Shown here: piece after piece, positions 1 through 64,000 of the stretch
Position numbering within the stretch: position 1 is the stretch's first letter
Layout: every line of letters starts with the position of its first letter
Origin: Thiomicrorhabdus arctica DSM 13458
GTDB taxonomy: Bacteria; Pseudomonadota; Gammaproteobacteria; Thiomicrospirales; Thiomicrospiraceae
Reading direction: 5' to 3'
Assembly: GCF_000381085.1 (NCBI RefSeq)
Contig: NZ_KB905899.1
Location: 1,612,001 to 1,676,000, forward strand
Length of the DNA stretch: 64,000 nt
Translations under genes and position numbers: made by a program
The notes under the pieces: generated by a model
The model's database searches: none
Told to the model about the DNA's origin: nothing
What the model saw: only the letters and a program-made list of their open reading frames with translations

Positions 1-869
1 ATATCTTCTGGAATAACGAAAGGTTCAGCCGTCCAACCAAGCTCTTTACGAGCTTCAGCAATCTCATCATGCCCTAAAGCCGCACCGTGGCAGTCGTGAC
101 TTCCACAAAGGTTTGGAGAACCAAAACCGATGATTGTTTTAGTACAAATTAATGTCGGCTTATCAGTGACTTTCTTAGCTTCTTCGATTGCCGCATTGAT
201 TGCATTAGCATCGTGGCCATCAACGTTCGGAATAACATGCCAATCGTAAGAAACGAAACGACCTGGAACGCCTTTTTCCATCCAATCACCAATGTGACCG
301 TCGATAGAGATATCATTATCATCCCAAAATGCGATTAGCTTACCAAGACCTAAGGTTCCAGCCATGGCTGACGACTCATGAGAAAGACCTTCCATCAAAC
401 AACCATCACCCATAAAGACATAAGTATGATGATCAACGATGTCGTGACCCGGCTTATTGAACTGAGCCGCTAAAGTACGTTCTGCAATCGCCATACCTAC
501 CGCGTTAGTCAAACCCTGACCTAGAGGACCTGTTGTGGTTTCAATCCCTTCAGCGTAACCATATTCTGGATGACCTGCTGTCTTAGCGTGAAGCTGACGG
601 AATTGCTTAATATCTTCCATACCTAGGTCGAAACCAGTAAGGTGCAATAAAGAGTAGATCAACATTGATCCGTGCCCGTTAGACAATACGAAACGATCGC
701 GATCAGCCCATTTTGAATTCGTTGGGTTGTACTTCATGTGGCTGTTCCACAATACTTCAGCGATATCTGCCATACCCATCGGCGCACCAGGGTGTCCCGA
801 ATTTGCTTTCTGAACTGCATCCATGCTTAATGCACGGATTGCGTTTGCTAATTCTCTACGAGTTGCCAT
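1..869 (-). CDS. tkt: Transketolase, N-terminal part (cut by window edge)
   Basis: Transketolase moves two-carbon ketol units between sugar phosphates using thiamine diphosphate, in the Calvin cycle and the pentose phosphate pathway. About 289 codons are visible, read leftwards from the ATG at 867-869, and the C-terminal half lies outside the window. The N-terminus [19 protein letters not shown], the GHPGAPMG motif and the ThDP-binding GDGCLMEG motif identify the family. The start is supported by a GAGGAA ribosome-binding site about five bases upstream. In an autotroph this copy may serve CO2 fixation, but no other Calvin-cycle gene is visible to confirm that. Confidence 0.95.
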
Positions 870-1211
870 ACAACTTCCTCAATTTTTAAAAAAATTCGGT
901 GTTTGCACACTCCTCTACTAACTTTAAGCTCTCAATCTTCGTAAGAACTTAAAGGAGGAATGACAAGATAATTTGGTGCAATATTCTCTCTTATAATGAG
1001 TAAATCATCAAGTTTTCTTATTGTTTTCTTATGTTTATTTGCCCAACAGCACGACTTATAACAGCTTATTGGCGTTCTATTACGAATGAAAAAACCCCTA
1101 AACACGGCTTTAGTTACCTCTTTAGGCCGTCATAAGTCATAAAAATAATTAATTACAGTATAGAGTGGCTATAAAACCCACATCACCTGACCTATTGATA
1201 TAAAGGTCTTC
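870..1211. other. Intergenic region between tkt and the RND operon
   Basis: A 342-base gap without a credible gene. It should hold the tkt promoter (minus strand, about 880-1000) and the terminator of the RND operon (1089-1126). No repeat, RNA gene or clear operator was recognised. Confidence 0.6.
1089..1126 (-). terminator. Probable terminator of the RND efflux operon
   Basis: Read on the minus strand, CCTAAA pairs with TTTAGG across an 18-base loop and is followed by GG and six T residues. An alternative ACGGC/GCCGT stem overlaps it. It lies about 85 bases after the stop codon of the RND permease. The long loop makes it a weak example. Confidence 0.5.
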
Positions 1212-4200
1212 TCAAGAAATGGCCGCAGGATCCTCTGGTGCATTCTTGATTTTTTTATGAATGGCTTCCCCAGCATGTTCATACAAAGACAGCATGGCCG
1301 GGATCACGAGTAAAATCAAAAAGGTCGAGAATATCAACCCGAAGGCAATTGCGGTCGCCATTGGAATCAAGAATTGTGCTTGCAAAGAGGTTTCAAACAA
1401 CAAGGGCGTCAAACCCGCCACCGTGGTTAAGGATGTTAACAGTACCGCACGGATACGCTGCACAGACGCTTCTTCTAAAGCCGCATTCACACCTAAACCA
1501 GATTCTCTGAGACGCTTATAAAAACTCACTAAGATAATGGAATCATTGACCACGATACCTGACAAGCCAAAGAAGCCAAAAAGAGACAAAATTGTCATAT
1601 CCAGCCCCATCCACCAGTGGCCCATGATGGCGCCAATCAAGCCGAAAGGAATCGCCATCATCACCACCAGTGGCCATCCATAAGAGCCAAACACCCATGC
1701 CAGGACAATATAGATTATTGACAACCCAATCAATAAACCTATCTTCATATCCGCCAGGGTATCTGCTTGGCGTGCACTCTGTCCCTCAACGGAATAAATC
1801 AAACCGTATTTCTTCTCAAGTTCAGGGAGCGTACTTTTGACCAATTGCGCTAAAATAAGGTTGCTATTATTAACGGTTCTGTCGACTTCCCCAATGACAT
1901 TCACAGCCAACTGCCCATCGACATGGCGCATCACATCAAAACCCCGTTTAGTTGACCATGACGCCACCGTGTTTAAAGCAACACGTTCACCAGAAGGGGT
2001 GACGACTTGCATGCTATTAAGGGTGGCTAAAGTGTTCTGTTCCACTCGAGGATACTGCACACGCACTTCAACTTCATCTTCTGAATCTGTAAAGATTTGC
2101 ACTAAACGTCCAGAAAAAGCATCTGACAACTGACGACCAAGTGAAACATATGTCAGACCAAGAGCTTTACCTTGTGCTGTCAACTGATAGATCATCTGAT
2201 CACGGCCATAGGGTAGGTCATCACGTATACCGCTGACCCCAACCACTTGCGATAAAACCTCTTGCAAGTCTAAAGAGGCTTGCTTCAAGAGCAAAGGTGC
2301 AGCGCCGGACAAACGAACATCAATATCACTGCCAGGTGGACCGCTTCTAGGTGATTCAATGGTGAGCACATCTAAACCAGGGACGATGCCAGCTTTTTGT
2401 TGCCAGACTTTCACAAATTCTGTATTACGAGTGTGACGTTGATCCGGCTCAACCAACTCTACATTTATGCCGCTGAAATTAGGGCCCGTTTGACTACTGG
2501 TTTTATTGTAATTCACGGTCGCAATTTTGACTATACCAGGTTCAAGCTGTTGTTCAGTTTCCCGTAAAGCTTGATAGAGTTTTTCAACATAACGGGAAGA
2601 GACCTCAGAAGGTGTTCCGGCCACAAAACGGGCATCCGCTTGCAACTTGGTCGACTCTGGCGAAGGGAAAAAGACAAAACCTAACCGTCCCCCAGCAAGT
2701 AAACCCATGACAAAAATCATCATCGCCAAGGTCGCTGATAACGTAATCAATCTATTTTTCAATACCCAGCGAATCACATGACGAAACTGATGATGGCGCA
2801 CATGATCAATCCCTTGATTCAAACGATATCGAATCGAACCTGGCTGAGAGGGTTTTACACCATTTAAAGCATGGCGCAAATGACCGGGTAAAATCGTAAA
2901 ACTCTCTATTAATGAAGCGAAAATCACAGCAATGATCACTAACGGAATGGCAAATAGGATATTTCCCATCTCCCCCCCAATCATCATAAGAGGTAAAAAA
3001 GCCGCTACGGTTGTCAAGGAAGAAGCGGTGACAGGTCCGAGCATACGATGGGCACCACCCTCTGCCGCCTGCAACGCTGGCTCTCCGCGTTCATGATGTG
3101 AAAGTGCATCTTCACCCACCACAATAGCATCATCAACAATTATGCCCAATGCCATAATCAGGCCAAACATGCTGACCATATTAATGCTGCCGCCCGCAAG
3201 ATAAAGAATCATCAAAGTCGCGGCAAACGAGATCGGAATACCGACCGCTACCCAGAAAGCCACTCGCCCATTCATAAACATATACAGAATTAAAACAACC
3301 AGGACTAAGCCGCCAATTCCATTATTGACCAAGAGCATAATACGCTGATTCACCAATGACCAAGTTTGATCATAAACTTGAAGTCGCACGCCCTGTGGTA
3401 AAGCCGGTTTTGCTTCTGCTAACCAATCCATTAATATTTTCGAAGAGACTAAAGTATCGCCACTCTCGGCACGCTGTAATTGCATTTCAATAGCAGGATG
3501 ACCATCAACTGTTAAATAAGGCGAATCTTTAATGGCACGGCGTTCAACCAATCCCACATCACCCAATGCTACATTTTCAGAATCCGAGACCACTAAAGGC
3601 ATTTGATTAAATTCATGCACAGTGCGCTTTTGCTCTAAGGCACGCAAGTCTCGTACACTGTCGTTATCCCCCACAGAACCCGCCGGATAATCGCGACTCA
3701 TGCTGGCTACCTGATTACCGACCGCTTCGAGTGAGAGGTTAAACTGTTCGAGTTTTTTCTGAGAAAGCTCGATCGCCATCTCTTCTGAGGGCAACCCAGT
3801 AAAACTTATTTTGTCGATCCCACGATTAAGTAACTCTCGCTCAAACTGCCGGGCCATTGGCCGCAACTCCGCTAAGTCTCCCTGCTCACTCACCAATAGG
3901 ACTCGGGCAATCGATTCATAACGAACAATCCGTTCAATAACCGGCTTCTCAGCATCCTGCGGCAGATTACGCAACTCATTGATGCGTTGATTGATTTGAT
4001 CGACCGCCTCAATCATATTCACACCCTCCTTAAACTTCAAGGTGATCACGGCAATACCCAATGAGGACGTGGAGGTCATTTCATCCAAATTATCTAAATT
4101 ACGCAAGACTCGTTCAATGGGTTCTGTAATGCTGCGTTCAACATCCTCACCGTTCGCGCCCGGCCACACCACACGAACAGAAGCATAATCCAGGTCAAAA

Positions 4201-4439
4201 TTTGGAAAGAACTGCACATTCAACTTCATTATGGCGACAATTCCTGCCAACAGCATAATGATCATCAATAAGTTAGGTGCTACTTTATGACGAGCGAACA
4301 GGCCAATCATGCCATGCGATTTAAAACTGCGCTCCTTGACTTCATAATCATGATCTTCAACTTGAAAATCGTGATTTTTATCCTGCTTTAATGGATCATG
4401 CTCCCCTGACACAGAGCCGTTAGATTCAGAGATGCTCAT
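1212..4439 (-). CDS. RND family efflux permease (AcrB/MMPL-like)
   Basis: Inner-membrane proton-driven transporter of the resistance-nodulation-division superfamily. It works with a periplasmic adaptor and an outer-membrane channel to expel compounds. The 1075 residues fit the usual length. There is one membrane segment near residues 45-68, a large periplasmic loop, a membrane bundle with the proton-relay pair in IIVDDAIVVGED (Asp about 435-436), then the repeated second half ending in a further bundle. The N-terminal 40 residues are a charged cytoplasmic extension. The start codon overlaps the stop of the adaptor gene by four bases (ATGA), so the two are cotranslated. The substrate cannot be told from sequence; the HAE-1-like proton relay argues against a heavy-metal pump. 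No TolC gene is adjacent. Confidence 0.93.
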   Translation of the reverse strand: MSISESNGSVSGEHDPLKQDKNHDFQVEDHDYEVKERSFKSHGMIGLFARHKVAPNLLMIIMLLAGIVAIMKLNVQFFPNFDLDYASVRVVWPGANGEDVERSITEPIERVLRNLDNLDEMTSTSSLGIAVITLKFKEGVNMIEAVDQINQRINELRNLPQDAEKPVIERIVRYESIARVLLVSEQGDLAELRPMARQFERELLNRGIDKISFTGLPSEEMAIELSQKKLEQFNLSLEAVGNQVASMSRDYPAGSVGDNDSVRDLRALEQKRTVHEFNQMPLVVSDSENVALGDVGLVERRAIKDSPYLTVDGHPAIEMQLQRAESGDTLVSSKILMDWLAEAKPALPQGVRLQVYDQTWSLVNQRIMLLVNNGIGGLVLVVLILYMFMNGRVAFWVAVGIPISFAATLMILYLAGGSINMVSMFGLIMALGIIVDDAIVVGEDALSHHERGEPALQAAEGGAHRMLGPVTASSLTTVAAFLPLMMIGGEMGNILFAIPLVIIAVIFASLIESFTILPGHLRHALNGVKPSQPGSIRYRLNQGIDHVRHHQFRHVIRWVLKNRLITLSATLAMMIFVMGLLAGGRLGFVFFPSPESTKLQADARFVAGTPSEVSSRYVEKLYQALRETEQQLEPGIVKIATVNYNKTSSQTGPNFSGINVELVEPDQRHTRNTEFVKVWQQKAGIVPGLDVLTIESPRSGPPGSDIDVRLSGAAPLLLKQASLDLQEVLSQVVGVSGIRDDLPYGRDQMIYQLTAQGKALGLTYVSLGRQLSDAFSGRLVQIFTDSEDEVEVRVQYPRVEQNTLATLNSMQVVTPSGERVALNTVASWSTKRGFDVMRHVDGQLAVNVIGEVDRTVNNSNLILAQLVKSTLPELEKKYGLIYSVEGQSARQADTLADMKIGLLIGLSIIYIVLAWVFGSYGWPLVVMMAIPFGLIGAIMGHWWMGLDMTILSLFGFFGLSGIVVNDSIILVSFYKRLRESGLGVNAALEEASVQRIRAVLLTSLTTVAGLTPLLFETSLQAQFLIPMATAIAFGLIFSTFLILLVIPAMLSLYEHAGEAIHKKIKNAPEDPAAIS

Positions 4440-5698
4440 TGAACACCTTCAGAGACTTTCAAACCAGAAACGGCATTCGGTAAATGGGTAATATTAATTT
4501 TGGTATTGGCCGCAAACTTAGGCAAAATTAATGCCCAGAGTTCATCATGACGCAAGACATCCCCCACCACTTTAACGTGCTCTGATACTAGACGTCCCTC
4601 TCGAATAATATAGACTTGGTTTTGACCATAAAGCGCACTGTAAGGAATAGCAACCACATTATCAATCGGCACACCTTGCAAGCTAACTTCCATTAAATCG
4701 CCTGGACGAGCATTGCTCAGCGCGGGCGGTAAACGAAAGAAAGCATCGATTCCACTGGTCGTCGACTCTCCCGCCAGTCTCGTTAAACTCAGAGGGATTG
4801 AGCGTTGACCTGAAGCGCCATTATGTTGAGTGTAAAAGGCTTGTAAAGTAATATTTGAATCTAATGCTTGCTGTACCTCAGACTGCACCATAACGGGTAA
4901 TTTGGTACGCAACACCAGTGACGATACACCATAAAAACTGACCATACTCATACCGGCATTCACACGAGAACCTTCACTGACCGATACTTTTGCGATTCGC
5001 GCATCATAGGGGGCAACTAATTGACCACGTTGCATGTTTAGAGTCGCCTGTCTCAAAACCGCCTTGGCTTTTGCCAAACGCGATTCATTCTGTGTCGCTT
5101 TCAGTTGATTTTCTTCTACCGCCAATTGAGCACCCACCACCACATATTCCTGCTTAACCAACGCTTCTTTTACCGTGTCTAAATCCGTCCGTGACGCCAA
5201 GTCTTTAGTAATCAATTGTTGAGTCCGCTCTTGCTTAACCCTCTTTAACTTTAATACTTTTTTCTCAAACAACAAACGTTGTTGATTGGCTTCATACGCC
5301 AATTTTTGTAAACGAACCTGTGCAGAAGCATCGGCCACATCGGCCTTTGCCTGCTGTAAAGGAATGTCTAAATCTGAAAGATTCATGCTCACCAGTGCAT
5401 CACCTTGCTTAACCGACTGTCCTTCTTTTACCCAAACATTTTCAATCACACCCGAAATAGGCGCGGCTGCATCCACCATTGAGAACGATTCAACCTTGCC
5501 ATACAGATTTTGTACTGGGGATAAGCTTTCAAAGCGCGCAGGTATCGTCTCAACCATCCAAACCTTTTCCTTGATCTGTACGGGGGGCTGCTCTACCTTG
5601 CTGCTTTTTAAAAACACAAAAATGACTATCGCAGCAACAATAATAATAATGGGAATGAGCACGCTTCTAAAACGCGTTTTAAAAGTAGAAACTATCAA
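4436..5698 (-). CDS. RND efflux periplasmic adaptor (membrane fusion protein)
   Basis: Adaptor that links the RND permease to an outer-membrane pore. The 420 residues begin with one membrane anchor (about 14-30, rich in Ile/Val). Then come a barrel-sandwich lipoyl half (VDAAAPISGVIENVWVKEGQ), a long helical hairpin (about 130-215), the second lipoyl half (GQLVAPYDARIAKVSVSEG) and a beta-barrel domain. It is the first gene of a two-gene operon with the permease. There is no lipobox, so it is anchored by the transmembrane helix. No regulator gene lies next to it. Confidence 0.9.
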   Translation of the reverse strand: MIVSTFKTRFRSVLIPIIIIVAAIVIFVFLKSSKVEQPPVQIKEKVWMVETIPARFESLSPVQNLYGKVESFSMVDAAAPISGVIENVWVKEGQSVKQGDALVSMNLSDLDIPLQQAKADVADASAQVRLQKLAYEANQQRLLFEKKVLKLKRVKQERTQQLITKDLASRTDLDTVKEALVKQEYVVVGAQLAVEENQLKATQNESRLAKAKAVLRQATLNMQRGQLVAPYDARIAKVSVSEGSRVNAGMSMVSFYGVSSLVLRTKLPVMVQSEVQQALDSNITLQAFYTQHNGASGQRSIPLSLTRLAGESTTSGIDAFFRLPPALSNARPGDLMEVSLQGVPIDNVVAIPYSALYGQNQVYIIREGRLVSEHVKVVGDVLRHDELWALILPKFAANTKINITHLPNAVSGLKVSEGVQ

Positions 5699-5914
5699 GA
5701 TGAACCCTTTGTGAATTTATTCGAATCGTCATAACATCAATCATTTAAGGTGGTACCGCAGTTAAGGCGCCCCCTGACAACCCATTTACTCGCTTTATTC
5801 TACCGCTAAAGCATTCATTGTAGCGTTTTAAAAAACTTATTTAAATCAGCATGATCCGTTTGGCGTATTTGACAAAAAGACCTTTAAACACCCATTTCTT
5901 TAATCCAAGAAGGA

Positions 5915-7174
5915 TTAATACAACTGGATAAACTCAGCAATCAATCTCACTCTTTCTCGATCGATTGCTTCTGCGATTTCGGAACCTTGAAAACCTTGTT
6001 GAATCACCTTTTGATTATCAACCTGATTCACAGCATTTAACATCTGCCTCCAAAATTTTATATGCGGATAGGCAATCGATTCAAATCCGATTCGACCTTG
6101 AGAATCAGCTTTACAGGCGAGTAAAACATTTTCAAAACCCACAGAATCTTTTAAAGCGCCACAGCCTTTAAGCACTTTTAAATAAGTCACTGGTTTCAAA
6201 TAAGGCCGAAAACGATCCGATTCTATGCTTTTTAAACCCTGATGAATCAAACCATGCCACTGCGTGACTCTTGAAGCCAGTTGTTGCCATTTTTTGGGAA
6301 CACGATAACGTTCACATAATTCCACCACAATCGGGACGCCCGCAACCTCATGACCATGATGTTTAGGCCACAACGCTTCAGGGGTCATCGCTTTGCCTAA
6401 ATCATGTACCAAAGCAGCAAAACGTACCATCGGATCATTTGACAACCCTGCCGCAGCATCTAATACCATCATCGTATGATTCCAGACATCCCCTTCTGGA
6501 TGATATTTCTGCGGCTGAGTCACATGATGTAAAGCGAATAACTCCGGGAACAAAACTTCAATTGCACCGACGCTGTCCAACACGGAAAAAAACACGCTTG
6601 GCGTCTCGGTATTCAAAGCCTTAACCACTTCTTGCCAAACCCGCTCAGGCGTTAAGTCAGATAACTCTCCTGCCTGCACCATCTGCGTCATTAAGCTTTG
6701 TGTCTCTGGTGCTAGTTTGAAATCAAAAGGCGCTAACTTCGCTGCGAAACGCGCCACTCGCAAAACCCGCAAAGGATCCTCAGAAAATGCCTCTGATACA
6801 TGGCGTAGGAGCTTGTTATGCAAATCCTGCTGACCGCCATAGGGATCTATTATGTCACCAGAAGGCGATCTAGCCATGGCATTAATGGTTAAATCTCGGC
6901 GAATAAGATCTTCTTCAAGCGTTACGTTTGGTGCAGCAAATACCTCGAATCCGTGATACCCGACCCCAACCTTGCGTTCGGTTCTGGCTAAGGCATACTC
7001 TTCCTTAGTCTTTGGATGCAGAAAAACAGGAAAGTCTTTACCCACCTGCTCAAAGCCTTTCGCTAACATCATTTCAGGCGTCGCACCCACGACAACCCAG
7101 TCGCGATCATAAACCGCTAAATCGAGCAAACCATCTCTGACGGCACCCCCAACTAAATAGACGTCTAAATCCAC
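5915..7174 (-). CDS. cca: Multifunctional CCA tRNA nucleotidyltransferase
   Basis: Adds and repairs the 3' CCA end of tRNAs. The nucleotidyltransferase motif sits at the N-terminus: YLVGGAVRD followed by the metal-binding DRD (Asp23 and Asp25). The conserved [10 protein letters not shown] motif follows. A C-terminal HD phosphohydrolase domain carries His about 232 and VHDLGK about 257, as in the bacterial multifunctional class 2 enzymes that also have phosphatase and phosphodiesterase activity. The length of 419 residues matches the family. It is a lone gene on the minus strand, separated by the hairpin at 7219-7246 from the gene behind it. Confidence 0.95.
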
Positions 7175-7218
7175 GACACGACCCTCTTTAAATTTACCAT
7201 CTGACTATTAACCAATAA

Positions 7219-7246
7219 AAAAGCCGTCAATAAAGACGGCTTTTTT
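7219..7246 (-). terminator. Rho-independent terminator after the NDUFA9-like gene
   Basis: GCCGTC (7223-7228), loop AATAAA, GACGGC (7235-7240), with A residues on one side and six T residues on the other. It could act in both directions. On the minus strand it ends the 7290-8261 gene before cca begins. Confidence 0.85.
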
Positions 7247-7289
7247 CAGGTGACTTAAGCATCACGCCCACTTGCATCATTGCAAGAGT

Positions 7290-8261
7290 TCACACCATTT
7301 CGCGAGGATTACGGCTCGCTTCTTTACGGTAAAAGTTGTAACGTTCACGAATATGATGCGGTGCGGCATAGGTTGAAATAACCCATTCCAATCCACTTGG
7401 CATAAAGCCGAATATGGATGAAAAATCGCTGTCCGAAACCATATCTTTTTTCAGCATTAATAACTGAGATGCAGAGACCGATGCCATGGGAGAAAGTGCG
7501 CCTAGCTTCACCATAATCGACGCATTTAGACGACACATAGGAAAAACGATGGCTTCTTTTTGCATGATTTCAGCGACTAATTCACCCAACTGTTTAAGGG
7601 TAAGACGCTCTTCACCGACCACTTCAATTTTCTGACCAAATGTCGCAGACTTACGAATTGAGCCAACAAAAGCTAAAGCAAAATCTTTAACCCAAACGGG
7701 TTGTAAAACGGTGTTCGCGTTTGCCACCATCAATAATGACATACGTTGCAACTGCTTTACAAACCGCGACGTCGTGTCATCACCCTCACCAATCAACAGG
7801 CTGGGTTTAAAAATGGTCACATTTGCGCTGGCAACACTGTGCATTAAGTTATCCACTTCCGCGAGTAAACCAAACCAATCACTTCCCGGCTGATCTAAAG
7901 AAGCCCCCATTTGAGATAAACTTAACACACGCTTTACCCCCGCTGACTCAGCGGCCAATTTTAGCTTTTGGTTAATGTGCATCAAATCTGATGACTCAAT
8001 CATCTCATTGCCTGCTGAACGATCTGTGGTCAAATTCACCATAATATCAGCATCTGCAAGTGCCAACTTTAGCTGTTCGGCATCATCAAAAGAGGTTACA
8101 GCCCTAACAACCGTATTAGGATACAGGGCAAATTCACGATATCTTTCAGGTCTACGAACTAAAAGAGTGACCTCATAACCTGCCTTGGACAGCTCATTGA
8201 CCACCTCCTTACCAACAAATCCAGTTCCTCCAAAGACGCTTACTTTGTTTCCTAATATCAC
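7290..8261 (-). CDS. NAD(P)-binding protein, complex I NDUFA9-like (atypical SDR)
   Basis: A 323-residue Rossmann-fold protein of the extended/atypical short-chain dehydrogenase group that includes bacterial NDUFA9-like and YbjT-like proteins. The N-terminal VSVFGGTGFVGKEVV carries the GxxGxxG dinucleotide-binding motif (about residues 9-23), followed by LVRRPER, where the arginines suggest NADP binding. The catalytic YxxxK of classical SDRs is not obvious, typical of this group, whose function in bacteria is uncertain (NADPH binding, or quinone or respiratory-complex upkeep). It is monocistronic, with its own terminator. Confidence 0.8.
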   Translation of the reverse strand: MILGNKVSVFGGTGFVGKEVVNELSKAGYEVTLLVRRPERYREFALYPNTVVRAVTSFDDAEQLKLALADADIMVNLTTDRSAGNEMIESSDLMHINQKLKLAAESAGVKRVLSLSQMGASLDQPGSDWFGLLAEVDNLMHSVASANVTIFKPSLLIGEGDDTTSRFVKQLQRMSLLMVANANTVLQPVWVKDFALAFVGSIRKSATFGQKIEVVGEERLTLKQLGELVAEIMQKEAIVFPMCRLNASIMVKLGALSPMASVSASQLLMLKKDMVSDSDFSSIFGFMPSGLEWVISTYAAPHHIRERYNFYRKEASRNPREMV

Positions 8262-8454
8262 ACTAAAATCCAGTTATTTTATTCGAATCTGAAAAGAATA
8301 AGGAAATACTGATGATGGGTCAAGTTTTTCAGCATCAAAATATTTTCAAAGCATTTGCAACATGTTCATTTAATGTGCGTATTCTGGGTGGTTTGATTTT
8401 GGTACAATAGAAACCATTTAGTACAACTCTGCTTCAGAACAAGGAAAAAACGGT

Positions 8455-8751
8455 ATGAACATGATAATGGTATCCGCTTACAAAAGCCCAAAGAAACAAG
8501 AACTTTTTCTTTTTATGCCGAAAAAAAATCGTTTAGAAGACCTGCCAGACGAACTTTTAGTCATGTTCGGTGAACCGGCTCATGTCATGGACTTTGAACT
8601 AACGCCTGATAGAAAGATGGCGCGCGGGGATGCGGCAACCGTCTATGAAGCGATGGTCACGAAAGGGTTTTATATGCAAATGCCTCCTGCAGAATTCGAA
8701 AAAATGGGGAATATGACACCACCCCCTGAACGTTTAGACAATATTTTTTAA
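8455..8751 (+). CDS. YcgL domain protein
   Basis: Small 98-residue protein of the YcgL family (DUF709), found across gammaproteobacteria. The family pattern is visible: an N-terminal Y+SxKK motif (AYKSPKKQELFLF), the LPDELLVMFGEP segment and a GFYMQMPP motif. No enzymatic function is established. An AAGGA ribosome-binding site at 8441-8445 supports the ATG at 8455. A palindrome copy (8762-8773) lies just after the stop. Confidence 0.85.
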   Translation: MNMIMVSAYKSPKKQELFLFMPKKNRLEDLPDELLVMFGEPAHVMDFELTPDRKMARGDAATVYEAMVTKGFYMQMPPAEFEKMGNMTPPPERLDNIF

Positions 8752-8761
8752 ATAAAAAACG

Positions 8762-8773
8762 ACCAGGCCTGGT
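8762..8773. repeat. ACCAGGCCTGGT palindrome, copy 1
   Basis: Perfect 12-bp copy of the palindrome repeated through the window, between ycgL and the superoxide dismutase gene, 10 bases after the ycgL stop. Confidence 0.9.
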
Positions 8774-8807
8774 TAAAACGTTAATAACCAAACAGTTTAC
8801 TCAGGTA

Positions 8808-8835
8808 TTTACAATCAGCTGGTTGTAGATACAAT
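8808..8835 (+). promoter_or_regulatory. Probable sigma-70 promoter of the superoxide dismutase gene
   Basis: TTTACA (8808-8813), a 16-base spacer, then TACAAT (8830-8835), each one base from consensus. Transcription would begin near 8842, about 40 bases before the ATG. No Fur box was recognised. Confidence 0.6.
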
Positions 8836-8881
8836 AGAAGACCTGACATTACACTCTACTTATATTTAAAAGGAAACCGCC

Positions 8882-9490
8882 ATGGCTTTTACACTTCCAG
8901 CACTACCTTATGACTACGACGCTTTAGAGGTTTCTATCGACGCTCGTACTATGGAAATTCATCATTCAAAACACCACCAAGCTTATGTCACTAATGTTAA
9001 TGCGGCCATTGCAGGGACAGAATTAGAAGACAAGACGCTTGATGAGCTTTGCGCGGTTGCAGGAACTTTGCCACCAGCAGTGCGCAACAATGGCGGTGGA
9101 CATTGGAACCATTCATTCTTCTGGGACGTCATGACGGGTGATAGCATGGGCGCACCTAAAGGCGCTCTGGCCGATGAAATCAATGCTACGTTTGGTAGCT
9201 TTGAAGAGATGAAAACAAAATTCAATACCGCCGGTGCAACCCAGTTCGGTTCTGGTTGGGCTTGGTTAACCGTTTCTGCTGACGGTAAGCTAGAAATCTC
9301 TTCTACGCCTAATCAAGACAACCCTCTAATGGATTGTGCAAAGGTGCAAGGCACACCTGTGTTAGGTTTGGATGTTTGGGAGCACGCATACTACCTTCGT
9401 TACCAGAACCTACGCCCAGCTTACATGCAAGCTTGGTGGGACGTGGTTAACTGGAACAAGGTTTCAGAGCTTTACAGCGCTGCAAAATAA
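8882..9490 (+). CDS. sodA: Superoxide dismutase, Mn-type signature (Fe/Mn family)
   Basis: Converts superoxide to oxygen and hydrogen peroxide in the cytoplasm. The 202 residues carry all four metal ligands: His27 in the [12 protein letters not shown] motif, the His of [13 protein letters not shown], and Asp and His in DVWEHAYY. Two features fit the manganese group better than the iron group: GGGH rather than AAQ before the second histidine, and a glutamine in TPNQDNPLM. Metal use in this family cannot be settled from sequence, and cambialistic enzymes exist. The AAAGGAA ribosome-binding site is well placed. A strong terminator follows, so it is a single-gene unit. Confidence 0.93.
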
Positions 9491-9544
9491 CCTGCTTAAT
9501 GACTCAAGCCATTCATTCCGTTAAACGTTGAATGACCTAAAAAA

Positions 9545-9570
9545 GCCCGAATTTATTCGGGCTTTTTTTT
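9545..9570 (+). terminator. Rho-independent terminator after superoxide dismutase
   Basis: GCCCGAA (9545-9551), loop TTTA, TTCGGGC (9556-9562), then eight T residues, preceded by six A residues. Confidence 0.93.
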
Positions 9571-9737
9571 CAACGATAATACCCACCCTAACAAAACACC
9601 TTCTATCGAACGGTGATTAACCACGACTCCTGATGGCCAAACGGCATGATTTTATACAGAAGACCCATTAGAACGTCAGTAAATCTAGCAAAACAAATAT
9701 CCCGTCTATTCAGTTCTGTTAATATACGATCAATAAC

Positions 9738-9769
9738 TTGATTTAAATCAAGAACTCTTTACTTATAAT
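9738..9769 (+). promoter_or_regulatory. FNR/ANR-type box with -10 element upstream of the PuuD-like gene
   Basis: TTGATTTAAATCAA (9738-9751) is a perfect match to the TTGAT-N4-ATCAA consensus of FNR-family oxygen regulators. A consensus TATAAT follows at 9764-9769. The box centre lies about 31-32 bases before the predicted transcription start, not the -41.5 usual for activation. That position would suit repression or an alternative start. Bases are read directly; the regulator is inferred. Confidence 0.75.
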
Positions 9770-9788
9770 TACTCATCTGGAGATGATC

Positions 9789-10400
9789 ATGAATCCACTT
9801 AACAGCATTATAGGCACGATCGCCCTAGGTTTTATTGCCGCGATTTTAGCTATTTTTGCACTCGACATACCAAGTATGTACGTCGCAACCTCAGGTTACG
9901 GCAGCTTTTCATTCCTAATCACTGTATGGCTACACGTTTTAGCAGGTATTATTTGGATCGGTCTACTTTACTACTTCAACTTTGTGCAAGTTCCTGCAAT
10001 GGGTGCCGCCTTAGCGGATTCTGACGGTCCTGGTCCAGCGGCAATCGGTAAGTATGTTGCACCGCGTGCTTTACTTTGGTTCCGCATGGCGGCTGCAACC
10101 ACATGGTTGGTAGGTGTATCACTGCTTGCTCAAGCAAATGGTGCTGGTTTCCAAGGCATTATGGATGCGTTCTTATTTGCGCCAGGTTCACAAGTCATCG
10201 GCCTAGGGGCATGGTTGGGTACGATCATGCTCTTTAACGTTTGGGTACTTATTTGGCCTAACCAGCGTAAAATTCTTGGAATGGTTCCAGCGACAGCTGA
10301 AGAAATTACCAAAGCTAAGTTCGTTGCCGCGATGGCTTCACGTACAAACGTAGTGCTTTCAGCCCCGATGTTACTCACGATGTTTGCAGCACACGTCTAA
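9789..10400 (+). CDS. PuuD-like membrane protein (urate hydroxylase N-terminal family)
   Basis: Integral membrane protein of about 203 residues related to the membrane domain of urate hydroxylase PuuD (DUF989), but without the C-terminal cytochrome c domain of full PuuD. Four or five hydrophobic helices are visible, with the conserved histidine-containing helix VWLHVLAGIIWIGLLYYF near residues 45-62. Such short forms occur in proteobacteria that do not degrade purines, so urate need not be the substrate; a heme or respiratory role is possible. The ATG at 9789 is preferred over 9783 because the TGGAGA ribosome-binding site (9778-9783) has proper spacing only to it. The FNR-type box upstream suggests oxygen control. 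Confidence 0.7.
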   Translation: MNPLNSIIGTIALGFIAAILAIFALDIPSMYVATSGYGSFSFLITVWLHVLAGIIWIGLLYYFNFVQVPAMGAALADSDGPGPAAIGKYVAPRALLWFRMAAATTWLVGVSLLAQANGAGFQGIMDAFLFAPGSQVIGLGAWLGTIMLFNVWVLIWPNQRKILGMVPATAEEITKAKFVAAMASRTNVVLSAPMLLTMFAAHV

Positions 10401-10450
10401 GCGTTGCTGACAGGCACGCACTGAGCATTTTATTCGCTCGATCATTTAGA

Positions 10451-10473
10451 AACCGCCTTTCGGCGGTTTTTTT
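10451..10473 (+). terminator. Rho-independent terminator after the PuuD-like gene
   Basis: AACCGCC (10451-10457), loop TTTC, GGCGGTT (10462-10468), then a run of T residues. Confidence 0.9.
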
Positions 10474-10571
10474 ATACTTAAGATAAAGAGTCTGCTGAGC
10501 CAGTCCACTTAATGGCTATAACCTTCTGTTCGCCTACGCTGCATAAGTTCAAATTTAAATAGTATAAAAAG

Positions 10572-10604
10572 TTGACATTCATTTTTTTGGGAATATAATC
10601 CCAA
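10572..10604 (+). promoter_or_regulatory. Near-consensus promoter with overlapping dyad; leaderless start
   Basis: TTGACA (10572-10577), a 16-base spacer and TATAAT (10594-10599) form a near-perfect sigma-70 promoter. A perfect dyad, TTGGGA-N6-TCCCAA (10587-10604), covers the -10 element. The predicted transcription start falls at about 10606, only two bases before the ATG at 10608, so the mRNA would have almost no leader. The dyad looks like a repressor site, possibly autoregulatory. Confidence 0.75.
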
Positions 10605-10607
10605 ACT

Positions 10608-11426
10608 ATGAAAGAGACATTAATAACAGCACTCAACAAAAGTGCACTTCAAATACTACGCCCCCTCATTCGGACAATGCTTCGAAACGGAGTGTCTTGT
10701 GGTAATTTTGAAGAACTCGTACGTAAGACCTATGTTGATGAAGCTTACTCAATCGAAAACTGGCATGGAAAGCAGTCTAAAACGACCATTTCGAGCGTCT
10801 CCGCCCAGACCGGACTCTCAAGAAAGGAAGTGAAACGCCTCAAAGAAATTGAGCAAGTAGACCACCATCAGAACGATCAAAAATATAACCGTGCAACGCG
10901 AGTTATTAGTGGCTGGATGCACCACAAAGAGTTTTTGGACCGTTCTGGCAACCCCGTTCCTTTACGATTAGATAATATCGCACCTTCGTTTAGTCATCTG
11001 ATCAAAACGTACAGTGGTGACATTCCTGCCAAAGCGATGCTTGATTTATTAATAAATGCAAATTGTGTCGAAATAAACAACGACATGGTTTACCTAATCA
11101 AACCCGCTTATTTACCTGGCACTGGCTCAACCGAAGTTGCACGTATCTTGGGTACGGATACCGCAGAACTTCTTGAAACCATTAGCCACAATCTGACGGC
11201 CAGCGACAATAACAAACGCTTTCAACGAAAAGTGTCCACTCTTAAGTTAGACAAAGCTAAAAATCTGGAATTTCAAAAGATTGCGGCACAACACTCTCAA
11301 GCTCTTCTTGAGCATTTAGATACCTGGCTCTTAGAGCACGAAACGCATAACAACGAAGACAGTCAGTATGTCAGTGTTGGGGTTTATTACTATGAAGACA
11401 AAGATAAGGAAGACCATCATGATTAA
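10608..11426 (+). CDS. DUF6502 family protein
   Basis: A 272-residue soluble protein resembling the DUF6502 family, which has no established function. The N-terminal segment LQILRPLIRTMLRNGVSCGNF is the family hallmark. Residues about 57-75 (TTISSVSAQTGLSRKEVKRL) look like a helix-turn-helix, so DNA binding is plausible and the dyad at its own promoter may be its site. It overlaps the next gene (DUF5666) by eight bases. There is no ribosome-binding site before the ATG, in keeping with the leaderless promoter. Confidence 0.75.
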   Translation: MKETLITALNKSALQILRPLIRTMLRNGVSCGNFEELVRKTYVDEAYSIENWHGKQSKTTISSVSAQTGLSRKEVKRLKEIEQVDHHQNDQKYNRATRVISGWMHHKEFLDRSGNPVPLRLDNIAPSFSHLIKTYSGDIPAKAMLDLLINANCVEINNDMVYLIKPAYLPGTGSTEVARILGTDTAELLETISHNLTASDNNKRFQRKVSTLKLDKAKNLEFQKIAAQHSQALLEHLDTWLLEHETHNNEDSQYVSVGVYYYEDKDKEDHHD

Positions 11427-12855
11427 ATCTATTAAAACAACAGCCCTCACTGCAGCTATGGCTCTGGGTTTAACCGCATGCGGCGGCAGCGGCAGTGGTA
11501 ATACTGCTGGCATCGGTGGTTCAGGCTATATTTCATCTGGAACGATTACAGGATTTGGTAGCGTCTTTGTGAATGGGGTTGAGTTTGAAACCGTCAGTTC
11601 AGCATTTGATATTGAAGGCACTCCCGGCACACAAAGCAATCTGGCAATTGGCATGGTGGTCCGCGTCAACGGTACGATTAATCCTGACGGCATCACGGGT
11701 ACTGCAACGAGCATTATCTTTGATGATGAATTGCAGGGCCCTGTTTCTGGTTTAACGCCTACTCCTATTTTGCCCACCACGACCAGCGCCACTTTTACGG
11801 TATTAGGAACCACAGTAAAGATTGACCGTAGCTCGACTTCATTTGACGGCACAACTTTCAATTTTGACACTATCGCTAATAATGACAATATTGAAATCAG
11901 TGGCTTCTTCAATGCAAGCGGTACCCTTCTTGCCTCACGTGTAGAACTCAAAGAGCCTTTTCTAGCCGATTCGAGTATTGTAGAAATCAAGGGAAATTTG
12001 TTAACCACTGATAATATCAACTACACCATTAACGGCCTAATTATTAGCATATCAGGGGCAACAAATATCGACGATTTACCCAATGGGCTGTCTAACGGAA
12101 TTCCTGTGCAGGTCCAAGGTACATTAAATGGTGCGCATACCATTATTACTGCCAAAAAATTTGAATCCGAAGAGCTTAAACTAAATGATTCAGAAGAGTT
12201 TGAAATGGAGGGCTTTATTACAAATTATGTGGATAACACGAACTTCACCATTAATGGCATTACCGTAGATGCGAGTGCAGCAAACTTATCACCTTCTGGA
12301 ATTACTTTGGCGAACGATCTACAGGTAGAAGCAGAAGGTTCGATTGTTAATGGTGTACTCAAAGCCCAAAAACTCAAACTACGTGGAGGAGATGTCAAGG
12401 TTTACGCGACAGTGTCAGCGATAGATATTAATGCCAAGACTTTTAAAGTTTCTCCAATTCTAGCTCAACCAGCCATTACGATTGGTTTAGGAACAGAGAC
12501 GGAAATGAAAAATGAGCTAACAGGTAAAGAGTCTTTAAACATTACTCATCTGACCGATGGTGATTTTGTACAAATTGAAGGCTTTGAAAACAACGGTTCA
12601 GTTTTTGCCTCACAAGTAAAGATTGTCAATCCTGGTAAGATTAAAGTTCAAGGAAACATAACAGAAACCAATGATGATGGGTTCATTACTGTCTTAGGAA
12701 TGAAATTTGACATTGCATCATCCACTTTTGAAGACAGCAATAACAACTCCATTCCTACTGAAACCCTCTTTAACGTAGCAGCAGGTACAAACCCTCTCAT
12801 ATCAGTGACTGCAGCCTCAGATGTCGGTACCGCCGAGAAAGTAGAACTCGAATAG
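11419..12855 (+). CDS. DUF5666 domain lipoprotein
   Basis: Secreted lipoprotein of about 478 residues with repeated beta-rich DUF5666 units. It starts MIKSIKTTALTAAMALGLTAC, a signal peptide ending in the lipobox LTAC, then a Gly/Ser linker. The unit motif (G-x-I/V of about 70 residues, with recurring 'V-x-G', 'GTLNGAHTI', 'ASRVEL' and 'AQKLKLR' phrases) appears about five or six times. An AAGGA ribosome-binding site at 11406-11410 supports the ATG at 11419; an upstream in-frame ATG at 11368 would place the signal peptide too far inside. It overlaps the DUF6502 gene, so the two form an operon. Function unknown; cell-envelope location is inferred. Confidence 0.8.
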   Translation: MIKSIKTTALTAAMALGLTACGGSGSGNTAGIGGSGYISSGTITGFGSVFVNGVEFETVSSAFDIEGTPGTQSNLAIGMVVRVNGTINPDGITGTATSIIFDDELQGPVSGLTPTPILPTTTSATFTVLGTTVKIDRSSTSFDGTTFNFDTIANNDNIEISGFFNASGTLLASRVELKEPFLADSSIVEIKGNLLTTDNINYTINGLIISISGATNIDDLPNGLSNGIPVQVQGTLNGAHTIITAKKFESEELKLNDSEEFEMEGFITNYVDNTNFTINGITVDASAANLSPSGITLANDLQVEAEGSIVNGVLKAQKLKLRGGDVKVYATVSAIDINAKTFKVSPILAQPAITIGLGTETEMKNELTGKESLNITHLTDGDFVQIEGFENNGSVFASQVKIVNPGKIKVQGNITETNDDGFITVLGMKFDIASSTFEDSNNNSIPTETLFNVAAGTNPLISVTAASDVGTAEKVELE

Positions 12856-12887
12856 CGCTCGCCTAATAATTTTCGATGCTAAATTTA

Positions 12888-12917
12888 TGCCCTGTTACTC
12901 TAACAGGGCATTTTTTT
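12888..12917 (+). terminator. Rho-independent terminator after the DUF5666 gene
   Basis: TGCCCTGTTA (12888-12897), loop CTC, TAACAGGGCA (12901-12910), then seven T residues. Confidence 0.93.
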
Positions 12918-13008
12918 GTCTTGATTTTGTGTTTATGACCTAAAACCATATCTTTGTAACTGGACTTTAGTAAACTAATTTTATTTTTTCTAATTCAAGG
13001 ATTGCCAT

Positions 13009-13566
13009 ATGGTCAGCTTAACCACCCCCGTCTGTAATTTTGAGTTACCTGCTTTTGATTTCAATCTACCCGGCGTTGATGGTCAGAATTGGACGTTAGA
13101 CAAAGCCAAAGGCGACAATGGCTTGTTGGTGATGTTCATCTGTAACCACTGTCCATACGTCAAATCGATACAGCAACGTTTAGTAGACGATACCCGCATA
13201 TTGCGAGATGACTTTGGAATCAACAGTATCGCCATTATGTCGAATGATCCTAATGAATATACGGAAGACTCTTTTGAAAACATGAAGAAGATTGCGGATT
13301 TATGGGACTTTCCATTCCCTTATGTCTTAGACGAATCACAAGCCATCGCCAAAGCCTACGGCGCGGTCTGCACTCCAGACTTTTTTGGTTACAATGCCGA
13401 TTTAAAACTGCAGTATCGTGGCCGATTGGACGCTTCTCGTAAAGAGACCGCGCCAGGCGATGTTAAACGCGATTTATTAGAAGCGATGAAACAAATCGCT
13501 CTCACGGGTCAAGGTCCATTAGAGCAAATCCCATCGATGGGTTGCTCTATTAAATGGAAAGACTAA
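13009..13566 (+). CDS. Thioredoxin-fold protein (AhpC/TSA-like, CNHCP motif)
   Basis: A 185-residue cytoplasmic thioredoxin-fold protein. The CxxC-type active site is in MFICNHCPYVKS (Cys about 45 and 48), as in the conserved 'thioredoxin family protein' group close to AhpC/TSA redoxins. The conserved cis-Pro region is in GAVCTPDFFGYN. There is no signal peptide. The exact reductant and target are unknown. It is a single gene on the plus strand, followed by a palindrome copy that could itself form a hairpin. Confidence 0.8.
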   Translation: MVSLTTPVCNFELPAFDFNLPGVDGQNWTLDKAKGDNGLLVMFICNHCPYVKSIQQRLVDDTRILRDDFGINSIAIMSNDPNEYTEDSFENMKKIADLWDFPFPYVLDESQAIAKAYGAVCTPDFFGYNADLKLQYRGRLDASRKETAPGDVKRDLLEAMKQIALTGQGPLEQIPSMGCSIKWKD

Positions 13567-13601
13567 AACCCTTGGCGGAGTATTCATTTATGTCCCATTT
13601 T

Positions 13602-13625
13602 AAAATGACCAGGCCTGGTCATTTT
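13602..13625. repeat. ACCAGGCCTGGT palindrome, copy 2, extended to 24 bp
   Basis: The 12-bp core at 13608-13619 is flanked by AAAATG and CATTTT, giving a perfect 24-bp palindrome. As RNA it would form a ten-pair stem with a GGCC loop ending in four U residues. It could act as a weak terminator for the gene before it. Confidence 0.9.
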
Positions 13626-13826
13626 GAATTTCAGACAAATCAGGTCTTTCTTGCTGTTCTTTACTAGACTAATTTGCTAATCTAATCACAACTGTTTTCG
13701 TCAACCGCATCTTCTAACCGTAGACTCAAAACTAAAAACACCCTTCAATATCCGCAACGTCGCGTATCATTGTTCCACTTTCATTGCCATTATCTTTTGT
13801 GATGTCTTGTGACACTGAGGAATATT

Positions 13827-14957
13827 ATGCCTAAATCATTTCGAGTACTGCTCGCGCCAGACAGCTTTAAAGGTTCTTTAAGTGCCATCCAATTTTGTGA
13901 AATAGCCACCCAAGTGATTCATTCCATTCAACCGGATGCATTGGTCGTTTCGAGACCAATGTCCGATGGCGGCGAAGGTTTTGTGGATAGTTTTGTCTTT
14001 GCGGGTCTAGCAGAGCAACAAACTCTCTGGACGTCAAATGCCTTAGGACGTAAAACCAAAGCGACCTTTGCTTGGCAAGCCGACTCCAAAACCGCCATTA
14101 TAGAGATGGCGCAAGCCTCTGGTCTACCGCAAATTCGTCAAGAAGAACGCAACCCTCTGCAAACGCATACCTATGGCACGGGTCAAATAATTCAAGCCGC
14201 GTTAGAGTTAGGCGCTAAAAAAATTATTTTGGGATTAGGGGGCTCGGCAACCAATGATGGGGGAGCGGCCGCGTTACAAGCTTTAGGCATTCCTTTGTTA
14301 AACAGCAAAGGCAAATCGGTTGGGTTAGGCGGTCAAGTACTTGCACAGATTAAAGAGATAGGTGATATTCCTGCCCATCTATTACAAATAGAGTGGCAAC
14401 TTGCCTGTGATGTCACCAACCCCTTGCTTGGAGAACATGGTGCGACCCGAATTTTTGGACCGCAAAAAGGGGTCACAGAACGTAATTTCGATACCTTAGA
14501 AAAGGGCTTAGCCAATTGGGCCACTCTAATAGAAAACAAAACCGGCAAGCAAGTTAAAGATATTCCAGGTGCGGGTGCGGCGGGCGGTATGGCTGCTGGG
14601 TTTATTGGGTTACTCAATGCACAGGTGACGCCAGGGTTTGATATTTTAAATGAGCGATTAAAGCTTGAAACGCTTATTGCAGAAAAAGAGTTCGATTACA
14701 TATTGACGGGTGAAGGTCGAATGGATGAACAGACTCGATTTGGAAAACTCCCGATGCGTATCGCCGAATTAGGGTTAAAGTATGGCATGCCGACCATCGG
14801 CATCTGCGGTAGCCTCACATGTTCGCCAGATGATTTACCTGAGTTCAAGGCTCTATTCAGCATTATGAACCACCCTATGTCAGAAATGGAAGCCTTGCAA
14901 AACACCCCGGTTTTACTGAAAGATACTCTCACATCGGTCATTAACTTGATCGTTTAA
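13827..14957 (+). CDS. Glycerate kinase (GlxK/GarK family)
   Basis: Phosphorylates D-glycerate with ATP, feeding it into central metabolism. The 376 residues start MPKSFRVLLAPDSFKGSLSA, the family's typical N-terminus (APDSFKG). They also carry RPMSDGGEGFVD, LGLGGSATNDGG and LTGEGRMDEQT. The ATG at 13827 is chosen because GAGGA at 13817-13821 is properly spaced; an upstream GTG at 13809 has none. In an autotroph it may salvage glycerate from photorespiratory glycolate; no glycolate genes are visible nearby. Confidence 0.92.
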   Translation: MPKSFRVLLAPDSFKGSLSAIQFCEIATQVIHSIQPDALVVSRPMSDGGEGFVDSFVFAGLAEQQTLWTSNALGRKTKATFAWQADSKTAIIEMAQASGLPQIRQEERNPLQTHTYGTGQIIQAALELGAKKIILGLGGSATNDGGAAALQALGIPLLNSKGKSVGLGGQVLAQIKEIGDIPAHLLQIEWQLACDVTNPLLGEHGATRIFGPQKGVTERNFDTLEKGLANWATLIENKTGKQVKDIPGAGAAGGMAAGFIGLLNAQVTPGFDILNERLKLETLIAEKEFDYILTGEGRMDEQTRFGKLPMRIAELGLKYGMPTIGICGSLTCSPDDLPEFKALFSIMNHPMSEMEALQNTPVLLKDTLTSVINLIV

Positions 14958-15115
14958 CGACTTCAACCTTTAGTCACTAACGACCCTGACTCAACTTGTT
15001 CAGTTGAGTGCAGTGCAGAATATTTTAACAATGCAGCGCTCTTCTTAGTTATTTTCCACACTTTCTTAAATGACACAGAGTCTTCGTGGTGACTGATTAA
15101 ACTCAATAAAGCTAA

Positions 15116-15171
15116 CCGTCACAAAGCTGTTATACAAGCTTCACATTTTGTTCAACTAAACCTTTTATGAT
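15116..15171 (+). promoter_or_regulatory. Pho-box array and -10 element of the lipid-remodelling operon
   Basis: CCGTCAC-AAAG-CTGTTAT (15116-15133) matches the 18-bp PhoB box consensus at about 15 of 18 positions. It is followed at the same 11-bp spacing by two weaker half-sites, GCTTCAC (15138-15144) and TGTTCAA (15149-15155). A TATGAT -10 element (15166-15171) lies ten bases after the last half-site, the geometry of PhoB-activated promoters lacking a -35. The sequence match is direct; PhoB control is inferred. Confidence 0.75.
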
Positions 15172-15216
15172 GATTCAAAACAAGCTACTTAGCTAGAACA
15201 ATCAAAAGGGAATAAA

Positions 15217-16503
15217 ATGCCTGCCAGCATGCCAACGATGGAACAACCCTCTAACCCGCAAACTAAAACCAAAATGCTTTTAGATTCGGCCGTGAACAAC
15301 ACCTCTATTTTTAGCCGAAAAGGGTTATTAGACAGGTTGTTTACAACGTGGTTTGACCGTTTAGTGTATCCGCAAATCTGGGAAGATCCGGAAGTGGATA
15401 TTCAGGCCCTTAAATTGAATAGCCAATCGCGCATATTCACAATCTCTTCAGGGGGGTGTAACGCCCTTAATTATCTTACAGAGCATCCTGAATCGATCAC
15501 CGTTGTCGATTTAAATGAAGCCCACATCGCCTTGATTAAACTCAAACTAACAGCGATTAAACATCTGCCTGATCAAATCGCCTTTTTTGATTTTTTCGGC
15601 AAGGCTGATTTAAAGAAAAACTTAGATCGTTACCATGCTGACATTAAGCCAAACCTTGATGAAAAAACCTTAGCCTATTGGGAAGCTAAATCTTCTTATT
15701 TCGGCAAAAAACGCATCACTCAATTTACCGATGGCTTTTATCGTCATGGTTTGCTTGGCCAGTTTATCGGCTTGATTCACTGGCTGAGTAAACGCCAAGG
15801 TTATGATATTTCCAAAGTCATGCAGGCACAGAACCTTAAAGATCAACAAACGCTATTCGACCGTCATGTCGCACCTGTATTTGAAACGCGTCTGGTCAAG
15901 TTTTTGTGTCATCGCCCCATCGTCATGTATAGCTTGGGTATTCCGCCTGCACAGTTTGAAGAGATGCATCACGAATCTAAACAAGACCGTCAAGGCATGC
16001 ATGACTTACTCAAAGAACGCGCTCGCCGATTAGCTTGTGACTTCCCGCTTAAAGATAATTACTTTGCTTGGCAAGCCTTTAACCGCTCGTATGACATTGT
16101 CCACAGAGAAGCCGTACCTCGCTACTTAAAAACAAATCAGTTCAACACCTTGCAATTAGAACAAGACAAAGTGCATGTCTTCCACCAATCCATGACCGAG
16201 CGCTTAAAGGCCATGCCGGCTCAAAGCCTCAATGCCTATCTCTTTTTAGATGCACAAGACTGGATGGATGCGCAGCAGTTAACCGAGCTCTGGCAAGAGG
16301 TAAATCGTACCGCAATGACGAATGCCCGAGTGGTTTTTAGAACTGCTGGAACCACCTCGCCATTAGAAGAAAAACTGCCCGCAAACCTTCTGCAAAACTG
16401 GTATACAGATTCTTTACAAAATGAGCTCTGGACCCGTCAGGATCGCTCTGCAATCTACGGGGGTGTTTTTGCCTACTACCTGATTGATGAGCCGGACATT
16501 TAA
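15217..16503 (+). CDS. btaA: BtaA-like 3-amino-3-carboxypropyl transferase (DUF3419)
   Basis: Resembles BtaA, which transfers the aminocarboxypropyl group of S-adenosylmethionine to diacylglycerol to make diacylglyceryl-homoserine, the first step of betaine lipid synthesis. The 428 residues contain the family's YPQIWEDPEVD motif (about 49-59), the SAM-binding SSGGCNAL (about 77-84) and VVDLNEAH. AAGGGA six bases before the ATG supports the start. It is the first gene of a three-gene operon with a GNAT-like protein and a PlcP-like phosphoesterase, behind a Pho-box array. The usual second gene, btaB (N-methyltransferase), is not adjacent, so the final lipid is uncertain. btaA is assigned by family resemblance. 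Confidence 0.82.
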   Translation: MPASMPTMEQPSNPQTKTKMLLDSAVNNTSIFSRKGLLDRLFTTWFDRLVYPQIWEDPEVDIQALKLNSQSRIFTISSGGCNALNYLTEHPESITVVDLNEAHIALIKLKLTAIKHLPDQIAFFDFFGKADLKKNLDRYHADIKPNLDEKTLAYWEAKSSYFGKKRITQFTDGFYRHGLLGQFIGLIHWLSKRQGYDISKVMQAQNLKDQQTLFDRHVAPVFETRLVKFLCHRPIVMYSLGIPPAQFEEMHHESKQDRQGMHDLLKERARRLACDFPLKDNYFAWQAFNRSYDIVHREAVPRYLKTNQFNTLQLEQDKVHVFHQSMTERLKAMPAQSLNAYLFLDAQDWMDAQQLTELWQEVNRTAMTNARVVFRTAGTTSPLEEKLPANLLQNWYTDSLQNELWTRQDRSAIYGGVFAYYLIDEPDI

Positions 16504-16571
16504 ATGACGCAAACGTTGTTCAAAATTAGCCCTCAACTTTACCTTCGATACCCCAATAAGAAGCTCAAAAC

Positions 16572-17687
16572 ATGCCCCTACCCTCTTCCGAAATAAAATG
16601 GTTTCCAGCTCAAGCCTTTGTCATTGGCTTAGAAGCCATGCAATGCCATCAACCGCCCAAAGCGATTAGAAACGTACAGACCGAGTTGGATAGTATCTGT
16701 ATTGAGGAGCATGTTATTCCGTTGACTCGTAATCTTCATGAATACAATAATAGCTATGTATGTTCGCCTTATACGGCATATATCCGCTACGCTCGTGATG
16801 AGCTCGGTTTGATAGATAATCAAGCCTTACGTTTGGGGTTACGTGCATTGATTACCTTGGCCTCTGGTCTTTTGCGTTTAGGACAAATAAACCAGACGCT
16901 TTCAATCAATAACTGGTTATTTTCCACCAACATTGTGCCAAATTGGCAAGCAGAAAGCGTGCGTCAGTTTACCCAGCAGTTGGCATCCAAAAACCCTACG
17001 CACAGTTTATCCATTCGTTCTTTAAACCAAGAAACCAATGCTGAACTGATGCAAATCCTCACCGCGAATGGCTGGCAACTTCTGCCTGCTCGTCAGGTAT
17101 ACCTATTTTTACAAGGTGGCCAGGCCTGGTGGAAAAAGAATAATGTCCAAAATGACCAACGGCTATTACGCAAAACAGAATTCACTTTAATCCAACCGAT
17201 CGAACATAACAGTCCTGATTTTGAAGCCATCGAAACGTGCTTTAACCAACTGTTTATCGAAAAACACTCGACACTTAATCCCCAATTTAGTGCGGAATAT
17301 TTTGAATTCTTACATAATCATAAACTGGTAGAGTTTTTCAGTTTTAGAAATGCTGAAGGTAGAATCATCGCCAGCATTGGACTGTTTACGCAACATGGAC
17401 TGATTACGGCTCCCATCCTAGGTTACGACACCGATTTACCGCAAAAATTAGGACTCTATCGCCTGTTGATTGCAATCCTTCTCAAAGAAACGCATCATCG
17501 CCAACAATCACTAAACCTAAGTTCTGGAGCAGGTGATTTCAAAAGACAAAGAGGTGGCAAACCCGTGGTCGAATACACTGCACTCTATACCAACCACCTC
17601 CCCTGGTTAACGCGCATCATCCTCAAAAGCTTCAGTAAGCTGCTTAACAAATTTGCACCCGAATTCTTACAAAAACACCAGCTTTAA
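16572..17687 (+). CDS. GNAT-like protein of the BtaA/phosphoesterase operon
   Basis: A 371-residue soluble protein without a clear named match. The C-terminal half (about 215-345) has the look of a GNAT or FemAB-type acyltransferase: a beta-strand SIGLFTQHGLI, the turn PILGYDTDLPQKLGLYRLL, and SSGAGDFKRQRGG, where GAGDFKRQRGG resembles the acceptor region of 'GNAT family' peptidoglycan-bridge-like proteins. The N-terminal half is unassigned. It lies 68 bases after the BtaA-like gene and 46 bases before the phosphoesterase, all on the plus strand. It may modify the homoserine headgroup or its acyl chains; that is inference. A near copy of the palindrome lies inside it (17121-17130). Confidence 0.6.
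   Translation: MPLPSSEIKWFPAQAFVIGLEAMQCHQPPKAIRNVQTELDSICIEEHVIPLTRNLHEYNNSYVCSPYTAYIRYARDELGLIDNQALRLGLRALITLASGLLRLGQINQTLSINNWLFSTNIVPNWQAESVRQFTQQLASKNPTHSLSIRSLNQETNAELMQILTANGWQLLPARQVYLFLQGGQAWWKKNNVQNDQRLLRKTEFTLIQPIEHNSPDFEAIETCFNQLFIEKHSTLNPQFSAEYFEFLHNHKLVEFFSFRNAEGRIIASIGLFTQHGLITAPILGYDTDLPQKLGLYRLLIAILLKETHHRQQSLNLSSGAGDFKRQRGGKPVVEYTALYTNHLPWLTRIILKSFSKLLNKFAPEFLQKHQL
17121..17130. repeat. CCAGGCCTGG core inside the GNAT-like gene
   Basis: Ten-base core of the repeated palindrome (flanks G and T, one mismatch to the 12-mer), encoding Gln-Ala-Trp. Confidence 0.7.
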
Positions 17688-17733
17688 GGGTTATCAAAGC
17701 TTGATTTATTCATTGCAGAAAGGTAACAACAAT

Positions 17734-18591
17734 ATGAATACAGAACATCCCGCTTGGATGATGATACAAGAGACATTGAACACACCTCAAATGCCTCAAA
17801 TGCCTCAAAACGAACAGAATAAAACGACTAAAAAGCACTACCGAACCATATGGATATCCGATACACATTTAGGCTCTAAAGGATGTAAAGCAGAGTTTTT
17901 AAGCGATTTTCTAAAGCAACATGATTGTGAACATTTGATTTTAGTCGGGGATATCATTGACGGCTGGCGCATGCGCAAAAAAGTATTTTGGCCGCAGTCG
18001 CACACCAATGCGATTCGCAGACTTTTAACTATGGCAAAACGAGACACGCAAATCGTCTATATCACCGGCAACCATGATGATATGTTACGTCGATATTCCG
18101 GCATCGAGTTCGGTAACATTAAGTTGGTCGATGAATATGTCCATCACACGGCAGATGGCAAACGCTTATGGTGTATTCATGGCGATCAATTTGATGGTGT
18201 TGTCCAGTGCCATCGGTGGATTGCTTTTTTTGGCGATTGGCTTTATGAGACTGTTTTGCATTTTAATCGCTGGTTTAACCAACTTCGTCACCGTTTTGGG
18301 TTTGGTTACTGGTCTCTATCTGCCTACTTAAAGGGTAAGGTTAAACGGGCGGTCAATTTCATCTCAGCCTTTGAAGAGGCGGTGGCTAAATCTGCACATG
18401 AAAAAACTATGGACGGCGTTATCTGCGGACATATCCATCATGCCGAAATTCGTACTTTGGAAAACGGCGTCACTTACTATAATTGTGGTGATTGGGTTGA
18501 ATCCTGTACCGCGCTAGTAGAAGACTTTGAAGGCAATATCAAACTTATTCAATGGGTTAAAATTGACCATGTGCAATCGTTGTCGACTTAA
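17734..18591 (+). CDS. Calcineurin-like metallophosphoesterase (PlcP/LpxH-like)
   Basis: A 285-residue phosphoesterase with the full two-metal motif set: SDTHLG (about 41-46), GDIIDGW (about 72), GNHDDM (about 112), IHGDQFD (about 148) and GHIHHAE (about 232). This subgroup is often named UDP-2,3-diacylglucosamine diphosphatase, but it also contains PlcP, the phospholipase C that removes phosphate headgroups during phosphate starvation. The operon with a BtaA-like gene and a Pho box favours the PlcP reading: it would supply diacylglycerol to BtaA. The ATG at 17734 follows AAAGG. The N-terminal 30 residues are disordered, with a short repeated TPQMPQMPQ. Confidence 0.8.
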   Translation: MNTEHPAWMMIQETLNTPQMPQMPQNEQNKTTKKHYRTIWISDTHLGSKGCKAEFLSDFLKQHDCEHLILVGDIIDGWRMRKKVFWPQSHTNAIRRLLTMAKRDTQIVYITGNHDDMLRRYSGIEFGNIKLVDEYVHHTADGKRLWCIHGDQFDGVVQCHRWIAFFGDWLYETVLHFNRWFNQLRHRFGFGYWSLSAYLKGKVKRAVNFISAFEEAVAKSAHEKTMDGVICGHIHHAEIRTLENGVTYYNCGDWVESCTALVEDFEGNIKLIQWVKIDHVQSLST

Positions 18592-18653
18592 TTTTTTCAA
18601 GACTATTTAATTCGTGGCGTTTAAACCACCCATCTAAAGCGTATTAACCTCAC

Positions 18654-18693
18654 AAAAAGTCCATATTCAGTAGGATATAAATTGGACTTTTTT
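18654..18693 (+). terminator. Terminator of the BtaA-like operon
   Basis: AAAAAGTCCA (18654-18663) pairs with TGGACTTTTT (18683-18692) across a 19-base loop that can pair further. It ends with a T run. It separates the operon from the exonuclease gene. Confidence 0.75.
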
Positions 18694-18774
18694 AGCATAA
18701 AGAAAGCGCCATAAATGTAGACTCCTGTTAGAATAAGGCTCTTATTTATTTAATATGACAAGTCAAATAATCCT

Positions 18775-19851
18775 ATGAGTAATGCACAGCTAATTCTGAT
18801 CGACAAACGTAATCAACCTTTAAAAGAGTATCTTGTGGCCGTTGCCGCTTCGGATGGCCTGAATATTAAAGGTGTTGAAATCATGGCCTCACCCGCTAAA
18901 GGTGAAAAATCCTTATTGAATGCGGCCATCGTCATTCCCCCTTTAGAAGCGTTTGATTTCAATGTTCCAAAATTAGTTGATGCGTGTTTAAAACAACTCA
19001 TGATTGGTGAAGAAGCCCACGAAATTGCCGAGTTTATTCAAAAATGTTCAGCCGATGAAGTCGTGCAAACCGCCTTAACGAAGTCTCTACCTAAATTGCG
19101 TAAAAAACTTGAACTCTTAATGAAGGATTTCTGTCAATCAGACGTGATCGACCTCCTTAAAGAGCGCCGTAATGATGCTTTATATAAGCTTAAACAACAT
19201 GAGGTTGAGCTTAAGGGCAAAAACGTTGTCTGTATCGATATTGAAGCAACCAATGTTTCAACCCACCCAGAAGCCGATATCATTCAAATCTCTGCCTGTG
19301 ACATCCATGGCAAAGAGTTGTTTAATCAGTTAATTGATCCGGGCTATGAAATCCCTGAAAATGAAAAACACAATATCACGACCGAAATGGTGCAAGGTGC
19401 GCCTTCTCTGGTTGAAGCTTGGGATCAAATTCACGATGTTTTGCAAAATGCAGATATCGTGCTCGCATACAGCACCGAAAGTGATTATATGTACCTTGAA
19501 AAAGCGGCCGAGAAGAAGATGCTTAAATTTGAACTCGACTATAATGACTGGCTAGATGCTGCCGAATTAAGTAAAGACCTTATGGGTGCATTGCGTTGGC
19601 ATAGTGAAAAAATGTACTGGTTCTACAAAACACCAAAATTGACCATGGCCTATGAAAAAGCATTAGCAAAACCTTTCCCGGGTGATGCGCACGATGCCCT
19701 TGCCGATGCTCGCGCTACAGTAGAGTTGTTTAATGCCATGTTAGAAAAAGGTAAACTCTCACAAGTCGCTCAGAAAAAAGCCAAAGTAAACAGCAACCTA
19801 ATCACTAACAACCCTTTTGCGGCGGCTTTTGCAGCGGCAAAAGGGCAATAG
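18775..19851 (+). CDS. DEDDh 3'-5' exonuclease (DnaQ/RNase T fold)
   Basis: A 358-residue protein with an exonuclease domain from about residue 147 to 330. The DEDDh residues are visible: Asp and Glu in CIDIEATN (about 154-156), Asp in STESDYMYL, and His and Asp in HDALADARA (about 305-311). The first 145 residues form a domain I do not recognise, and the last 25 end in an Ala/Phe-rich tail. It may act in DNA repair or RNA trimming; the substrate is not clear. It lies 17 bases before hisI and probably shares its transcript. Confidence 0.75.
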   Translation: MSNAQLILIDKRNQPLKEYLVAVAASDGLNIKGVEIMASPAKGEKSLLNAAIVIPPLEAFDFNVPKLVDACLKQLMIGEEAHEIAEFIQKCSADEVVQTALTKSLPKLRKKLELLMKDFCQSDVIDLLKERRNDALYKLKQHEVELKGKNVVCIDIEATNVSTHPEADIIQISACDIHGKELFNQLIDPGYEIPENEKHNITTEMVQGAPSLVEAWDQIHDVLQNADIVLAYSTESDYMYLEKAAEKKMLKFELDYNDWLDAAELSKDLMGALRWHSEKMYWFYKTPKLTMAYEKALAKPFPGDAHDALADARATVELFNAMLEKGKLSQVAQKKAKVNSNLITNNPFAAAFAAAKGQ

Positions 19852-19868
19852 AAAAACGAGACCTTATC

Positions 19869-20324
19869 ATGTGCCAAGCAACCGGTTCACCGCTGAGTTT
19901 TAAACAACTTGAAAAAGCCAAATCAGGTGACCACTTTGATTGGCAAACCTTAAAGTCTCAAGTCAGGTTTGATCAAAATGGTTTGATTCCCGCCATCGCC
20001 CAACAGTTCGATACCAAAGAGGTGTTGATGATGGCGTGGATGAATATGCAATCGTTACAAGAGACACTTGATACAGGCCGAGTCTGCTATTGGTCCCGTT
20101 CACGTCAAAATTATTGGCGTAAAGGGGAGGAGTCTGGACAGATTCAACGATTAAAGGCGCTTGCCTTTGACTGCGATGGTGACACCATTCTTCTCAGTGT
20201 CGATCAGACGGGGCCAGCGTGTCATTCAGGACGTAGAAGTTGTTTCTACACGAACGTACAAGGTTCCGACGTTGAAATCACCAGTAACCCACTGATTGAT
20301 CCAAACGAACTTTATAAAAAATAA
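19869..20324 (+). CDS. hisI: Phosphoribosyl-AMP cyclohydrolase
   Basis: Third step of histidine synthesis: opens the purine ring of phosphoribosyl-AMP. The 151 residues carry the family's FDTKEVLMMAWMN motif, the CYWSRSRQNYWRKGEESG stretch, the metal-binding DCDGD (about 101-105) and the zinc cysteines in GPACHSGRRSCFY. Only the HisI domain is present, so HisE must be encoded elsewhere. It has an N-terminal extension of about 27 residues. It is away from any his operon and follows the exonuclease by 17 bases. Confidence 0.93.
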   Translation: MCQATGSPLSFKQLEKAKSGDHFDWQTLKSQVRFDQNGLIPAIAQQFDTKEVLMMAWMNMQSLQETLDTGRVCYWSRSRQNYWRKGEESGQIQRLKALAFDCDGDTILLSVDQTGPACHSGRRSCFYTNVQGSDVEITSNPLIDPNELYKK

Positions 20325-20485
20325 CTCTTTTTGCCTGACCGAAGGGGATAAATTGTGTTGTCCCTTCAGCCAACAAGCACCAAATGACGCATATTAAGTT
20401 TAGCCTGTCTTAGTTCAGCCTGCCTGCGCCATGAAGCTGTCTATTGACACGATCTTTACAATCAAACTCAGTCGATTTAGATCCA

Positions 20486-20497
20486 ACCAGGCCTGGT
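20486..20497. repeat. ACCAGGCCTGGT palindrome, copy 3
   Basis: Perfect copy in the gap between the convergent hisI and hybrid-kinase genes. Confidence 0.9.
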
Positions 20498-20515
20498 TAT
20501 ACACAAATAAATGGT

Positions 20516-23500
20516 CTATCCCATCCATTTCAACAAGGTTTGATCAAAGTATTCAATATCAATCGGTTTTGAAATAAAGTCATTCATTCCCACTGAAAAA
20601 CAGTGCTCTCGATCTGCGGGCATAGCATTCGCGGTTAATGCAACAATCGGAATGGGCTGCGCCACACCCCCTAGCAACTCTTCTTTACGAATTAATACAC
20701 TGGCTTCATAACCATCCATGATCGGCATCTCACAATCCATTAAAATTAAAGAATACTTCTGCGAATGCGTTCGCCAGAAAGAGAGACCTTCTATACCATT
20801 TTCGGCAATATCGACACGAGCCCCTAATCGAAGTATAAATTCTGAGATCACTTGCTGATTGATAAGATCATCTTCAATCAATAACACGGACTTACCTTTA
20901 AGAGGACTTGACCAGTTCAGAGAAGAGTGACCATTGGACTCTGCAGAATTTTTGGACAACAAAGAGACATCAAAACGTGGTTTAATTCGTTTTTTAAGAT
21001 ACGGATTACTCTTCGCTGAATCGTCAGATGTTCGCCTGTTGGCCCTCTCTGTTTGAACCACCGTCTTTTTGAGGTTTATAGGCTTTAATTCACTCTTATC
21101 ATCCACTATTTGGAGAGGCAGTTTGACCCAGAATTGACTGCCTTTATTGAGAACGGAAGTCACCCCGACCTCTCCTCCCATCATCACAACCAACTGCTTG
21201 GTAATCGCCAAACCGAGACCCGTGCCACCATACTTACGTGTGGTCGATTCATCTTCTTGGGTAAATGAATCAAATAATTGATTGATATTTTCATGAGCAA
21301 TACCGATTCCAGTATCTTTTACCTCAATAATGATATTACACATATCTGAAGCATCATGAATCTCATCTGCTAACATCAATGAGATATCTACTCGGCCTTC
21401 TGATGAAAATTTAATGGCATTGCCCAGGAGGTTTAGGATAATTTGCTGAATTTGACCAGCATCGCCTATAAATTGATTATCCCCTGGCAGACGGTTTTCA
21501 AATTGGAGTGTTACTCCAGACTCGTTCGTCTGACTCTCAAGCTTGTCCATACTCTCAAAAACCAATTCATTCAGATTAAAAGGTTGAAATTCCAGCTGTA
21601 CAGCACCTTCATCCAACTTGGCAAAATCTAGAATACTGTTCACAATCCGCAATAGAGACTGCCCACTGTATTCAATCGCCTGTAAATAATCCTGCTGTTT
21701 ATTATTCAAAGGCGTGTCCAAAAGCAGGTTAGACATGCCTAAAACACCATTCAATGGGGTTCTTATCTCGTGACTCATCGTTGCGACAAATCGGCTACGT
21801 GCTCTGGCTAATGCTTCGGCATTCTCTTTCGCAATTTGCATCTGTTTCTGTGCTTCAATTTGGACTGAAACATCTCGAATAATATGAACAATCTGTAAAC
21901 CTTTAAGACCATTGATACTGCTTAAGCTGATTTCAACCGGTAACTCATTGCTTGATTTAGTCATGGCAAACAAGGGGTTTTTTACCCCCACTGAGCTGAA
22001 ATGTGATGCCCTATTTTCAAGAGATTCATGCCTAAATTTATTAAAAATTTCATGACTATTTTGATTCATACAGATTTGAATAGGATGCCCAATCATCTCT
22101 TCACGGCGGTATCCAAATAGAGATTCAAACTCTTTATTCACGCGCACAACAATACCTTCATCATTGGTAACAGCAATTGCATCTGCAGCATTTTCAATGA
22201 GATTATTCGCATATTTCTCTGCCATTTTTTGGGCATGCACCGAACTCACATAACTCTGTAGTGAAATACAAAGACCATTTTGGTCGTAAGTTATATGTGT
22301 CACATCATTGACCCAACAGAAGCCATCAGAGACATCTTGCAATTCAAGACGATACTCCAAATTCACTTCTGGAAGTAATTTTTCAAAGGCTTCTAGCAAT
22401 GAGGTTTGAACCTTTGGCCGGTCTTTGGTTAAAATTAATGTGCTGTAAGGTTTGTTTAATACCTCTTGCTGAGAACACCCTAACAGAGCTTTAATATTAG
22501 GTGATACATACTGAATAGACATACACTCATTGGGCTGCTTCTGAAAAAGTATCGTTGGCCCGGCATTAAATAAAGAGTCTTGAATCGAGTCATCCTTCAA
22601 TTTTCTACGCGCTATTTCAACTCTTCGCAGATAGATGACCAGCCATAAAACCACTCCAGCTGCGGTTAAAAACAGGATGACAGCCATAAAACGCACTCGA
22701 TAGGCATAGTGCTTGAAAACACCGGGTTTTTCCAAACCCAACAAAGACCAGTGAGTACCACTAATTGGCACGTGGGCTAACCCTTGATGCATTAACTCTT
22801 GGGTAATACTTTGACCATAAAAGTGACTGTCTGCCGATTTGGTGGAAGCCATGACATCAAGCTGATTCCGAGTATCAACGATAACGAATTCGAAATTAGA
22901 AGTATTGAAGTTCTCAAGAAGCCTTTTAATAGGACTGAGTTTAAAGCTCAAAAGTAATCCCGCAATCTCTCCGTTACGTTGCAGTTTATGGATGATTTCG
23001 TAGTGTTTTGTGCCCATTGAAAGGTCGGGTAATTCGATTAAAGTAGGCGTAAAACTATTTCTTGCTAACGTATTATCAATAGTGGCCTGACACTCCTTTC
23101 CAATAGATAGATCATCGCTAGCCACCACCACTTGCCCCTTTGAGTTGAGGATGGCAAACTGCTGTACATCAGGTAATAAATTGTTAATTTCATCGGATAC
23201 ATCATTAAAATCGAGTGGATAGCCTTCTCCTACCGACAAGTTAAAGATATGGTTTAGGTGATGCATTGAGATGGCTTGAATGATGACATAATGCTGTCCT
23301 ATTCGCTCATCAATGACATTCGCGAGCCCTTTCGATGAGATAGTCGCAGCAACTTCCACTTTTTGATGTTGATGTTTTATCAGATACTCTGTCGTCATAT
23401 ATCCCACAAGAGCCATCGCAAACGTAAACAACCAAAATAAAATGGATAAGCTTTCTAGTGAAAATCCACGTTGGGAATTTCGAGACTGATGATTTGAATT

Positions 23501-23602
23501 AGACAATAATGCAACCCATTTAAAAATTAAAACGATCTTTAGTAGCCGTTGTATCCTAATTTTACCACCAGCACTGTCATTGAGCTGCTGGTGAGCAGAC
23601 AT
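20516..23602 (-). CDS. Hybrid sensor histidine kinase with periplasmic sensor and two PAS domains
   Basis: Membrane signalling kinase of up to 1028 residues. In order: a membrane helix (about 50-70); an extracytoplasmic Cache-like sensor region (about 75-300); a second helix (about 305-325); two PAS domains (about 345-455 and 465-585); a HisKA domain with the phosphorylated His in MSHEIRTPLNG (about 609); an ATPase domain with DTGIGIA and GTGLGLAI; and a C-terminal receiver with Asp in LMDCEMPIMDG (about 953). There is no partner regulator next to it, so phosphate must go to a protein encoded elsewhere. The start is uncertain: the first 45 residues are poorly placed, and a later start before the first helix is possible. 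The ligand is unknown. Confidence 0.88.
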   Translation of the reverse strand: MSAHQQLNDSAGGKIRIQRLLKIVLIFKWVALLSNSNHQSRNSQRGFSLESLSILFWLFTFAMALVGYMTTEYLIKHQHQKVEVAATISSKGLANVIDERIGQHYVIIQAISMHHLNHIFNLSVGEGYPLDFNDVSDEINNLLPDVQQFAILNSKGQVVVASDDLSIGKECQATIDNTLARNSFTPTLIELPDLSMGTKHYEIIHKLQRNGEIAGLLLSFKLSPIKRLLENFNTSNFEFVIVDTRNQLDVMASTKSADSHFYGQSITQELMHQGLAHVPISGTHWSLLGLEKPGVFKHYAYRVRFMAVILFLTAAGVVLWLVIYLRRVEIARRKLKDDSIQDSLFNAGPTILFQKQPNECMSIQYVSPNIKALLGCSQQEVLNKPYSTLILTKDRPKVQTSLLEAFEKLLPEVNLEYRLELQDVSDGFCWVNDVTHITYDQNGLCISLQSYVSSVHAQKMAEKYANNLIENAADAIAVTNDEGIVVRVNKEFESLFGYRREEMIGHPIQICMNQNSHEIFNKFRHESLENRASHFSSVGVKNPLFAMTKSSNELPVEISLSSINGLKGLQIVHIIRDVSVQIEAQKQMQIAKENAEALARARSRFVATMSHEIRTPLNGVLGMSNLLLDTPLNNKQQDYLQAIEYSGQSLLRIVNSILDFAKLDEGAVQLEFQPFNLNELVFESMDKLESQTNESGVTLQFENRLPGDNQFIGDAGQIQQIILNLLGNAIKFSSEGRVDISLMLADEIHDASDMCNIIIEVKDTGIGIAHENINQLFDSFTQEDESTTRKYGGTGLGLAITKQLVVMMGGEVGVTSVLNKGSQFWVKLPLQIVDDKSELKPINLKKTVVQTERANRRTSDDSAKSNPYLKKRIKPRFDVSLLSKNSAESNGHSSLNWSSPLKGKSVLLIEDDLINQQVISEFILRLGARVDIAENGIEGLSFWRTHSQKYSLILMDCEMPIMDGYEASVLIRKEELLGGVAQPIPIVALTANAMPADREHCFSVGMNDFISKPIDIEYFDQTLLKWMG

Positions 23603-23979
23603 CGTTCATTAACCTTACCCGAAGAACCTTTAAATCACAATCCAAAAAACCACTCAAAAATAAGTTCCAATTTTTTGAATGAAAAAATCCATTCACTGTT
23701 TAAGTCTGACCTGTTGATTGTAGTCGCGCGATTACGAAAAGTATTATTCTAAAACGATCCCAGCACGTCAAGCACCCATCATTAAGAGAGTGGCCGTTAT
23801 TACGGTTATACCCATCTAACCGCCAACGACCTATGAAATCAAGAGTGATTGCAATTCATTGATTGGTATGATATATGCTTTTCATTCAAAATACTAAGTA
23901 TAAACACTATATAAGTAATTAATAATATTATTGTATTAATTCAAAGCACTCAATGCACACCTATAAGGATCAAGACTAT
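23603..23979. other. Intergenic region between hybrid kinase and chemoreceptor
   Basis: A 377-base gap between divergent genes, which must hold both promoters. It becomes AT-rich from about 23870. No repeat, RNA gene or operator stands out. Confidence 0.5.
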
Positions 23980-24057
23980 ATGCGTAACAATCAACCCATT
24001 ACCAATAAAGAGTACATTATCCCAGAAGGCCTTACATGGTATCCAAAACCGATTTAG
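23980..24057 (+). pseudogene. Out-of-frame N-terminus of the chemoreceptor (apparent one-base deletion)
   Basis: The ATG at 23980, preceded by AAGGA at 23965-23969, opens 25 codons beginning MRNNQPITNKEYIIPEGLT, which is the conserved N-terminus of Aer-type PAS receptors. The frame ends at TAG 24055-24057. The rest of the PAS domain continues from the ATG at 24036, two bases out of phase. One extra base near 24035 would join them as PEGLT-MVSKTDL, the expected family sequence. It is either a real frameshift or a sequencing error. Confidence 0.75.
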
Positions 24058-26300
24058 CCGGAACGATTATCGAGTGCAACGATGCCTTTGAGGCGGCCAG
24101 TGGATTTTCACGTCACGAAATTATTGGTCAACCTCATAATTTAATCCGTCACCCAGATGTCCCACAGGCTGTGTTTAAAGATTTATGGCAATCCCTCAAA
24201 AAGGGCTATACCTGGAGTCAAATTGTTAAAAATAGGCGTGCTGATGGTGGTTATTATTGGGTCAGAGCCAATGCCTCACCCGTTTATACCAACGGTAAAA
24301 TATCCGGTTACATGTCCATCCGCACCCCCGTAACTGAGCAGGAGAAAACCGTCACAGCACAAGCTTATAAAGACATCAATGCGGGTACAACCAAAATTAA
24401 GGATGCTCGAGTTTACTCGGGGGTTAATTGGCGTAATTTATGGATTTACTCTCGTTTACCGCCCCAGTTTCAGCTGGTTATGTTGATTGCAATATTGTAC
24501 CTAACACCATATATCATCTACTCAATCATCGCTAAGCATGCTTTAATCGAGCAGCTCATAGTTGGCGTATTTGGTCTCATTCCACCCTTTATCTATGGAT
24601 ATTTATTATCTAAAGAAAATAAAAAGAGTCAAAGCCAATTAAACAAAATAGCCTCAGGCGATCATCTTTCAAACGAGTGGTTTGATCCAAACACCAGCAC
24701 AGGGCAATTACAAACTTCGATCCGTTCTGTCTATTTAGCCGCGCGTGAACATAGTGAAGAATCCGCATACCAACTTGATCAATCGAGACAGTTGCAATCC
24801 GCCATGGATCAAATATCAAGTAATGTCATGATTGCCGACAGCAATCTCGTTATCAACTATATGAACTCGGCTATGGTGAAATTCCTTCAGGAGAAAGAAT
24901 CCACCTTGAAAACCGTACTGCCAAAATTTGATGCTGACAACTTGATCGGTCAAAACATTGATGTCTTTCACAAGCAACCCAGTCATCAGCGCACAATGCT
25001 CAATCAATTAAAAGAACCTTACGCAGCACAAATCCAAGTCGGTGACACGCATTTAGAAATTTACTCAATTCCCGTTTTTAATCGTGCAGGCCAACGCACG
25101 TCGACAGTTGCCGAGTGGCGAGACAAAACAGCCGAAGTTCAATTAGTCGTCGAGGTAAATTCCGCCGTTGAAGCCGCACAACAAGGCTTGCTTGATAAAC
25201 GAATTGATTTAAGCCGAGTTGAAGGTGTCACCAAACAACTGAGTGAATCAATTAACAATTTGATTATGGCCGTTGAAAAGCCTATCAATGCGGCGGTTGC
25301 TGTTGCCATTGCACTGGCTGAAGGGGATTTGACTCAACGCATAAAAGGTGAGTATCAAGGTCGTTTTGGCGCAATGAAAGACAGTCTTAATACCGCTGTC
25401 GATAATCTTAATCGCATGATGATTGAGACTAAACAAGCAACCCATTCAGTACATGAAGGTTCTAGACAAATTTATGACGGCAGTATTGCCTTAAATGATC
25501 GCACCCAGCAACAAGCCTCCTCTCTTGAAGAAACCGCTTCTAGCATGGAAGAGATGACAGCCGCCGTGAAACAGAATGCGGACAATGCTCAACAAGCTGC
25601 GAAAGTGACACATACAACCGCAACCCAAGCCCAATCAGGGGTAAAGGTGATGCACAACGCTATTGAATCTATGGATCAGATTAATACGTCCAGTCAAAAA
25701 ATCAATGACATTATTGGCTTAATCGACAGTATTGCTTTCCAAACCAACCTATTAGCTCTGAATGCCGCCGTTGAGGCCGCGCGTGCTGGAGAACATGGTC
25801 GTGGTTTTGCCGTGGTGGCAGGTGAAGTCCGTAACCTTGCTGGAAAATCATCCGATGCCGCGAAAGACATTCGTATACTGATTGAAGATACCGTTAAAAA
25901 AGTTACAGAAGGCACGCTGCACGTCAAAGGATCGGGTGATGCCTTAAACGAGATTGTTGACTCCATTGGCAAAGTAAATCAAATTATCGAAGAGATTGCC
26001 TCATCTAGTAACGAACAGAGCATCGGTGTCAGCCAAGTGAATCAAGCTATTACTGAAATTGACAGCGCAGTTCAACAGAACGCCGCACTTGTTGAAGAAA
26101 CGGCTGCAACGGCTGAAGAACTAGGCAATATGTCAGAGAAGATGAGTCAAAACATCGCTCAATTCAAACTGAATGAAGAGACCTCTGGAGTTGTTCATGA
26201 GAGTGCTTTGCGTACACAAAAACCGGATTCAAAAACGCCTCCCTTGCCGGTAACCCCACAAACGACAAAAGACAATGGAGATAAATGGTCTGATTTCTGA
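24036..26300 (+). CDS. Aer-type PAS methyl-accepting chemotaxis protein
   Basis: Chemoreceptor that probably senses redox or oxygen. Domains in order: PAS (about 1-105, with GFSRHEIIGQPHNLIRHPD as in Aer); two close membrane helices (about 150-195); a second PAS (about 245-365); a HAMP-like region (about 375-470); and the signalling domain, with its hairpin FQTNLLALNAAVEAARAGEH. The protein ends in KWSDF, a W-x-x-F pentapeptide like the CheR/CheB tether of high-abundance receptors. The visible reading frame starts at 24036 with AGAAGG before it, but the family's first 19 residues are in another frame from 23980, so the gene may be frameshifted. A tandem heptamer repeat covers its stop codon. 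Confidence 0.88.
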   Translation: MVSKTDLAGTIIECNDAFEAASGFSRHEIIGQPHNLIRHPDVPQAVFKDLWQSLKKGYTWSQIVKNRRADGGYYWVRANASPVYTNGKISGYMSIRTPVTEQEKTVTAQAYKDINAGTTKIKDARVYSGVNWRNLWIYSRLPPQFQLVMLIAILYLTPYIIYSIIAKHALIEQLIVGVFGLIPPFIYGYLLSKENKKSQSQLNKIASGDHLSNEWFDPNTSTGQLQTSIRSVYLAAREHSEESAYQLDQSRQLQSAMDQISSNVMIADSNLVINYMNSAMVKFLQEKESTLKTVLPKFDADNLIGQNIDVFHKQPSHQRTMLNQLKEPYAAQIQVGDTHLEIYSIPVFNRAGQRTSTVAEWRDKTAEVQLVVEVNSAVEAAQQGLLDKRIDLSRVEGVTKQLSESINNLIMAVEKPINAAVAVAIALAEGDLTQRIKGEYQGRFGAMKDSLNTAVDNLNRMMIETKQATHSVHEGSRQIYDGSIALNDRTQQQASSLEETASSMEEMTAAVKQNADNAQQAAKVTHTTATQAQSGVKVMHNAIESMDQINTSSQKINDIIGLIDSIAFQTNLLALNAAVEAARAGEHGRGFAVVAGEVRNLAGKSSDAAKDIRILIEDTVKKVTEGTLHVKGSGDALNEIVDSIGKVNQIIEEIASSSNEQSIGVSQVNQAITEIDSAVQQNAALVEETAATAEELGNMSEKMSQNIAQFKLNEETSGVVHESALRTQKPDSKTPPLPVTPQTTKDNGDKWSDF

Positions 26301-26372
26301 TTTCTGATTTCTGATTTCTGATTTCTGATTTCTGATTTCTGATTTCTGATTTCTGATTTCTGATTTCTGATT
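26289..26372. repeat. Tandem heptanucleotide repeat, TGATTTC x about 12
   Basis: Eighty-four bases of perfect 7-bp repeats (eleven full TGATTTC units from 26291, plus partial units at both ends). The first copies encode the last residues and TGA stop of the chemoreceptor; the rest lie in its 3' untranslated region before the terminator. Copy-number change would not alter the protein unless almost all copies were lost. Confidence 0.95.
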
Positions 26373-26400
26373 ATTATATTGAAGATTGTATTCAACAAAA

Positions 26401-26424
26401 AACCGCCAAATGGCGGTTTTTTTT
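26401..26424. terminator. Bidirectional terminator between chemoreceptor and truD
   Basis: AACCGCC (26401-26407), loop AAAT, GGCGGTT (26412-26418), with A residues before it and eight T residues after it. It serves both convergent genes. Confidence 0.92.
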
Positions 26425-26464
26425 GTGATCCAGACCATCTAACCCAAGTCTGACTTCGCTACCC

Positions 26465-27649
26465 TTACGCTGTTTCAGGCGCATTTTGAATCGCTTTAAG
26501 CATCCCTTGATAGTCCTGACCTTGTAACAGTTCTCGCATCACCATCGTGGCATAGCTACCTGAACGCAGGCTGAAAGAGAGTTGCAATACTGGAGCGGTA
26601 TGCCAATCCGATTTAAGCGGTAACTTATCAAAAGCCATGGACAAGGCATCTGCACAATCTGCAGAAGAAGCTATCCATTGCCACTCTAATTCTAAAGGCA
26701 ATAGCCGTAAAGCTCTGCGGTCTTGCTTGACACCATATTCATCTAAACCCGTTATCCAACTTTTGAAATGTTCAGCAATGCTTTGCTCGATCTTCAACGC
26801 ACTCTTTTCTGTTGGTAAAACGCCCTGACCAAACAACGCACCCGTTGGATGGACATCTAGCGTGTTGACCCGTTCGGCTAAACCCGTTGAATCATCTTCA
26901 ACAAACCATTTATTAGAGCCTTCCAATTGCAAAACGTCACCCGGCAAGAGCTGATTCCAATTCTGTTGTTTAATACGTTCACTCAACAAAACATTAAACA
27001 TCCACGAACGGATCGCTGATAAAAATAGACTCTTTTGGTTGCGTTTCACTTTCGGCAATTCGCCTGCTAATAACTTTTCACCTTGTTTGATATTACGCCC
27101 ATGAATACCAAAACGCTGTTCGCCGTAATAGTTAGGCACGCCCTGTTCTTTAATCTGGTTCAGTCGGGCTTGCAGGGATTGAATCACATCCGTATCGTTA
27201 CCCTCAAACGGTTGCACATTACGAATGATGACCGTGAAGCGGTTGCCTGATAAACCGCCCGTTTGTAACTTACGTTGATGCCGAAGCGTCTTGAGTATGG
27301 TGACATTTTTAACTTTAAAGTCATCTATATTTGGATTAACCAGGCCTGCTAGTTGAATACTGAACCATTGGCGTGTCACGGCATGACGATCTTTCTGACC
27401 TGCTACACCAATTTTACTCGGCGACACCCCCGCCCATTTGGCAAGTTGTTGTAAAACCCAATCGGTATTCTCTCCAGTCTTTTCCACCCAGCACCACAGA
27501 TGTTCACCTTCGCCACTCAGCTCATAAGCGATCTGCTCTTCGACCCTAAAATCCTGTGGGATCACTTTATAGATCCCCTGACAATCGGGTTGTCCATAGG
27601 CGTAATTAAGTACTTTTAAATCAGCGGGTTGCATTAAAGCATTTGGCAT
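26465..27649 (-). CDS. truD: tRNA pseudouridine(13) synthase
   Basis: Makes pseudouridine at position 13 of tRNA-Glu. The 394 residues contain the TruD motifs: VEEQIAYELSGEGEHLW, the catalytic Asp region GVAGQKDRHAVTRQWFS, GNRFTVIIRN, and PNYYGEQRFG. The ATG at 27649 is preferred to a TTG two codons earlier. It is usually next to ispF and surE, but here it stands alone. A near copy of the palindrome (ACCAGGCCTGCT, about 27339) lies inside it. Confidence 0.95.
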   Translation of the reverse strand: MPNALMQPADLKVLNYAYGQPDCQGIYKVIPQDFRVEEQIAYELSGEGEHLWCWVEKTGENTDWVLQQLAKWAGVSPSKIGVAGQKDRHAVTRQWFSIQLAGLVNPNIDDFKVKNVTILKTLRHQRKLQTGGLSGNRFTVIIRNVQPFEGNDTDVIQSLQARLNQIKEQGVPNYYGEQRFGIHGRNIKQGEKLLAGELPKVKRNQKSLFLSAIRSWMFNVLLSERIKQQNWNQLLPGDVLQLEGSNKWFVEDDSTGLAERVNTLDVHPTGALFGQGVLPTEKSALKIEQSIAEHFKSWITGLDEYGVKQDRRALRLLPLELEWQWIASSADCADALSMAFDKLPLKSDWHTAPVLQLSFSLRSGSYATMVMRELLQGQDYQGMLKAIQNAPETA

Positions 27650-27703
27650 AGTCAATCGTCTTCTATAGAGATGTAAAAAAGGCCTGGCATATTTTTGAAT
27701 ATA

Positions 27704-27715
27704 ACCAGGCCTGGT
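27704..27715. repeat. ACCAGGCCTGGT palindrome, copy 4
   Basis: Perfect copy just upstream of truD. A second half-site, GGCCTGG, lies at 27681-27687, so the pair can also form a larger inverted repeat (GGCCTGG ... CCAGGCC) with a 17-base loop. Confidence 0.9.
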
Positions 27716-27742
27716 AGGTTTTATGAAGCAATTTTAAACTGG

Positions 27743-28234
27743 TTAAAGATTTTTAAAAACCTTCTCAGCAATAGGTAACTCTTTGCCTTCTGGTTTATCG
27801 TTATAAATCTGTACCAAAACTTCGCTAATATTACCGGGTACCACGAAGTCTTTAATTAACTGGCGGGCTTCCATCGGTGAATCTTTATGGATATAAAGAT
27901 AGATGTTTCGTAAATGACATTTATTATCTGGATCAGATGCCATCGGACGCAAAACCCCTTCACCGGTAATTTTGACATTCTCTTTAGTGACAATCACGAC
28001 CTTATGATAATAAGTTGAAGTTGGCGGTTTGGTAAAACAGATCTGTAATACTCGGTCAAAATTACCTGAGCCTTTATCAAGGCCACTGACAATTTTAGCT
28101 GTCGTCAATTTGACGGGCTCTTTACTGCAACCACTTATACCGGCTAAGGCGCTTGCAAAAAAAAGCCCTGAAACCGCTAAAACCCCCATTTTATAAGCCG
28201 ATTTAAGGCGTGATTTAGTTCCTTTTGATTGCAT
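27743..28234 (-). CDS. Hypothetical lipoprotein
   Basis: Protein of about 163 residues that I do not recognise. A signal peptide (MGVLAVSGLFFASALAGISGC) ends in the lipobox ISGC, so it should be a membrane-anchored lipoprotein. The mature part is about 125 residues, beta-rich, with two cysteines (ICFTKPP and NKCHLR) that could form a disulfide. The ATG at 28234 follows GGGAGA; a GTG four codons earlier is less likely. It lies 33 bases after the Tim44-like gene and probably shares its transcript, which suggests an envelope role. Confidence 0.65.
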   Translation of the reverse strand: MQSKGTKSRLKSAYKMGVLAVSGLFFASALAGISGCSKEPVKLTTAKIVSGLDKGSGNFDRVLQICFTKPPTSTYYHKVVIVTKENVKITGEGVLRPMASDPDNKCHLRNIYLYIHKDSPMEARQLIKDFVVPGNISEVLVQIYNDKPEGKELPIAEKVFKNL

Positions 28235-28267
28235 GCTATCTCCCACGATTTAAAGCCTTAAGATGGA

Positions 28268-29221
28268 CTAAAGTGACTCTGCATTTTGTTGAATACCCGC
28301 GACTTGCCAACTACCTTCGTCATTTGCCAAACGTCGAATGTGCCAAATTTCATTAAAAGCATGTGCACCTTCAGCCTCATTTTCTTGGATAAAACCGGTA
28401 AAACGAATACTGACGATGAAATACTCACCATCAATCGCCATATCGGCTAACTCAGCATTCAAGGTATCGATGACCGTATGATTATCACCCGCTTGCATGC
28501 CCATCATTTCTTGTTGTAATAACGCAAATAACTCAGGAGAACAGTAAGATTCAACTTCTGCCAAGTCCGCATCATCCCAGGCTTTCTGTAAGCTTGCAAA
28601 ATGGCCCTTAGCGCCTTCAACAAATTCTTCCGCATTAAACCAGGCAGGTGTTTCAGTTAAATGCACGGCATCATCACTCACGCCTTGTCCCATACCGCCT
28701 TCCAGATCGGATCCAAAAATAGAACCGTTGGCATTTGGATTGTAGGCTGATGTTTCTGGAGCGGCTTCTCGTTGGTATGTTGATGATGGTGTGGTTTCAG
28801 TTTGCTGATAATTTGACTCATAAGCGGATGATGACTGTCCCTGCTTTTGACGCATATAAAATGTGAATAATTTAAACAATCCGAAAGCGATTAATGCCAT
28901 CAATAAGATATCCATTAGTTGAATACCTTCAAATCCATCACCCATAAATAACGAAGCGAGTAACCCACCGGCTAACAAACCGCCCATCACACCCATTACA
29001 CCAGCACGAGCAGGCGATGTACCTGGTTTAGTCGTCCCTGCTGGCGTTGCTTTTGGAGCTGCTTTCGGGGCGGAGTTAAAAGACTTGGGTGCGACGGATT
29101 TAGAGTAACCAAAACTGCTACCGCCGCCAAAGCGTTTTGCTTCAGCCACCTGTGTGACCGTAAATAGAGCAAAAAACACGGTGAGCAGAGCCAAAAAAGA
29201 GGGCTTAAACAATTTATTCAC
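28268..29221 (-). CDS. Tim44-like domain protein, exported or membrane-anchored
   Basis: A 317-residue protein of the bacterial Tim44-like family. An N-terminal signal or anchor (about 1-28) is followed by a low-complexity Ala/Pro/Lys segment (about 40-75), a Gly-rich hydrophobic stretch, a second helix (LMDILLMALIAFGLFKLF) and the Tim44 domain at the C-terminus (about 180-317), starting near FVEGAKGHFASLQKAWDD. The GTG at 29221 is preferred because GGAG stands seven bases before it. The bacterial proteins have no agreed role; the fold resembles NTF2-like transport domains. First gene of a pair with the lipoprotein. Confidence 0.8.
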   Translation of the reverse strand: MNKLFKPSFLALLTVFFALFTVTQVAEAKRFGGGSSFGYSKSVAPKSFNSAPKAAPKATPAGTTKPGTSPARAGVMGVMGGLLAGGLLASLFMGDGFEGIQLMDILLMALIAFGLFKLFTFYMRQKQGQSSSAYESNYQQTETTPSSTYQREAAPETSAYNPNANGSIFGSDLEGGMGQGVSDDAVHLTETPAWFNAEEFVEGAKGHFASLQKAWDDADLAEVESYCSPELFALLQQEMMGMQAGDNHTVIDTLNAELADMAIDGEYFIVSIRFTGFIQENEAEGAHAFNEIWHIRRLANDEGSWQVAGIQQNAESL

Positions 29222-29315
29222 GATAATCTCCAATCTTTAAATTTAATTTTTATCTGTTTATATTTCTTTATGCCAAGCATTGTAGCCTGTTTTGAAAACG
29301 ACTAAAAACAATTTG

Positions 29316-29327
29316 ACCAGGCCTGGT
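29316..29327. repeat. ACCAGGCCTGGT palindrome, copy 5
   Basis: Perfect copy about 95 bases upstream of the Tim44-like gene, extended by G and C to 14 bp, with AT flanks. Confidence 0.9.
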
Positions 29328-29353
29328 CATTTCTAGGCTCATTCAAGAATGAT

Positions 29354-29440
29354 TTATTGCTTCAAACAACGTGAAATTGTGTAACCCTTACCCTGTTTGA
29401 ACTTGTCGTAGTGACCAAAGACTTCCATAACGTTACGTTT
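29354..29440 (-). pseudogene. Relic of a methyltransferase 3' end
   Basis: Eighty-seven bases that match the 3' end of the methyltransferase gene at 31018-31104 with ten mismatches, including an aligned stop codon. The minus strand encodes KRNVMEVFGHYDKFKQGKG and then YTISRCLKQ-stop, against KRNFMEVFGNYDKVKQGKD then YTISRCVKQ-stop in the intact gene. Weaker similarity seems to continue beyond 29440 with small gaps. No start or methyltransferase core remains. It is a decayed duplicate, or a displaced gene end left by an insertion. Confidence 0.85.
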
Positions 29441-29872
29441 ACTCAATGACACAGCCACATTAAGCTATTATTTAACAAACGCGCACCAATACGCTATTGA
29501 TCCATGGTTGCACCAGGTCAGGTTAAGCTTTACTTTCAATGCAAAGCCTATCAGAAAAGATCAACCTTTAAATTACATAGCACGACGATAGGGGCGCGTT
29601 TCGTTGATATTTTAATTATACCCACACACATAATTTTATATTTATTTATAACAGGTACATTGTTGTTATTGAAACATACCTCATACCAAACTTGCTTAAA
29701 TAAGGCGTGGATTGTTATTGCCTGAGAAACTCATTTCTAAAAAGCCAAATCAAACCCGAGCATACACAAAAACACGTAGCAAATAAGCTTTACTTCTGAC
29801 ATAATATTATAAAACCCTAGTTAAGATACTTATAAAAACCCACAAGTACTAATAAAACAAGGATAAACTATA
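29441..29872. other. Gap upstream of the outer-membrane barrel gene
   Basis: A 432-base stretch with no supported gene. A 73-codon open frame at 29504-29725 has no family resemblance and no ribosome-binding site. The last 80 bases are AT-rich and should hold the promoter of the barrel gene (TAATAT/TATTAT near 29800-29810). Confidence 0.5.
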
Positions 29873-30565
29873 ATGAACTTTAAAATCGCACTCACATCCA
29901 CCGCGGTTCTAACCGCCCTTTTAATCTCTGCAACAGTCCAAGCTGCAACACCTTATATTGAAGGCCAAGTCGGCGTTACAAACCTTGAAGACACTGATAC
30001 AAAACCACACAGTGGCTCAAATGGTGGCATAACCTTCACCAATACCAACTTAAATCTTGATTATGACTCAAGCACCACTTTTGGCTTTGAGCTTGGTGCT
30101 AAAGATGTAATTCCCAACGTTAGAATTGGTGCATCCATCTCGAGAATGAACTTTGACTTGAAAAGCGCAACCGTTAACGGCTCTTTCACGGACGGTAGCA
30201 CGGACAGTACGACAACCATAACAGGCCCAAGTAGAGTTTCCGGAAACGACCTTGCTGCAGTGGGCCTTAATCTTGATAAAAGCGTAAATCTGTACATGGT
30301 AAATGCATACTATGACTTTAAAAATTCAACAGACTTCACGCCATTTTTGGGGATTGGTATAGGTCTAGCAGACATCGAGAACACTAAAGACAATGAGTTT
30401 GCATACGCTATAAATGCAGGCGCCAAATACAATATAGGCAAGCAAACCTACATTGGCGTTAAAGCAACTTACACAACAATCAATGGTCCTAAAGACGAAC
30501 GTGGCTTTTCATTTAAAGATATCAAGGCTTGCACGGCTAACGTATCTATTGGTTACGAGTTTTAA
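29873..30565 (+). CDS. Outer-membrane beta-barrel protein (OmpW/Opa-like fold)
   Basis: A 230-residue protein with a signal peptide cleaved after AATVQA-like residues (about 24), then alternating polar/hydrophobic strands typical of an eight-strand barrel. It ends SIGYEF, the terminal-Phe signature of outer-membrane proteins. It resembles generic 'outer membrane beta-barrel' or OmpW-type families, but no specific function is clear. AAGGA before the ATG supports the start. It sits between the methyltransferase gene and the relic of that gene's 3' end, so it may have arrived with an inserted segment. Confidence 0.72.
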   Translation: MNFKIALTSTAVLTALLISATVQAATPYIEGQVGVTNLEDTDTKPHSGSNGGITFTNTNLNLDYDSSTTFGFELGAKDVIPNVRIGASISRMNFDLKSATVNGSFTDGSTDSTTTITGPSRVSGNDLAAVGLNLDKSVNLYMVNAYYDFKNSTDFTPFLGIGIGLADIENTKDNEFAYAINAGAKYNIGKQTYIGVKATYTTINGPKDERGFSFKDIKACTANVSIGYEF

Positions 30566-31017
30566 GCCCTCAACTTATATTAGCTTGAGTTTTCACGCTT
30601 CTCGGCTGCCGATTGTAAATTAAGCCGGAAGTGTGGAAACTTAAAGTCGCAATCGTCTTACTGTGTGGAGAAAAATTCAAGTTTGATGCACGTATAGACT
30701 GAGTGGGAATTTGTCCATCAATCCTTTAGTGATGGCGAAGTTTGATATCACTGCTGCAACTAATGTCATTTTAGATGCTTCTTGCCAATCGAGGTAATCA
30801 CTCACTTTACCAAGAAATTGACTGACTAACCTTTTAGCCTAAGCAACGGTTACGAAACCAACATGATTAACCTTCGTATTTTTGGTTTTTTCTGGTGGTC
30901 GTAAGCAATAGAACCAGAAAGCTGTACTCAAACATACAGTTCCTTTATTTTTTAATCCATAAAGAGTATATATCCTTGACCGAACAACCAATTTCCTAAC
31001 AAGCAAGCCTGTTAGCT
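30566..31017. other. Gap with possible gene remnant on the minus strand
   Basis: A 452-base stretch without an intact gene. On the minus strand, 30677-30838 is open for 53 codons (AKRLVSQFLGKVSDYLDW and more, ending YVHQT-stop) and looks protein-like. It follows directly, in frame, a TAG (30839-30841) that ends a 64-codon frame starting inside the methyltransferase end. This could be a gene broken by a stop codon, but I cannot name a family. A weak CTCAA/TTGAG hairpin at 30569-30589 may terminate the barrel gene. Confidence 0.4.
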
Positions 31018-31599
31018 TTACTGCTTTACACAACGTGAAATCGTGTAATCCTTACCCTGTTTGACCTTGTCGTAGTTGCCAAAGACTTCCATAAAATTAC
31101 GTTTCATGTATTGACGTAGTCCATTAATAGTGACAACAACAAACTGTCCACCTGGTTCAAGATGGGCATGCACATCGTGCAAGAGGATGCTTAACATCTC
31201 TTTACCCACCTTCGCCGGGATATTGGAGACAACCGTCGTAAACATCATCTCTTTTGGTACAGCGCTTAAGCCATTAGACAGGTAAGCTTTTGCATTGCTT
31301 AGGTTGTTGTTTTGGGCATTTTTATTGGCGTAATCTACCGCGACAAAATCTTTATCCACCATATGTACTTGGCCTTTGGGGGCATTCGCTGCAATCGCCA
31401 AACCGAGTGGACCATAACCACAACCGATATCTAAAGCGATCTCATCTTCTTTTATCTCGAGGTATTTTAAAAACAGATCGGTTCCTGAATCAATCTCACG
31501 CGGACTAAAGATACCCCAAGTGGTCGCAAGCTTTAAAGGCTTATTCATTAACACCGCTTCGATGAGCAGATCTTTTTTTAGTTCGTCAATTGTAGCCAC
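31018..31599 (-). CDS. Class I SAM-dependent methyltransferase (RsmC/MTS-like)
   Basis: A 193-residue methyltransferase of the small 'MTS' type. The SAM-binding motif I is LDIGCGYGPLGLAIA (about 56-70), with an acidic residue in VDKDFVAV and a motif IV-like VVSNIPAKVG. The usual NPPF of RNA/protein N-methyltransferases is replaced by NIPA, so the target is uncertain; such proteins are often called RsmC-like. The last 87 bases are duplicated at 29354-29440. Confidence 0.82.
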   Translation of the reverse strand: MATIDELKKDLLIEAVLMNKPLKLATTWGIFSPREIDSGTDLFLKYLEIKEDEIALDIGCGYGPLGLAIAANAPKGQVHMVDKDFVAVDYANKNAQNNNLSNAKAYLSNGLSAVPKEMMFTTVVSNIPAKVGKEMLSILLHDVHAHLEPGGQFVVVTINGLRQYMKRNFMEVFGNYDKVKQGKDYTISRCVKQ

Positions 31600-31922
31600 T
31601 TTAATCGCTTCCTAGGGTCGGTTTGAATAGTGGTATTGTACAAGAGGTATGCTTAAGAGGTATCTCTAAGAAGTAAAAATTTATTGAACGCGAAAACAAA
31701 AAACAAATCCGCCTTCAATAAATCAACAAAAACAGGTTTTACTTCTCCTTTGCTAAACTTAACCGTTATGCAAACTCCAAAACCACTTCAATCTAACTGG
31801 GTTTGATACCCACTCTTAAAAGTAGGTAACGGCGCTAGCAGATTAGATTATGAAACGAGATAGTGTTCATAAGTTATTAACTAATGACCATCGCCACTTG
31901 TAATCGGTTCTAGCAAGTCAAG
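31600..31922. other. Gap upstream of the methyltransferase
   Basis: A 323-base stretch with no gene I can support. It should hold the methyltransferase promoter. No tRNA-like fold or repeat seen. Confidence 0.5.
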
Positions 31923-32171
31923 TTAACGCATAATCCCGAACAAAATCACCTCTTCTTTTAATTGATTTATATTTTGTACCATGTGCTTTGATTCAAACAA
32001 AAAACTATATGGTCTATTGACTCTATTCTGCGAATATCTATTAATACATGTTCTTGGTTGGTAAGCAAATAGCGTATTCATAGCTGGTAATTTAGATGTT
32101 TCAATGACCGGAATCTCTTTAGGTGTTATCACCTGAGAATCTTTTTTATCACTTTTAGTAACTCTATCCAT
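31923..32171 (-). CDS. Hypothetical protein downstream of the soxB operon
   Basis: Small 82-residue basic protein with no recognised family or signal peptide. The ATG at 32171 is supported by a strong GGAGAGAG ribosome-binding site four bases upstream; a longer frame from 32213 lacks one. It begins 46 bases after the DUF4395 gene on the same strand, so it is probably the third gene of the soxB transcript. It could be real but fast-evolving. Confidence 0.45.
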   Translation of the reverse strand: MDRVTKSDKKDSQVITPKEIPVIETSKLPAMNTLFAYQPRTCINRYSQNRVNRPYSFLFESKHMVQNINQLKEEVILFGIMR

Positions 32172-32216
32172 AATACTCTCTCCATGTATCAAACCTAACG
32201 TCAACGTATTCAAGGC

Positions 32217-32939
32217 TCAATGCTTAATTATTTTTTTTTCAGCGATAGGATTCCAGTCGATATTATTGCAAGCAAAACACTCTTCTTTAACCAGGCCCAC
32301 TTTCACCATAAGAGTATGAAGTTTACAACCTACGCAAATACCTAAAACAGCCTCTAACCACATAAAAAGAATGCAAACCCATACTAAACCCGGTATCCAA
32401 CCGGGCATATAGTTTTCAGTGACAGGGAGTAACACACTCCCTAATAAAGTATTAACCCATGTGGCAAATGTGTCGGGATTGAAATATAAAATACAGGCGA
32501 GGATCATGAATGCACCCAACGTCCATGCAAACCGTTTTGGTAGCAATGGTCGCCAAATAGGTTGAGTATTTTTGGCTAAATAAGTGCTGATCAAAATGAT
32601 GGGAGAAAATCGTGCGCTGAACACAAACATACCAGCCAACATTTCAAATAATCCGTACAACAGTACTATTGTTTGAGTCGAATACTCATATGTTCGCTTG
32701 ACCGCTTCAACGGCATAGAGAGTACGTCCTTCGCTGTCCGTTTCATACTGGTCAACAATGGTGTTACCGGTGACAACCCAGTTTGAGGTATAAAGTACAT
32801 CATAAAGTGTTAAACCGACAAACAAAGGGATCATTAATAGAATCCCAGCTCGAATTCGAACGGCCACTTCATTCACATAAAGAGTGCTTTCATTACCGTC
32901 TCGAAACCAGACATTTTTAAAAAAAGAGAACATAAACAT
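32217..32939 (-). CDS. DUF4395-like membrane protein, soxB partner
   Basis: A 240-residue inner-membrane protein with about four hydrophobic helices, matching DUF4395. The C-terminus carries the family's cysteine cluster, GICVGCKLHTLMVKVGLVKEEC followed by FACNNID, giving four conserved-looking cysteines that could bind metal or sulfur. An AT-rich spacer of about 108 bases separates it from soxB upstream, and both face the same way. DUF4395 genes are often near sulfur-metabolism genes, so a link with sulfane sulfur handling is plausible but unproven. The start at 32939 or the ATG six bases later cannot be separated. Confidence 0.72.
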   Translation of the reverse strand: MFMFSFFKNVWFRDGNESTLYVNEVAVRIRAGILLMIPLFVGLTLYDVLYTSNWVVTGNTIVDQYETDSEGRTLYAVEAVKRTYEYSTQTIVLLYGLFEMLAGMFVFSARFSPIILISTYLAKNTQPIWRPLLPKRFAWTLGAFMILACILYFNPDTFATWVNTLLGSVLLPVTENYMPGWIPGLVWVCILFMWLEAVLGICVGCKLHTLMVKVGLVKEECFACNNIDWNPIAEKKIIKH

Positions 32940-33047
32940 TACCTTATTAACTTATGGTTCATATGAGTCAAGTTTATTGTTATAGAGCGTCGTTTACGCC
33001 CCTCAAACAAGAGGGCATTTAAAACAACTGCTTAACGTAACTTAACG

Positions 33048-34946
33048 TTAATAAGATTCAATTCCAGGATTATCTGAAACGCCTTTCAATATTGGCGTGT
33101 TAATCTTTTTCAATTTCATGTCAGATTTCTTTTCACGCAAATGATCTGCTACCACATCCCAAACAGGACGGCCATTACCCACTTCCTCTACTTGACCCCA
33201 GCCCGCTACAGAATATTTTTTGCCTGCAGACAACAAGGTCCCATCATCTAAACGCAGATTAGAAATTCTCCGCCCAAAAGAAGCATTCGGTTCACAGGTG
33301 TAATCCATACCCCCTACGCGCACCATGTCGCCGCCCGATTGAAGATAAGGGTCTTTTTGAAAAATATTTTCACAAACGCCTTCTAAAATATCTTTTATTT
33401 GCCCTCCTGTCAGGTCAGATTTATAAGTCTCTCCATAGGTCATGGAGGTTTCGTCCATCACTCGCTCCATAGTGATCATTTCACCCGCCAAAACAGAGGT
33501 TCCCCACCTCACACCAGCAGAAAATGCAATTTGGCTGCTGTGTTCTTCACGCAAGGAATTAACAATAATTTGATCCCAAGTACCCATAAAATTACCCCGT
33601 CGATACAGGGTATCTTCCGCAAGGGCTAACTCTTCACCTAAAATGCTTTCATAGGTTTTGCCTAAACGATCCTGATTAAACGCATACTCAGGATTGCGAG
33701 ATTCGACAATGTTTTTATCATAAACCGTTTGACGCATGTTGTTTATGAAGCTCTCAACCTCTTTATCTGCCGAGAGAACATTGGCAAAAACAGGTAGTAA
33801 CTGGTAGTTTATGCCACGCAATTTACCATTTTGAATGTCTAAATCCATACAGCCCACAAATTTACCATTCGACCCTGCATTGGTCACATGACAAATACCA
33901 CCTTCTGGCGTTTTAACCGGTACTGTTTGCGGGACACCGTCATGAGTATGACCGCCAAAAACGGCGTCTATTCCACTGACTCTACTCGACATTTTGATGT
34001 CCACGTCCATGCCGTTATGCGAAATCATGACAATGGCAGCTACCTTCTCTTCTTCGCGAATCTTATCAACTGTTTCTTGTAAGGATTGTTCACGCAGTCC
34101 GAATGACCAATCTGGAAAGTTTGATTGTGGATTGGCATTGGCCGTACGAGGGAATGCCTGACCGACAACCGCAATGCGTTCACCATTAATGATCTTTACG
34201 GTATAAGGTTTAAACGGCAAAGCACGGTCTTCATCGTATAGACCAGCACCACCATAAACAGCAGCCATATCACTATATTCACCGCCAAATAAGGCGTCTT
34301 CTTTGATGCGAATATTTTGTGCAAGAAATTCGCCCTTAAATTTTTGTACATTGGCCAAAACCTCACGCTCTTTATAGGAGAATTCCCAATGACCTGTCAT
34401 AACATCCACACCAATCAAATTAGAGGCTTCAACCATGTCCTGACCTCTTGTCCAGAGTGCGGTCGCCGAACCATGCCACAAATCACCGCCATCCATGGTT
34501 AAGGTATTCTGCTGACCACCAGCTTGTTCTCTAAGGGTATCTAATAGAGTTTTGATGTGTGCAAACCCTCCAACCTTGCCATACTGTTCTGCGGCGTCTT
34601 GAAAGTTTAGGTAGGTAAAGGCGTGCGCTAAAGGGGTATTCTGTTTAATGCCCATTTTCTTTAATGCTTTGTGTCCGACGAGGTGGGGCAATTTGCCGTA
34701 AGCAGGTCCAATACCTAAATTCACATTGGGCTCGCGAAAATAGATTGGTTTTAGTTGAGCATGAGTATCGGTGATGTGTAGCAGACGTACCTTGCCCTTC
34801 ATTGGAACCTTATACAAGTCCATCGATAAAGGACTACTCTGGAGTTTGTTTCTCTGCTCTGAACTTGCATGACTCGTACCTGGTAACATGCCCGCAGCGG
34901 CAGCCATTGACATAACATGAAGAAATTCACGACGATTTAATGACAT
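33048..34946 (-). CDS. soxB: Thiosulfohydrolase SoxB
   Basis: Periplasmic enzyme of the Sox system; it hydrolyses the sulfonate from thiosulfate bound to the SoxYZ carrier, releasing sulfate. The 632 residues start with a Tat signal (NRREFLHVMSMAAAAGM), as expected for this exported Mn enzyme. The metal-site motifs of the 5'-nucleotidase superfamily are present: LLHITDTHAQLKP, MDGGDLWHGS, VMTGHWEFSYKE, SHNGMDVD and FGGHTHD. The SoxB-typical SGGDMVRVGGMDYTC is near the C-terminus. AGAGGAG lies before the ATG. soxB is away from soxXYZA, as in Thiomicrospira relatives, and faces the TtrS/R-like kinase pair. Confidence 0.96.
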   Translation of the reverse strand: MSLNRREFLHVMSMAAAAGMLPGTSHASSEQRNKLQSSPLSMDLYKVPMKGKVRLLHITDTHAQLKPIYFREPNVNLGIGPAYGKLPHLVGHKALKKMGIKQNTPLAHAFTYLNFQDAAEQYGKVGGFAHIKTLLDTLREQAGGQQNTLTMDGGDLWHGSATALWTRGQDMVEASNLIGVDVMTGHWEFSYKEREVLANVQKFKGEFLAQNIRIKEDALFGGEYSDMAAVYGGAGLYDEDRALPFKPYTVKIINGERIAVVGQAFPRTANANPQSNFPDWSFGLREQSLQETVDKIREEEKVAAIVMISHNGMDVDIKMSSRVSGIDAVFGGHTHDGVPQTVPVKTPEGGICHVTNAGSNGKFVGCMDLDIQNGKLRGINYQLLPVFANVLSADKEVESFINNMRQTVYDKNIVESRNPEYAFNQDRLGKTYESILGEELALAEDTLYRRGNFMGTWDQIIVNSLREEHSSQIAFSAGVRWGTSVLAGEMITMERVMDETSMTYGETYKSDLTGGQIKDILEGVCENIFQKDPYLQSGGDMVRVGGMDYTCEPNASFGRRISNLRLDDGTLLSAGKKYSVAGWGQVEEVGNGRPVWDVVADHLREKKSDMKLKKINTPILKGVSDNPGIESY

Positions 34947-35046
34947 TTGATGATGCTCCTCTAAAATAAAAATGATTATTTCAATCTCGAGAATGACTAT
35001 ATTTTCTTTTGTTAAAAAAGAATATTAGGGGCATTACTAAAATAAA

Positions 35047-35126
35047 TAGGGTAAACCCTAAGGGCTTATTCTAAGAATTCGTAATAAACTAAGAGCTCGT
35101 AAGAAGTTTATTATTTGTAATAAACT
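35047..35126. promoter_or_regulatory. Dyads and repeats between soxB and the TtrS-like gene
   Basis: The 233-base divergent gap holds a perfect dyad TAGGG-TAAA-CCCTA (35047-35060). It also holds an inverted repeat with nine-base arms AGTTTATTA and TAATAAACT spaced by four bases (35105-35126). A direct repeat GTAATAAACTAAG occurs at 35081-35093 and 35117-35129, 36 bases apart. They are candidates for binding by the TtrR-like regulator encoded two genes away. The bases are direct; the role is inferred. Confidence 0.6.
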
Positions 35127-35179
35127 AAGCGACATAAGATAAAACACCACAAAATTTTACTTTTAATAGCGGGCGCTGA

Positions 35180-37591
35180 ATGACGTTAACCTTAAATCTC
35201 CACATTAAATGTTCCGCTAAAATGTATGCACTTGCCTTTATGTTTATGTGCAGTTTAATCATCGCTTCAACACCTGTTCAAGCGGACAGCATATCTGTGG
35301 GCGTTTTGAATGAGCGAGTGGCCGATTCTGATATCCGTTTTTGGACATCCACCGTTAATTATCTCTCCAAACAAATACCCGAACATCAGTTCAATATAAA
35401 ACCAATGGGCTACGAATGTCTTACCAATGCGATTAATAAGAATCAACTTCAATTTCTTATTACCTCACCCGCTCATTTAGTTGCCTTACAATCGAGCGGA
35501 GCACGATCTATTGCCACGCTACAAACTCAATCTCAAGGTCAAACACGAGACACTTTCGGAGCGGTTATGATCTCACTTGAACAAAGAATAGATCTGAATG
35601 ACTTTTCCAATATAAAAGATCAGAGTATTATCGCTCGTACACCGTTTGAATTTGGCGGCTTTCAAATAATTAAAAGAGAACTACTCCTGTCTGGTGTGTC
35701 GATTGAAAACGACTTTTTAGAGCTCAGGTTTACCAATGGATCGCAAGAGAATATTGTTAACTCCATTCTTAATGAAGATGCAGATATTGGAATCATCAGG
35801 TCTGGACTATTAGAAAGAATGATTGAGGAAGGTACATTGCCAGCCCATAAAATCAAAGTCTTTCATAAAAAGAACACAAAAAATTACCCTCTACTACACA
35901 GCAGTTCACTCTACGCAGAATGGCAGTTTATTCGTTTAAATGAAACCGATATTGCGCTCGCAAGACAAGTTTCTATCGCGTTGAAAAACATGCCCAAAGC
36001 GATACTTTCATCCACATCCATGTCGATACAGCAGGAACACTATGAACCTCATTATGGTTGGACACATCCAACCGATTTAGCGACGGTTAGCGGTTTGTTA
36101 AGAGCCTTAAAGCTGCCGCCTTACGAACCTTCTATAAAAATAAGCTTTAATCGTTTAATTGACGAATACGGTTTAGTCATTGTGCTCATCGCTGTTTTAT
36201 TCATCACATTAGCTTTATCGATTCTACGCTTCAGTCATATCAATAAAAAACTTCATCTGTCACAAAAAGAACTCGCCAAACACCGTGATAACCTTGAAGA
36301 AAAAGTTAAAAAACGTACCCAAGAACTTTCACAAGTTAATCAAGCATTAGAAGAGGATATTAAGGCAAGAGAGAGTGTTGAATTCACTTTACGTCGAAGT
36401 CGTTCAGTCTTACAAGGTTTCTACGAAATCTCAATGGCTTCAAACTACAGTCACAGTGACAAACTCGAGCAATTACTCTCACTAGCACGTATTCACTTCC
36501 AAATGAATTCAACGTTTCTCTATAAAGTGGATAACCCTCATAGACAGCTAGATACTCCATCCACATGGATCCTTCAATCGTTTGACGGCGATCCAAGTTA
36601 TGAAAAAGAAGCGGTTCGCTGCATACAGACGAACTTGCTCAACCCCGTTTATGAGCAGATTCAAACCTATGAAAATAACCAGTGCAATAAACGACTGCAC
36701 AGCTTAATGATCAAGGTCGATAATCAACCGCATAGAATGTTGGTGTTTATTGGTGACTTAATCAGTGAATCCAAATTTACCGATGTGGATCAAGAACTGT
36801 TGCAGCTCATGACACAATGGATTGGTTCCGCGATAGAACGACAAGCCATTGAACAAGAGAGCGAAATCTACCGTTCTCAGCTCGGCAAAGTCACGCGCCT
36901 ATTTACCGTTGGGGGGATGGCTTCTGGACTTGCTCATGAAATCAATCAACCCTTAACAGCTGCTGTAAATTACATAAGCGGCTGTTTACGCCGTTTAAAA
37001 GAGGATAAACCCGCGCAGATTGAAGTCGGATTAACTCGCTCCTTAGAAAGTTTAAATCGAGCGACAGACATCATTCGCCATTTAAGAGAGTTCGTACAAA
37101 CAGGCGTACCTCGAACGGAAAAATTTGATTTGGTCACCTCAATCAATCAAGTATTAGACTTGCTTAGCTCTGAAGCCCGCCAAAACCAAACTCTCTTAAA
37201 CCTTCGTACGATACAAACTTCGATAAATGTCACGGGGGATCCCGTTCAAATTGAACAGGTCATATTAAATTTAGTGCGTAATGCCATTGAAGCTTCGGCG
37301 ACAAAAGGCCACGTGAATATCTCTTTAGACGTTCTTGAATCAAAAGTTCAAATTACTGTTCGAGATATCGGTTCCGGAATCCAAGATGAAGAGATGGAAG
37401 CTATTTTCAATGCTTTTCACTCCTCCAAACCTCAAGGCATGGGATTGGGCCTGGCTATCTGTCGCAGTATTGTTGAAGCGCATAGCAGTCATCTAAAAGT
37501 ACAAAACAATGACTTAGGATGTCAGTTTATGTTTAAGTTACCCTTAGCCCAGAATGATTTTAATGAAATGCACGCGCGAGAAATAAGATAA
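35180..37591 (+). CDS. TtrS/ThsS-like sensor histidine kinase with PhnD-type periplasmic domain
   Basis: An 803-residue membrane kinase. It has a signal or anchor (about 15-35), a PhnD-like periplasmic binding domain (about 37-300), a membrane helix (about 325-347), a coiled coil (about 355-400), a GAF-like region (about 405-560), a dimerisation domain with the His in LAHEINQPLTA (about 586), and an ATPase domain with LNLVRNAIEA and GMGLGLAI. This layout is that of TtrS (tetrathionate) and the thiosulfate sensor ThsS. It is divergent from soxB, and a FixJ-type regulator follows two bases after its stop. Ligand inferred, not proven. Confidence 0.82.
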   Translation: MTLTLNLHIKCSAKMYALAFMFMCSLIIASTPVQADSISVGVLNERVADSDIRFWTSTVNYLSKQIPEHQFNIKPMGYECLTNAINKNQLQFLITSPAHLVALQSSGARSIATLQTQSQGQTRDTFGAVMISLEQRIDLNDFSNIKDQSIIARTPFEFGGFQIIKRELLLSGVSIENDFLELRFTNGSQENIVNSILNEDADIGIIRSGLLERMIEEGTLPAHKIKVFHKKNTKNYPLLHSSSLYAEWQFIRLNETDIALARQVSIALKNMPKAILSSTSMSIQQEHYEPHYGWTHPTDLATVSGLLRALKLPPYEPSIKISFNRLIDEYGLVIVLIAVLFITLALSILRFSHINKKLHLSQKELAKHRDNLEEKVKKRTQELSQVNQALEEDIKARESVEFTLRRSRSVLQGFYEISMASNYSHSDKLEQLLSLARIHFQMNSTFLYKVDNPHRQLDTPSTWILQSFDGDPSYEKEAVRCIQTNLLNPVYEQIQTYENNQCNKRLHSLMIKVDNQPHRMLVFIGDLISESKFTDVDQELLQLMTQWIGSAIERQAIEQESEIYRSQLGKVTRLFTVGGMASGLAHEINQPLTAAVNYISGCLRRLKEDKPAQIEVGLTRSLESLNRATDIIRHLREFVQTGVPRTEKFDLVTSINQVLDLLSSEARQNQTLLNLRTIQTSINVTGDPVQIEQVILNLVRNAIEASATKGHVNISLDVLESKVQITVRDIGSGIQDEEMEAIFNAFHSSKPQGMGLGLAICRSIVEAHSSHLKVQNNDLGCQFMFKLPLAQNDFNEMHAREIR

Positions 37592-37593
37592 TT

Positions 37594-38217
37594 ATGGAAA
37601 TTTGTGTCTACGTTGTTGATGACGATCAGCAGGTTCGAGAATCGTTACAGTGGTTACTGGATTCAGTGAACATCACCACGCAGCTTTTTAAAAGTGGACA
37701 GGCTTTTTTAGATACCTTCTCAGCGGGTCTGCCGGGTTGCGTCATATTAGATGTTCGTATGCCTGATATAAATGGGATGGATTTACACCGATTAATTAAG
37801 AAAGTAGACCAACATTTCCCTGTGATTATCGTTACCGGACATGCCGATGTGCCCATGGCCTTAAGAGCAATGAAAGAGGGTGCTTTCGATTTTATTGAAA
37901 AGCCCTATAACGATCAACATTTACTTGAACGCATTCAAGTCGCCATCCAACAACATAGTGCCGCACAAAAAGAGCAAAAAAAACATAAGACACTCACGAC
38001 CTTATTCAGCCAATTATCCAAACGTGAAAAACAAGTTTTAGACGGTGTTTTACAGGGTAAGTCCAATAATTCCATTGCTGAAATGCTTTATATCAGCGTA
38101 AAAACAATTGAAGTTCATCGTGCAAATCTTATGTCGAAGCTGAATGTAAAAACGGTTTCTGAACTTGTTAGGCTAGCGATTGAAGCGGATCACGATCGAA
38201 TCACTCCACCACAATAG
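37594..38217 (+). CDS. TtrR/ThsR-like response regulator (FixJ/NarL type)
   Basis: A 207-residue response regulator, second gene of the sensor operon, two bases after the kinase stop. The N-terminal receiver has acidic residues VVDDDQQ, the phosphorylated Asp in VILDVRMP (about 52), and VTGHADV and EKPYN. The C-terminal LuxR/FixJ helix-turn-helix is at about 140-200 (LSKREKQVLDGVLQGKSNN and so on). It probably activates soxB and/or its own operon from the divergent region; that is inference from position and family. Confidence 0.88.
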   Translation: MEICVYVVDDDQQVRESLQWLLDSVNITTQLFKSGQAFLDTFSAGLPGCVILDVRMPDINGMDLHRLIKKVDQHFPVIIVTGHADVPMALRAMKEGAFDFIEKPYNDQHLLERIQVAIQQHSAAQKEQKKHKTLTTLFSQLSKREKQVLDGVLQGKSNNSIAEMLYISVKTIEVHRANLMSKLNVKTVSELVRLAIEADHDRITPPQ

Positions 38218-38525
38218 ATAGTTGAGCCATGCCAAGGCCATTCTAACGGTTAAATAAAACAACCAGACCTGGTAGTTTATCTAGCTAATCGATTTAAAAA
38301 ACGCCCGTGCCGCTTGGGTAACCTACATTTCACTGAAAATAAGATCGGATTAATATTTAAATTAGGAACTTCACTGGTTATCTAGGACTGGCCGAAGTAA
38401 AATTGGCAGTCTTCATGGTTGCGTAAAATAGTGAAAGTATTAATTTTAAATATCTGACCGTTTCTCGTCTTGTGCCTTATTTAATTCACCCCCCAATTTG
38501 AACACTGGTAGAACCCACAAAACCT
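38218..38525. other. Gap between TtrR-like gene and rep
   Basis: A 308-base gap with no gene. It has a near copy of the palindrome, ACCAGACCTGGT, at 38262-38273 (one mismatch). Otherwise nothing was recognised apart from presumed promoter sequence for rep. Confidence 0.55.
38262..38273. repeat. Near copy of the palindrome (one mismatch)
   Basis: ACCAGACCTGGT, one base from the 12-mer, 44 bases after the TtrR-like stop. Confidence 0.75.
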
Positions 38526-40559
38526 ATGCATAGCTTAAACGAAAGACAGCGCCAAGCCGTATTACACATAGAGACCCCCGCCCTGGTTTTAGCCGGTGCA
38601 GGCTCAGGTAAAACGCGTGTAATCACAGAGAAAATTGCCTATTTAATCCGTAAGTGTGATGTCAAAGCGCACAATATTTACGCACTGACCTTTACCAACA
38701 AATCGGCAAAAGAGATGAAAGAGCGTGTCACTAAGTTATTGAAAGATGAAAACACCAAGGGACTGAATGTCTCGACCTTTCATAACTTAGGACTGAATAT
38801 CATTCGTCAAGAATATAAAGCGTTGGGCTATAAATCAACTTTTTCAATTATGGATGCGACGGACAGTGGGCAAATTCTCAAAGAGTTAATGCTAAAACAA
38901 ACCGTGGATCCCGAAGTCTTAGATGGCGTGCAGTGGGATATTTCCAGCTGGAAGAATGACAGAGTCTCCCCTCAACAAGCTTTAGAGCAGGCCGAAGATG
39001 CGGCCGGCCAAGCACGTGCAATTTTATACGCAGCATACCAGAAACAGTTACGCGCTTATAACTCGGTGGATTTTGATGATTTGATTGGTCTACCCGTTAA
39101 GTTGTTCTCTGAGAACCCAGAAGCGCTCGAACGTTGGCAAAACAAAGTGCGTTATTTGTTAGTCGATGAGTATCAAGACACCAATGCTTCACAATATGCT
39201 TTGGTGAAATATCTGGTGGGGATTCAAGCACGCTTTACTGTGGTAGGTGACGATGACCAATCCATCTACGCTTGGCGTGGCGCTCAGCCGGAAAACTTGG
39301 CGTTATTGCAGACTGATTTCCCCGCGTTAAAATTAATTAAACTGGAGCAGAATTATCGTTCAAGTAACCGTATTTTGCAGTCGGCCAACCAACTCATCTC
39401 GAATAACCCACATCTTTTTGAAAAGAAACTGTGGAGTGAGATGGGCATGGGTGACCCACTGCGGGTAATCGCTTGCGCCAATGAGAACCAAGAGGCCGAA
39501 CGTGTGGTTTCGGAAATTATTGTTCACAAATTTAAGACGCGCTGTAAAAACAGTGATTATGCGATTCTCTATCGCGGGAACCACCAATCACGATTAATTG
39601 AACGCGCGTTACGTGAACAGAATATTCAGTATGTGATTTCCGGTGGAAAGTCCTTTTTTGACCACGCCGAAATCAAAGATGTCATGAGTTATCTGCGTTT
39701 GATTGTCAATCCAGACGATGATGCCGCTTTCCTACGGATCGTGAATACCCCACGTCGTGAAATCGGAGCTTCTACTCTGGAAAAACTGGCCACCTATGCA
39801 ACCGGGCGAGATATCAGCCTATTTGACGCCAGCCAAGAGTTTGGATTAACCACCATTTTATCTGAGAAAGCCCTTAAACGTGTGCAACACTTTGGTCAAC
39901 AGTTGCTCGGTTGGGCACAAAAAGCGGACACAGCCGAAGGCGAAGAAGTTACCTCATTTGTACGTCAATTGATTGAAAATATCGAATATGACAACTGGAT
40001 TCATGAAAATTCCAGTACCCCTAAAGCCGCCGAAAAACGCATCAATAACATCCGCGAACTCACCACATGGATTGAACGTATTATCAATAAAGCCAAAGAA
40101 GAAGATGGTGAAGATAAACGTTTAGAAACCATTGTCACGCACATGATGTTAATGGACATGATGGAACGTAACGAATCTGAAAAAGATCATGACATGGTCA
40201 GTTTAATGACACTGCATGCCTCTAAAGGATTGGAGTTTCCGCATGTGTTTTTGATTGGCATGGAAGAGGAGATGCTACCTCATAAACAGAATATGGAATC
40301 TCCAGGCCTTGAAGAGGAGCGTCGCCTGGCTTATGTCGGTATCACGCGTGCGCAACGTACCATGACGATGACTTACGCCACCAAACGCCGTAAATATGGA
40401 GAAGATATGACTTGTGATCCGAGCCGTTTCCTTGAAGAGTTACCAGCAGAGTGTTTAAAGTGGGAAGGCAAACCGGGGGTTGTTATCAGTAAAGAGGAAC
40501 AAATGGATACAGGTAATGCACATCTTGCCAACTTGAAGTCTTTCCTTAAAAAAGACTAA
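38526..40559 (+). CDS. rep: ATP-dependent DNA helicase Rep
   Basis: Superfamily 1A 3'-5' helicase that helps replication forks past obstacles. The 677 residues match Rep more than UvrD, which is longer. Motifs: Q-motif LNERQRQAV, Walker A LAGAGSGKTRVI, TFTNKSAKEM, Walker B LLVDEYQDTN, GDDDQSIYAWRGA, LEQNYRSS, the LMTLHASKGLEF motif V region, and EERRLAYVGITRA. It is a single gene followed 107 bases later by an alcohol dehydrogenase gene. Confidence 0.93.
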   Translation: MHSLNERQRQAVLHIETPALVLAGAGSGKTRVITEKIAYLIRKCDVKAHNIYALTFTNKSAKEMKERVTKLLKDENTKGLNVSTFHNLGLNIIRQEYKALGYKSTFSIMDATDSGQILKELMLKQTVDPEVLDGVQWDISSWKNDRVSPQQALEQAEDAAGQARAILYAAYQKQLRAYNSVDFDDLIGLPVKLFSENPEALERWQNKVRYLLVDEYQDTNASQYALVKYLVGIQARFTVVGDDDQSIYAWRGAQPENLALLQTDFPALKLIKLEQNYRSSNRILQSANQLISNNPHLFEKKLWSEMGMGDPLRVIACANENQEAERVVSEIIVHKFKTRCKNSDYAILYRGNHQSRLIERALREQNIQYVISGGKSFFDHAEIKDVMSYLRLIVNPDDDAAFLRIVNTPRREIGASTLEKLATYATGRDISLFDASQEFGLTTILSEKALKRVQHFGQQLLGWAQKADTAEGEEVTSFVRQLIENIEYDNWIHENSSTPKAAEKRINNIRELTTWIERIINKAKEEDGEDKRLETIVTHMMLMDMMERNESEKDHDMVSLMTLHASKGLEFPHVFLIGMEEEMLPHKQNMESPGLEEERRLAYVGITRAQRTMTMTYATKRRKYGEDMTCDPSRFLEELPAECLKWEGKPGVVISKEEQMDTGNAHLANLKSFLKKD

Positions 40560-40666
40560 ACTGTTCTTTAAAGCCCTTTGCACCGCCACTGGGCCTTGCA
40601 CTGTTTTAAAGCCGTTAAATCAGCATGAATACCACCGCATCCACCCTTCAGCCTACGGAGTCGTCA

Positions 40667-41884
40667 ATGTCCTCAACCTTATCAGCCGTCATATCACCCT
40701 TTCAATTTGCGCCTATGCCCCATCTTTATTTTGGTTGGGGGATACGCCAACAGTTGCTAGAGGAGTTATCCACACGTTATTCAGGCAAGGTGGTTCTGAT
40801 CACTGGAAAAACCCTCTGTGCACCAGGTCATTTCGGTGAGCTCTTATTGACCCAACTGCAAAGCCACACGATCCAGGTACAGCATTTTGTGGTCTCGGGT
40901 GAGCCCTCACCGTCATTAGTCGACCAAATTGTTAAACAGTGTCCAATCGAAACCCAAGTGGTGATTGGTCTAGGGGGTGGCAGCGTGCTTGATGCCGCAA
41001 AAGCGGTCGCTGGATTGATCCCAAGCCAAACCTCTGTCATGGATTATTTAGAGGGGGTTGGGTTAGGCAAACCGTTTCACGTGAAAACCTGCCCTTTTAT
41101 CGCCATACCGACGACAGCCGGTACCGGCAGTGAAACCACTAAAAATGCCGTGTTATCCAATATAGGTCAGTATAAAAAATCGTTTCGCGATGATGCATTA
41201 CTCGCCAAGCAGGCCTGGTTAGACCCTGAACTATTAGTCAGCTGTTCTAAAGAGGTACTCTATGCAACCGGCATGGATGCTTTTACTCAATTATTGGAAT
41301 CCTACACGACCTTAAAATCCAACCCCATCACCGATGCCTTGGCCTGGCAAGGCATGAAGCTTTTTAAAGATGCTTTTGAGTTGATCGACAGTCCTGATAA
41401 GACCTTGCAACAACAGGGCTATAGCAATCTAATGTTAGCTGCATCATTATCAGGTACAACGCTTGCCAATGCTGGACTCGGCGCAGTTCACGGTTTAGCC
41501 GGGCCAATCGGCGCATTTTTTGAAGCGCCACATGGCCTTGTCTGCGCTAAGTTATTGGCCCCGATTACCCAGTCCAACATTGAAGCACTGCAAGCCGAGA
41601 AAACAACCACCTCACAACAGACCCTAGTAAAATATGTTTTGATAGCCCAACTATTCGATCCAAGCTTAAATGAACAGCAAGCCTTACCAGGCCTGGTCAA
41701 AATTTTAAATCATTTCTCGCAAAAATATACCCCGCAGGGCTTGGCGCAATATGGCTTAACGGAAGATAACCTGGATGTCATTCTGGAGAACTGCCGTAGT
41801 GGCAGTATGCTGGGAAATCCTGTCGTTTTAGAGGATGCAGAACTGCTTAAGGCATTAAAGCTAGCGTTACCTAGTTGTAGATAA
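40667..41884 (+). CDS. Iron-containing alcohol dehydrogenase
   Basis: About 405 residues of the type III (iron-activated) alcohol dehydrogenase family, cytoplasmic, NAD(P)-dependent. Motifs: nucleotide-binding GGGSVLDAAKAVA, PTTAGTGSETTKNAV, the metal region GMDAFTQLLESYT, GLGAVHGLAGPIGAFFEAPHG with the His ligands. The ATG at 40667 is preferred because GGAG lies six bases before it; an upstream ATG at 40625 has no ribosome-binding site. Substrate unclear. It contains one perfect (41686) and one near copy (41209) of the palindrome. Confidence 0.85.
   Translation: MSSTLSAVISPFQFAPMPHLYFGWGIRQQLLEELSTRYSGKVVLITGKTLCAPGHFGELLLTQLQSHTIQVQHFVVSGEPSPSLVDQIVKQCPIETQVVIGLGGGSVLDAAKAVAGLIPSQTSVMDYLEGVGLGKPFHVKTCPFIAIPTTAGTGSETTKNAVLSNIGQYKKSFRDDALLAKQAWLDPELLVSCSKEVLYATGMDAFTQLLESYTTLKSNPITDALAWQGMKLFKDAFELIDSPDKTLQQQGYSNLMLAASLSGTTLANAGLGAVHGLAGPIGAFFEAPHGLVCAKLLAPITQSNIEALQAEKTTTSQQTLVKYVLIAQLFDPSLNEQQALPGLVKILNHFSQKYTPQGLAQYGLTEDNLDVILENCRSGSMLGNPVVLEDAELLKALKLALPSCR
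41686..41697. repeat. ACCAGGCCTGGT palindrome, copy 6 (inside the alcohol dehydrogenase gene)
   Basis: Perfect 12-mer in coding sequence, encoding Pro-Gly-Leu-Val. A nine-base partial copy (AGGCCTGGT) lies about 475 bases upstream in the same gene. Confidence 0.9.
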
Positions 41885-42151
41885 ATAGCTGTTCGGATAG
41901 CCATTCAAAGTGATATCAGCCATACGGCCAAAACAGACAACATCTTTCAGCGAGAATGCATGCCCTCTTATTTTTCTACTATTATTTACGTCAAAAGCAG
42001 TATCATAGTATAAAATAACTCTCAAGAAATGAGGGCTTAAGAATATATGCTTTTGCCTAAGCCGTGACTTCTGGTCGAGGCTCAATAACGAATAACACAC
42101 TTAGATCTTCACTTAGCGACCTAATCACATAACGAACGACAGAGACTTCTT

Positions 42152-42988
42152 ATGAAAAAATTTCAAAAAACCTTAATCACAAGTATCTTAGTGATGGGTT
42201 CAATGGCCTCCTTACCCGTCACAGCAAAAGAAGAAGCGAAGACACAAAGTACAGCCAACTATGCAGCAGAAAGCCTGATCAGCCTCGATGCAAACATTGT
42301 GGATACACTTTATAAGGACTTAGACCAAGATAACGTTCAAGATAAACTTGATCACTGTCCTAATACCTTGATCGGCGTTTCCGTAGATAAGTTTGGTTGT
42401 GAACTGGACACCGATCAAGATGGTGTGTTTGATCGTCTTGACCAATGTCCAGACAGCTTAGCCGGCACTCCAGTCAATGTATTTGGCTGCGAAGGTGATG
42501 CCGATGGTGATTATATATTAGACAGTAAGGATGCCTGCCCTAACACCCCTGAAGGGGCAACGGTTAATGAGCAAGGCTGTGTGCCAAAATCGATTGTCAT
42601 TTCCAATATTGTCTTCAACAGTGCTCAACACGAAATTCGTTCAGATCAGACAGGCATCCTGCTCAAGGATGCGGCCCCTCTAGGTGACTTAAAAACAGGT
42701 GAAGTGATCTTGATCACAGGTCACACTGACGCACAAGGTGACGCAGAAATGAACAAACGGCTCTCCTGGCGCCGTGCGAACAGCGCCAAAAACTTCATTG
42801 TCACTGAATTCGACATCAATCCTGATCGAATCTATATTTCAGGAAAAGGTGAAATGGAACCGGTTGCAGATAATACAACGGTATTAGGGCGTCAAGAAAA
42901 TAGACGTATCCAATTTAAAATCACTCCACAGACAGAATTACCAAAATCAGTCTCTTTAACTTTACCTAAAGAGATGAAATTAAGATAA
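42152..42988 (+). CDS. OmpA-like protein with thrombospondin type 3 repeats
   Basis: A 278-residue exported protein: signal peptide (about 1-25, ending VTAKE); calcium-type D-x-D repeats (about 60-145), seen as DLDQDNVQDKLDHCP, DTDQDGVFDRLDQCP and DADGDYILDSKDACP; and a peptidoglycan-binding OmpA domain (about 150-265) with GHTDAQGD and the NRRIQF end. It precedes lapG-lapD, as an OmpA-like gene does in the Shewanella Bpf cluster, and likely anchors the secretion or adhesin complex to the wall. Confidence 0.85.
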   Translation: MKKFQKTLITSILVMGSMASLPVTAKEEAKTQSTANYAAESLISLDANIVDTLYKDLDQDNVQDKLDHCPNTLIGVSVDKFGCELDTDQDGVFDRLDQCPDSLAGTPVNVFGCEGDADGDYILDSKDACPNTPEGATVNEQGCVPKSIVISNIVFNSAQHEIRSDQTGILLKDAAPLGDLKTGEVILITGHTDAQGDAEMNKRLSWRRANSAKNFIVTEFDINPDRIYISGKGEMEPVADNTTVLGRQENRRIQFKITPQTELPKSVSLTLPKEMKLR

Positions 42989-43064
42989 ATAACCCACAGA
43001 AATTGACGAAAATTCTCTATTGAGTCAAAAGCGTTCAAACCTCCAGAGAGGGGGATGGAACAAT

Positions 43065-43090
43065 AAAACCCACGTTAAGTGGGTTTTTTT
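43065..43090 (+). terminator. Rho-independent terminator after the OmpA-like gene
   Basis: AAAACCCAC (43065-43073), loop GTTAA, GTGGGTTTT (43079-43087) and more T residues. It separates the OmpA-like gene from lapG, so the module has more than one transcript. Confidence 0.88.
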
Positions 43091-43188
43091 ATGCCATTTA
43101 GACTAAAACAGCCTTTAAATCATGGACTATTTACATTAGCCTCACTTTGAGTATTGCCTTTACAATTAACCCCCGATAAACTGTTCGC

Positions 43189-43851
43189 ATGATTTCACGG
43201 TATGGCTTAAATACAGTTAGCATATTTCTGATGACACTTTTTGGTTTAGCCTGGGTGACCGCAGCTGAGACCCCACGTATTGTCTCAGCAAAAGAGATAC
43301 AACAGGCAACAGAAACTTATGGCATGTTGGCAGGAAAGCGTTTAAAGGCATGGCAAACGCTCGTGGATGAAAACATCCACCAACCAGAAGCTATTCAGCT
43401 TAAAAATGTTAATGATTTCTTTAATGAAGTCCGCTATGTCACTGATATCGACCACTGGAATCAAAAAGATTACTGGGCGACTCCCATAGAATTGTTGGCA
43501 ACCGATGGTGGCGATTGTGAAGATTATACGATCGCCAAATACTTTACTCTAAAAGCATTAGGGGTCTCGCAAAAGAAACTGTATTTAACCTACGTTAAAG
43601 CCATCCGTCTGAATCAGGCGCACATGGTACTCACTTATTTCGAAAAACCTAGATCCATCCCATTGGTGTTAGACAATATTAACAAGAAAATTTTTCCGGC
43701 CACTCAACGTAAAGATCTGGTGCCGATCTACAGTTTTAACGGTGATGGTCTCTGGCTTGCCAAAGAGCGTGGTAAAGGAAAACCGGTTTCGGGTGGCACA
43801 AAAAAACTCACCGCCTGGAATAAACTCTTAAAAAGGTTAAAACCTTTATGA
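43189..43851 (+). CDS. lapG: LapG-type periplasmic cysteine protease
   Basis: Transglutaminase-like cysteine protease (BTLCP) that cuts the N-terminus of a LapA-type adhesin, releasing it and dispersing biofilm. The 220 residues have a signal peptide (about 1-25) and the Cys-His-Asp triad: Cys about 110 in GGDCEDYT, His about 145 in QAHMVLTYF, and Asp about 161 in LVLDNI. It is followed 106 bases later by lapD, its c-di-GMP-controlled inhibitor. The gene is complete. Confidence 0.92.
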   Translation: MISRYGLNTVSIFLMTLFGLAWVTAAETPRIVSAKEIQQATETYGMLAGKRLKAWQTLVDENIHQPEAIQLKNVNDFFNEVRYVTDIDHWNQKDYWATPIELLATDGGDCEDYTIAKYFTLKALGVSQKKLYLTYVKAIRLNQAHMVLTYFEKPRSIPLVLDNINKKIFPATQRKDLVPIYSFNGDGLWLAKERGKGKPVSGGTKKLTAWNKLLKRLKPL

Positions 43852-43957
43852 CCTTGCAGGATACAAATCGATATATTGTTAGTTTCACATACGTTAATGT
43901 CAATCAACCGTTACACGGTCAATGGACGAACCTTCCGCTTTCAAAAGGACCTAAAGC

Positions 43958-45901
43958 ATGAGCTTAAATAAACAGATGATTCTTTTTATAGCTTCGTTGT
44001 TAATCATCGTATTGATTGGCACGTTTAGCTTGAATTTAAGTAACACTAAAAAATTCTTGCAGGAACAATTAAGTACACATGCACAAGATACAGCCACATC
44101 TCTTGGCCTATCACTGAGTTCCATTGAAGATCCTACTGACCTGTCTAGTATGGAGACGATGATTAATGCGGTTTTCGATCGCGGTTATTATGCCTCTATT
44201 TATTTGACCGACATGGATAACAAGCCCCTCTACAAAAAAGATAACACTCAAACATTAGAAGCCGTACCTGACTGGTTTATCAAAAAAATATCACTCACGG
44301 CACCGCCCGCAGAAGCACTTGTACAATCGGGGTGGATACCCATAGGCACTCTCACAGTGGTCAGCCATACAGGTTATGCCTACACAGAACTTTGGCAGTC
44401 GATGATTAATTTATTAATTTGGTTTCTACTCTCAGCCGCGGCAGCCATTGTCATTATTATCTACACACTCAAGTACATGCTAAAACCTTTAAAACAGATG
44501 GAAGAGCAAGCACAAGCCATTGTCAAAAAAGAGTACTTATATCAAGACAGCCTACCTTCTACCATTGAATTTCGTCAAGTCGTTACCGCAATGAATGCCA
44601 TGGTGATGAAACTAAAAACCGTTTTTGAAAGGGATGCAAATATTGCTGAAAAGCTGCAAAAAATGGCTTATCAAGATAGCGTGACGGGGCTCAGCAATCG
44701 TCGTCATTTTGAAATGATTATCGACGGTCTACTAGCCCCTAATGAAGAGGCAACAGCAGGCATTATTTGCATCATTAGAGTAAACAAACTCAAAGACCTA
44801 AACGACCAATACGGTTATTTAATGGGTGATAAGCTCATTAAATCTGTTGCTGAAAGCATGAAATTACATCTATGGCATCCCAACAACCTGTTCGCCCGTC
44901 TCAATGGTACCGAATTAGTCGCCGTATTACCGGGCAGTAGCATCACCCAAGTGCAGCCTTTAATTGAAGCCATTCGCCAAAACACGCCCTCCATTCTAAA
45001 AACACTGACGACTGAATCGGTGCCAACCAATTTATCCCTTGCATACATGCACTATCTACCAGATCAAAATAGAGGGGCAATACTGGCTAACCTTGATTTT
45101 GCCATTGATCAAGCCAGCCAGCTAGGTGAAAATAAATCCTTCTTTTACGACAGCGGCGAAGCATCCAACATACACAACAAGCCATGGGAACAAACACTTA
45201 ACGATGCCTTTTCAGAAGAACGCTTCTTACTTTTCCAACAAAGTGCTTATAACCTAGATCGTAGCGTACATGATCAAGAAGTTTTTGTGCGCCTCAAAGA
45301 GTTTGATGGCACAATCCGCTCAGCCGGTTATTTCATGCCTGCCGTTGAGCAGTTAAACAAAACAGCCGATCTTGATAAACTTGTTATCAATCTTGCAATT
45401 CACCATCTTAATACTCAAGAATCCACATCCGCCATTGCGATCAACCTTTCTAAATCGGTCTTAGAAAATGAAGCGTTGAAAACATGGCTTATGCAAACGT
45501 TACATGACTCAAGCAAGCATCTAAAAAATATGGCATTTGAAATGACGGAAAGATTAGTGGCTGAGGAAAAAACTTTATCATGGCCACTGATTCAGGAACT
45601 TAAGAAACGTAAAGTGAAATTTGGTATTGATCATTTTGGTAGTCGTTTGACAAATATGCGCTATCTTCAAGAGCTTAGACCAGACTATGTCAAACTTGAT
45701 GCCGCCTTTAGTAAAGCGATTGAAAATGATGAGCAAACTCGTAGCTATGTCTCTAGTTTATGTGAACTGACCAAAAGCTTGGATATTCAAGTGATTGCCA
45801 TGGCCATCGAAAACGAAGCTCAACAAAAGGCTTTTACCGAATTGGGAGTGGATTATTTCCAAGGGTTTTTATACGGCGCACCGAGTCCGTTAGAGCACTA
45901 A
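43958..45901 (+). CDS. lapD: LapD-type c-di-GMP receptor (degenerate GGDEF-EAL)
   Basis: Inner-membrane receptor that holds LapG inactive when c-di-GMP is high. The 647 residues have an N-terminal helix, a LapD/MoxY periplasmic domain (about 30-150), a second helix (about 150-172), HAMP, then GGDEF (about 235-400) and EAL (about 410-640) domains. Both enzyme motifs are degenerate: RLNGTELVAV replaces GGDEF and EVFVRL replaces EAL, as in LapD, where the EAL domain binds but does not cut c-di-GMP. AAGGA precedes the ATG. The diguanylate cyclase at 54696 may help feed it. Confidence 0.92.
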   Translation: MSLNKQMILFIASLLIIVLIGTFSLNLSNTKKFLQEQLSTHAQDTATSLGLSLSSIEDPTDLSSMETMINAVFDRGYYASIYLTDMDNKPLYKKDNTQTLEAVPDWFIKKISLTAPPAEALVQSGWIPIGTLTVVSHTGYAYTELWQSMINLLIWFLLSAAAAIVIIIYTLKYMLKPLKQMEEQAQAIVKKEYLYQDSLPSTIEFRQVVTAMNAMVMKLKTVFERDANIAEKLQKMAYQDSVTGLSNRRHFEMIIDGLLAPNEEATAGIICIIRVNKLKDLNDQYGYLMGDKLIKSVAESMKLHLWHPNNLFARLNGTELVAVLPGSSITQVQPLIEAIRQNTPSILKTLTTESVPTNLSLAYMHYLPDQNRGAILANLDFAIDQASQLGENKSFFYDSGEASNIHNKPWEQTLNDAFSEERFLLFQQSAYNLDRSVHDQEVFVRLKEFDGTIRSAGYFMPAVEQLNKTADLDKLVINLAIHHLNTQESTSAIAINLSKSVLENEALKTWLMQTLHDSSKHLKNMAFEMTERLVAEEKTLSWPLIQELKKRKVKFGIDHFGSRLTNMRYLQELRPDYVKLDAAFSKAIENDEQTRSYVSSLCELTKSLDIQVIAMAIENEAQQKAFTELGVDYFQGFLYGAPSPLEH

Positions 45902-46065
45902 CAATGCAGGCTCTTACATAAATAAAATCTTTTGTTTACCATTATTCAACAAAAATAATCATTAAGAGGTTAAAATATTAAGTAAGCGGTATTCAGAATG
46001 CGATGGTCTTTAATCGGTAAAGTTCCAGACAAAGTCTTTTTAAATTAGAGTGGTTTTTTAAAAAC

Positions 46066-48342
46066 ATGACGGATCCTATCTCATCTAAAAAGTCCTCTAC
46101 AAATGATTCCTTTGCCGTCAAAATTTCGACCGTAACACCCACATCTGAGGTAAGTGAAAATCGAGTAGATAGCAAGACGCTTGAGACGACAGATGAAGCT
46201 AAAATTGAACAAGCTACTTCTAAAGAGCTTTACAGCCCAATACTCGACTGTTTAGTACTCTATACCAAACTCAACCGTCAGCCATTTTCGAAAGCCGCCT
46301 TAATTGCTGGCTTACCTATCGATAAAGATAATATAACCCCTGAAATGCTCTCACGCGCTGCGGAACGTGCGAATTTGGTCGCCAACTTTAAAGAGCGGCG
46401 CATTGAAGAGATATCCAACCTCGTATTACCCTGCATACTCACACTGAAGAACCACCAAGCCTGTATTTTAGAAGCGATTGACCTTGATTCAGAAACCGCC
46501 AGAATCATTTTGCCGGAAGCTGAAGAGGGTTCTATAAAAATACCGCTTGAAAAGCTTAACGAAGATTATTTAGGTTTTGCCGTCTATCTCACTTCAAAAA
46601 CGCACTATGATAAAAAGTCTGAAGATTTAATTGGCTTTGAAAATGGTCATTGGTTCTGGAGTACTTTATGGACTTCAAAAGCAATTTATCGAGATGTTTT
46701 AATTGCCTCTATTGTTATCAACCTTTTTATCCTGGCAAATCCACTCTTTGTCATGAATGTCTACGATCGAATTGTGCCCAATAACGCCATTGAATCACTT
46801 TGGGTGTTAGCAATTGGGGTCAGTGTAGTCTATATGTTTGACATTATTCTTAAATATTTACGCTCCTATTTCCTTGAAGTGGCTGGTAAAAAAAGCGATG
46901 TACTCATGTCGGCGAAATTATTTCAACAGACCTTAGGTCTTACGATGGAAAATCGCGGCGAATCCATTGGAGCCTTTGCGAACACATTAAAAGAATTCGA
47001 TAGTATTCGTCACTTTTTTACCTCTGGAACAATCGCTTCCTTAGTTGACCTCCCATTTGTCTTTATTTTCTTATTTGTTATTTTCTATATTGCAGGTAGC
47101 ATTGTCTTAATACCCATTGCAATTATTTTCATCATTTTGCTTTATAGCATACTCCTAAAAGGCCCTATTCAACGTAGCATAGAAGCCAGCTATCAGGCCA
47201 GTAGCCAAAAAAATGCCATCCTTATTGAAACGCTCAGTGCCATTGAGACAATCAAAGCCCTTGGTGTAGAAGCCCGCGCCCAGTGGAAATGGGAGCAAGC
47301 CGTCGGGGAAATCGCTAAAGCCAGTATTCGATCTAAAATGTTGCAAAGTTCGATTGGTCGTGCGACGGGGTTTATGCAACAAATGAGCACCATTGTCATC
47401 GTATTAGCGGGCGTTTATTTGATTAAAGAAGGCGACATGACGATGGGGGGCTTGATTGCGACTGTCATGTTAAGTCAACGCGCCATAGGGCCAATGGGAC
47501 AGTTCGCGAACCTCACATCCAGCTACCAACAAACAAAAACTGCCCTGAACTCCTTAAATGAGCTTATGAAGAAAGAAGTTGAACGCCCCTCTTCTAAACG
47601 GTTCATTCAGCACCCCAATTTTGAAGGGCGTATTGAATTTAATAATGTTAGCTTCACTTATCCGGGCGAAACTAAATCTGCTTTAACCAACGTGACTTTC
47701 ACAATAGAAGCAGGTGAAAAGGTTGGCATTATCGGCCGTATCGGTTCAGGTAAAACCACCATCCAAAAACTCATTCTCGGGTTCTACAAACCCAGCACAG
47801 GTTCTATCTTAATTGATGGGATTGATATCACTCAACTCGACCCTGCTGAACTACGCCGAAATATCAATTACGTTCCACAAGATGTCACCCTGTTTAGCGG
47901 CGATGTCCGGGATAATATCTCGTATAAAGCTCCGTATATTGAGGACAGTGCCATTTTAAGAGCCGCCCGCTTAGCCGGCGTGGATGATTTTATCAAACAA
48001 CACCCTTCAGGTTACAGCCTCAAGGTAAATGAAGGCGGGACCTCTCTTTCAGGTGGTCAACGTCAAAGCATTGGAGTCGCCAGAGCACTTCTGCTTGAAT
48101 CGGCCATCTATCTCTTCGATGAACCGACCAATGCAATGGATGCCAAAACAGAGCAAGTGATGATCGATAGGCTCAAAAAAGGTACCTTGAACAGTACCTC
48201 TCTATTAGTAACGCACAAGATGAGCTTACTACAATTAACGGATCGATTAATGGTTATGGATAATGGCAAAATCATTGCTGATGGCCAAAAACAGACCGTA
48301 TTAGAAGCTCTTAAAACCGGCAAAATTAATAAGAAGAACTAA
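46066..48342 (+). CDS. lapB: Type I secretion ABC transporter (LapB-like)
   Basis: Inner-membrane ATPase of the type I secretion system that exports a giant adhesin. The 758 residues have an N-terminal tail, a C39-like domain (about 55-165), six membrane helices (about 210-480) and the ATPase with Walker A GRIGSGKTT (about 558), signature LSGGQRQS (about 660) and Walker B IYLFDEPTNAMD (about 684). The C39-like domain has a cysteine in SPILDCLVLYTK, but the family's protease activity is usually lost; whether it cuts is unknown. It is nine bases before the adaptor gene. Confidence 0.92.
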   Translation: MTDPISSKKSSTNDSFAVKISTVTPTSEVSENRVDSKTLETTDEAKIEQATSKELYSPILDCLVLYTKLNRQPFSKAALIAGLPIDKDNITPEMLSRAAERANLVANFKERRIEEISNLVLPCILTLKNHQACILEAIDLDSETARIILPEAEEGSIKIPLEKLNEDYLGFAVYLTSKTHYDKKSEDLIGFENGHWFWSTLWTSKAIYRDVLIASIVINLFILANPLFVMNVYDRIVPNNAIESLWVLAIGVSVVYMFDIILKYLRSYFLEVAGKKSDVLMSAKLFQQTLGLTMENRGESIGAFANTLKEFDSIRHFFTSGTIASLVDLPFVFIFLFVIFYIAGSIVLIPIAIIFIILLYSILLKGPIQRSIEASYQASSQKNAILIETLSAIETIKALGVEARAQWKWEQAVGEIAKASIRSKMLQSSIGRATGFMQQMSTIVIVLAGVYLIKEGDMTMGGLIATVMLSQRAIGPMGQFANLTSSYQQTKTALNSLNELMKKEVERPSSKRFIQHPNFEGRIEFNNVSFTYPGETKSALTNVTFTIEAGEKVGIIGRIGSGKTTIQKLILGFYKPSTGSILIDGIDITQLDPAELRRNINYVPQDVTLFSGDVRDNISYKAPYIEDSAILRAARLAGVDDFIKQHPSGYSLKVNEGGTSLSGGQRQSIGVARALLLESAIYLFDEPTNAMDAKTEQVMIDRLKKGTLNSTSLLVTHKMSLLQLTDRLMVMDNGKIIADGQKQTVLEALKTGKINKKN

Positions 48343-48351
48343 GCGATCATC

Positions 48352-49707
48352 ATGCCAGAGACTCAACCTAAAAAAACGCGCCAACAACAGATTATAGAGT
48401 CTGATATAGAGTTCATGTCAAGCTTAAGCCAAGCCGCCTTAGAGAAACCGACTGCAAAATCTCAATGGATTGTTTGGGTTATTTTAGTGGTTATCCTATG
48501 GCTTATTGGGTGGGCCAACTATGCTGAATTGGACAAAATTGTGCGTGGCGAAGGCAAAGTCGTTCCTTCCACAGAAATTCAGGTTATTCAAAACCTTGAG
48601 GGTGGCATCATTGAGGAAATGCTTATAAGTGCCGGCGATAAAGTTAAAAAAGGGCAAACACTGCTTAAATTGGACAATACTCAATTCTCTAGTTCTTTTG
48701 ATGAGAGTGAAGTCAAAGAAGCCCAATTAATGGCTCGAGCACAACGTTTAACGGCCGAAGCCTTTAGTAAACCTTTTAAAGCCGTTAAGGCATCAACCGA
48801 TCCAAGAATTCAAATTCTTTATGATCGAGAGTATCGTTTGTATGAAGGACGCTACAGACAACATCAAACCAACGATGACATTTTGGCTCAACAGATAGAA
48901 CAAAAGAAACTTGAACTTGAAGAAGCACGAAGTCAAAATACTCAACTGGCTCGTTCACGTAGCCTGCTGAATCAAGAAATATCTTTGATGAAACCTCTAG
49001 TGAAACAAGGCATTGCCTCTAAAGTAGACTTACTTAAATTACAACGCGAAGAAAATGATGCGTATTCCAAACTAAAAACGGTTCAGAACTCTATTCCAAA
49101 AATTAAATCCATTATTATGGAATCACGTTCTAAACGCATTGAAGCCAAAGAGCTTTTTATGAATGATGCTCATGAAGAGCTAAATCAGGCTTTAGCGGAA
49201 ATTAGTCAAATAGAAAAATCTAAGCTGGCACTCGCTGACCGAGTCAAAAGAACCGATATTCAGTCACCCGTCAATGGGACGATTAAACAGATCCTCGTCA
49301 ACACCATCGGCGGAGTGGTTCAGCCCGGCAGCGATATTGTTGAAATTGTACCCGATGACGATGCCTTGGTTTTAGAGGCTAAAATAGCACCTGCGGATAT
49401 AGGTTTCATTTATGATGGATTAAAAGCCAAAGTTAAATTCACAGCTTATGACTTTGCCATCTATGGAGGACTGAATGCTACAGTTATTCGCATCTCAGCC
49501 GATACCATTACAGACAGTGACGGCAACAGCTTTTATATCGCTAGAATCAAGACGGATCAAAATCATTTAGGGACCGATGCTAAACCTCTCTACTTGCTAC
49601 CCGGTATGACGGCCAGTGTCGACATTATCGTTGGAAAACATACCGTACTAGACTATTTACTTAAACCCATTATTAAAGCCAAAGACCTAGCGCTGCGAGA
49701 GTCATAA
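48352..49707 (+). CDS. lapC: HlyD-type adaptor of the type I secretion system (LapC-like)
   Basis: Periplasmic adaptor linking the ABC transporter to the TolC-like pore. The 451 residues have one membrane helix (about 40-62), a lipoyl half (VIQNLEGGIIEEMLISAGDKVKKG), a long coiled coil (about 160-300), the second lipoyl half (DIQSPVNGTIKQILVNTIGG) and a beta domain ending in TASVDIIVGKHTVLDYLLKP, typical of HlyD/LapC. It follows lapB by nine bases and is the last strongly coupled gene before the regulator. Confidence 0.92.
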   Translation: MPETQPKKTRQQQIIESDIEFMSSLSQAALEKPTAKSQWIVWVILVVILWLIGWANYAELDKIVRGEGKVVPSTEIQVIQNLEGGIIEEMLISAGDKVKKGQTLLKLDNTQFSSSFDESEVKEAQLMARAQRLTAEAFSKPFKAVKASTDPRIQILYDREYRLYEGRYRQHQTNDDILAQQIEQKKLELEEARSQNTQLARSRSLLNQEISLMKPLVKQGIASKVDLLKLQREENDAYSKLKTVQNSIPKIKSIIMESRSKRIEAKELFMNDAHEELNQALAEISQIEKSKLALADRVKRTDIQSPVNGTIKQILVNTIGGVVQPGSDIVEIVPDDDALVLEAKIAPADIGFIYDGLKAKVKFTAYDFAIYGGLNATVIRISADTITDSDGNSFYIARIKTDQNHLGTDAKPLYLLPGMTASVDIIVGKHTVLDYLLKPIIKAKDLALRES

Positions 49708-49817
49708 GTAAAAATAACCAGTAACAACTGTAATCAACCACTTAATTGTAATAGAATATGGCTTAGTCGAACGTGTTGTCTCCTCTAAGCCTAGTGATAA
49801 AGAGGGCTTCGCGTTTA

Positions 49818-50417
49818 ATGAAACGTCCATTGATTTTTGTACAAGATCCAAATGCATTAAAAAACTGGTTAAAGGCTTGCGGGACTGACACTAAAATTCT
49901 ATACGATTTAGACAGTTTAGATCAACGATTTACAGCGAATGAATGTATCGTGTTAATCCAACTATCTGACTTATCGAATATTGAGCAAGTTAAAAAAATT
50001 GTTCAACAAAAATTTGATGTGCTGCTATTTTGTAATGAACCCTCAACCACTGAGGGGTTAGCTCTATTTCAGTTTGGAATAAAAGGCTACCTTAATACTT
50101 TTGCAAGCGTGGGAAGAATTGAGCAAGCACTGGTTACGATTTCTGCAGGCAGCATTTGGTTAGGCCCTGAAATTTTGCAAAATATGATTCAATCCGTCAC
50201 CCATGCTCAAACATTGGATGACCATTGGATGGAAATAGTGACCGATAGAGAGCAACAAGTTGCTTTATTAGTCCTAAAATCCAAGAGTAACAAAGAGATC
50301 GCTGAGCAACTCAATATAACGGAACGTACAGTAAAAGCACATATGCACAATATGTTTGAGAAATTTCAAGTTTCTGACCGTCTTTCACTGGTTCTAAAAA
50401 TCAAAAACTATTCATAA
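49818..50417 (+). CDS. LuxR/NarL-type regulator with degenerate receiver, in the Lap cluster
   Basis: A 199-residue regulator. The C-terminal LuxR helix-turn-helix (about 135-198; TDREQQVALLVLKSKSNKEI and on) is clear. The N-terminal half has a receiver fold outline (LIFVQDP, VLLFCNE, GIKGYL) but no clear phosphorylated Asp at the end of strand 3 (IVLIQLSDL), so it may not be phosphorylated. The ATG at 49818 is preferred; an upstream GTG at 49773 is weaker. It sits between lapC and the TolC-like gene, so it probably regulates the secretion system or adhesin. Confidence 0.8.
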   Translation: MKRPLIFVQDPNALKNWLKACGTDTKILYDLDSLDQRFTANECIVLIQLSDLSNIEQVKKIVQQKFDVLLFCNEPSTTEGLALFQFGIKGYLNTFASVGRIEQALVTISAGSIWLGPEILQNMIQSVTHAQTLDDHWMEIVTDREQQVALLVLKSKSNKEIAEQLNITERTVKAHMHNMFEKFQVSDRLSLVLKIKNYS

Positions 50418-50478
50418 AATTTATTAACTTAACTTAGCTTAACGTATCTACTGCTTTGTTAAAAACAGAGAGAACCTC

Positions 50479-51819
50479 ATGAAAGTACAATTTTGTCATT
50501 CCAAACTGTTGTTAGCATTAAGTAGTGCTTTTATATTGAATACTACATTCGTGACAACTAGCCAAGCAATGGAACTTGCACCGACGGTTGAAGATGCGAT
50601 AATGCACAGCCCTGAATTTAGAGAACAAATTAAGGTTCATCAAGGGGTCAATGCTGATCTTAAAGGAGCCGAAGGTAGCTGGTACCCCGTCATTGATTTG
50701 GGAGCAGGTATTGGTCTTGAAGAAATTGAGCGCGAGAACTCAGCCTTAAATAGCAGTTTAACGCGCACTGAAACAAATATTCGTCTGACTGAAAACCTAT
50801 TTGAGGGCTTTGGTACCGAAAATGAGATTGCTCGTCAACAAGCACGTTTAGATGCCGCAGCGTATACCAGCCAATCTAAAGCTAACAAAATTGCTTTGGA
50901 TATGGTCTCTGCTTATATTATTTTACAAAAAGAACAAGAATTACAGCAGCTCTCTATGGAGAACAAGCTGACTCATGAACGTATTCTTGACCAAATTACC
51001 CAAAGAAGTGATGCTGGAATTGGTAATCAGGTTGAAGTCGATCAAGCTAAAGCACGTTTAGCACTTGCAAATTCAAACCTTGCGGCCGCTAAAAACAACT
51101 ATAGCGATGCACTGACGAGTTTTCATCGCGTTTTAGGACGTTTACCAGATAATGAATTAATCAAACCCACTCTTGACTATAACTTCCCCGCAACACTTGA
51201 AGAAGCCACTAACATCGCGTTGTTGCAGCACCCTACTCTACGTTCAGCGAATGCTGACATTGCTGAAGCGCGTGCACAACATGATGCGGCTGCACGTTTC
51301 TATTACCCACGCGTAGATTTAGAGATTGCACAAACCTTTGATGACAATATCAGTGGGATTCGTGGTAAAAATCAAAATTTTCAAGCGATGCTAAGAATGC
51401 GGTATAACTTATACAATGGTGGTAAAGACACTGCCAACCGTGACCGTACTGCAAGTGCCGTACAGCAATCGGCTGAGATTCGGAATAACACTCGTCGCCA
51501 GACCATTGAGAATTTACGTTATGCTTGGGATGCTAGGAAAATGATAGGTGTGCAACTTGAGTATGTTAAACAACAAATCAAACTCACACATGAGACCTTA
51601 GTAGGTTATCGAAAGCAGTTCAGCTTAGGACGTCGCTCGTTACTGGATCTTTTAAACACCGAAGATGAGTATATCAGCGCCCTAAGAAAGCTTGTTGAAA
51701 GCGAAAGTGAACACTCCATTGCTGAATATCGCATTTTAAATGGTATGGGTAACTTGATTGAGGTTTTAAATATCAACGTTAGCTATGTAAGTGTTGATGT
51801 CGATTATTCAAACCAATAG
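50479..51819 (+). CDS. lapE: TolC family outer-membrane pore (LapE/AggA-like)
   Basis: Outer-membrane component of the type I secretion system. The 446 residues have a signal peptide (about 1-30, ending SQAME) and the two repeats of the TolC fold, with long helices (LNMVSAYIILQKEQEL-type segments) and the YNLYNGGKDTANRD turn that recurs in AggA/LapE proteins. Last gene of the module, followed by a strong terminator. Confidence 0.92.
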   Translation: MKVQFCHSKLLLALSSAFILNTTFVTTSQAMELAPTVEDAIMHSPEFREQIKVHQGVNADLKGAEGSWYPVIDLGAGIGLEEIERENSALNSSLTRTETNIRLTENLFEGFGTENEIARQQARLDAAAYTSQSKANKIALDMVSAYIILQKEQELQQLSMENKLTHERILDQITQRSDAGIGNQVEVDQAKARLALANSNLAAAKNNYSDALTSFHRVLGRLPDNELIKPTLDYNFPATLEEATNIALLQHPTLRSANADIAEARAQHDAAARFYYPRVDLEIAQTFDDNISGIRGKNQNFQAMLRMRYNLYNGGKDTANRDRTASAVQQSAEIRNNTRRQTIENLRYAWDARKMIGVQLEYVKQQIKLTHETLVGYRKQFSLGRRSLLDLLNTEDEYISALRKLVESESEHSIAEYRILNGMGNLIEVLNINVSYVSVDVDYSNQ

Positions 51820-51840
51820 AAACTGATCATCACTCATCCT

Positions 51841-51869
51841 AAAAGGCACCTCATTCAGGTGCCTTTTTT
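51841..51869 (+). terminator. Rho-independent terminator after the TolC-like gene
   Basis: AAAAGGCACCT (51841-51851), loop CATTC, AGGTGCCTTTT (51857-51867), then more T residues. Confidence 0.93.
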
Positions 51870-51988
51870 GTATATACAGCTTTCATTAGGTCCCAGAAAT
51901 CATCGGAGTAACGTACATAAGTCTAGCAAAACACATTCGTTTGGTGGCAGATAGGGAATGTGTATCCGTTTCGTCAGTCAAGCAATTG

Positions 51989-52675
51989 TTAGACAGTGAC
52001 GACGACGGCAAGATATAACTGCCAAAAACCCATCACCATAACACTAACACCTGCAAAACGGCGCACCCATAGGTTACGTGATATTTTTGTAAAGTAGAAA
52101 GCAAACACACCCATTAATAACAAGTTTGGTAAGGTTCCTAGACCAAACGCCAACATCACCAGCCCTCCCTGTAAAGCACTGCCTGCACTTAATGCCATAA
52201 TCAACATACTGTAAACTAACCCACAAGGTAGCCAACCCCAAACAAGACCATACAACCAGGCCTGGTGAATATATTTAACAGGCGTAAACTTTGCCGCATA
52301 GGGAGATAAACGCTGCCAAACAGAACGGCCTACCTTTTCAATAGCCACCAGACCAAACCACCAACCTCCTAGATACAATCCTAACGCTATCATAAATAGG
52401 CCTGCAATAACTTGTAACACTTGCTGTGCAGGTAAAAAGGTCGCAAGAGAACCCAGAGCTGACCCCAAGAAGCCAAACAAGGTACCGATAATTACATAAC
52501 TGCTGATACGGCCAATATTGTAAGCCAACTGGAACGGTAGCATTCGCCACCAACTGGCTTGAGCCTTAGGCTCTAAACTAAAGGTCAAGGCGCCGACAAC
52601 GCCTCCACACATACCTAAACAGTGGACCCCACCTAAAAAGCCAACCATCAGGGCGGTAACAAGTATTGAATCCAT
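51989..52675 (-). CDS. TauE/SafE or DsbD_2-type membrane protein
   Basis: A 228-residue inner-membrane protein with about six helices. The motifs GFLGGVHCLGMCGG at the N-terminus and WLPCGLVYSML are those of the 'sulfite exporter TauE/SafE family' / DsbD_2 (PF13386) group that is often near cytochrome cbb3 genes and copper handling. The cysteines in CLGMC and PCG fit a metal or thiol role better than sulfite export, but the function is not settled. It is two bases after comM, on the same transcript. It contains palindrome copy 7. Confidence 0.8.
   Translation of the reverse strand: MDSILVTALMVGFLGGVHCLGMCGGVVGALTFSLEPKAQASWWRMLPFQLAYNIGRISSYVIIGTLFGFLGSALGSLATFLPAQQVLQVIAGLFMIALGLYLGGWWFGLVAIEKVGRSVWQRLSPYAAKFTPVKYIHQAWLYGLVWGWLPCGLVYSMLIMALSAGSALQGGLVMLAFGLGTLPNLLLMGVFAFYFTKISRNLWVRRFAGVSVMVMGFWQLYLAVVVTV
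52255..52266. repeat. ACCAGGCCTGGT palindrome, copy 7 (inside the TauE-like gene)
   Basis: Perfect 12-mer within coding sequence (Gln-Ala-Trp on the minus strand). Confidence 0.9.
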
Positions 52676-52677
52676 GG

Positions 52678-54213
52678 CTAATGAATCCTATCTAAGGATC
52701 GATAACCCAGCGCTTCTGCGATGTGTTGACTACCGACATCGGCCAGCCTTTCCATATCTGCTAGTGTACGGGCAATTCTTAAAATTCGGTGATAGCCACG
52801 TGCGGATATACCCAGTTGATTGACGGCTTTATCCAGGATAACAAGACTTAACGCATCCAGAATAACGTGTTCTTTCAACTCCTTTGGAGTTAAATCACAA
52901 TTCAAGCATCCTTGACGCTTTAACTGCAAGGTTCTGACCTCCATGACACGGTCACGAACTTGCGCACTTGATTCTCCGACAGCACCGTCACCTTGTAAAT
53001 CCGATAGATCAACAGCAGGAACTTCTAAGTGCAGATCGATACGATCAATTAAAGGCCCCGATATTTTCTTTTGATACCGATGTATTTGATCAGGTGTATC
53101 TTGACAGCGACCTAAAGGGTCGTCGGGGAAAAACCCAGATGGAGAAGGATTCATGGCTGCGACTAACAAACAGTTAGCAGGAAAACTCACTTGCTGGTTA
53201 ACACGAGAGATTTCAACTCGCTTACTCTCTAACGGTTCACGTAAAGCTTCCAACACATTACGAGTAAACTCAGGCAGTTCATCTAAAAACAGTAAACCAT
53301 TGTGCGCTAAAGAAATTGCACCAGGCTTAGGAATAGAACCACCACCAACCAGTGCTGCGGCTGAAGCCGTATGGTGAGGATTCACAAAAGGTCTTTTATA
53401 GAAATGTTCACCGCCAATCTCTTGACCTGTAATCGAATGAATCGTAGCACTTTCAATTGCTTCTTGCTGCGTCAATGCAGGCAATAAAGTGACTAAACGC
53501 GAAGCTAACATGCTTTTTCCAGAACCCGGCGGACCGACCATAATGAGTGAATGATGACCGCTGGCGGCGATTTCCAAAACTCGTTTTGCTTGTAGCTGAC
53601 CACTGATGTCGGATAAGTCCTGTGGATAATCCAGATTGGGATGATGTATTTTAAGTTGAGTTTTCGGCGGTATTAATTGCTCCCCCAAGACCACTCGACA
53701 GGCCTCTTTTAAATCACGTACCAATATGAAGTTTGCAGATAAGTCACTGGCCGACTGGGAGAGCAGAGCTTCCGCCTGATTACCTTCAGGTAAAACACAT
53801 ATTCGGGAGGACGAATGTGCAGCCAACAAACTAGGTAAAGCCCCTTTTATAGACCGCAATTCACCATTTAAAGCAAGCTCACCAATAAATTCCAAACGTT
53901 CAATATTAGGGCCATCCAATTGCCCCGTGGCAATCAAGATGCCTATGGCAATCGGTAGATCATAACGACCTCCAGATTTAGGCAGGTCTGCAGGCGCTAA
54001 ATTAACGGTGATACGTTTAGGAGGAATCTGAAATCCAGAACTAAGCAATGCACTGCGGACACGATCTTTACTCTCTTTTACTGATGCCTCGGGCAAGCCA
54101 ACAATAGACAGCGAAGGCAATCCATTACTGACATGCACTTCAACGGTTACGACAGGGGACTCAATACCATTTAAGGCACGACTTGTGACGGAGGATAGGT
54201 TCATCGTTTGCAT
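52678..54213 (-). CDS. comM: ComM/YifB Mg-chelatase-like AAA+ ATPase
   Basis: AAA+ helicase-like protein that aids branch migration in natural transformation. The 511 residues have an N-terminal S5-like Lon-related region, a Mg-chelatase AAA domain with Walker A MVGPPGSGKSML, Walker B LLFLDELPEF, and the VAAMNPSPSG motif with the family's cysteines (GRCQDTP and CLNCDLT), and the C-terminal RGYHRILRIARTLAD. The ATG at 54213 is preferred to a TTG three codons earlier. With dprA, it suggests the cell can take up DNA. Confidence 0.93.
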   Translation of the reverse strand: MQTMNLSSVTSRALNGIESPVVTVEVHVSNGLPSLSIVGLPEASVKESKDRVRSALLSSGFQIPPKRITVNLAPADLPKSGGRYDLPIAIGILIATGQLDGPNIERLEFIGELALNGELRSIKGALPSLLAAHSSSRICVLPEGNQAEALLSQSASDLSANFILVRDLKEACRVVLGEQLIPPKTQLKIHHPNLDYPQDLSDISGQLQAKRVLEIAASGHHSLIMVGPPGSGKSMLASRLVTLLPALTQQEAIESATIHSITGQEIGGEHFYKRPFVNPHHTASAAALVGGGSIPKPGAISLAHNGLLFLDELPEFTRNVLEALREPLESKRVEISRVNQQVSFPANCLLVAAMNPSPSGFFPDDPLGRCQDTPDQIHRYQKKISGPLIDRIDLHLEVPAVDLSDLQGDGAVGESSAQVRDRVMEVRTLQLKRQGCLNCDLTPKELKEHVILDALSLVILDKAVNQLGISARGYHRILRIARTLADMERLADVGSQHIAEALGYRSLDRIH

Positions 54214-54239
54214 GAAATCCAAGCTAACACATATACTGC

Positions 54240-54485
54240 TTATTTAATAGAGGCTTCAAGTTCTGCAACCACCTTTTCTAGGGCTTCTAACTTAGCACGA
54301 GTCTTAGCCAGAACACCTGCTTGAATATCAAATTCGTGGCGACTCACTAACTCCATTTTCTCGAACGTGCGAGAAAGAGTGGATTTAATTTGATCTTGAA
54401 CACCTGAAGGTACTTGAGCTAATCCTTGTGGTATGACTTCAGCGATCTTTTTAGCCATCTCTTCTAGCTGTCTTGCATTTAGCAT
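54240..54485 (-). CDS. ubiK: UbiK accessory factor (BMFP/YqiC family)
   Basis: An 81-residue helical protein of the UbiK/YqiC family, an accessory factor for aerobic ubiquinone synthesis that binds UbiJ. The N-terminal RQLEEMAKKIAEVIPQG and C-terminal coiled coil (VLAKTRAKLEALEKVVAELE) are typical. A strong AGGAAGG site is before the ATG. It is 26 bases upstream of comM and read with it. Confidence 0.88.
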   Translation of the reverse strand: MLNARQLEEMAKKIAEVIPQGLAQVPSGVQDQIKSTLSRTFEKMELVSRHEFDIQAGVLAKTRAKLEALEKVVAELEASIK

Positions 54486-54695
54486 TATGCCTTCCTGATA
54501 ACGATATGAATGAATATAAAACTATACCTTTTTCTAGTTCGTTAAGCCACAACTACAACATCCATCAAACCTTAAATAAACCCTCACACAAAAGGAAAAT
54601 CAACGATGCTTATTATCTTGGTTGTGTTATTTTCATGTTAAAATTTCAATAATTAAGTCGTTTGATAACCAAATAGAATAAAAGGGTTAAGCACA

Positions 54696-55766
54696 ATGAT
54701 TGACACGAAAGATCTGCCTGAAAAAGCGAAACGCATATTTGATTCGTTAATTGAAGCTTTTGAAGAACAAAACATCAACCCTACCCCCTTAAACTATTTG
54801 GTTTGGTATCAATATTACAAAGGTGACAACCCCAAGTTTCGCCAAGAGATGGATACCATCCTCAGCGATCCCTTTGGTTATACAGATCGTCTTGGAAAAC
54901 GACTTTATGATGAATACCTAGCCGAAGACGAAAACGAAAACGAAAACTCTGAATTTGATCGTGCATTCAGGCGTTTAATGGATGTCATGATCAAAAAAAT
55001 GGACCTATGGAGCAATAAGCTTTCAAAGCACACCCAAGAACTTAATGATTGCACTCACCAACTCTCTGATCCAAACCTAAATGCCGAAGACGTCAAAAAA
55101 ATCACCCATAGCGTTTTAACATCGACCTCATCAATGAAAGAAAGCAGTATGGCTTTGCAAGAAGAGATATCTAACAGCTCCGATGCCGTCCGCGAACTAC
55201 GCCAACAGCTGGTGGAAGCCCGAGCTGAAGCAATGAGAGACGAACTAACGGACGTAGGTAACCGTAAAGCCTTTAATAATGCAATTGAAGAGTTAATGTT
55301 TGACGCTAAAGACATTCCAAATAGCTTATATTTAGTCATGGCTGATATTGATAATTTTAAAGACTTCAATGATACGTATGGCCACTTAGTAGGTGACAGT
55401 GTCTTGCGTTATTTTGCCAGCATGATGAAAAAAACCAAAGGCGATAATGAAACGATTTGTCGATTCGGAGGAGAGGAGTTTGCGATTCTTATCGCTGAAA
55501 GCTCTATGGAACAAGCCACTGAACGTGCGAAAGGCATCCGTAAAGATATTCAAGCGGCGCATCTAAAACAAAGGAACTCGGATAAACCCCTTAAAACAAT
55601 TACTTCTTCATTTGGTATTGCACGATTTCACGGTGATAAAGATGATGCTAAAAGCTTTCTAGAGCGTGCTGATGATGCACTCTATCTTGCCAAGGAAAAG
55701 GGGCGTAATCAGGTCGTCGATGAAGAGCAAGTACTCTCTGAAAAAGCAGTTGATGCTAAAAAATAA
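54696..55766 (+). CDS. GGDEF diguanylate cyclase
   Basis: A 356-residue cytoplasmic protein that should make c-di-GMP. The C-terminal GGDEF domain (about 180-345) has an intact active site FGGEEFAIL (GGEEF, about 256) and the DELTDVGNRKAF start. No RxxD inhibitory site is obvious five residues before it. The N-terminal half is a helical region (about 1-175), unlike common sensor domains. It lacks membrane helices. Its product could act on the LapD receptor encoded about 9 kb away. Confidence 0.88.
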   Translation: MIDTKDLPEKAKRIFDSLIEAFEEQNINPTPLNYLVWYQYYKGDNPKFRQEMDTILSDPFGYTDRLGKRLYDEYLAEDENENENSEFDRAFRRLMDVMIKKMDLWSNKLSKHTQELNDCTHQLSDPNLNAEDVKKITHSVLTSTSSMKESSMALQEEISNSSDAVRELRQQLVEARAEAMRDELTDVGNRKAFNNAIEELMFDAKDIPNSLYLVMADIDNFKDFNDTYGHLVGDSVLRYFASMMKKTKGDNETICRFGGEEFAILIAESSMEQATERAKGIRKDIQAAHLKQRNSDKPLKTITSSFGIARFHGDKDDAKSFLERADDALYLAKEKGRNQVVDEEQVLSEKAVDAKK

Positions 55767-55835
55767 GCGATCCAATTACGATGACAGGCTCCTTTTGAAA
55801 CCCTGCCAATCCCAAGCCTAAGTCACAAACAACAT

Positions 55836-56543
55836 TCAGGGTTCTTGTTCTGGCCTTGGAGCCTTAATGAGCAATGTGCCTAAACCGATTCGGCGCAACT
55901 CGTTGCGGCGTTTATTTAAAATTAAACGATCATCAAAAGGCCCGATTCTCAAACGATAATAGGTTCTATTAGGCTTGTGCAAAGCGGACACCTGTAAAAC
56001 CTGCCCTAATTTTTCTAAACGCTTCTGCTCTTTAAACGCAACGGCTTCTGAACCAAACGACCCAGCCTGAATGTAATAAGGGGTATCTAACTTAACAGAG
56101 ATCGGTTCGACATCAACAATAACTTCCGTCTGACTCAACCCTTGATAAAAAGAATATTGATGCGCTGAGTGACTCTTATCCTCCACCGCAGATAAGTCAT
56201 CCTCAACAATCGAAGCCTGGAGAGTTGTCTCACTCGATTTTTTAGGGAGATCAGACTTTGGAGGTTGCAGCTTCTGAGATATCTCAGCAATGGATGCAGT
56301 CGTCGCTTCTTGCAAAGCAACCGCAGACTGAAAAATGGTTTTTTCAGCTGGTACAGCTGATTTAGCACCTTTGGAAACAAAATGCTGGGTGACAAAAAAA
56401 CCAATCAGCAACACAGCCGAAACTAAAAAACCTGCCCCCCAAATCAATGAAACAGAACGTTTCTCTGACTGATGACTGGTTTGCTGTGACTTACGCGTAA
56501 ACCCTTTTTTATGACTGTGACCGTGACGATAATCTCGAGCCAT
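55836..56543 (-). CDS. SPOR domain protein (FtsN-like)
   Basis: A 235-residue inner-membrane protein with one helix (about 30-52), a low-complexity linker, and a C-terminal SPOR domain (about 155-230) with YYIQAGSFGSE and YYRLRIGPFDD. SPOR domains bind denuded peptidoglycan at the septum. It overlaps argS by one base and is the usual gene after argS, as in the argS-ftsN order of many gammaproteobacteria, so an FtsN-like role is likely. Confidence 0.85.
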   Translation of the reverse strand: MARDYRHGHSHKKGFTRKSQQTSHQSEKRSVSLIWGAGFLVSAVLLIGFFVTQHFVSKGAKSAVPAEKTIFQSAVALQEATTASIAEISQKLQPPKSDLPKKSSETTLQASIVEDDLSAVEDKSHSAHQYSFYQGLSQTEVIVDVEPISVKLDTPYYIQAGSFGSEAVAFKEQKRLEKLGQVLQVSALHKPNRTYYRLRIGPFDDRLILNKRRNELRRIGLGTLLIKAPRPEQEP

Positions 56544-58306
56544 TACATACTCTCAGGTGCAGAGACGCCAATCACGGCCAAACCATTACGAATCACTTGG
56601 CGCACGGCTGTTATCAACGTTAAACGTGCGTGACGGATATTATCCTCTTCGACAATAAACTGACTGGCGTTGTAATAAGAGTGCAAAGCATGCGCCAAAT
56701 CCTTTAGGTAATAGGCAATTTGATGCGGCTCATAAGAGAGTGCGGCACGTGCCACAATTTCAGGGTACTTTGCGAGCTCGGTTGCAATATGGGTCTCTTG
56801 TTCACTTTCTAACACTTCCAAATTCACCAATCCAGCTTGCACATCCAGGCTATAACCTTTTTCGATGGCCTGTTCTAGCACACGACAAATTCGAGCATGA
56901 GCATACTGAATATAATACACGGGGTTTTCATTCGATTTAGACACCGCCAGATCCAAATCAAAGTCCATATGTTGTTCAGATTTACGTTGTACATAGAAGA
57001 ATCGTGCCGCATCGACACCGACTTCGTCACGTAGCTCACGTAAGGTTACAAATTGGCCGCTACGCGTGGACATGGCCAATTTTTCGCCCCCACGATAGAG
57101 AATCGCAAACTGGACTAACAACACTTCCAAGGTTTCAGGGTTAGTGCCCATCGCGGTCATTGCGGCTTTAACACGCGGGACATAACCATGGTGATCCGAA
57201 CCCCAGATATCAATCAACAGATCGAAACCACGCTCTAGCTTATTGAAGTGATAAGCGATATCCGAAGCAAAGTAGGTTTTAAGACCATTGTCACGGACGA
57301 CAACACGATCTTTTTCATCACCATAATCCGTTGAACGGAACCAGAGCGCACCCTCTTTTTCATAAATTTTATCGGCGGCTTGTAACTTTTCAAGCGCCGC
57401 ATCAATCACACCCGTTTCCATCAAGGCACGTTCAGAGAACCATTGGTCAAATGTGACGCCAAAACCAGATAGATCTTGTTTAATATCTGATAGAATTGAG
57501 TCAACGGCAGCTTGAAAAACAGTCTCATAATGCGTTGCACCCAACAGGTTTTTCGCTTTAACAATCAAATCGTCAATATGCTTTTCTTTGTCTCCGTCAA
57601 CTTGTCCTTCATCCGCCCTGACACCCGCAAAGACTTCTAAAGCGGTTTTTTTCAGCGTTGTACCAAACTCAGCTTTAAGGCTTTCGCTGATTTCAAAAAT
57701 GTAATCCCCTTTGTACCCATTGCTTGGGAAGGTGAATTCTTCACCACAAATCGACAAATAACGTAGCCAGACAGAAGTCGCCAATATGTCCATTTGGCGG
57801 CCCGCGTCATTCACATAGTACTCTTTCGAGACCTTAAAACCAGCGACGCTTAATAGGTTCGCAACACTGGCACCATAAGCAGCACCACGACCATGCCCGA
57901 CATGTAAGGGTCCTGTTGGGTTGGCTGACACAAACTCAACCAAAACCGACTTGCCTTGACCAACATTACAGCAGCCAAAGTCAGCTTTTTCAGTTATTAC
58001 TTTTTCAACAATCGCAAATTTAGCAGAATCATTAACAAAAAAGTTAATGAAGCCTGGGCCAGCAATTTCAACCTTAACAACCGCGGGTTTATCTGCGACC
58101 AGTTCAACGATTTTTTCAGCCAAAGCACGCGGCGGCATGCCTGCGGCTTTGGTCAACATCATCGCCAAATTGGTTGCAAAATCACCGTGCGCTTTATCTC
58201 GAGTATTCTCAATATTGATGCGCGGTGTTAAGTCTTCAGGAATAATTCCCTGATCTTTTAGTTGTTGAACCACATCGGTCAAAATTTGCGCAATTTGCTG
58301 CTTCAT
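56543..58306 (-). CDS. argS: Arginine-tRNA ligase
   Basis: Charges tRNA-Arg with arginine. The 587 residues start with the Arg-S N-terminal domain, then the class I HVGHGRGAAYG motif (HIGH-like, about 139) and the KMSKS-like EKLAMSTRSG, and a C-terminal anticodon-binding DALR domain. Length is normal. It is followed by the SPOR gene with one base of overlap. Confidence 0.97.
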   Translation of the reverse strand: MKQQIAQILTDVVQQLKDQGIIPEDLTPRINIENTRDKAHGDFATNLAMMLTKAAGMPPRALAEKIVELVADKPAVVKVEIAGPGFINFFVNDSAKFAIVEKVITEKADFGCCNVGQGKSVLVEFVSANPTGPLHVGHGRGAAYGASVANLLSVAGFKVSKEYYVNDAGRQMDILATSVWLRYLSICGEEFTFPSNGYKGDYIFEISESLKAEFGTTLKKTALEVFAGVRADEGQVDGDKEKHIDDLIVKAKNLLGATHYETVFQAAVDSILSDIKQDLSGFGVTFDQWFSERALMETGVIDAALEKLQAADKIYEKEGALWFRSTDYGDEKDRVVVRDNGLKTYFASDIAYHFNKLERGFDLLIDIWGSDHHGYVPRVKAAMTAMGTNPETLEVLLVQFAILYRGGEKLAMSTRSGQFVTLRELRDEVGVDAARFFYVQRKSEQHMDFDLDLAVSKSNENPVYYIQYAHARICRVLEQAIEKGYSLDVQAGLVNLEVLESEQETHIATELAKYPEIVARAALSYEPHQIAYYLKDLAHALHSYYNASQFIVEEDNIRHARLTLITAVRQVIRNGLAVIGVSAPESM

Positions 58307-58594
58307 GAGTGTCTCTTGCCTTGAAAAGTTGGGAATACGCCCTTTATAAACCTCTATTAAGGCCTTAAGAAGTCACGTATTAAAAATCTAACGGGTTATT
58401 TTACTAAAAATAGAAGATTTTAAGGATGAATTTTAGGATTACCAACCAGGTAAGTTTAAAAAAAGCCTAATGACCGCTTGAATCGTCGTTTATTTACCTC
58501 AACAAACATCATGAGTCAATGTTAAAAAATGCCTATAAAAAAACCACCAGACCTAGTTTAGAGCTGATGGCTTCATAAATTGACAGAAAAAGGC

Positions 58595-61120
58595 CTAACT
58601 TTTGTCAGCGGCTTTTTTAACAACGGTTTTCTTAACCACGGCTTTTTTAGCCGCTGGTTTTTTTACGGGGGCCTTCTTAACCGCAGGCTTTTTCTTAACC
58701 GGAGCCTTTTTCGCGACGGTTTTTTTCGCGGCGACTTTTTTAGGCGCTGCTTTTTTTGCCCCCGCTCGACCACGTTTTTTAGGTTCAGGCGCTTCTTCCA
58801 AACGCTTTTGGCACTCTTCTAGAGAGAGTTCAAGCGGCTCTTCATCTTTTGCGATTTTGGCATTTTTCTTAGTCACCATATCTGTAATATAAGGCCCCCA
58901 ACGACCTTTGAGAATTTTGACATCGGTCCCTGTAAACGTTTTGATGATCTTATCTGCATCAGCCTGAATTTTAGATTCAATCAAAGCAATTGAATCCTCT
59001 AAACTGATCTTTAAAGGTTCAAACCCCTTCATAGGGCAGTACATTTTTTCGCCATACTCCAAATACGGTCCAAACGGTCCTTGCTTGGCGATAATCATTT
59101 GACCTTTTTCTACGCCAAACTCTGAGCCATCAACGGCTTTAGCCCTAAACGACTCAGGCATTTCGCCCACCTCTCGCGGCAATTTAAACAACTCCAAGGC
59201 ATCTTCAACTTTGAGTAGATCCATCTTTTGCCCGGGCATTAAGCTGGCAAACGTCGGTTTTTCATCATTCTCGCCATCGCCCACCTGCACATAAGGTCCA
59301 AAACGACCGATTTTGACAAACATCGGCTTACCACTTTGAGGATGATTACCTAATAATCGTTGCTGTCCGGCTTCTTCACGTGAGACTAACTCGGCTGCTT
59401 CAACACGCGGATGGAATTTAGTATAAAACTCTTCCAACATATCCTGCCATTCAAGCTCTCCCTTAGCAATGGTATCGAACCTCCCTTCAACCTTTGCGGT
59501 AAATTGATAGTCCAAAACTTCGCCAAAATGCTTGGTTAAAAAGCTGGTGACAATGCCCGCAATCTCAGTTGGGAACAACTTATTCTTTTCAGTACCCGCC
59601 ATTTCAACCAGGCTGTGGGCTGTCACTTTACCCTCTGTTAATGTCACTTGACGATAAGTACGCTCTTTGCCTTCACGATCCTCTTTAACCACATAACCGC
59701 GCTGTTGTACCGTATCAATGGTCGGCGCATAGGTTGAAGGCCGTCCAATTCCCATCTCTTCCAGGGTACGCACCAAACTGGCTTCGTTATACCGTGGCGG
59801 TGGACGACTAAAACTTTGACGCGCACCTAGTTCAGCTACCTTCACGACCTGACCAACCGTCATAGGGGGTAACAATCCAGATTCATCATCCGAACCGAAG
59901 TCATAAACCTTTAAAAAGCCTTCAAAGATCACCACTTCACCTTTCGCCGTCAACTTATCGCTTGGCAGTCCATCAATCCCGATATCAACCGTGGTGCGTT
60001 GCAGTTTTGCATCGGCCATTTGTGAGGCGATCGCGCGACGCCAAATCAACTGATAGAGACGTTGTTCATTGCGTTCACCTGGGACAATATCCGTGGTAAA
60101 TTCAGTTGGACGAATCGCTTCATGCGCCTCTTGAGCATCGGCATTTTTGGTTTTATAACGTCGTGGCACACTGAATTCTGAACCGTAGTTCTCAACAATC
60201 GCTAACCTGGCCTGTTCAATTGCAGTTTCTGATAAATTAACAGAATCCGTTCTCATGTAAGTGATTTTTCCAGACTCATATAAGCGCTGAGCAACCATCA
60301 TGGTCTGCTTCACTGAAAAGCCTAACTTTGAAGAGGCTTCTTGTTGCAAAGTTGAGGTCGTAAACGGCGCTTTAGGACTACGTTTAGCAGGCTTCTCTTC
60401 AAGCGAAATGACTGATAAATTACTTTTAGCCACGGCTTCCAAAAAGGCCGTAGCTTCTTCTTCTGTGTCAAAAGTGGCAGTACGTTTAACATCCAATTTA
60501 CCAACGGTTTTTTGTGAACCATCTAATAAATCTAATGCCCCTTGCACACGATACACAAAATTTGATTCATAGGCATCAACCTCTCTTTCACGTTCTACAA
60601 TCAGACGTACCGCAACGGATTGAACACGTCCAGCAGAAAGTCCTGTACGGATTTTTTTCCATAAAACAGGCGAAAGTTCAAAGCCTACAATACGATCCAA
60701 TACGCGGCGGGCTTGCTGGGCATTCACTACATTCATATCCACCGTGCGCGGTTCTGCAACGGCTTTTTGTATAGCGGGTTTTGTGATTTCGTGAAAAACG
60801 ATACGTTTTGTGGTTTTAACATCTAAATTAAGCGCTTCGGCAAGGTGCCAGGCGATTGCTTCACCCTCGCGATCCTCATCCGTCGCCAACCATACGGCCT
60901 CGGCGGTTTTGGCGATTTTTCTAAGCTCTGCCACCGTTTTCTTTTTATCTGGAGAAATTTCATAGGTTGGTTCAAAGCGATTGGCTAAATCAATTCCCAT
61001 GCCTTTTTTCTGCATATCTCGAATATGACCATAACTGGACAGTACGGTAAAATCTTTACCCAAAAATTTTTCAATGGTCTTAGCTTTTGCCGGGGACTCC
61101 ACGATCACCAAATTTGTCAT
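58595..61120 (-). CDS. topA: DNA topoisomerase I, with lysine/alanine-rich tail
   Basis: Relaxes negatively supercoiled DNA. The 841 residues have the N-terminal Toprim domain (VESPAKAKTIEKFLG and ATDEDREGEAIAWH), the catalytic Tyr in ITYMRTDSVN (about 289), and the GAP-type C-terminal zinc-free repeats. The last 60 residues are a histone-H1-like tail of Lys-Lys-Ala/Pro repeats, which binds DNA in similar bacterial enzymes and is unusual in length. A separate downstream gene is argS. Confidence 0.96.
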   Translation of the reverse strand: MTNLVIVESPAKAKTIEKFLGKDFTVLSSYGHIRDMQKKGMGIDLANRFEPTYEISPDKKKTVAELRKIAKTAEAVWLATDEDREGEAIAWHLAEALNLDVKTTKRIVFHEITKPAIQKAVAEPRTVDMNVVNAQQARRVLDRIVGFELSPVLWKKIRTGLSAGRVQSVAVRLIVEREREVDAYESNFVYRVQGALDLLDGSQKTVGKLDVKRTATFDTEEEATAFLEAVAKSNLSVISLEEKPAKRSPKAPFTTSTLQQEASSKLGFSVKQTMMVAQRLYESGKITYMRTDSVNLSETAIEQARLAIVENYGSEFSVPRRYKTKNADAQEAHEAIRPTEFTTDIVPGERNEQRLYQLIWRRAIASQMADAKLQRTTVDIGIDGLPSDKLTAKGEVVIFEGFLKVYDFGSDDESGLLPPMTVGQVVKVAELGARQSFSRPPPRYNEASLVRTLEEMGIGRPSTYAPTIDTVQQRGYVVKEDREGKERTYRQVTLTEGKVTAHSLVEMAGTEKNKLFPTEIAGIVTSFLTKHFGEVLDYQFTAKVEGRFDTIAKGELEWQDMLEEFYTKFHPRVEAAELVSREEAGQQRLLGNHPQSGKPMFVKIGRFGPYVQVGDGENDEKPTFASLMPGQKMDLLKVEDALELFKLPREVGEMPESFRAKAVDGSEFGVEKGQMIIAKQGPFGPYLEYGEKMYCPMKGFEPLKISLEDSIALIESKIQADADKIIKTFTGTDVKILKGRWGPYITDMVTKKNAKIAKDEEPLELSLEECQKRLEEAPEPKKRGRAGAKKAAPKKVAAKKTVAKKAPVKKKPAVKKAPVKKPAAKKAVVKKTVVKKAADKS

Positions 61121-61348
61121 ATCTTTTTTTACTCAATTATATGTGTAATGAAATTACTTCTTTTTTAAGGGTGCAAAATTTTTCACACTTTTGCAAACAC
61201 TAATTCAAATTTTCAGCTTATTTTATGCTTATCGGCTTTTTACCCAACATTCTCGGTGTTAGCTTACCTACTTATGCTTACCAAAAAAAATTTAAGTTGT
61301 TATAATTGAGACTTTTACGTGACCTTTTAATTACAGACGAAAATACTC

Positions 61349-62278
61349 ATGGTGATCAGCACTGCGCAAGACGTCATTCAACCTCACTCAATACAACTCT
61401 TATTAATTGGTTCAGACCAACACTCTGAGATTTTTCTGCGCACGACACTTAAGAAAGAAGGCTTTCAACTGACTTTTGTAAAAACTCCCGAGGAAGCTAA
61501 ACGACTTATCTTTGAGAAGCCAGCCTCTTTTTACAGTGCCTACTTATTTGACGATCACCAGCAAACAGAACAAAATTTGAATCTTTTACAGATTTTAAAA
61601 GCGGACAGTCAATATGCCCTCGTTCCAGCTATTTTCCAAACCGACAGTCGACACTCTCAGGAAATTGAATTGAGTCTAGCCAACGGTGCTTATTTCTTTC
61701 TCCTAAAACCCTTCACCAAGGACCTACTGTTTTCTGTTTTAAATGCCGCATTAAAGGGCTTTACCAACCACCAAGAACTGACTAGTCGTGTGGCTGACAT
61801 TGAAAACACTCGGACGATGATTGACCAAGCCCAATTTCACATCAGAACCATTCAGGATGCTAAGAGTCTCTCTTCAGTATTGGCTTACATGACCCCAAAC
61901 CCAAGGGAAAGCAGAGTGGGTTTATTTGAATTAATGGTCAATGCCATTGAACATGGTAATCTAAAAATTTCGTATCAAGAAAAAACAAAATTGATTCAAC
62001 AAAATATACTTCAAAACGAGATTTTAAAAAGACTTACCCTACCAGAAAATCATAAAAAACTAGTAACGGTCCTGTTTAGTCAAACACCCCAACAATTAGA
62101 ATTTACCATTACGGACACAGGAAGTGGATTTGATTATTTGCCCTATTTAGAATTTTCAGTAGAGCGTGCTATGGATAACCATGGACGAGGTATTTTAATT
62201 GCTAACAAGTTAAGTTTTGATGAATTGGAGTATTCAAATAACGGTTCAAAAGTGACTGGTAGAATCAACCTAAAGTAA
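61349..62278 (+). CDS. Receiver-like protein with serine-kinase-type ATPase domain
   Basis: A 309-residue cytoplasmic protein. The N-terminal 130 residues have the outline of a receiver domain (LLLIGSDQ, SAYLFDDHQQ, FFLLKPFTKD). The C-terminal part is a HATPase_c_2-type domain like anti-sigma/SpoIIAB kinases (ELMVNAIEHGNL, TDTGSGFD, HGRGILIANKL). There is no HisKA domain, so it may act by protein binding or serine phosphorylation in a partner-switching pathway; no phosphatase or antagonist gene is adjacent. Confidence 0.75.
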   Translation: MVISTAQDVIQPHSIQLLLIGSDQHSEIFLRTTLKKEGFQLTFVKTPEEAKRLIFEKPASFYSAYLFDDHQQTEQNLNLLQILKADSQYALVPAIFQTDSRHSQEIELSLANGAYFFLLKPFTKDLLFSVLNAALKGFTNHQELTSRVADIENTRTMIDQAQFHIRTIQDAKSLSSVLAYMTPNPRESRVGLFELMVNAIEHGNLKISYQEKTKLIQQNILQNEILKRLTLPENHKKLVTVLFSQTPQQLEFTITDTGSGFDYLPYLEFSVERAMDNHGRGILIANKLSFDELEYSNNGSKVTGRINLK

Positions 62279-62331
62279 CACTCTATGAAACTTTGGCAAA
62301 GTGACAAACCAGGTTTGTTTACTCAAATTAT

Positions 62332-63480
62332 TTACGAAATCCTTCGCCAACGCCCTGCGGACATCGCCTCAATATCGCCTGATAATTCTAACATTATCAA
62401 TTGCCCTTGAATCGCTGAAACAGGGCTTTTACTTAAAACAGCCAACTCATCCAAACCAATCGGTTCATAACCAATATGCTCTAAAATAGGTTGTTTCGAT
62501 GAATCCAGTTTATTACCCTTGCTCTGCAATTCAAACGGTAACTGCTTACTGTTAGAAACGGTCTGCTGGGGCTCCAAGGAGAACTGAATCAAAGCTGACA
62601 GTTCCTCAAAAACATCTTGTCCAGACTCTACCAACTTTGCCCCCTGCTTAATCAGCTGATGACAGCCTTTCGCTAAAGGGTTATTGATCGATCCCGGCAC
62701 GGCAAAGACCTCCCGACCTTGTTCAATGGCCGTTTTCGCCGTAATCAAAGATCCACTTTTTAAAGCCGCTTCAACCACCAGCGTGCCCACACTCAAACCA
62801 CTGATAATGCGATTACGGCGTGGGAAATTGAATGCTAAAGGAGGTGTTCCCAAGGGAAACTCTGAAATCATCACCCCCTCTTCAGCAATTTGTCGTGCTA
62901 GAGCTTGATTGGCAGCAGGATAGATACGATCCAAGCCAGTACCAATCACCGCAACGGTTTTACCTAAGCCTTGTAGACCACCTTGATGTGCCGCAGCATC
63001 AATACCTAAAGCCAATCCACTGGTAATCGTCAGCCCTTGATTGGAAAGATGCTGAGCAAAGTCCTTAGCAATATTCACCCCTTGCTTAGAAGCATGACGA
63101 CTGCCGACAATCGCCAGCTGTGGGTCTTTTAGTAAGGCTACATTTCCTCTGACTGATAATAAAATCGGGGCATCATCAATTGAGGCAAGCAACTCTGGAT
63201 AACCAGCAGAACCAATAGGCAGGTAACTTTGCAAAGGCCGCTCGGCCCATTCCAGAGCCAAATCGACCAGACCTGCTCGTTCTGTTAACATGAAACTTTC
63301 CAACTGCTTTTTAGAGAGAATCTCACTGTTTCTCCACTCAGCTTCACCGGCACTCACCGCAGTCGAAATCGAGCCAAAATAGACCAGAATATCTTGCAGC
63401 TGTTTTAAAGAAACATGGCTCAAGTGCAAGGCTAGTAAACTAGGAAGGTCAAAGCTGGGTAAATCAGAAAAATTTGACAT
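62332..63480 (-). CDS. dprA: DNA-processing protein DprA
   Basis: Loads RecA on incoming single-stranded DNA in natural transformation. The 382 residues have the Rossmann-like core: LAIVGSRHASKQG, TSGLALGIDAAAH, GTGLDRIYPAAN, SEFPLGTPP, FPRRNRIISGLS, and a C-terminal winged-helix-like DML1 region. It faces def (divergent), the usual gammaproteobacterial order. With comM, it supports a competence role. Confidence 0.94.
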   Translation of the reverse strand: MSNFSDLPSFDLPSLLALHLSHVSLKQLQDILVYFGSISTAVSAGEAEWRNSEILSKKQLESFMLTERAGLVDLALEWAERPLQSYLPIGSAGYPELLASIDDAPILLSVRGNVALLKDPQLAIVGSRHASKQGVNIAKDFAQHLSNQGLTITSGLALGIDAAAHQGGLQGLGKTVAVIGTGLDRIYPAANQALARQIAEEGVMISEFPLGTPPLAFNFPRRNRIISGLSVGTLVVEAALKSGSLITAKTAIEQGREVFAVPGSINNPLAKGCHQLIKQGAKLVESGQDVFEELSALIQFSLEPQQTVSNSKQLPFELQSKGNKLDSSKQPILEHIGYEPIGLDELAVLSKSPVSAIQGQLIMLELSGDIEAMSAGRWRRIS

Positions 63481-63539
63481 AGTTCGCTATAATATGAGAA
63501 TTAATTAAACCAAGTATAACTGAAGCATAAAACAACACT

Positions 63540-64000
63540 ATGGAAAAACTTGATATCGTTCTCTACCCTGAAGCAGGCTTAAGAGAAATCTGCGCACCCA
63601 TCCCAGAAATGACGGATGACTTAGACAAACTCATCGATGATATGTTCTATACGATGTATGATGCACCCGGCATCGGTTTAGCGGCACCCCAAATTGCCGT
63701 ACAACAACGTTTAATTGTCGTAGACATCTCGGAAAGTAATGATCAACCAATTGCGTTACTCAATCCAGAAATCATTAAAAGCGCTGGCACGATAGAGTGG
63801 GAAGAAGGCTGCCTCTCAATGCCGGGTATTTACGCCAGTGTCACACGGCCTAGTGATATTTTGGTTCGAGGCATGAATCGTGAAGGCAAAATGATTGAAT
63901 TCGAAGCCAGTGAGCTATTGGCCGTTTGTATTCAACATGAAATTGATCACCTGAATGGCAAAATGTTTATTGACCATCTTTCGGGTCTGAAACGTGCCCG
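63540..64000 (+). CDS. def: Peptide deformylase, N-terminal part (cut by window edge)
   Basis: Removes the formyl group from new proteins. About 153 codons are visible, nearly the whole protein; the end is outside the window. The metal-binding motifs are present: GIGLAAPQI, EGCLSMPG and QHEIDHLNGKMF (Cys and two His). It starts at the ATG 60 bases from dprA, in the usual divergent arrangement. Confidence 0.95.
   Translation, partial: MEKLDIVLYPEAGLREICAPIPEMTDDLDKLIDDMFYTMYDAPGIGLAAPQIAVQQRLIVVDISESNDQPIALLNPEIIKSAGTIEWEEGCLSMPGIYASVTRPSDILVRGMNREGKMIEFEASELLAVCIQHEIDHLNGKMFIDHLSGLKRA

Follow-up and report, generated by a model that had tools for sequence, protein, structure and literature searches.

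In the 64,000-nucleotide stretch of the Thiomicrorhabdus arctica DSM 13458 genome analysed here (the window), a predicted phosphate-responsive locus appears to encode a phosphorus-free lipid pathway in which the enzyme BtaA has exchanged its usual partner. The most plausible reading, to which we assign a probability of about 0.5, is a PhoB-controlled operon whose second product, ORF2, would aminoacylate diacylglyceryl-homoserine (DGHS). The parts of this reading differ in strength. Judged from sequence, the exchange itself, with ORF2 standing in the place of BtaB beside BtaA, is well supported. That ORF2 acts on DGHS seems likely, while for aminoacyl-tRNA as its donor the odds are roughly even. 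The locus comprises the following features:

15116–15155, + strand: Pho-box array of four 7-bp half-sites with 11-bp spacing (starting at 15116, 15127, 15138 and 15149)
15166–15171, + strand: −10 element TATGAT, 10 bp past the fourth half-site, read from the sequence
15217–16503, + strand: ORF1, btaA, predicted S-adenosylmethionine:diacylglycerol 3-amino-3-carboxypropyl transferase (DUF3419; PF11899)
16572–17687, + strand: ORF2, double-GNAT, FemX/MprF-like transferase, predicted DGHS aminoacyltransferase (AF2 model, pLDDT 94.5)
17734–18591, + strand: ORF3, plcP, predicted diacylglycerol-forming phospholipase C-like metallophosphoesterase (Metallophos, 43 bits)
18654–18692, + strand: hairpin resembling a terminator, its 3′ arm rich in U (RNA folding energy −11.9 kcal/mol, z −3.06)

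In the proposed pathway, PlcP (ORF3) would strip the phospho-headgroup from phospholipids and thereby provide diacylglycerol. BtaA (ORF1) would move the 3-amino-3-carboxypropyl group of S-adenosylmethionine (SAM) onto this acceptor to form DGHS. The amine of DGHS, which BtaB would trimethylate to give DGTS, would here be modified by ORF2 instead. Most likely, an amino acid would be transferred from aminoacyl-tRNA to this free amine with formation of an amide bond. The product, aminoacyl-DGHS, would keep a free amine and the carboxylate, and could replace PE and PC as a lipid without phosphorus, either zwitterionic or cationic.

The preliminary description of this DNA had proposed a tandem array of Pho half-sites followed by a −10 element, three genes and a terminator, and this layout was recovered at the right coordinates. 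The half-sites read CCGTCAC (15116–15122), CTGTTAT (15127–15133), GCTTCAC (15138–15144) and TGTTCAA (15149–15155), and all three ORFs are co-directional. A simple terminator scan does not include the hairpin at 18654–18692 among its hits, and the same scan lists no sigma-70 promoter within 15000–15216. All Pho-box scores reported here are based on CTGTMAY, which we take to be the Pho half-site consensus. Scored over three half-sites, the array at 15116 reaches 16/21; on both strands of the window no position scores higher and one ties. With two half-sites, the array is again unsurpassed in the window and two other positions tie, while with four half-sites it is outscored by two window positions and equalled by four others. 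When the 160-base upstream sequence is dinucleotide-shuffled, about 1 version in 200 reaches the three-half-site score.

Conservation of the element is pronounced: a score of at least 15 is found upstream of btaA in 31 of 32 regions (the window and the loci of 31 relatives), against a background of 77 of 2000 random 200-mers drawn from the same loci. The same score is reached on the reverse strand of 9/32 upstream regions and in 1/99 btaA coding stretches. As a positive control, a 15 kb stretch of the same genome carrying pstS, phoR, phoB, phoU, pstB, pstA and a PstC-like gene was scanned with the same motif. The region immediately upstream of pstS gave the top hit (18/21), and the one immediately upstream of the PstC-like gene was also at the top (16/21 on the − strand, with an adjoining + strand site of 16/21). 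A profile search for PhoB, which the preliminary description had recommended, detects the regulator in the genome at 319.8 bits (cut-off 296.2). Given PhoB and the conserved upstream Pho box, control of the operon by PhoB is predicted.

ORF1 belongs by sequence to the BtaA family, as had been proposed. It matches PF11899 at 335.2 bits (cut-off 28.2) over profile positions 4–382 of 385, and aligns at 41% identity with a Rhizobium leguminosarum DUF3419 protein encoded beside a SAM methyltransferase gene. The stretches WEDP, SGGCN, DLN and NYFAWQAF are invariant in 10 sequences, including the BtaB-linked protein of R. leguminosarum. The AF2 model of ORF1 (pLDDT 83.2) weakly resembles SAM-dependent methyltransferases, with a best E of 2.4e-3.

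Sequence comparison places ORF3 nearer to PlcP than to LpxH. A protein from a Pseudomonas plasmid, encoded beside a glycosyltransferase, shares 62% identity with it, and a Sinorhizobium meliloti protein (L213), whose gene neighbours those of an AHL synthase and a LuxR-type protein, shares 45%. The latter is presumably the characterised S. meliloti PlcP. Were ORF3 instead LpxH, the locus would be unrelated to phosphate-saving lipids, and public annotation does name such proteins UDP-2,3-diacylglucosamine diphosphatase in 20/25 cases among the entries listed. We nevertheless consider this identity highly improbable. Identity to Escherichia coli LpxH is only 26% and limited to 125 amino acids, the LpxH model TIGR01854 scores 27 bits against a cut-off of 190.35, and a separate, true LpxH is encoded at C1:748645 (232 bits). 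The conserved Pho boxes upstream speak against LpxH as well, as does the agt-like gene adjoining plcP in 7/8 BtaA-less relatives examined. The earlier assignment as a PlcP-like phosphoesterase, to be abandoned if the protein grouped with LpxH, is thus retained.

S. meliloti PlcP is described as active on PE and PC (PMC4796936). In the family, PlcP is present in all 33 BtaA-bearing genomes and in 10 genomes with neither BtaA nor ORF2. Its place varies: across 33 BtaA loci of the 32 other genomes, its gene lies downstream on the same strand in 15, downstream on the opposite strand in 5, upstream on the opposite strand in 5, and outside the fetched stretch in 8. The plcP–agt glycolipid remodelling reported in PMC4796936, like the plcP–glycosyltransferase pair in L214, also couples PlcP to a head-group enzyme using diacylglycerol. 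There the partner is a glycosyltransferase, whereas BtaA and ORF2 are found here; the plcP–agt arrangement itself is seen in relatives of this genome that lack BtaA.

The exchange of partners emerges from a survey of 62 family genomes, which are relatives and so do not represent 62 independent cases. BtaA is present in 33/62 and ORF2 in the same 33/62. In 33/33 loci from 32 other genomes, ORF2 is the next gene downstream of BtaA on the same strand; the gap is at most 30 nt in 30 of these loci and zero or negative in 10, and measures 68 nt in the window. With one Rhizobium BtaB as query, BtaB was not found in the 62 genomes, where the best match (36.7 bits) is at the level of generic methyltransferases, nor in 22 BtaA–ORF2 loci. 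The best match in the T. arctica genome itself is partial (24.9 bits, residues 41–162). The same query still finds BtaB proteins of just 31–36% identity beside BtaA in other lineages. Outside the family, 33 full-length BtaA loci (>300 bits) were collected from 185 genomes of the class and 299 of the phylum; BtaB lies within 1.5 kb in 32 of them, ORF2 in one and both in none. In the BtaA tree, which includes 33 BtaB-linked sequences, the 39 ORF2-linked ones lie on one side of a branch with SH-aLRT 89. One close relative (L079) has no adjoining BtaA.

Since BtaB was not found, the known pathway would stop at DGHS, and it is probably the GNAT-like ORF2 that sets the head group. The preliminary description had read the locus as Pho-controlled lipid remodelling that yields DGHS: by sequence the core of this proposal stands, but it overlooked that no BtaB is found and that ORF2 is the constant partner of BtaA in this lineage. 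The nearest known system is the plcP–btaA–btaB cluster for DGTS in Phaeobacter sp. MED193 (PMC4796936). It makes a PlcP-dependent non-phosphorus lipid through BtaA, and for such plcP clusters the same source describes putative Pho boxes and a response to phosphorus deficiency, as predicted here. MED193 differs in having BtaB, the second DGTS enzyme, where ORF2 is found in our locus.

Judged by its model, the predicted fold of ORF2 comes closest to that of FemX/MprF-type enzymes. The best full-length matches (VIA) are FemX (Z 16.3, rmsd 3.7, 268 residues aligned), Sbb17 (Z 16.2, 246 aligned) and MprF (Z 14.6, 242 aligned), and aminoacyl-tRNA-dependent transferases superpose over the full length at 3.5–4.5 Å. 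Among 54 ORF2-family sequences, F323 is kept in 53 and K324 in all. The pair may correspond to F304–K305 of FemX (numbered by counting along the sequence), an equivalence resting on the motif and a non-significant alignment. FemX K305, and K329 with F328 in DhpH-C, are described as catalytic or contributing (PMC12945691). The C-terminal helix of ORF2 is net positive in 54/54 sequences, and two further helices are mostly so (50/54 and 49/54).

Sequence profiles are less telling. In profile–profile comparison, the ORF2 family shows no significant similarity to sets of three FemAB sequences (hhalign, E 0.64) or five MprF sequences (E 0.53), and a profile search of PDB sequences returned nothing credible. 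At E up to 1, neither PF02388 (FemAB) nor PF09924 (LPG_synthase_C) matches any of the 54 sequences, and PF09924 has no match in the genome. Acetyltransf_6 falls below cut-off in the window protein and is hit with E ≤ 1 by 32/54 sequences, the best at 3.8e-8; one relative matches FemAB_like (2.6e-6). FemX/FemABX and Orf11-type (Sbb17, Sba18) transferases, which may share the Phe-Lys motif, form an amide by aminoacyl-tRNA-dependent transfer to an amine (PMC12945691), as proposed for ORF2. Their acceptors are peptidoglycan precursors or streptothrisamine, whereas DGHS is proposed here. MprF/LysX synthases, such as that of lysyl-diacylglycerol, also use a GNAT-type catalytic domain for tRNA-dependent aminoacylation of lipids, a phosphorus-free one included (PMC10580965). 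ORF2 differs in having no LPG_synthase_C match and no membrane flippase domain, and in its proposed acceptor, the DGHS amine, where PG, DAG and others are described for MprF/LysX.

By analogy with OlsB aminolipids, ORF2 might alternatively be an acyl-CoA- or acyl-ACP-dependent N-acyltransferase whose product, N-acylated or N-acetylated DGHS, would be anionic and phosphorus-free. Tandem-GNAT enzymes do have the same fold with Z only 2 lower (7q3a 14.2, VipF 14.0, MshD 13.1, N-myristoyltransferase 12.2), and the C-terminal domain fits single-domain CoA acetyltransferases well (Z ~13, rmsd 2.1–4.8, ~120–140 residues). A KASIII-like gene adjoins ORF2 in 47/58 BtaA-less loci (within the 80 top-ranking of 429 named ORF2 loci) and clusters with an OleD-like reductase; these neighbours suggest long-chain acyl chemistry and could point to an acyl donor. 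We still regard N-acylation as unlikely. The tandem acetyl/acyltransferases superpose at 5.3–7.2 Å, a poorer fit than that of the aminoacyl-tRNA-dependent enzymes. The CoA pyrophosphate loop, for which we assumed the pattern [QR]xxGx[GA] after strand 4 and ran no positive control, is found at the expected place of either domain in 0/54 sequences, and elsewhere in 11/54. OlsB-type aminolipids are not known to contain a diacylglycerol backbone. PF13444, common to aminolipid N-acyltransferases of the OlsB type, which are GNAT-type enzymes of phosphorus-free amino-acid lipids (PMC11631085), gives no hit with E ≤ 1 in any of the 54.

Ordinary DGTS synthesis, in which a methyltransferase encoded elsewhere does the work of BtaB and ORF2 is accessory or regulatory, appears still less probable. 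The btaA, btaB and plcP route is known (PMC4796936), the genome holds generic methyltransferases, and a strongly diverged BtaB could evade a one-sequence query. Against this stand the adjacency of BtaB to BtaA in almost all loci outside the family and matches no better than the generic level within it; the constant adjacency of ORF2 would also be left unexplained. Slightly weaker again is the idea that DGHS is the end lipid and that ORF2 serves the same starvation response on another molecule, a different lipid or a cell-wall precursor such as FemX-type enzymes use (PMC12945691). ORF2 follows BtaA exactly and occupies the usual place of BtaB, whereas PlcP, a part of the general response, also occurs where both are missing.

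Under phosphorus stress, the btaA gene is read as a marker for synthesis of the betaine lipid DGTS. If its partner has indeed been exchanged, btaA alone fails to predict DGTS, and the swapped finishing enzyme may mean an undescribed membrane lipid. We tentatively propose, at somewhat less than even odds, that aminoacyl-DGHS forms a new phosphorus-free class, made on phosphate starvation by an aminoacyl-tRNA-dependent ORF2 in the sulfur-oxidising Thiomicrorhabdus and Hydrogenovibrio and in Vogesella, and misread as betaine-lipid potential wherever btaA serves as the sole marker. The claim is open to direct mass spectrometry on culturable strains. A tRNA-dependent finishing step, if true, would join lipid aminoacylation of the MprF kind with BtaA/PlcP-type phosphorus-saving remodelling, and a membrane lipid made in bulk would draw on the translation machinery. 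With the partner exchanged, the sulfur-oxidising autotrophs of a whole family, together with Vogesella, would make a lipid that has perhaps never been looked for.

The operon lies in a genome of 2.55 Mb (window G000:C1:1612001-1676000, G000 being the genome of Thiomicrorhabdus arctica) and is composed of the following elements:

15116-15155, + strand: Pho-box array of four half-sites with 11-bp spacing, read from the sequence
15166-15171, + strand: -10 element TATGAT, read from the sequence
15217-16503, + strand: ORF1, open reading frame of btaA
16572-17687, + strand: ORF2, open reading frame
17734-18591, + strand: ORF3, plcP-like open reading frame
18654-18692, 3' of ORF3: hairpin (RNA fold -11.9 kcal/mol, z -3.06)

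This arrangement agrees with the preliminary description, which had placed tandem Pho half-sites and a -10 element before three genes and had closed the unit with a terminator. A sigma-70 scan and a terminator scan of the operon added nothing. The BtaA-like character proposed for ORF1 is likewise supported by a full-length DUF3419/BtaA match (335 bits), and the protein has conserved residues in common with a DUF3419 protein of Rhizobium whose gene adjoins a methyltransferase gene. Foldseek of the BtaA model gave no match at E <=0.001, and PDB sequence searches with ORF1, ORF3, ORF2 or the ORF2 profile returned nothing credible.

BtaB is an N-methyltransferase working on DGHS. According to PMC4796936, DGTS requires both BtaA and BtaB in known bacteria. 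In the 62 family genomes, a single Rhizobium BtaB query retrieved generic methyltransferases only (best score 36.7 bits; 24.9 bits in the organism's own genome). The same query detects 31-36% identical BtaB proteins adjoining BtaA in other lineages, so a BtaB adjoining BtaA would have shown up; a distant, strongly diverged one could escape a one-sequence query. BtaA and ORF2 occur in an identical set of 33 of the 62 family genomes, which are kin and hence do not amount to 62 independent observations. At all 33 loci read (from 32 other genomes), ORF2 is the gene that directly follows btaA, in the same orientation. With script-chosen starts, the gap between the two is at most 30 nt at 30 of these loci and zero or negative at 10; in the window it measures 68 nt. 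The position of plcP is more variable: downstream on the same strand at 15 loci, on the opposite strand downstream at 5 and upstream at 5, and outside the fetched stretch at 8. Co-occurrence with BtaA and strict adjacency rule out that ORF2 is an incidental neighbour. Judged by gene content and gene order, ORF2 behaves as a BtaB replacement.

Wider samples of 185 genomes from the class and 299 from the phylum were examined with BtaA counted above 300 bits and the window's own copy excluded. Among 33 such BtaA genes, BtaB lies within 1.5 kb in 32, ORF2 in one (genome G118, where ORF2 is cut by the contig end) and both in none. This count excludes three class-sample loci (L167-L169) with DUF3419 matches of 211-231 bits and neither partner nearby, which were not classed as full-length BtaA, as well as the weaker DUF3419 fragments L170-L172, L195 and L196. 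Three of the 185 class genomes matched the ORF2 profile, namely that of the window, G118 and G088. The last of these, which lacks a BtaA match, carries broken or recoded copies at G088:C9:25514-27481 (L199-L204): the ORF2-like fragments, six in all, are spread over both strands, and several in-frame stops interrupt one of them. The BtaA tree comprised 72 proteins (without L064, whose start is cut off). In it, a branch with an SH-aLRT of 89 unites the 39 ORF2-linked sequences among the 33 BtaB-linked ones. The topology fits a single partner exchange, with moderate support and some long branches.

With 54 sequences as input, AF2 modelled ORF2 at high confidence (pLDDT 94.5). The top Foldseek matches are the aminoacyl-tRNA-dependent peptide synthases Sbb17 and Sba18, followed mostly by MprF/A-PGS/L-PGS, with TM-scores of about 0.45. 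By VIA, ORF2 aligns with FemX (Z 16.3, rmsd 3.7, 268 aligned), Sbb17 (Z 16.2, rmsd 3.6, 246 aligned) and MprF (Z 14.6, rmsd 3.9, 242 aligned); the tandem GNATs 7q3a (Z 14.2, rmsd 6.1, 250 aligned), VipF (14.0, 6.7, 216), MshD (13.1, 5.9, 219) and NMT (12.2, 5.5, 233) come next. Since rows within 1 of each other count as tied, this ranking leans to the tRNA-dependent group but is not decisive. The C-terminal domain alone reaches a Z of about 13 with single-domain CoA acetyltransferases (e.g. 2.3 A over 126 residues). F323 is conserved in 53 and K324 in all 54 of the sequences, as is the pattern [FY]K..RG[GA] (54/54), and F304-K305 of FemX, numbered from the printed alignment, sits in a similar motif. 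In PMC12945691, FemX K305 and DhpH-C K329 and F328 are discussed as catalytic or contributing. A CoA loop is found at its expected place in 0 of 54 sequences in either GNAT domain (the pattern occurs elsewhere in 11; this search had no positive control). The C-terminal helix is net positive in all 54 sequences, but two further ones are positive as well, in 50 and 49 sequences; such a helix would suit tRNA or membrane contact while proving neither.

N-acylation by ORF2 is possible, but we prefer amide transfer from aminoacyl-tRNA, which agrees with its fold, its motif and the lack of a CoA loop at the expected place. The sequence-level results speak against this reading: profile-profile comparison linked ORF2 to neither the MprF nor the FemAB set at a significant level, and a global and a multi-alignment rerun did no better. 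Pfam reports only Acetyltransf_6, in 32 of the 54 sequences (best 3.8e-8) with the window protein below the cut-off, and FemAB_like in one. An OlsB-type enzyme is ruled out as no PF13444 match was obtained, and membership in MprF itself as there is none to PF09924.

Relatives of ORF2 also exist outside btaA loci. Searching named genomes brought up 429 of them, from hosts including Paenibacillus, Pseudomonas, Shewanella and Planctomycetes. Among the best 80 of the 429, BtaA adjoins ORF2 in 22, namely in Thiomicrorhabdus, Hydrogenovibrio, other Thiotrichales and Piscirickettsiaceae bins, four Vogesella and one beta-proteobacterium. Culturable strains that carry the BtaA-ORF2 pair are, for example, Thiomicrorhabdus chilensis DSM 12352 (L076), Hydrogenovibrio sp. 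SC-1 (L087) and Vogesella indigofera DSM 3303 (L113). In 47 of the remaining 58 the same stretch holds a KASIII-like gene, mostly within one conserved cluster; 8 have ATP-grasp and/or Rieske neighbours only (the ATP-grasp ones found with queries other than the second, L071-derived one, which lay on the wrong strand and contained stops), and 3 have no neighbour of those sought. The branch separating the BtaA-linked proteins and L079 from 57 others in the ORF2 tree has an SH-aLRT of 99; L077, whose BtaA is truncated where its contig stops, was taken as BtaA-linked. In three columns (A/S173, F/Y228 and H/Y232) there is a consistent difference between 19 and 34 sequences.

The KASIII/OleD-like cluster, often with a Rieske gene, was seen at L066-L069 and L071 in addition to the 47 BtaA-less loci within L072-L151. 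It is widespread, conserved and biosynthetic, and occurs in Paenibacillus, Pseudomonas, Shewanella, Planctomycetes and others. One representative encodes KASIII, an OleD-like reductase (200 bits, cut-off 580), a lactonase-like MBL protein, an F390-synthetase-related protein (above cut-off) and an ATP-grasp protein. A literature search on this cluster found no paper. At four Shewanella loci (L102, L108, L109, L122) its Rieske gene is flanked by two ORF2-like genes. On a Deinococcus plasmid (L070), an ORF2 relative directly follows an ATP-grasp protein (PRK06849 family) and the rest of the cluster is absent, so that the pair is a candidate minimal unit. The relative at L079:6093-7181 (55%) has no BtaA next to it; its neighbours are HlyD, cytochrome b561 and a GGDEF-EAL protein, and its contig, filed as a cyanobacterial bin, is possibly misbinned.

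ORF3 is a metallophosphoesterase by profile match, and its earlier assignment as PlcP-like withstood comparison with LpxH. LpxH itself is ruled out: ORF3 reaches 27 bits with the LpxH model, whose cut-off is 190, and a different gene of the genome, at 232 bits, is the true LpxH. Over 239 residues, ORF3 shares 62% identity with a Pseudomonas plasmid protein adjoining a glycosyltransferase. Its identity to a protein of Sinorhizobium meliloti, which adjoins an AHL synthase and a LuxR-type gene and which we take to be the characterised PlcP, is 45% over 255. Identity to E. coli LpxH, the only LpxH aligned, is 26% over 125.

PlcP occurs in 43 of the 62 family genomes: all 33 with BtaA and 10 of the 29 without. 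In 7 of the 8 BtaA-less loci read from these 10 genomes, an agt-like glycosyltransferase gene adjoins plcP (L227-L233, from G052, G054, G006, G009, G055, G056 and G059; 44-47% identical to the Pseudomonas one). PlcP thus partners one or other diacylglycerol-using head-group enzyme. At L227, the plcP-agt pair precedes an exonuclease gene whose start resembles, by eye, that of the window's downstream gene at 18775-19851. At L226 (G051), a plcP sharing 80% identity with that of the window over 244 aa also precedes a window-like exonuclease gene, and no BtaA, ORF2 or Agt match lies within the 8 kb stretch. On the Pseudomonas aeruginosa plasmid pHPA0698-2 (L214), a plcP-type gene adjoining a glycosyltransferase gene is annotated as UDP-2,3-diacylglucosamine diphosphatase, a label shared by 20 of the 25 rows listed.

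For Pho control, all arrays were scored with a half-site motif which we assume to be the consensus. By three half-sites, the btaA array is exceeded nowhere on either strand of the 64 kb window and tied once; by four, two positions score higher and four equal it. The genome encodes PhoB (319.8 bits, cut-off 296.2) and PhoR, also above its cut-off. A 15 kb control region of this genome holds pstS, phoR, phoB, phoU, pstB and pstA, together with a gene resembling PstC (193.7 bits, slightly below the cut-off of 196.45). Its highest-scoring sites stand directly upstream of pstS (18/21) and of the PstC-like gene (16/21, - strand), the latter with an adjoining + strand site of 16/21. Scores of at least 15/21 precede btaA in 31 of 32 regions (the window and 31 loci, L057 and L059 both from genome G034; L061 and L064 were excluded as their upstream sequence is missing), against 77 of 2000 random 200-mers from the same loci, 9 of 32 reverse strands of these regions and 1 of 99 btaA coding stretches. 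For opposite-strand plcP, 9 of 10 upstream regions score at least 15, the region of L039 and L043 being common to btaA. The five Vogesella-type loci (four Vogesella, one beta-proteobacterium) all do so, here with no matched random control.

The proposed process would start at low phosphate, when active PhoB would bind the putative site at 15116-15155. PlcP would then convert phospholipid to diacylglycerol, from which BtaA would form DGHS, and ORF2 would complete the head group in BtaB's stead. A precedent for amide transfer from aminoacyl-tRNA is offered by lysyl- and alanyl-diacylglycerol, described in PMC10580965 as phosphorus-free lipids of MprF-type enzymes. Pho control and the combinations of PlcP with BtaA and with Agt are already known (PMC4796936). 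A BtaA pathway with a GNAT-like partner instead of BtaB was not found in the literature searched, which left most subscription papers outside and so does not establish novelty. The BtaA-ORF2 pairing is a variation on the known Pho/PlcP/BtaA lipid remodelling, and there is a real chance that a new lipid class stands behind it.
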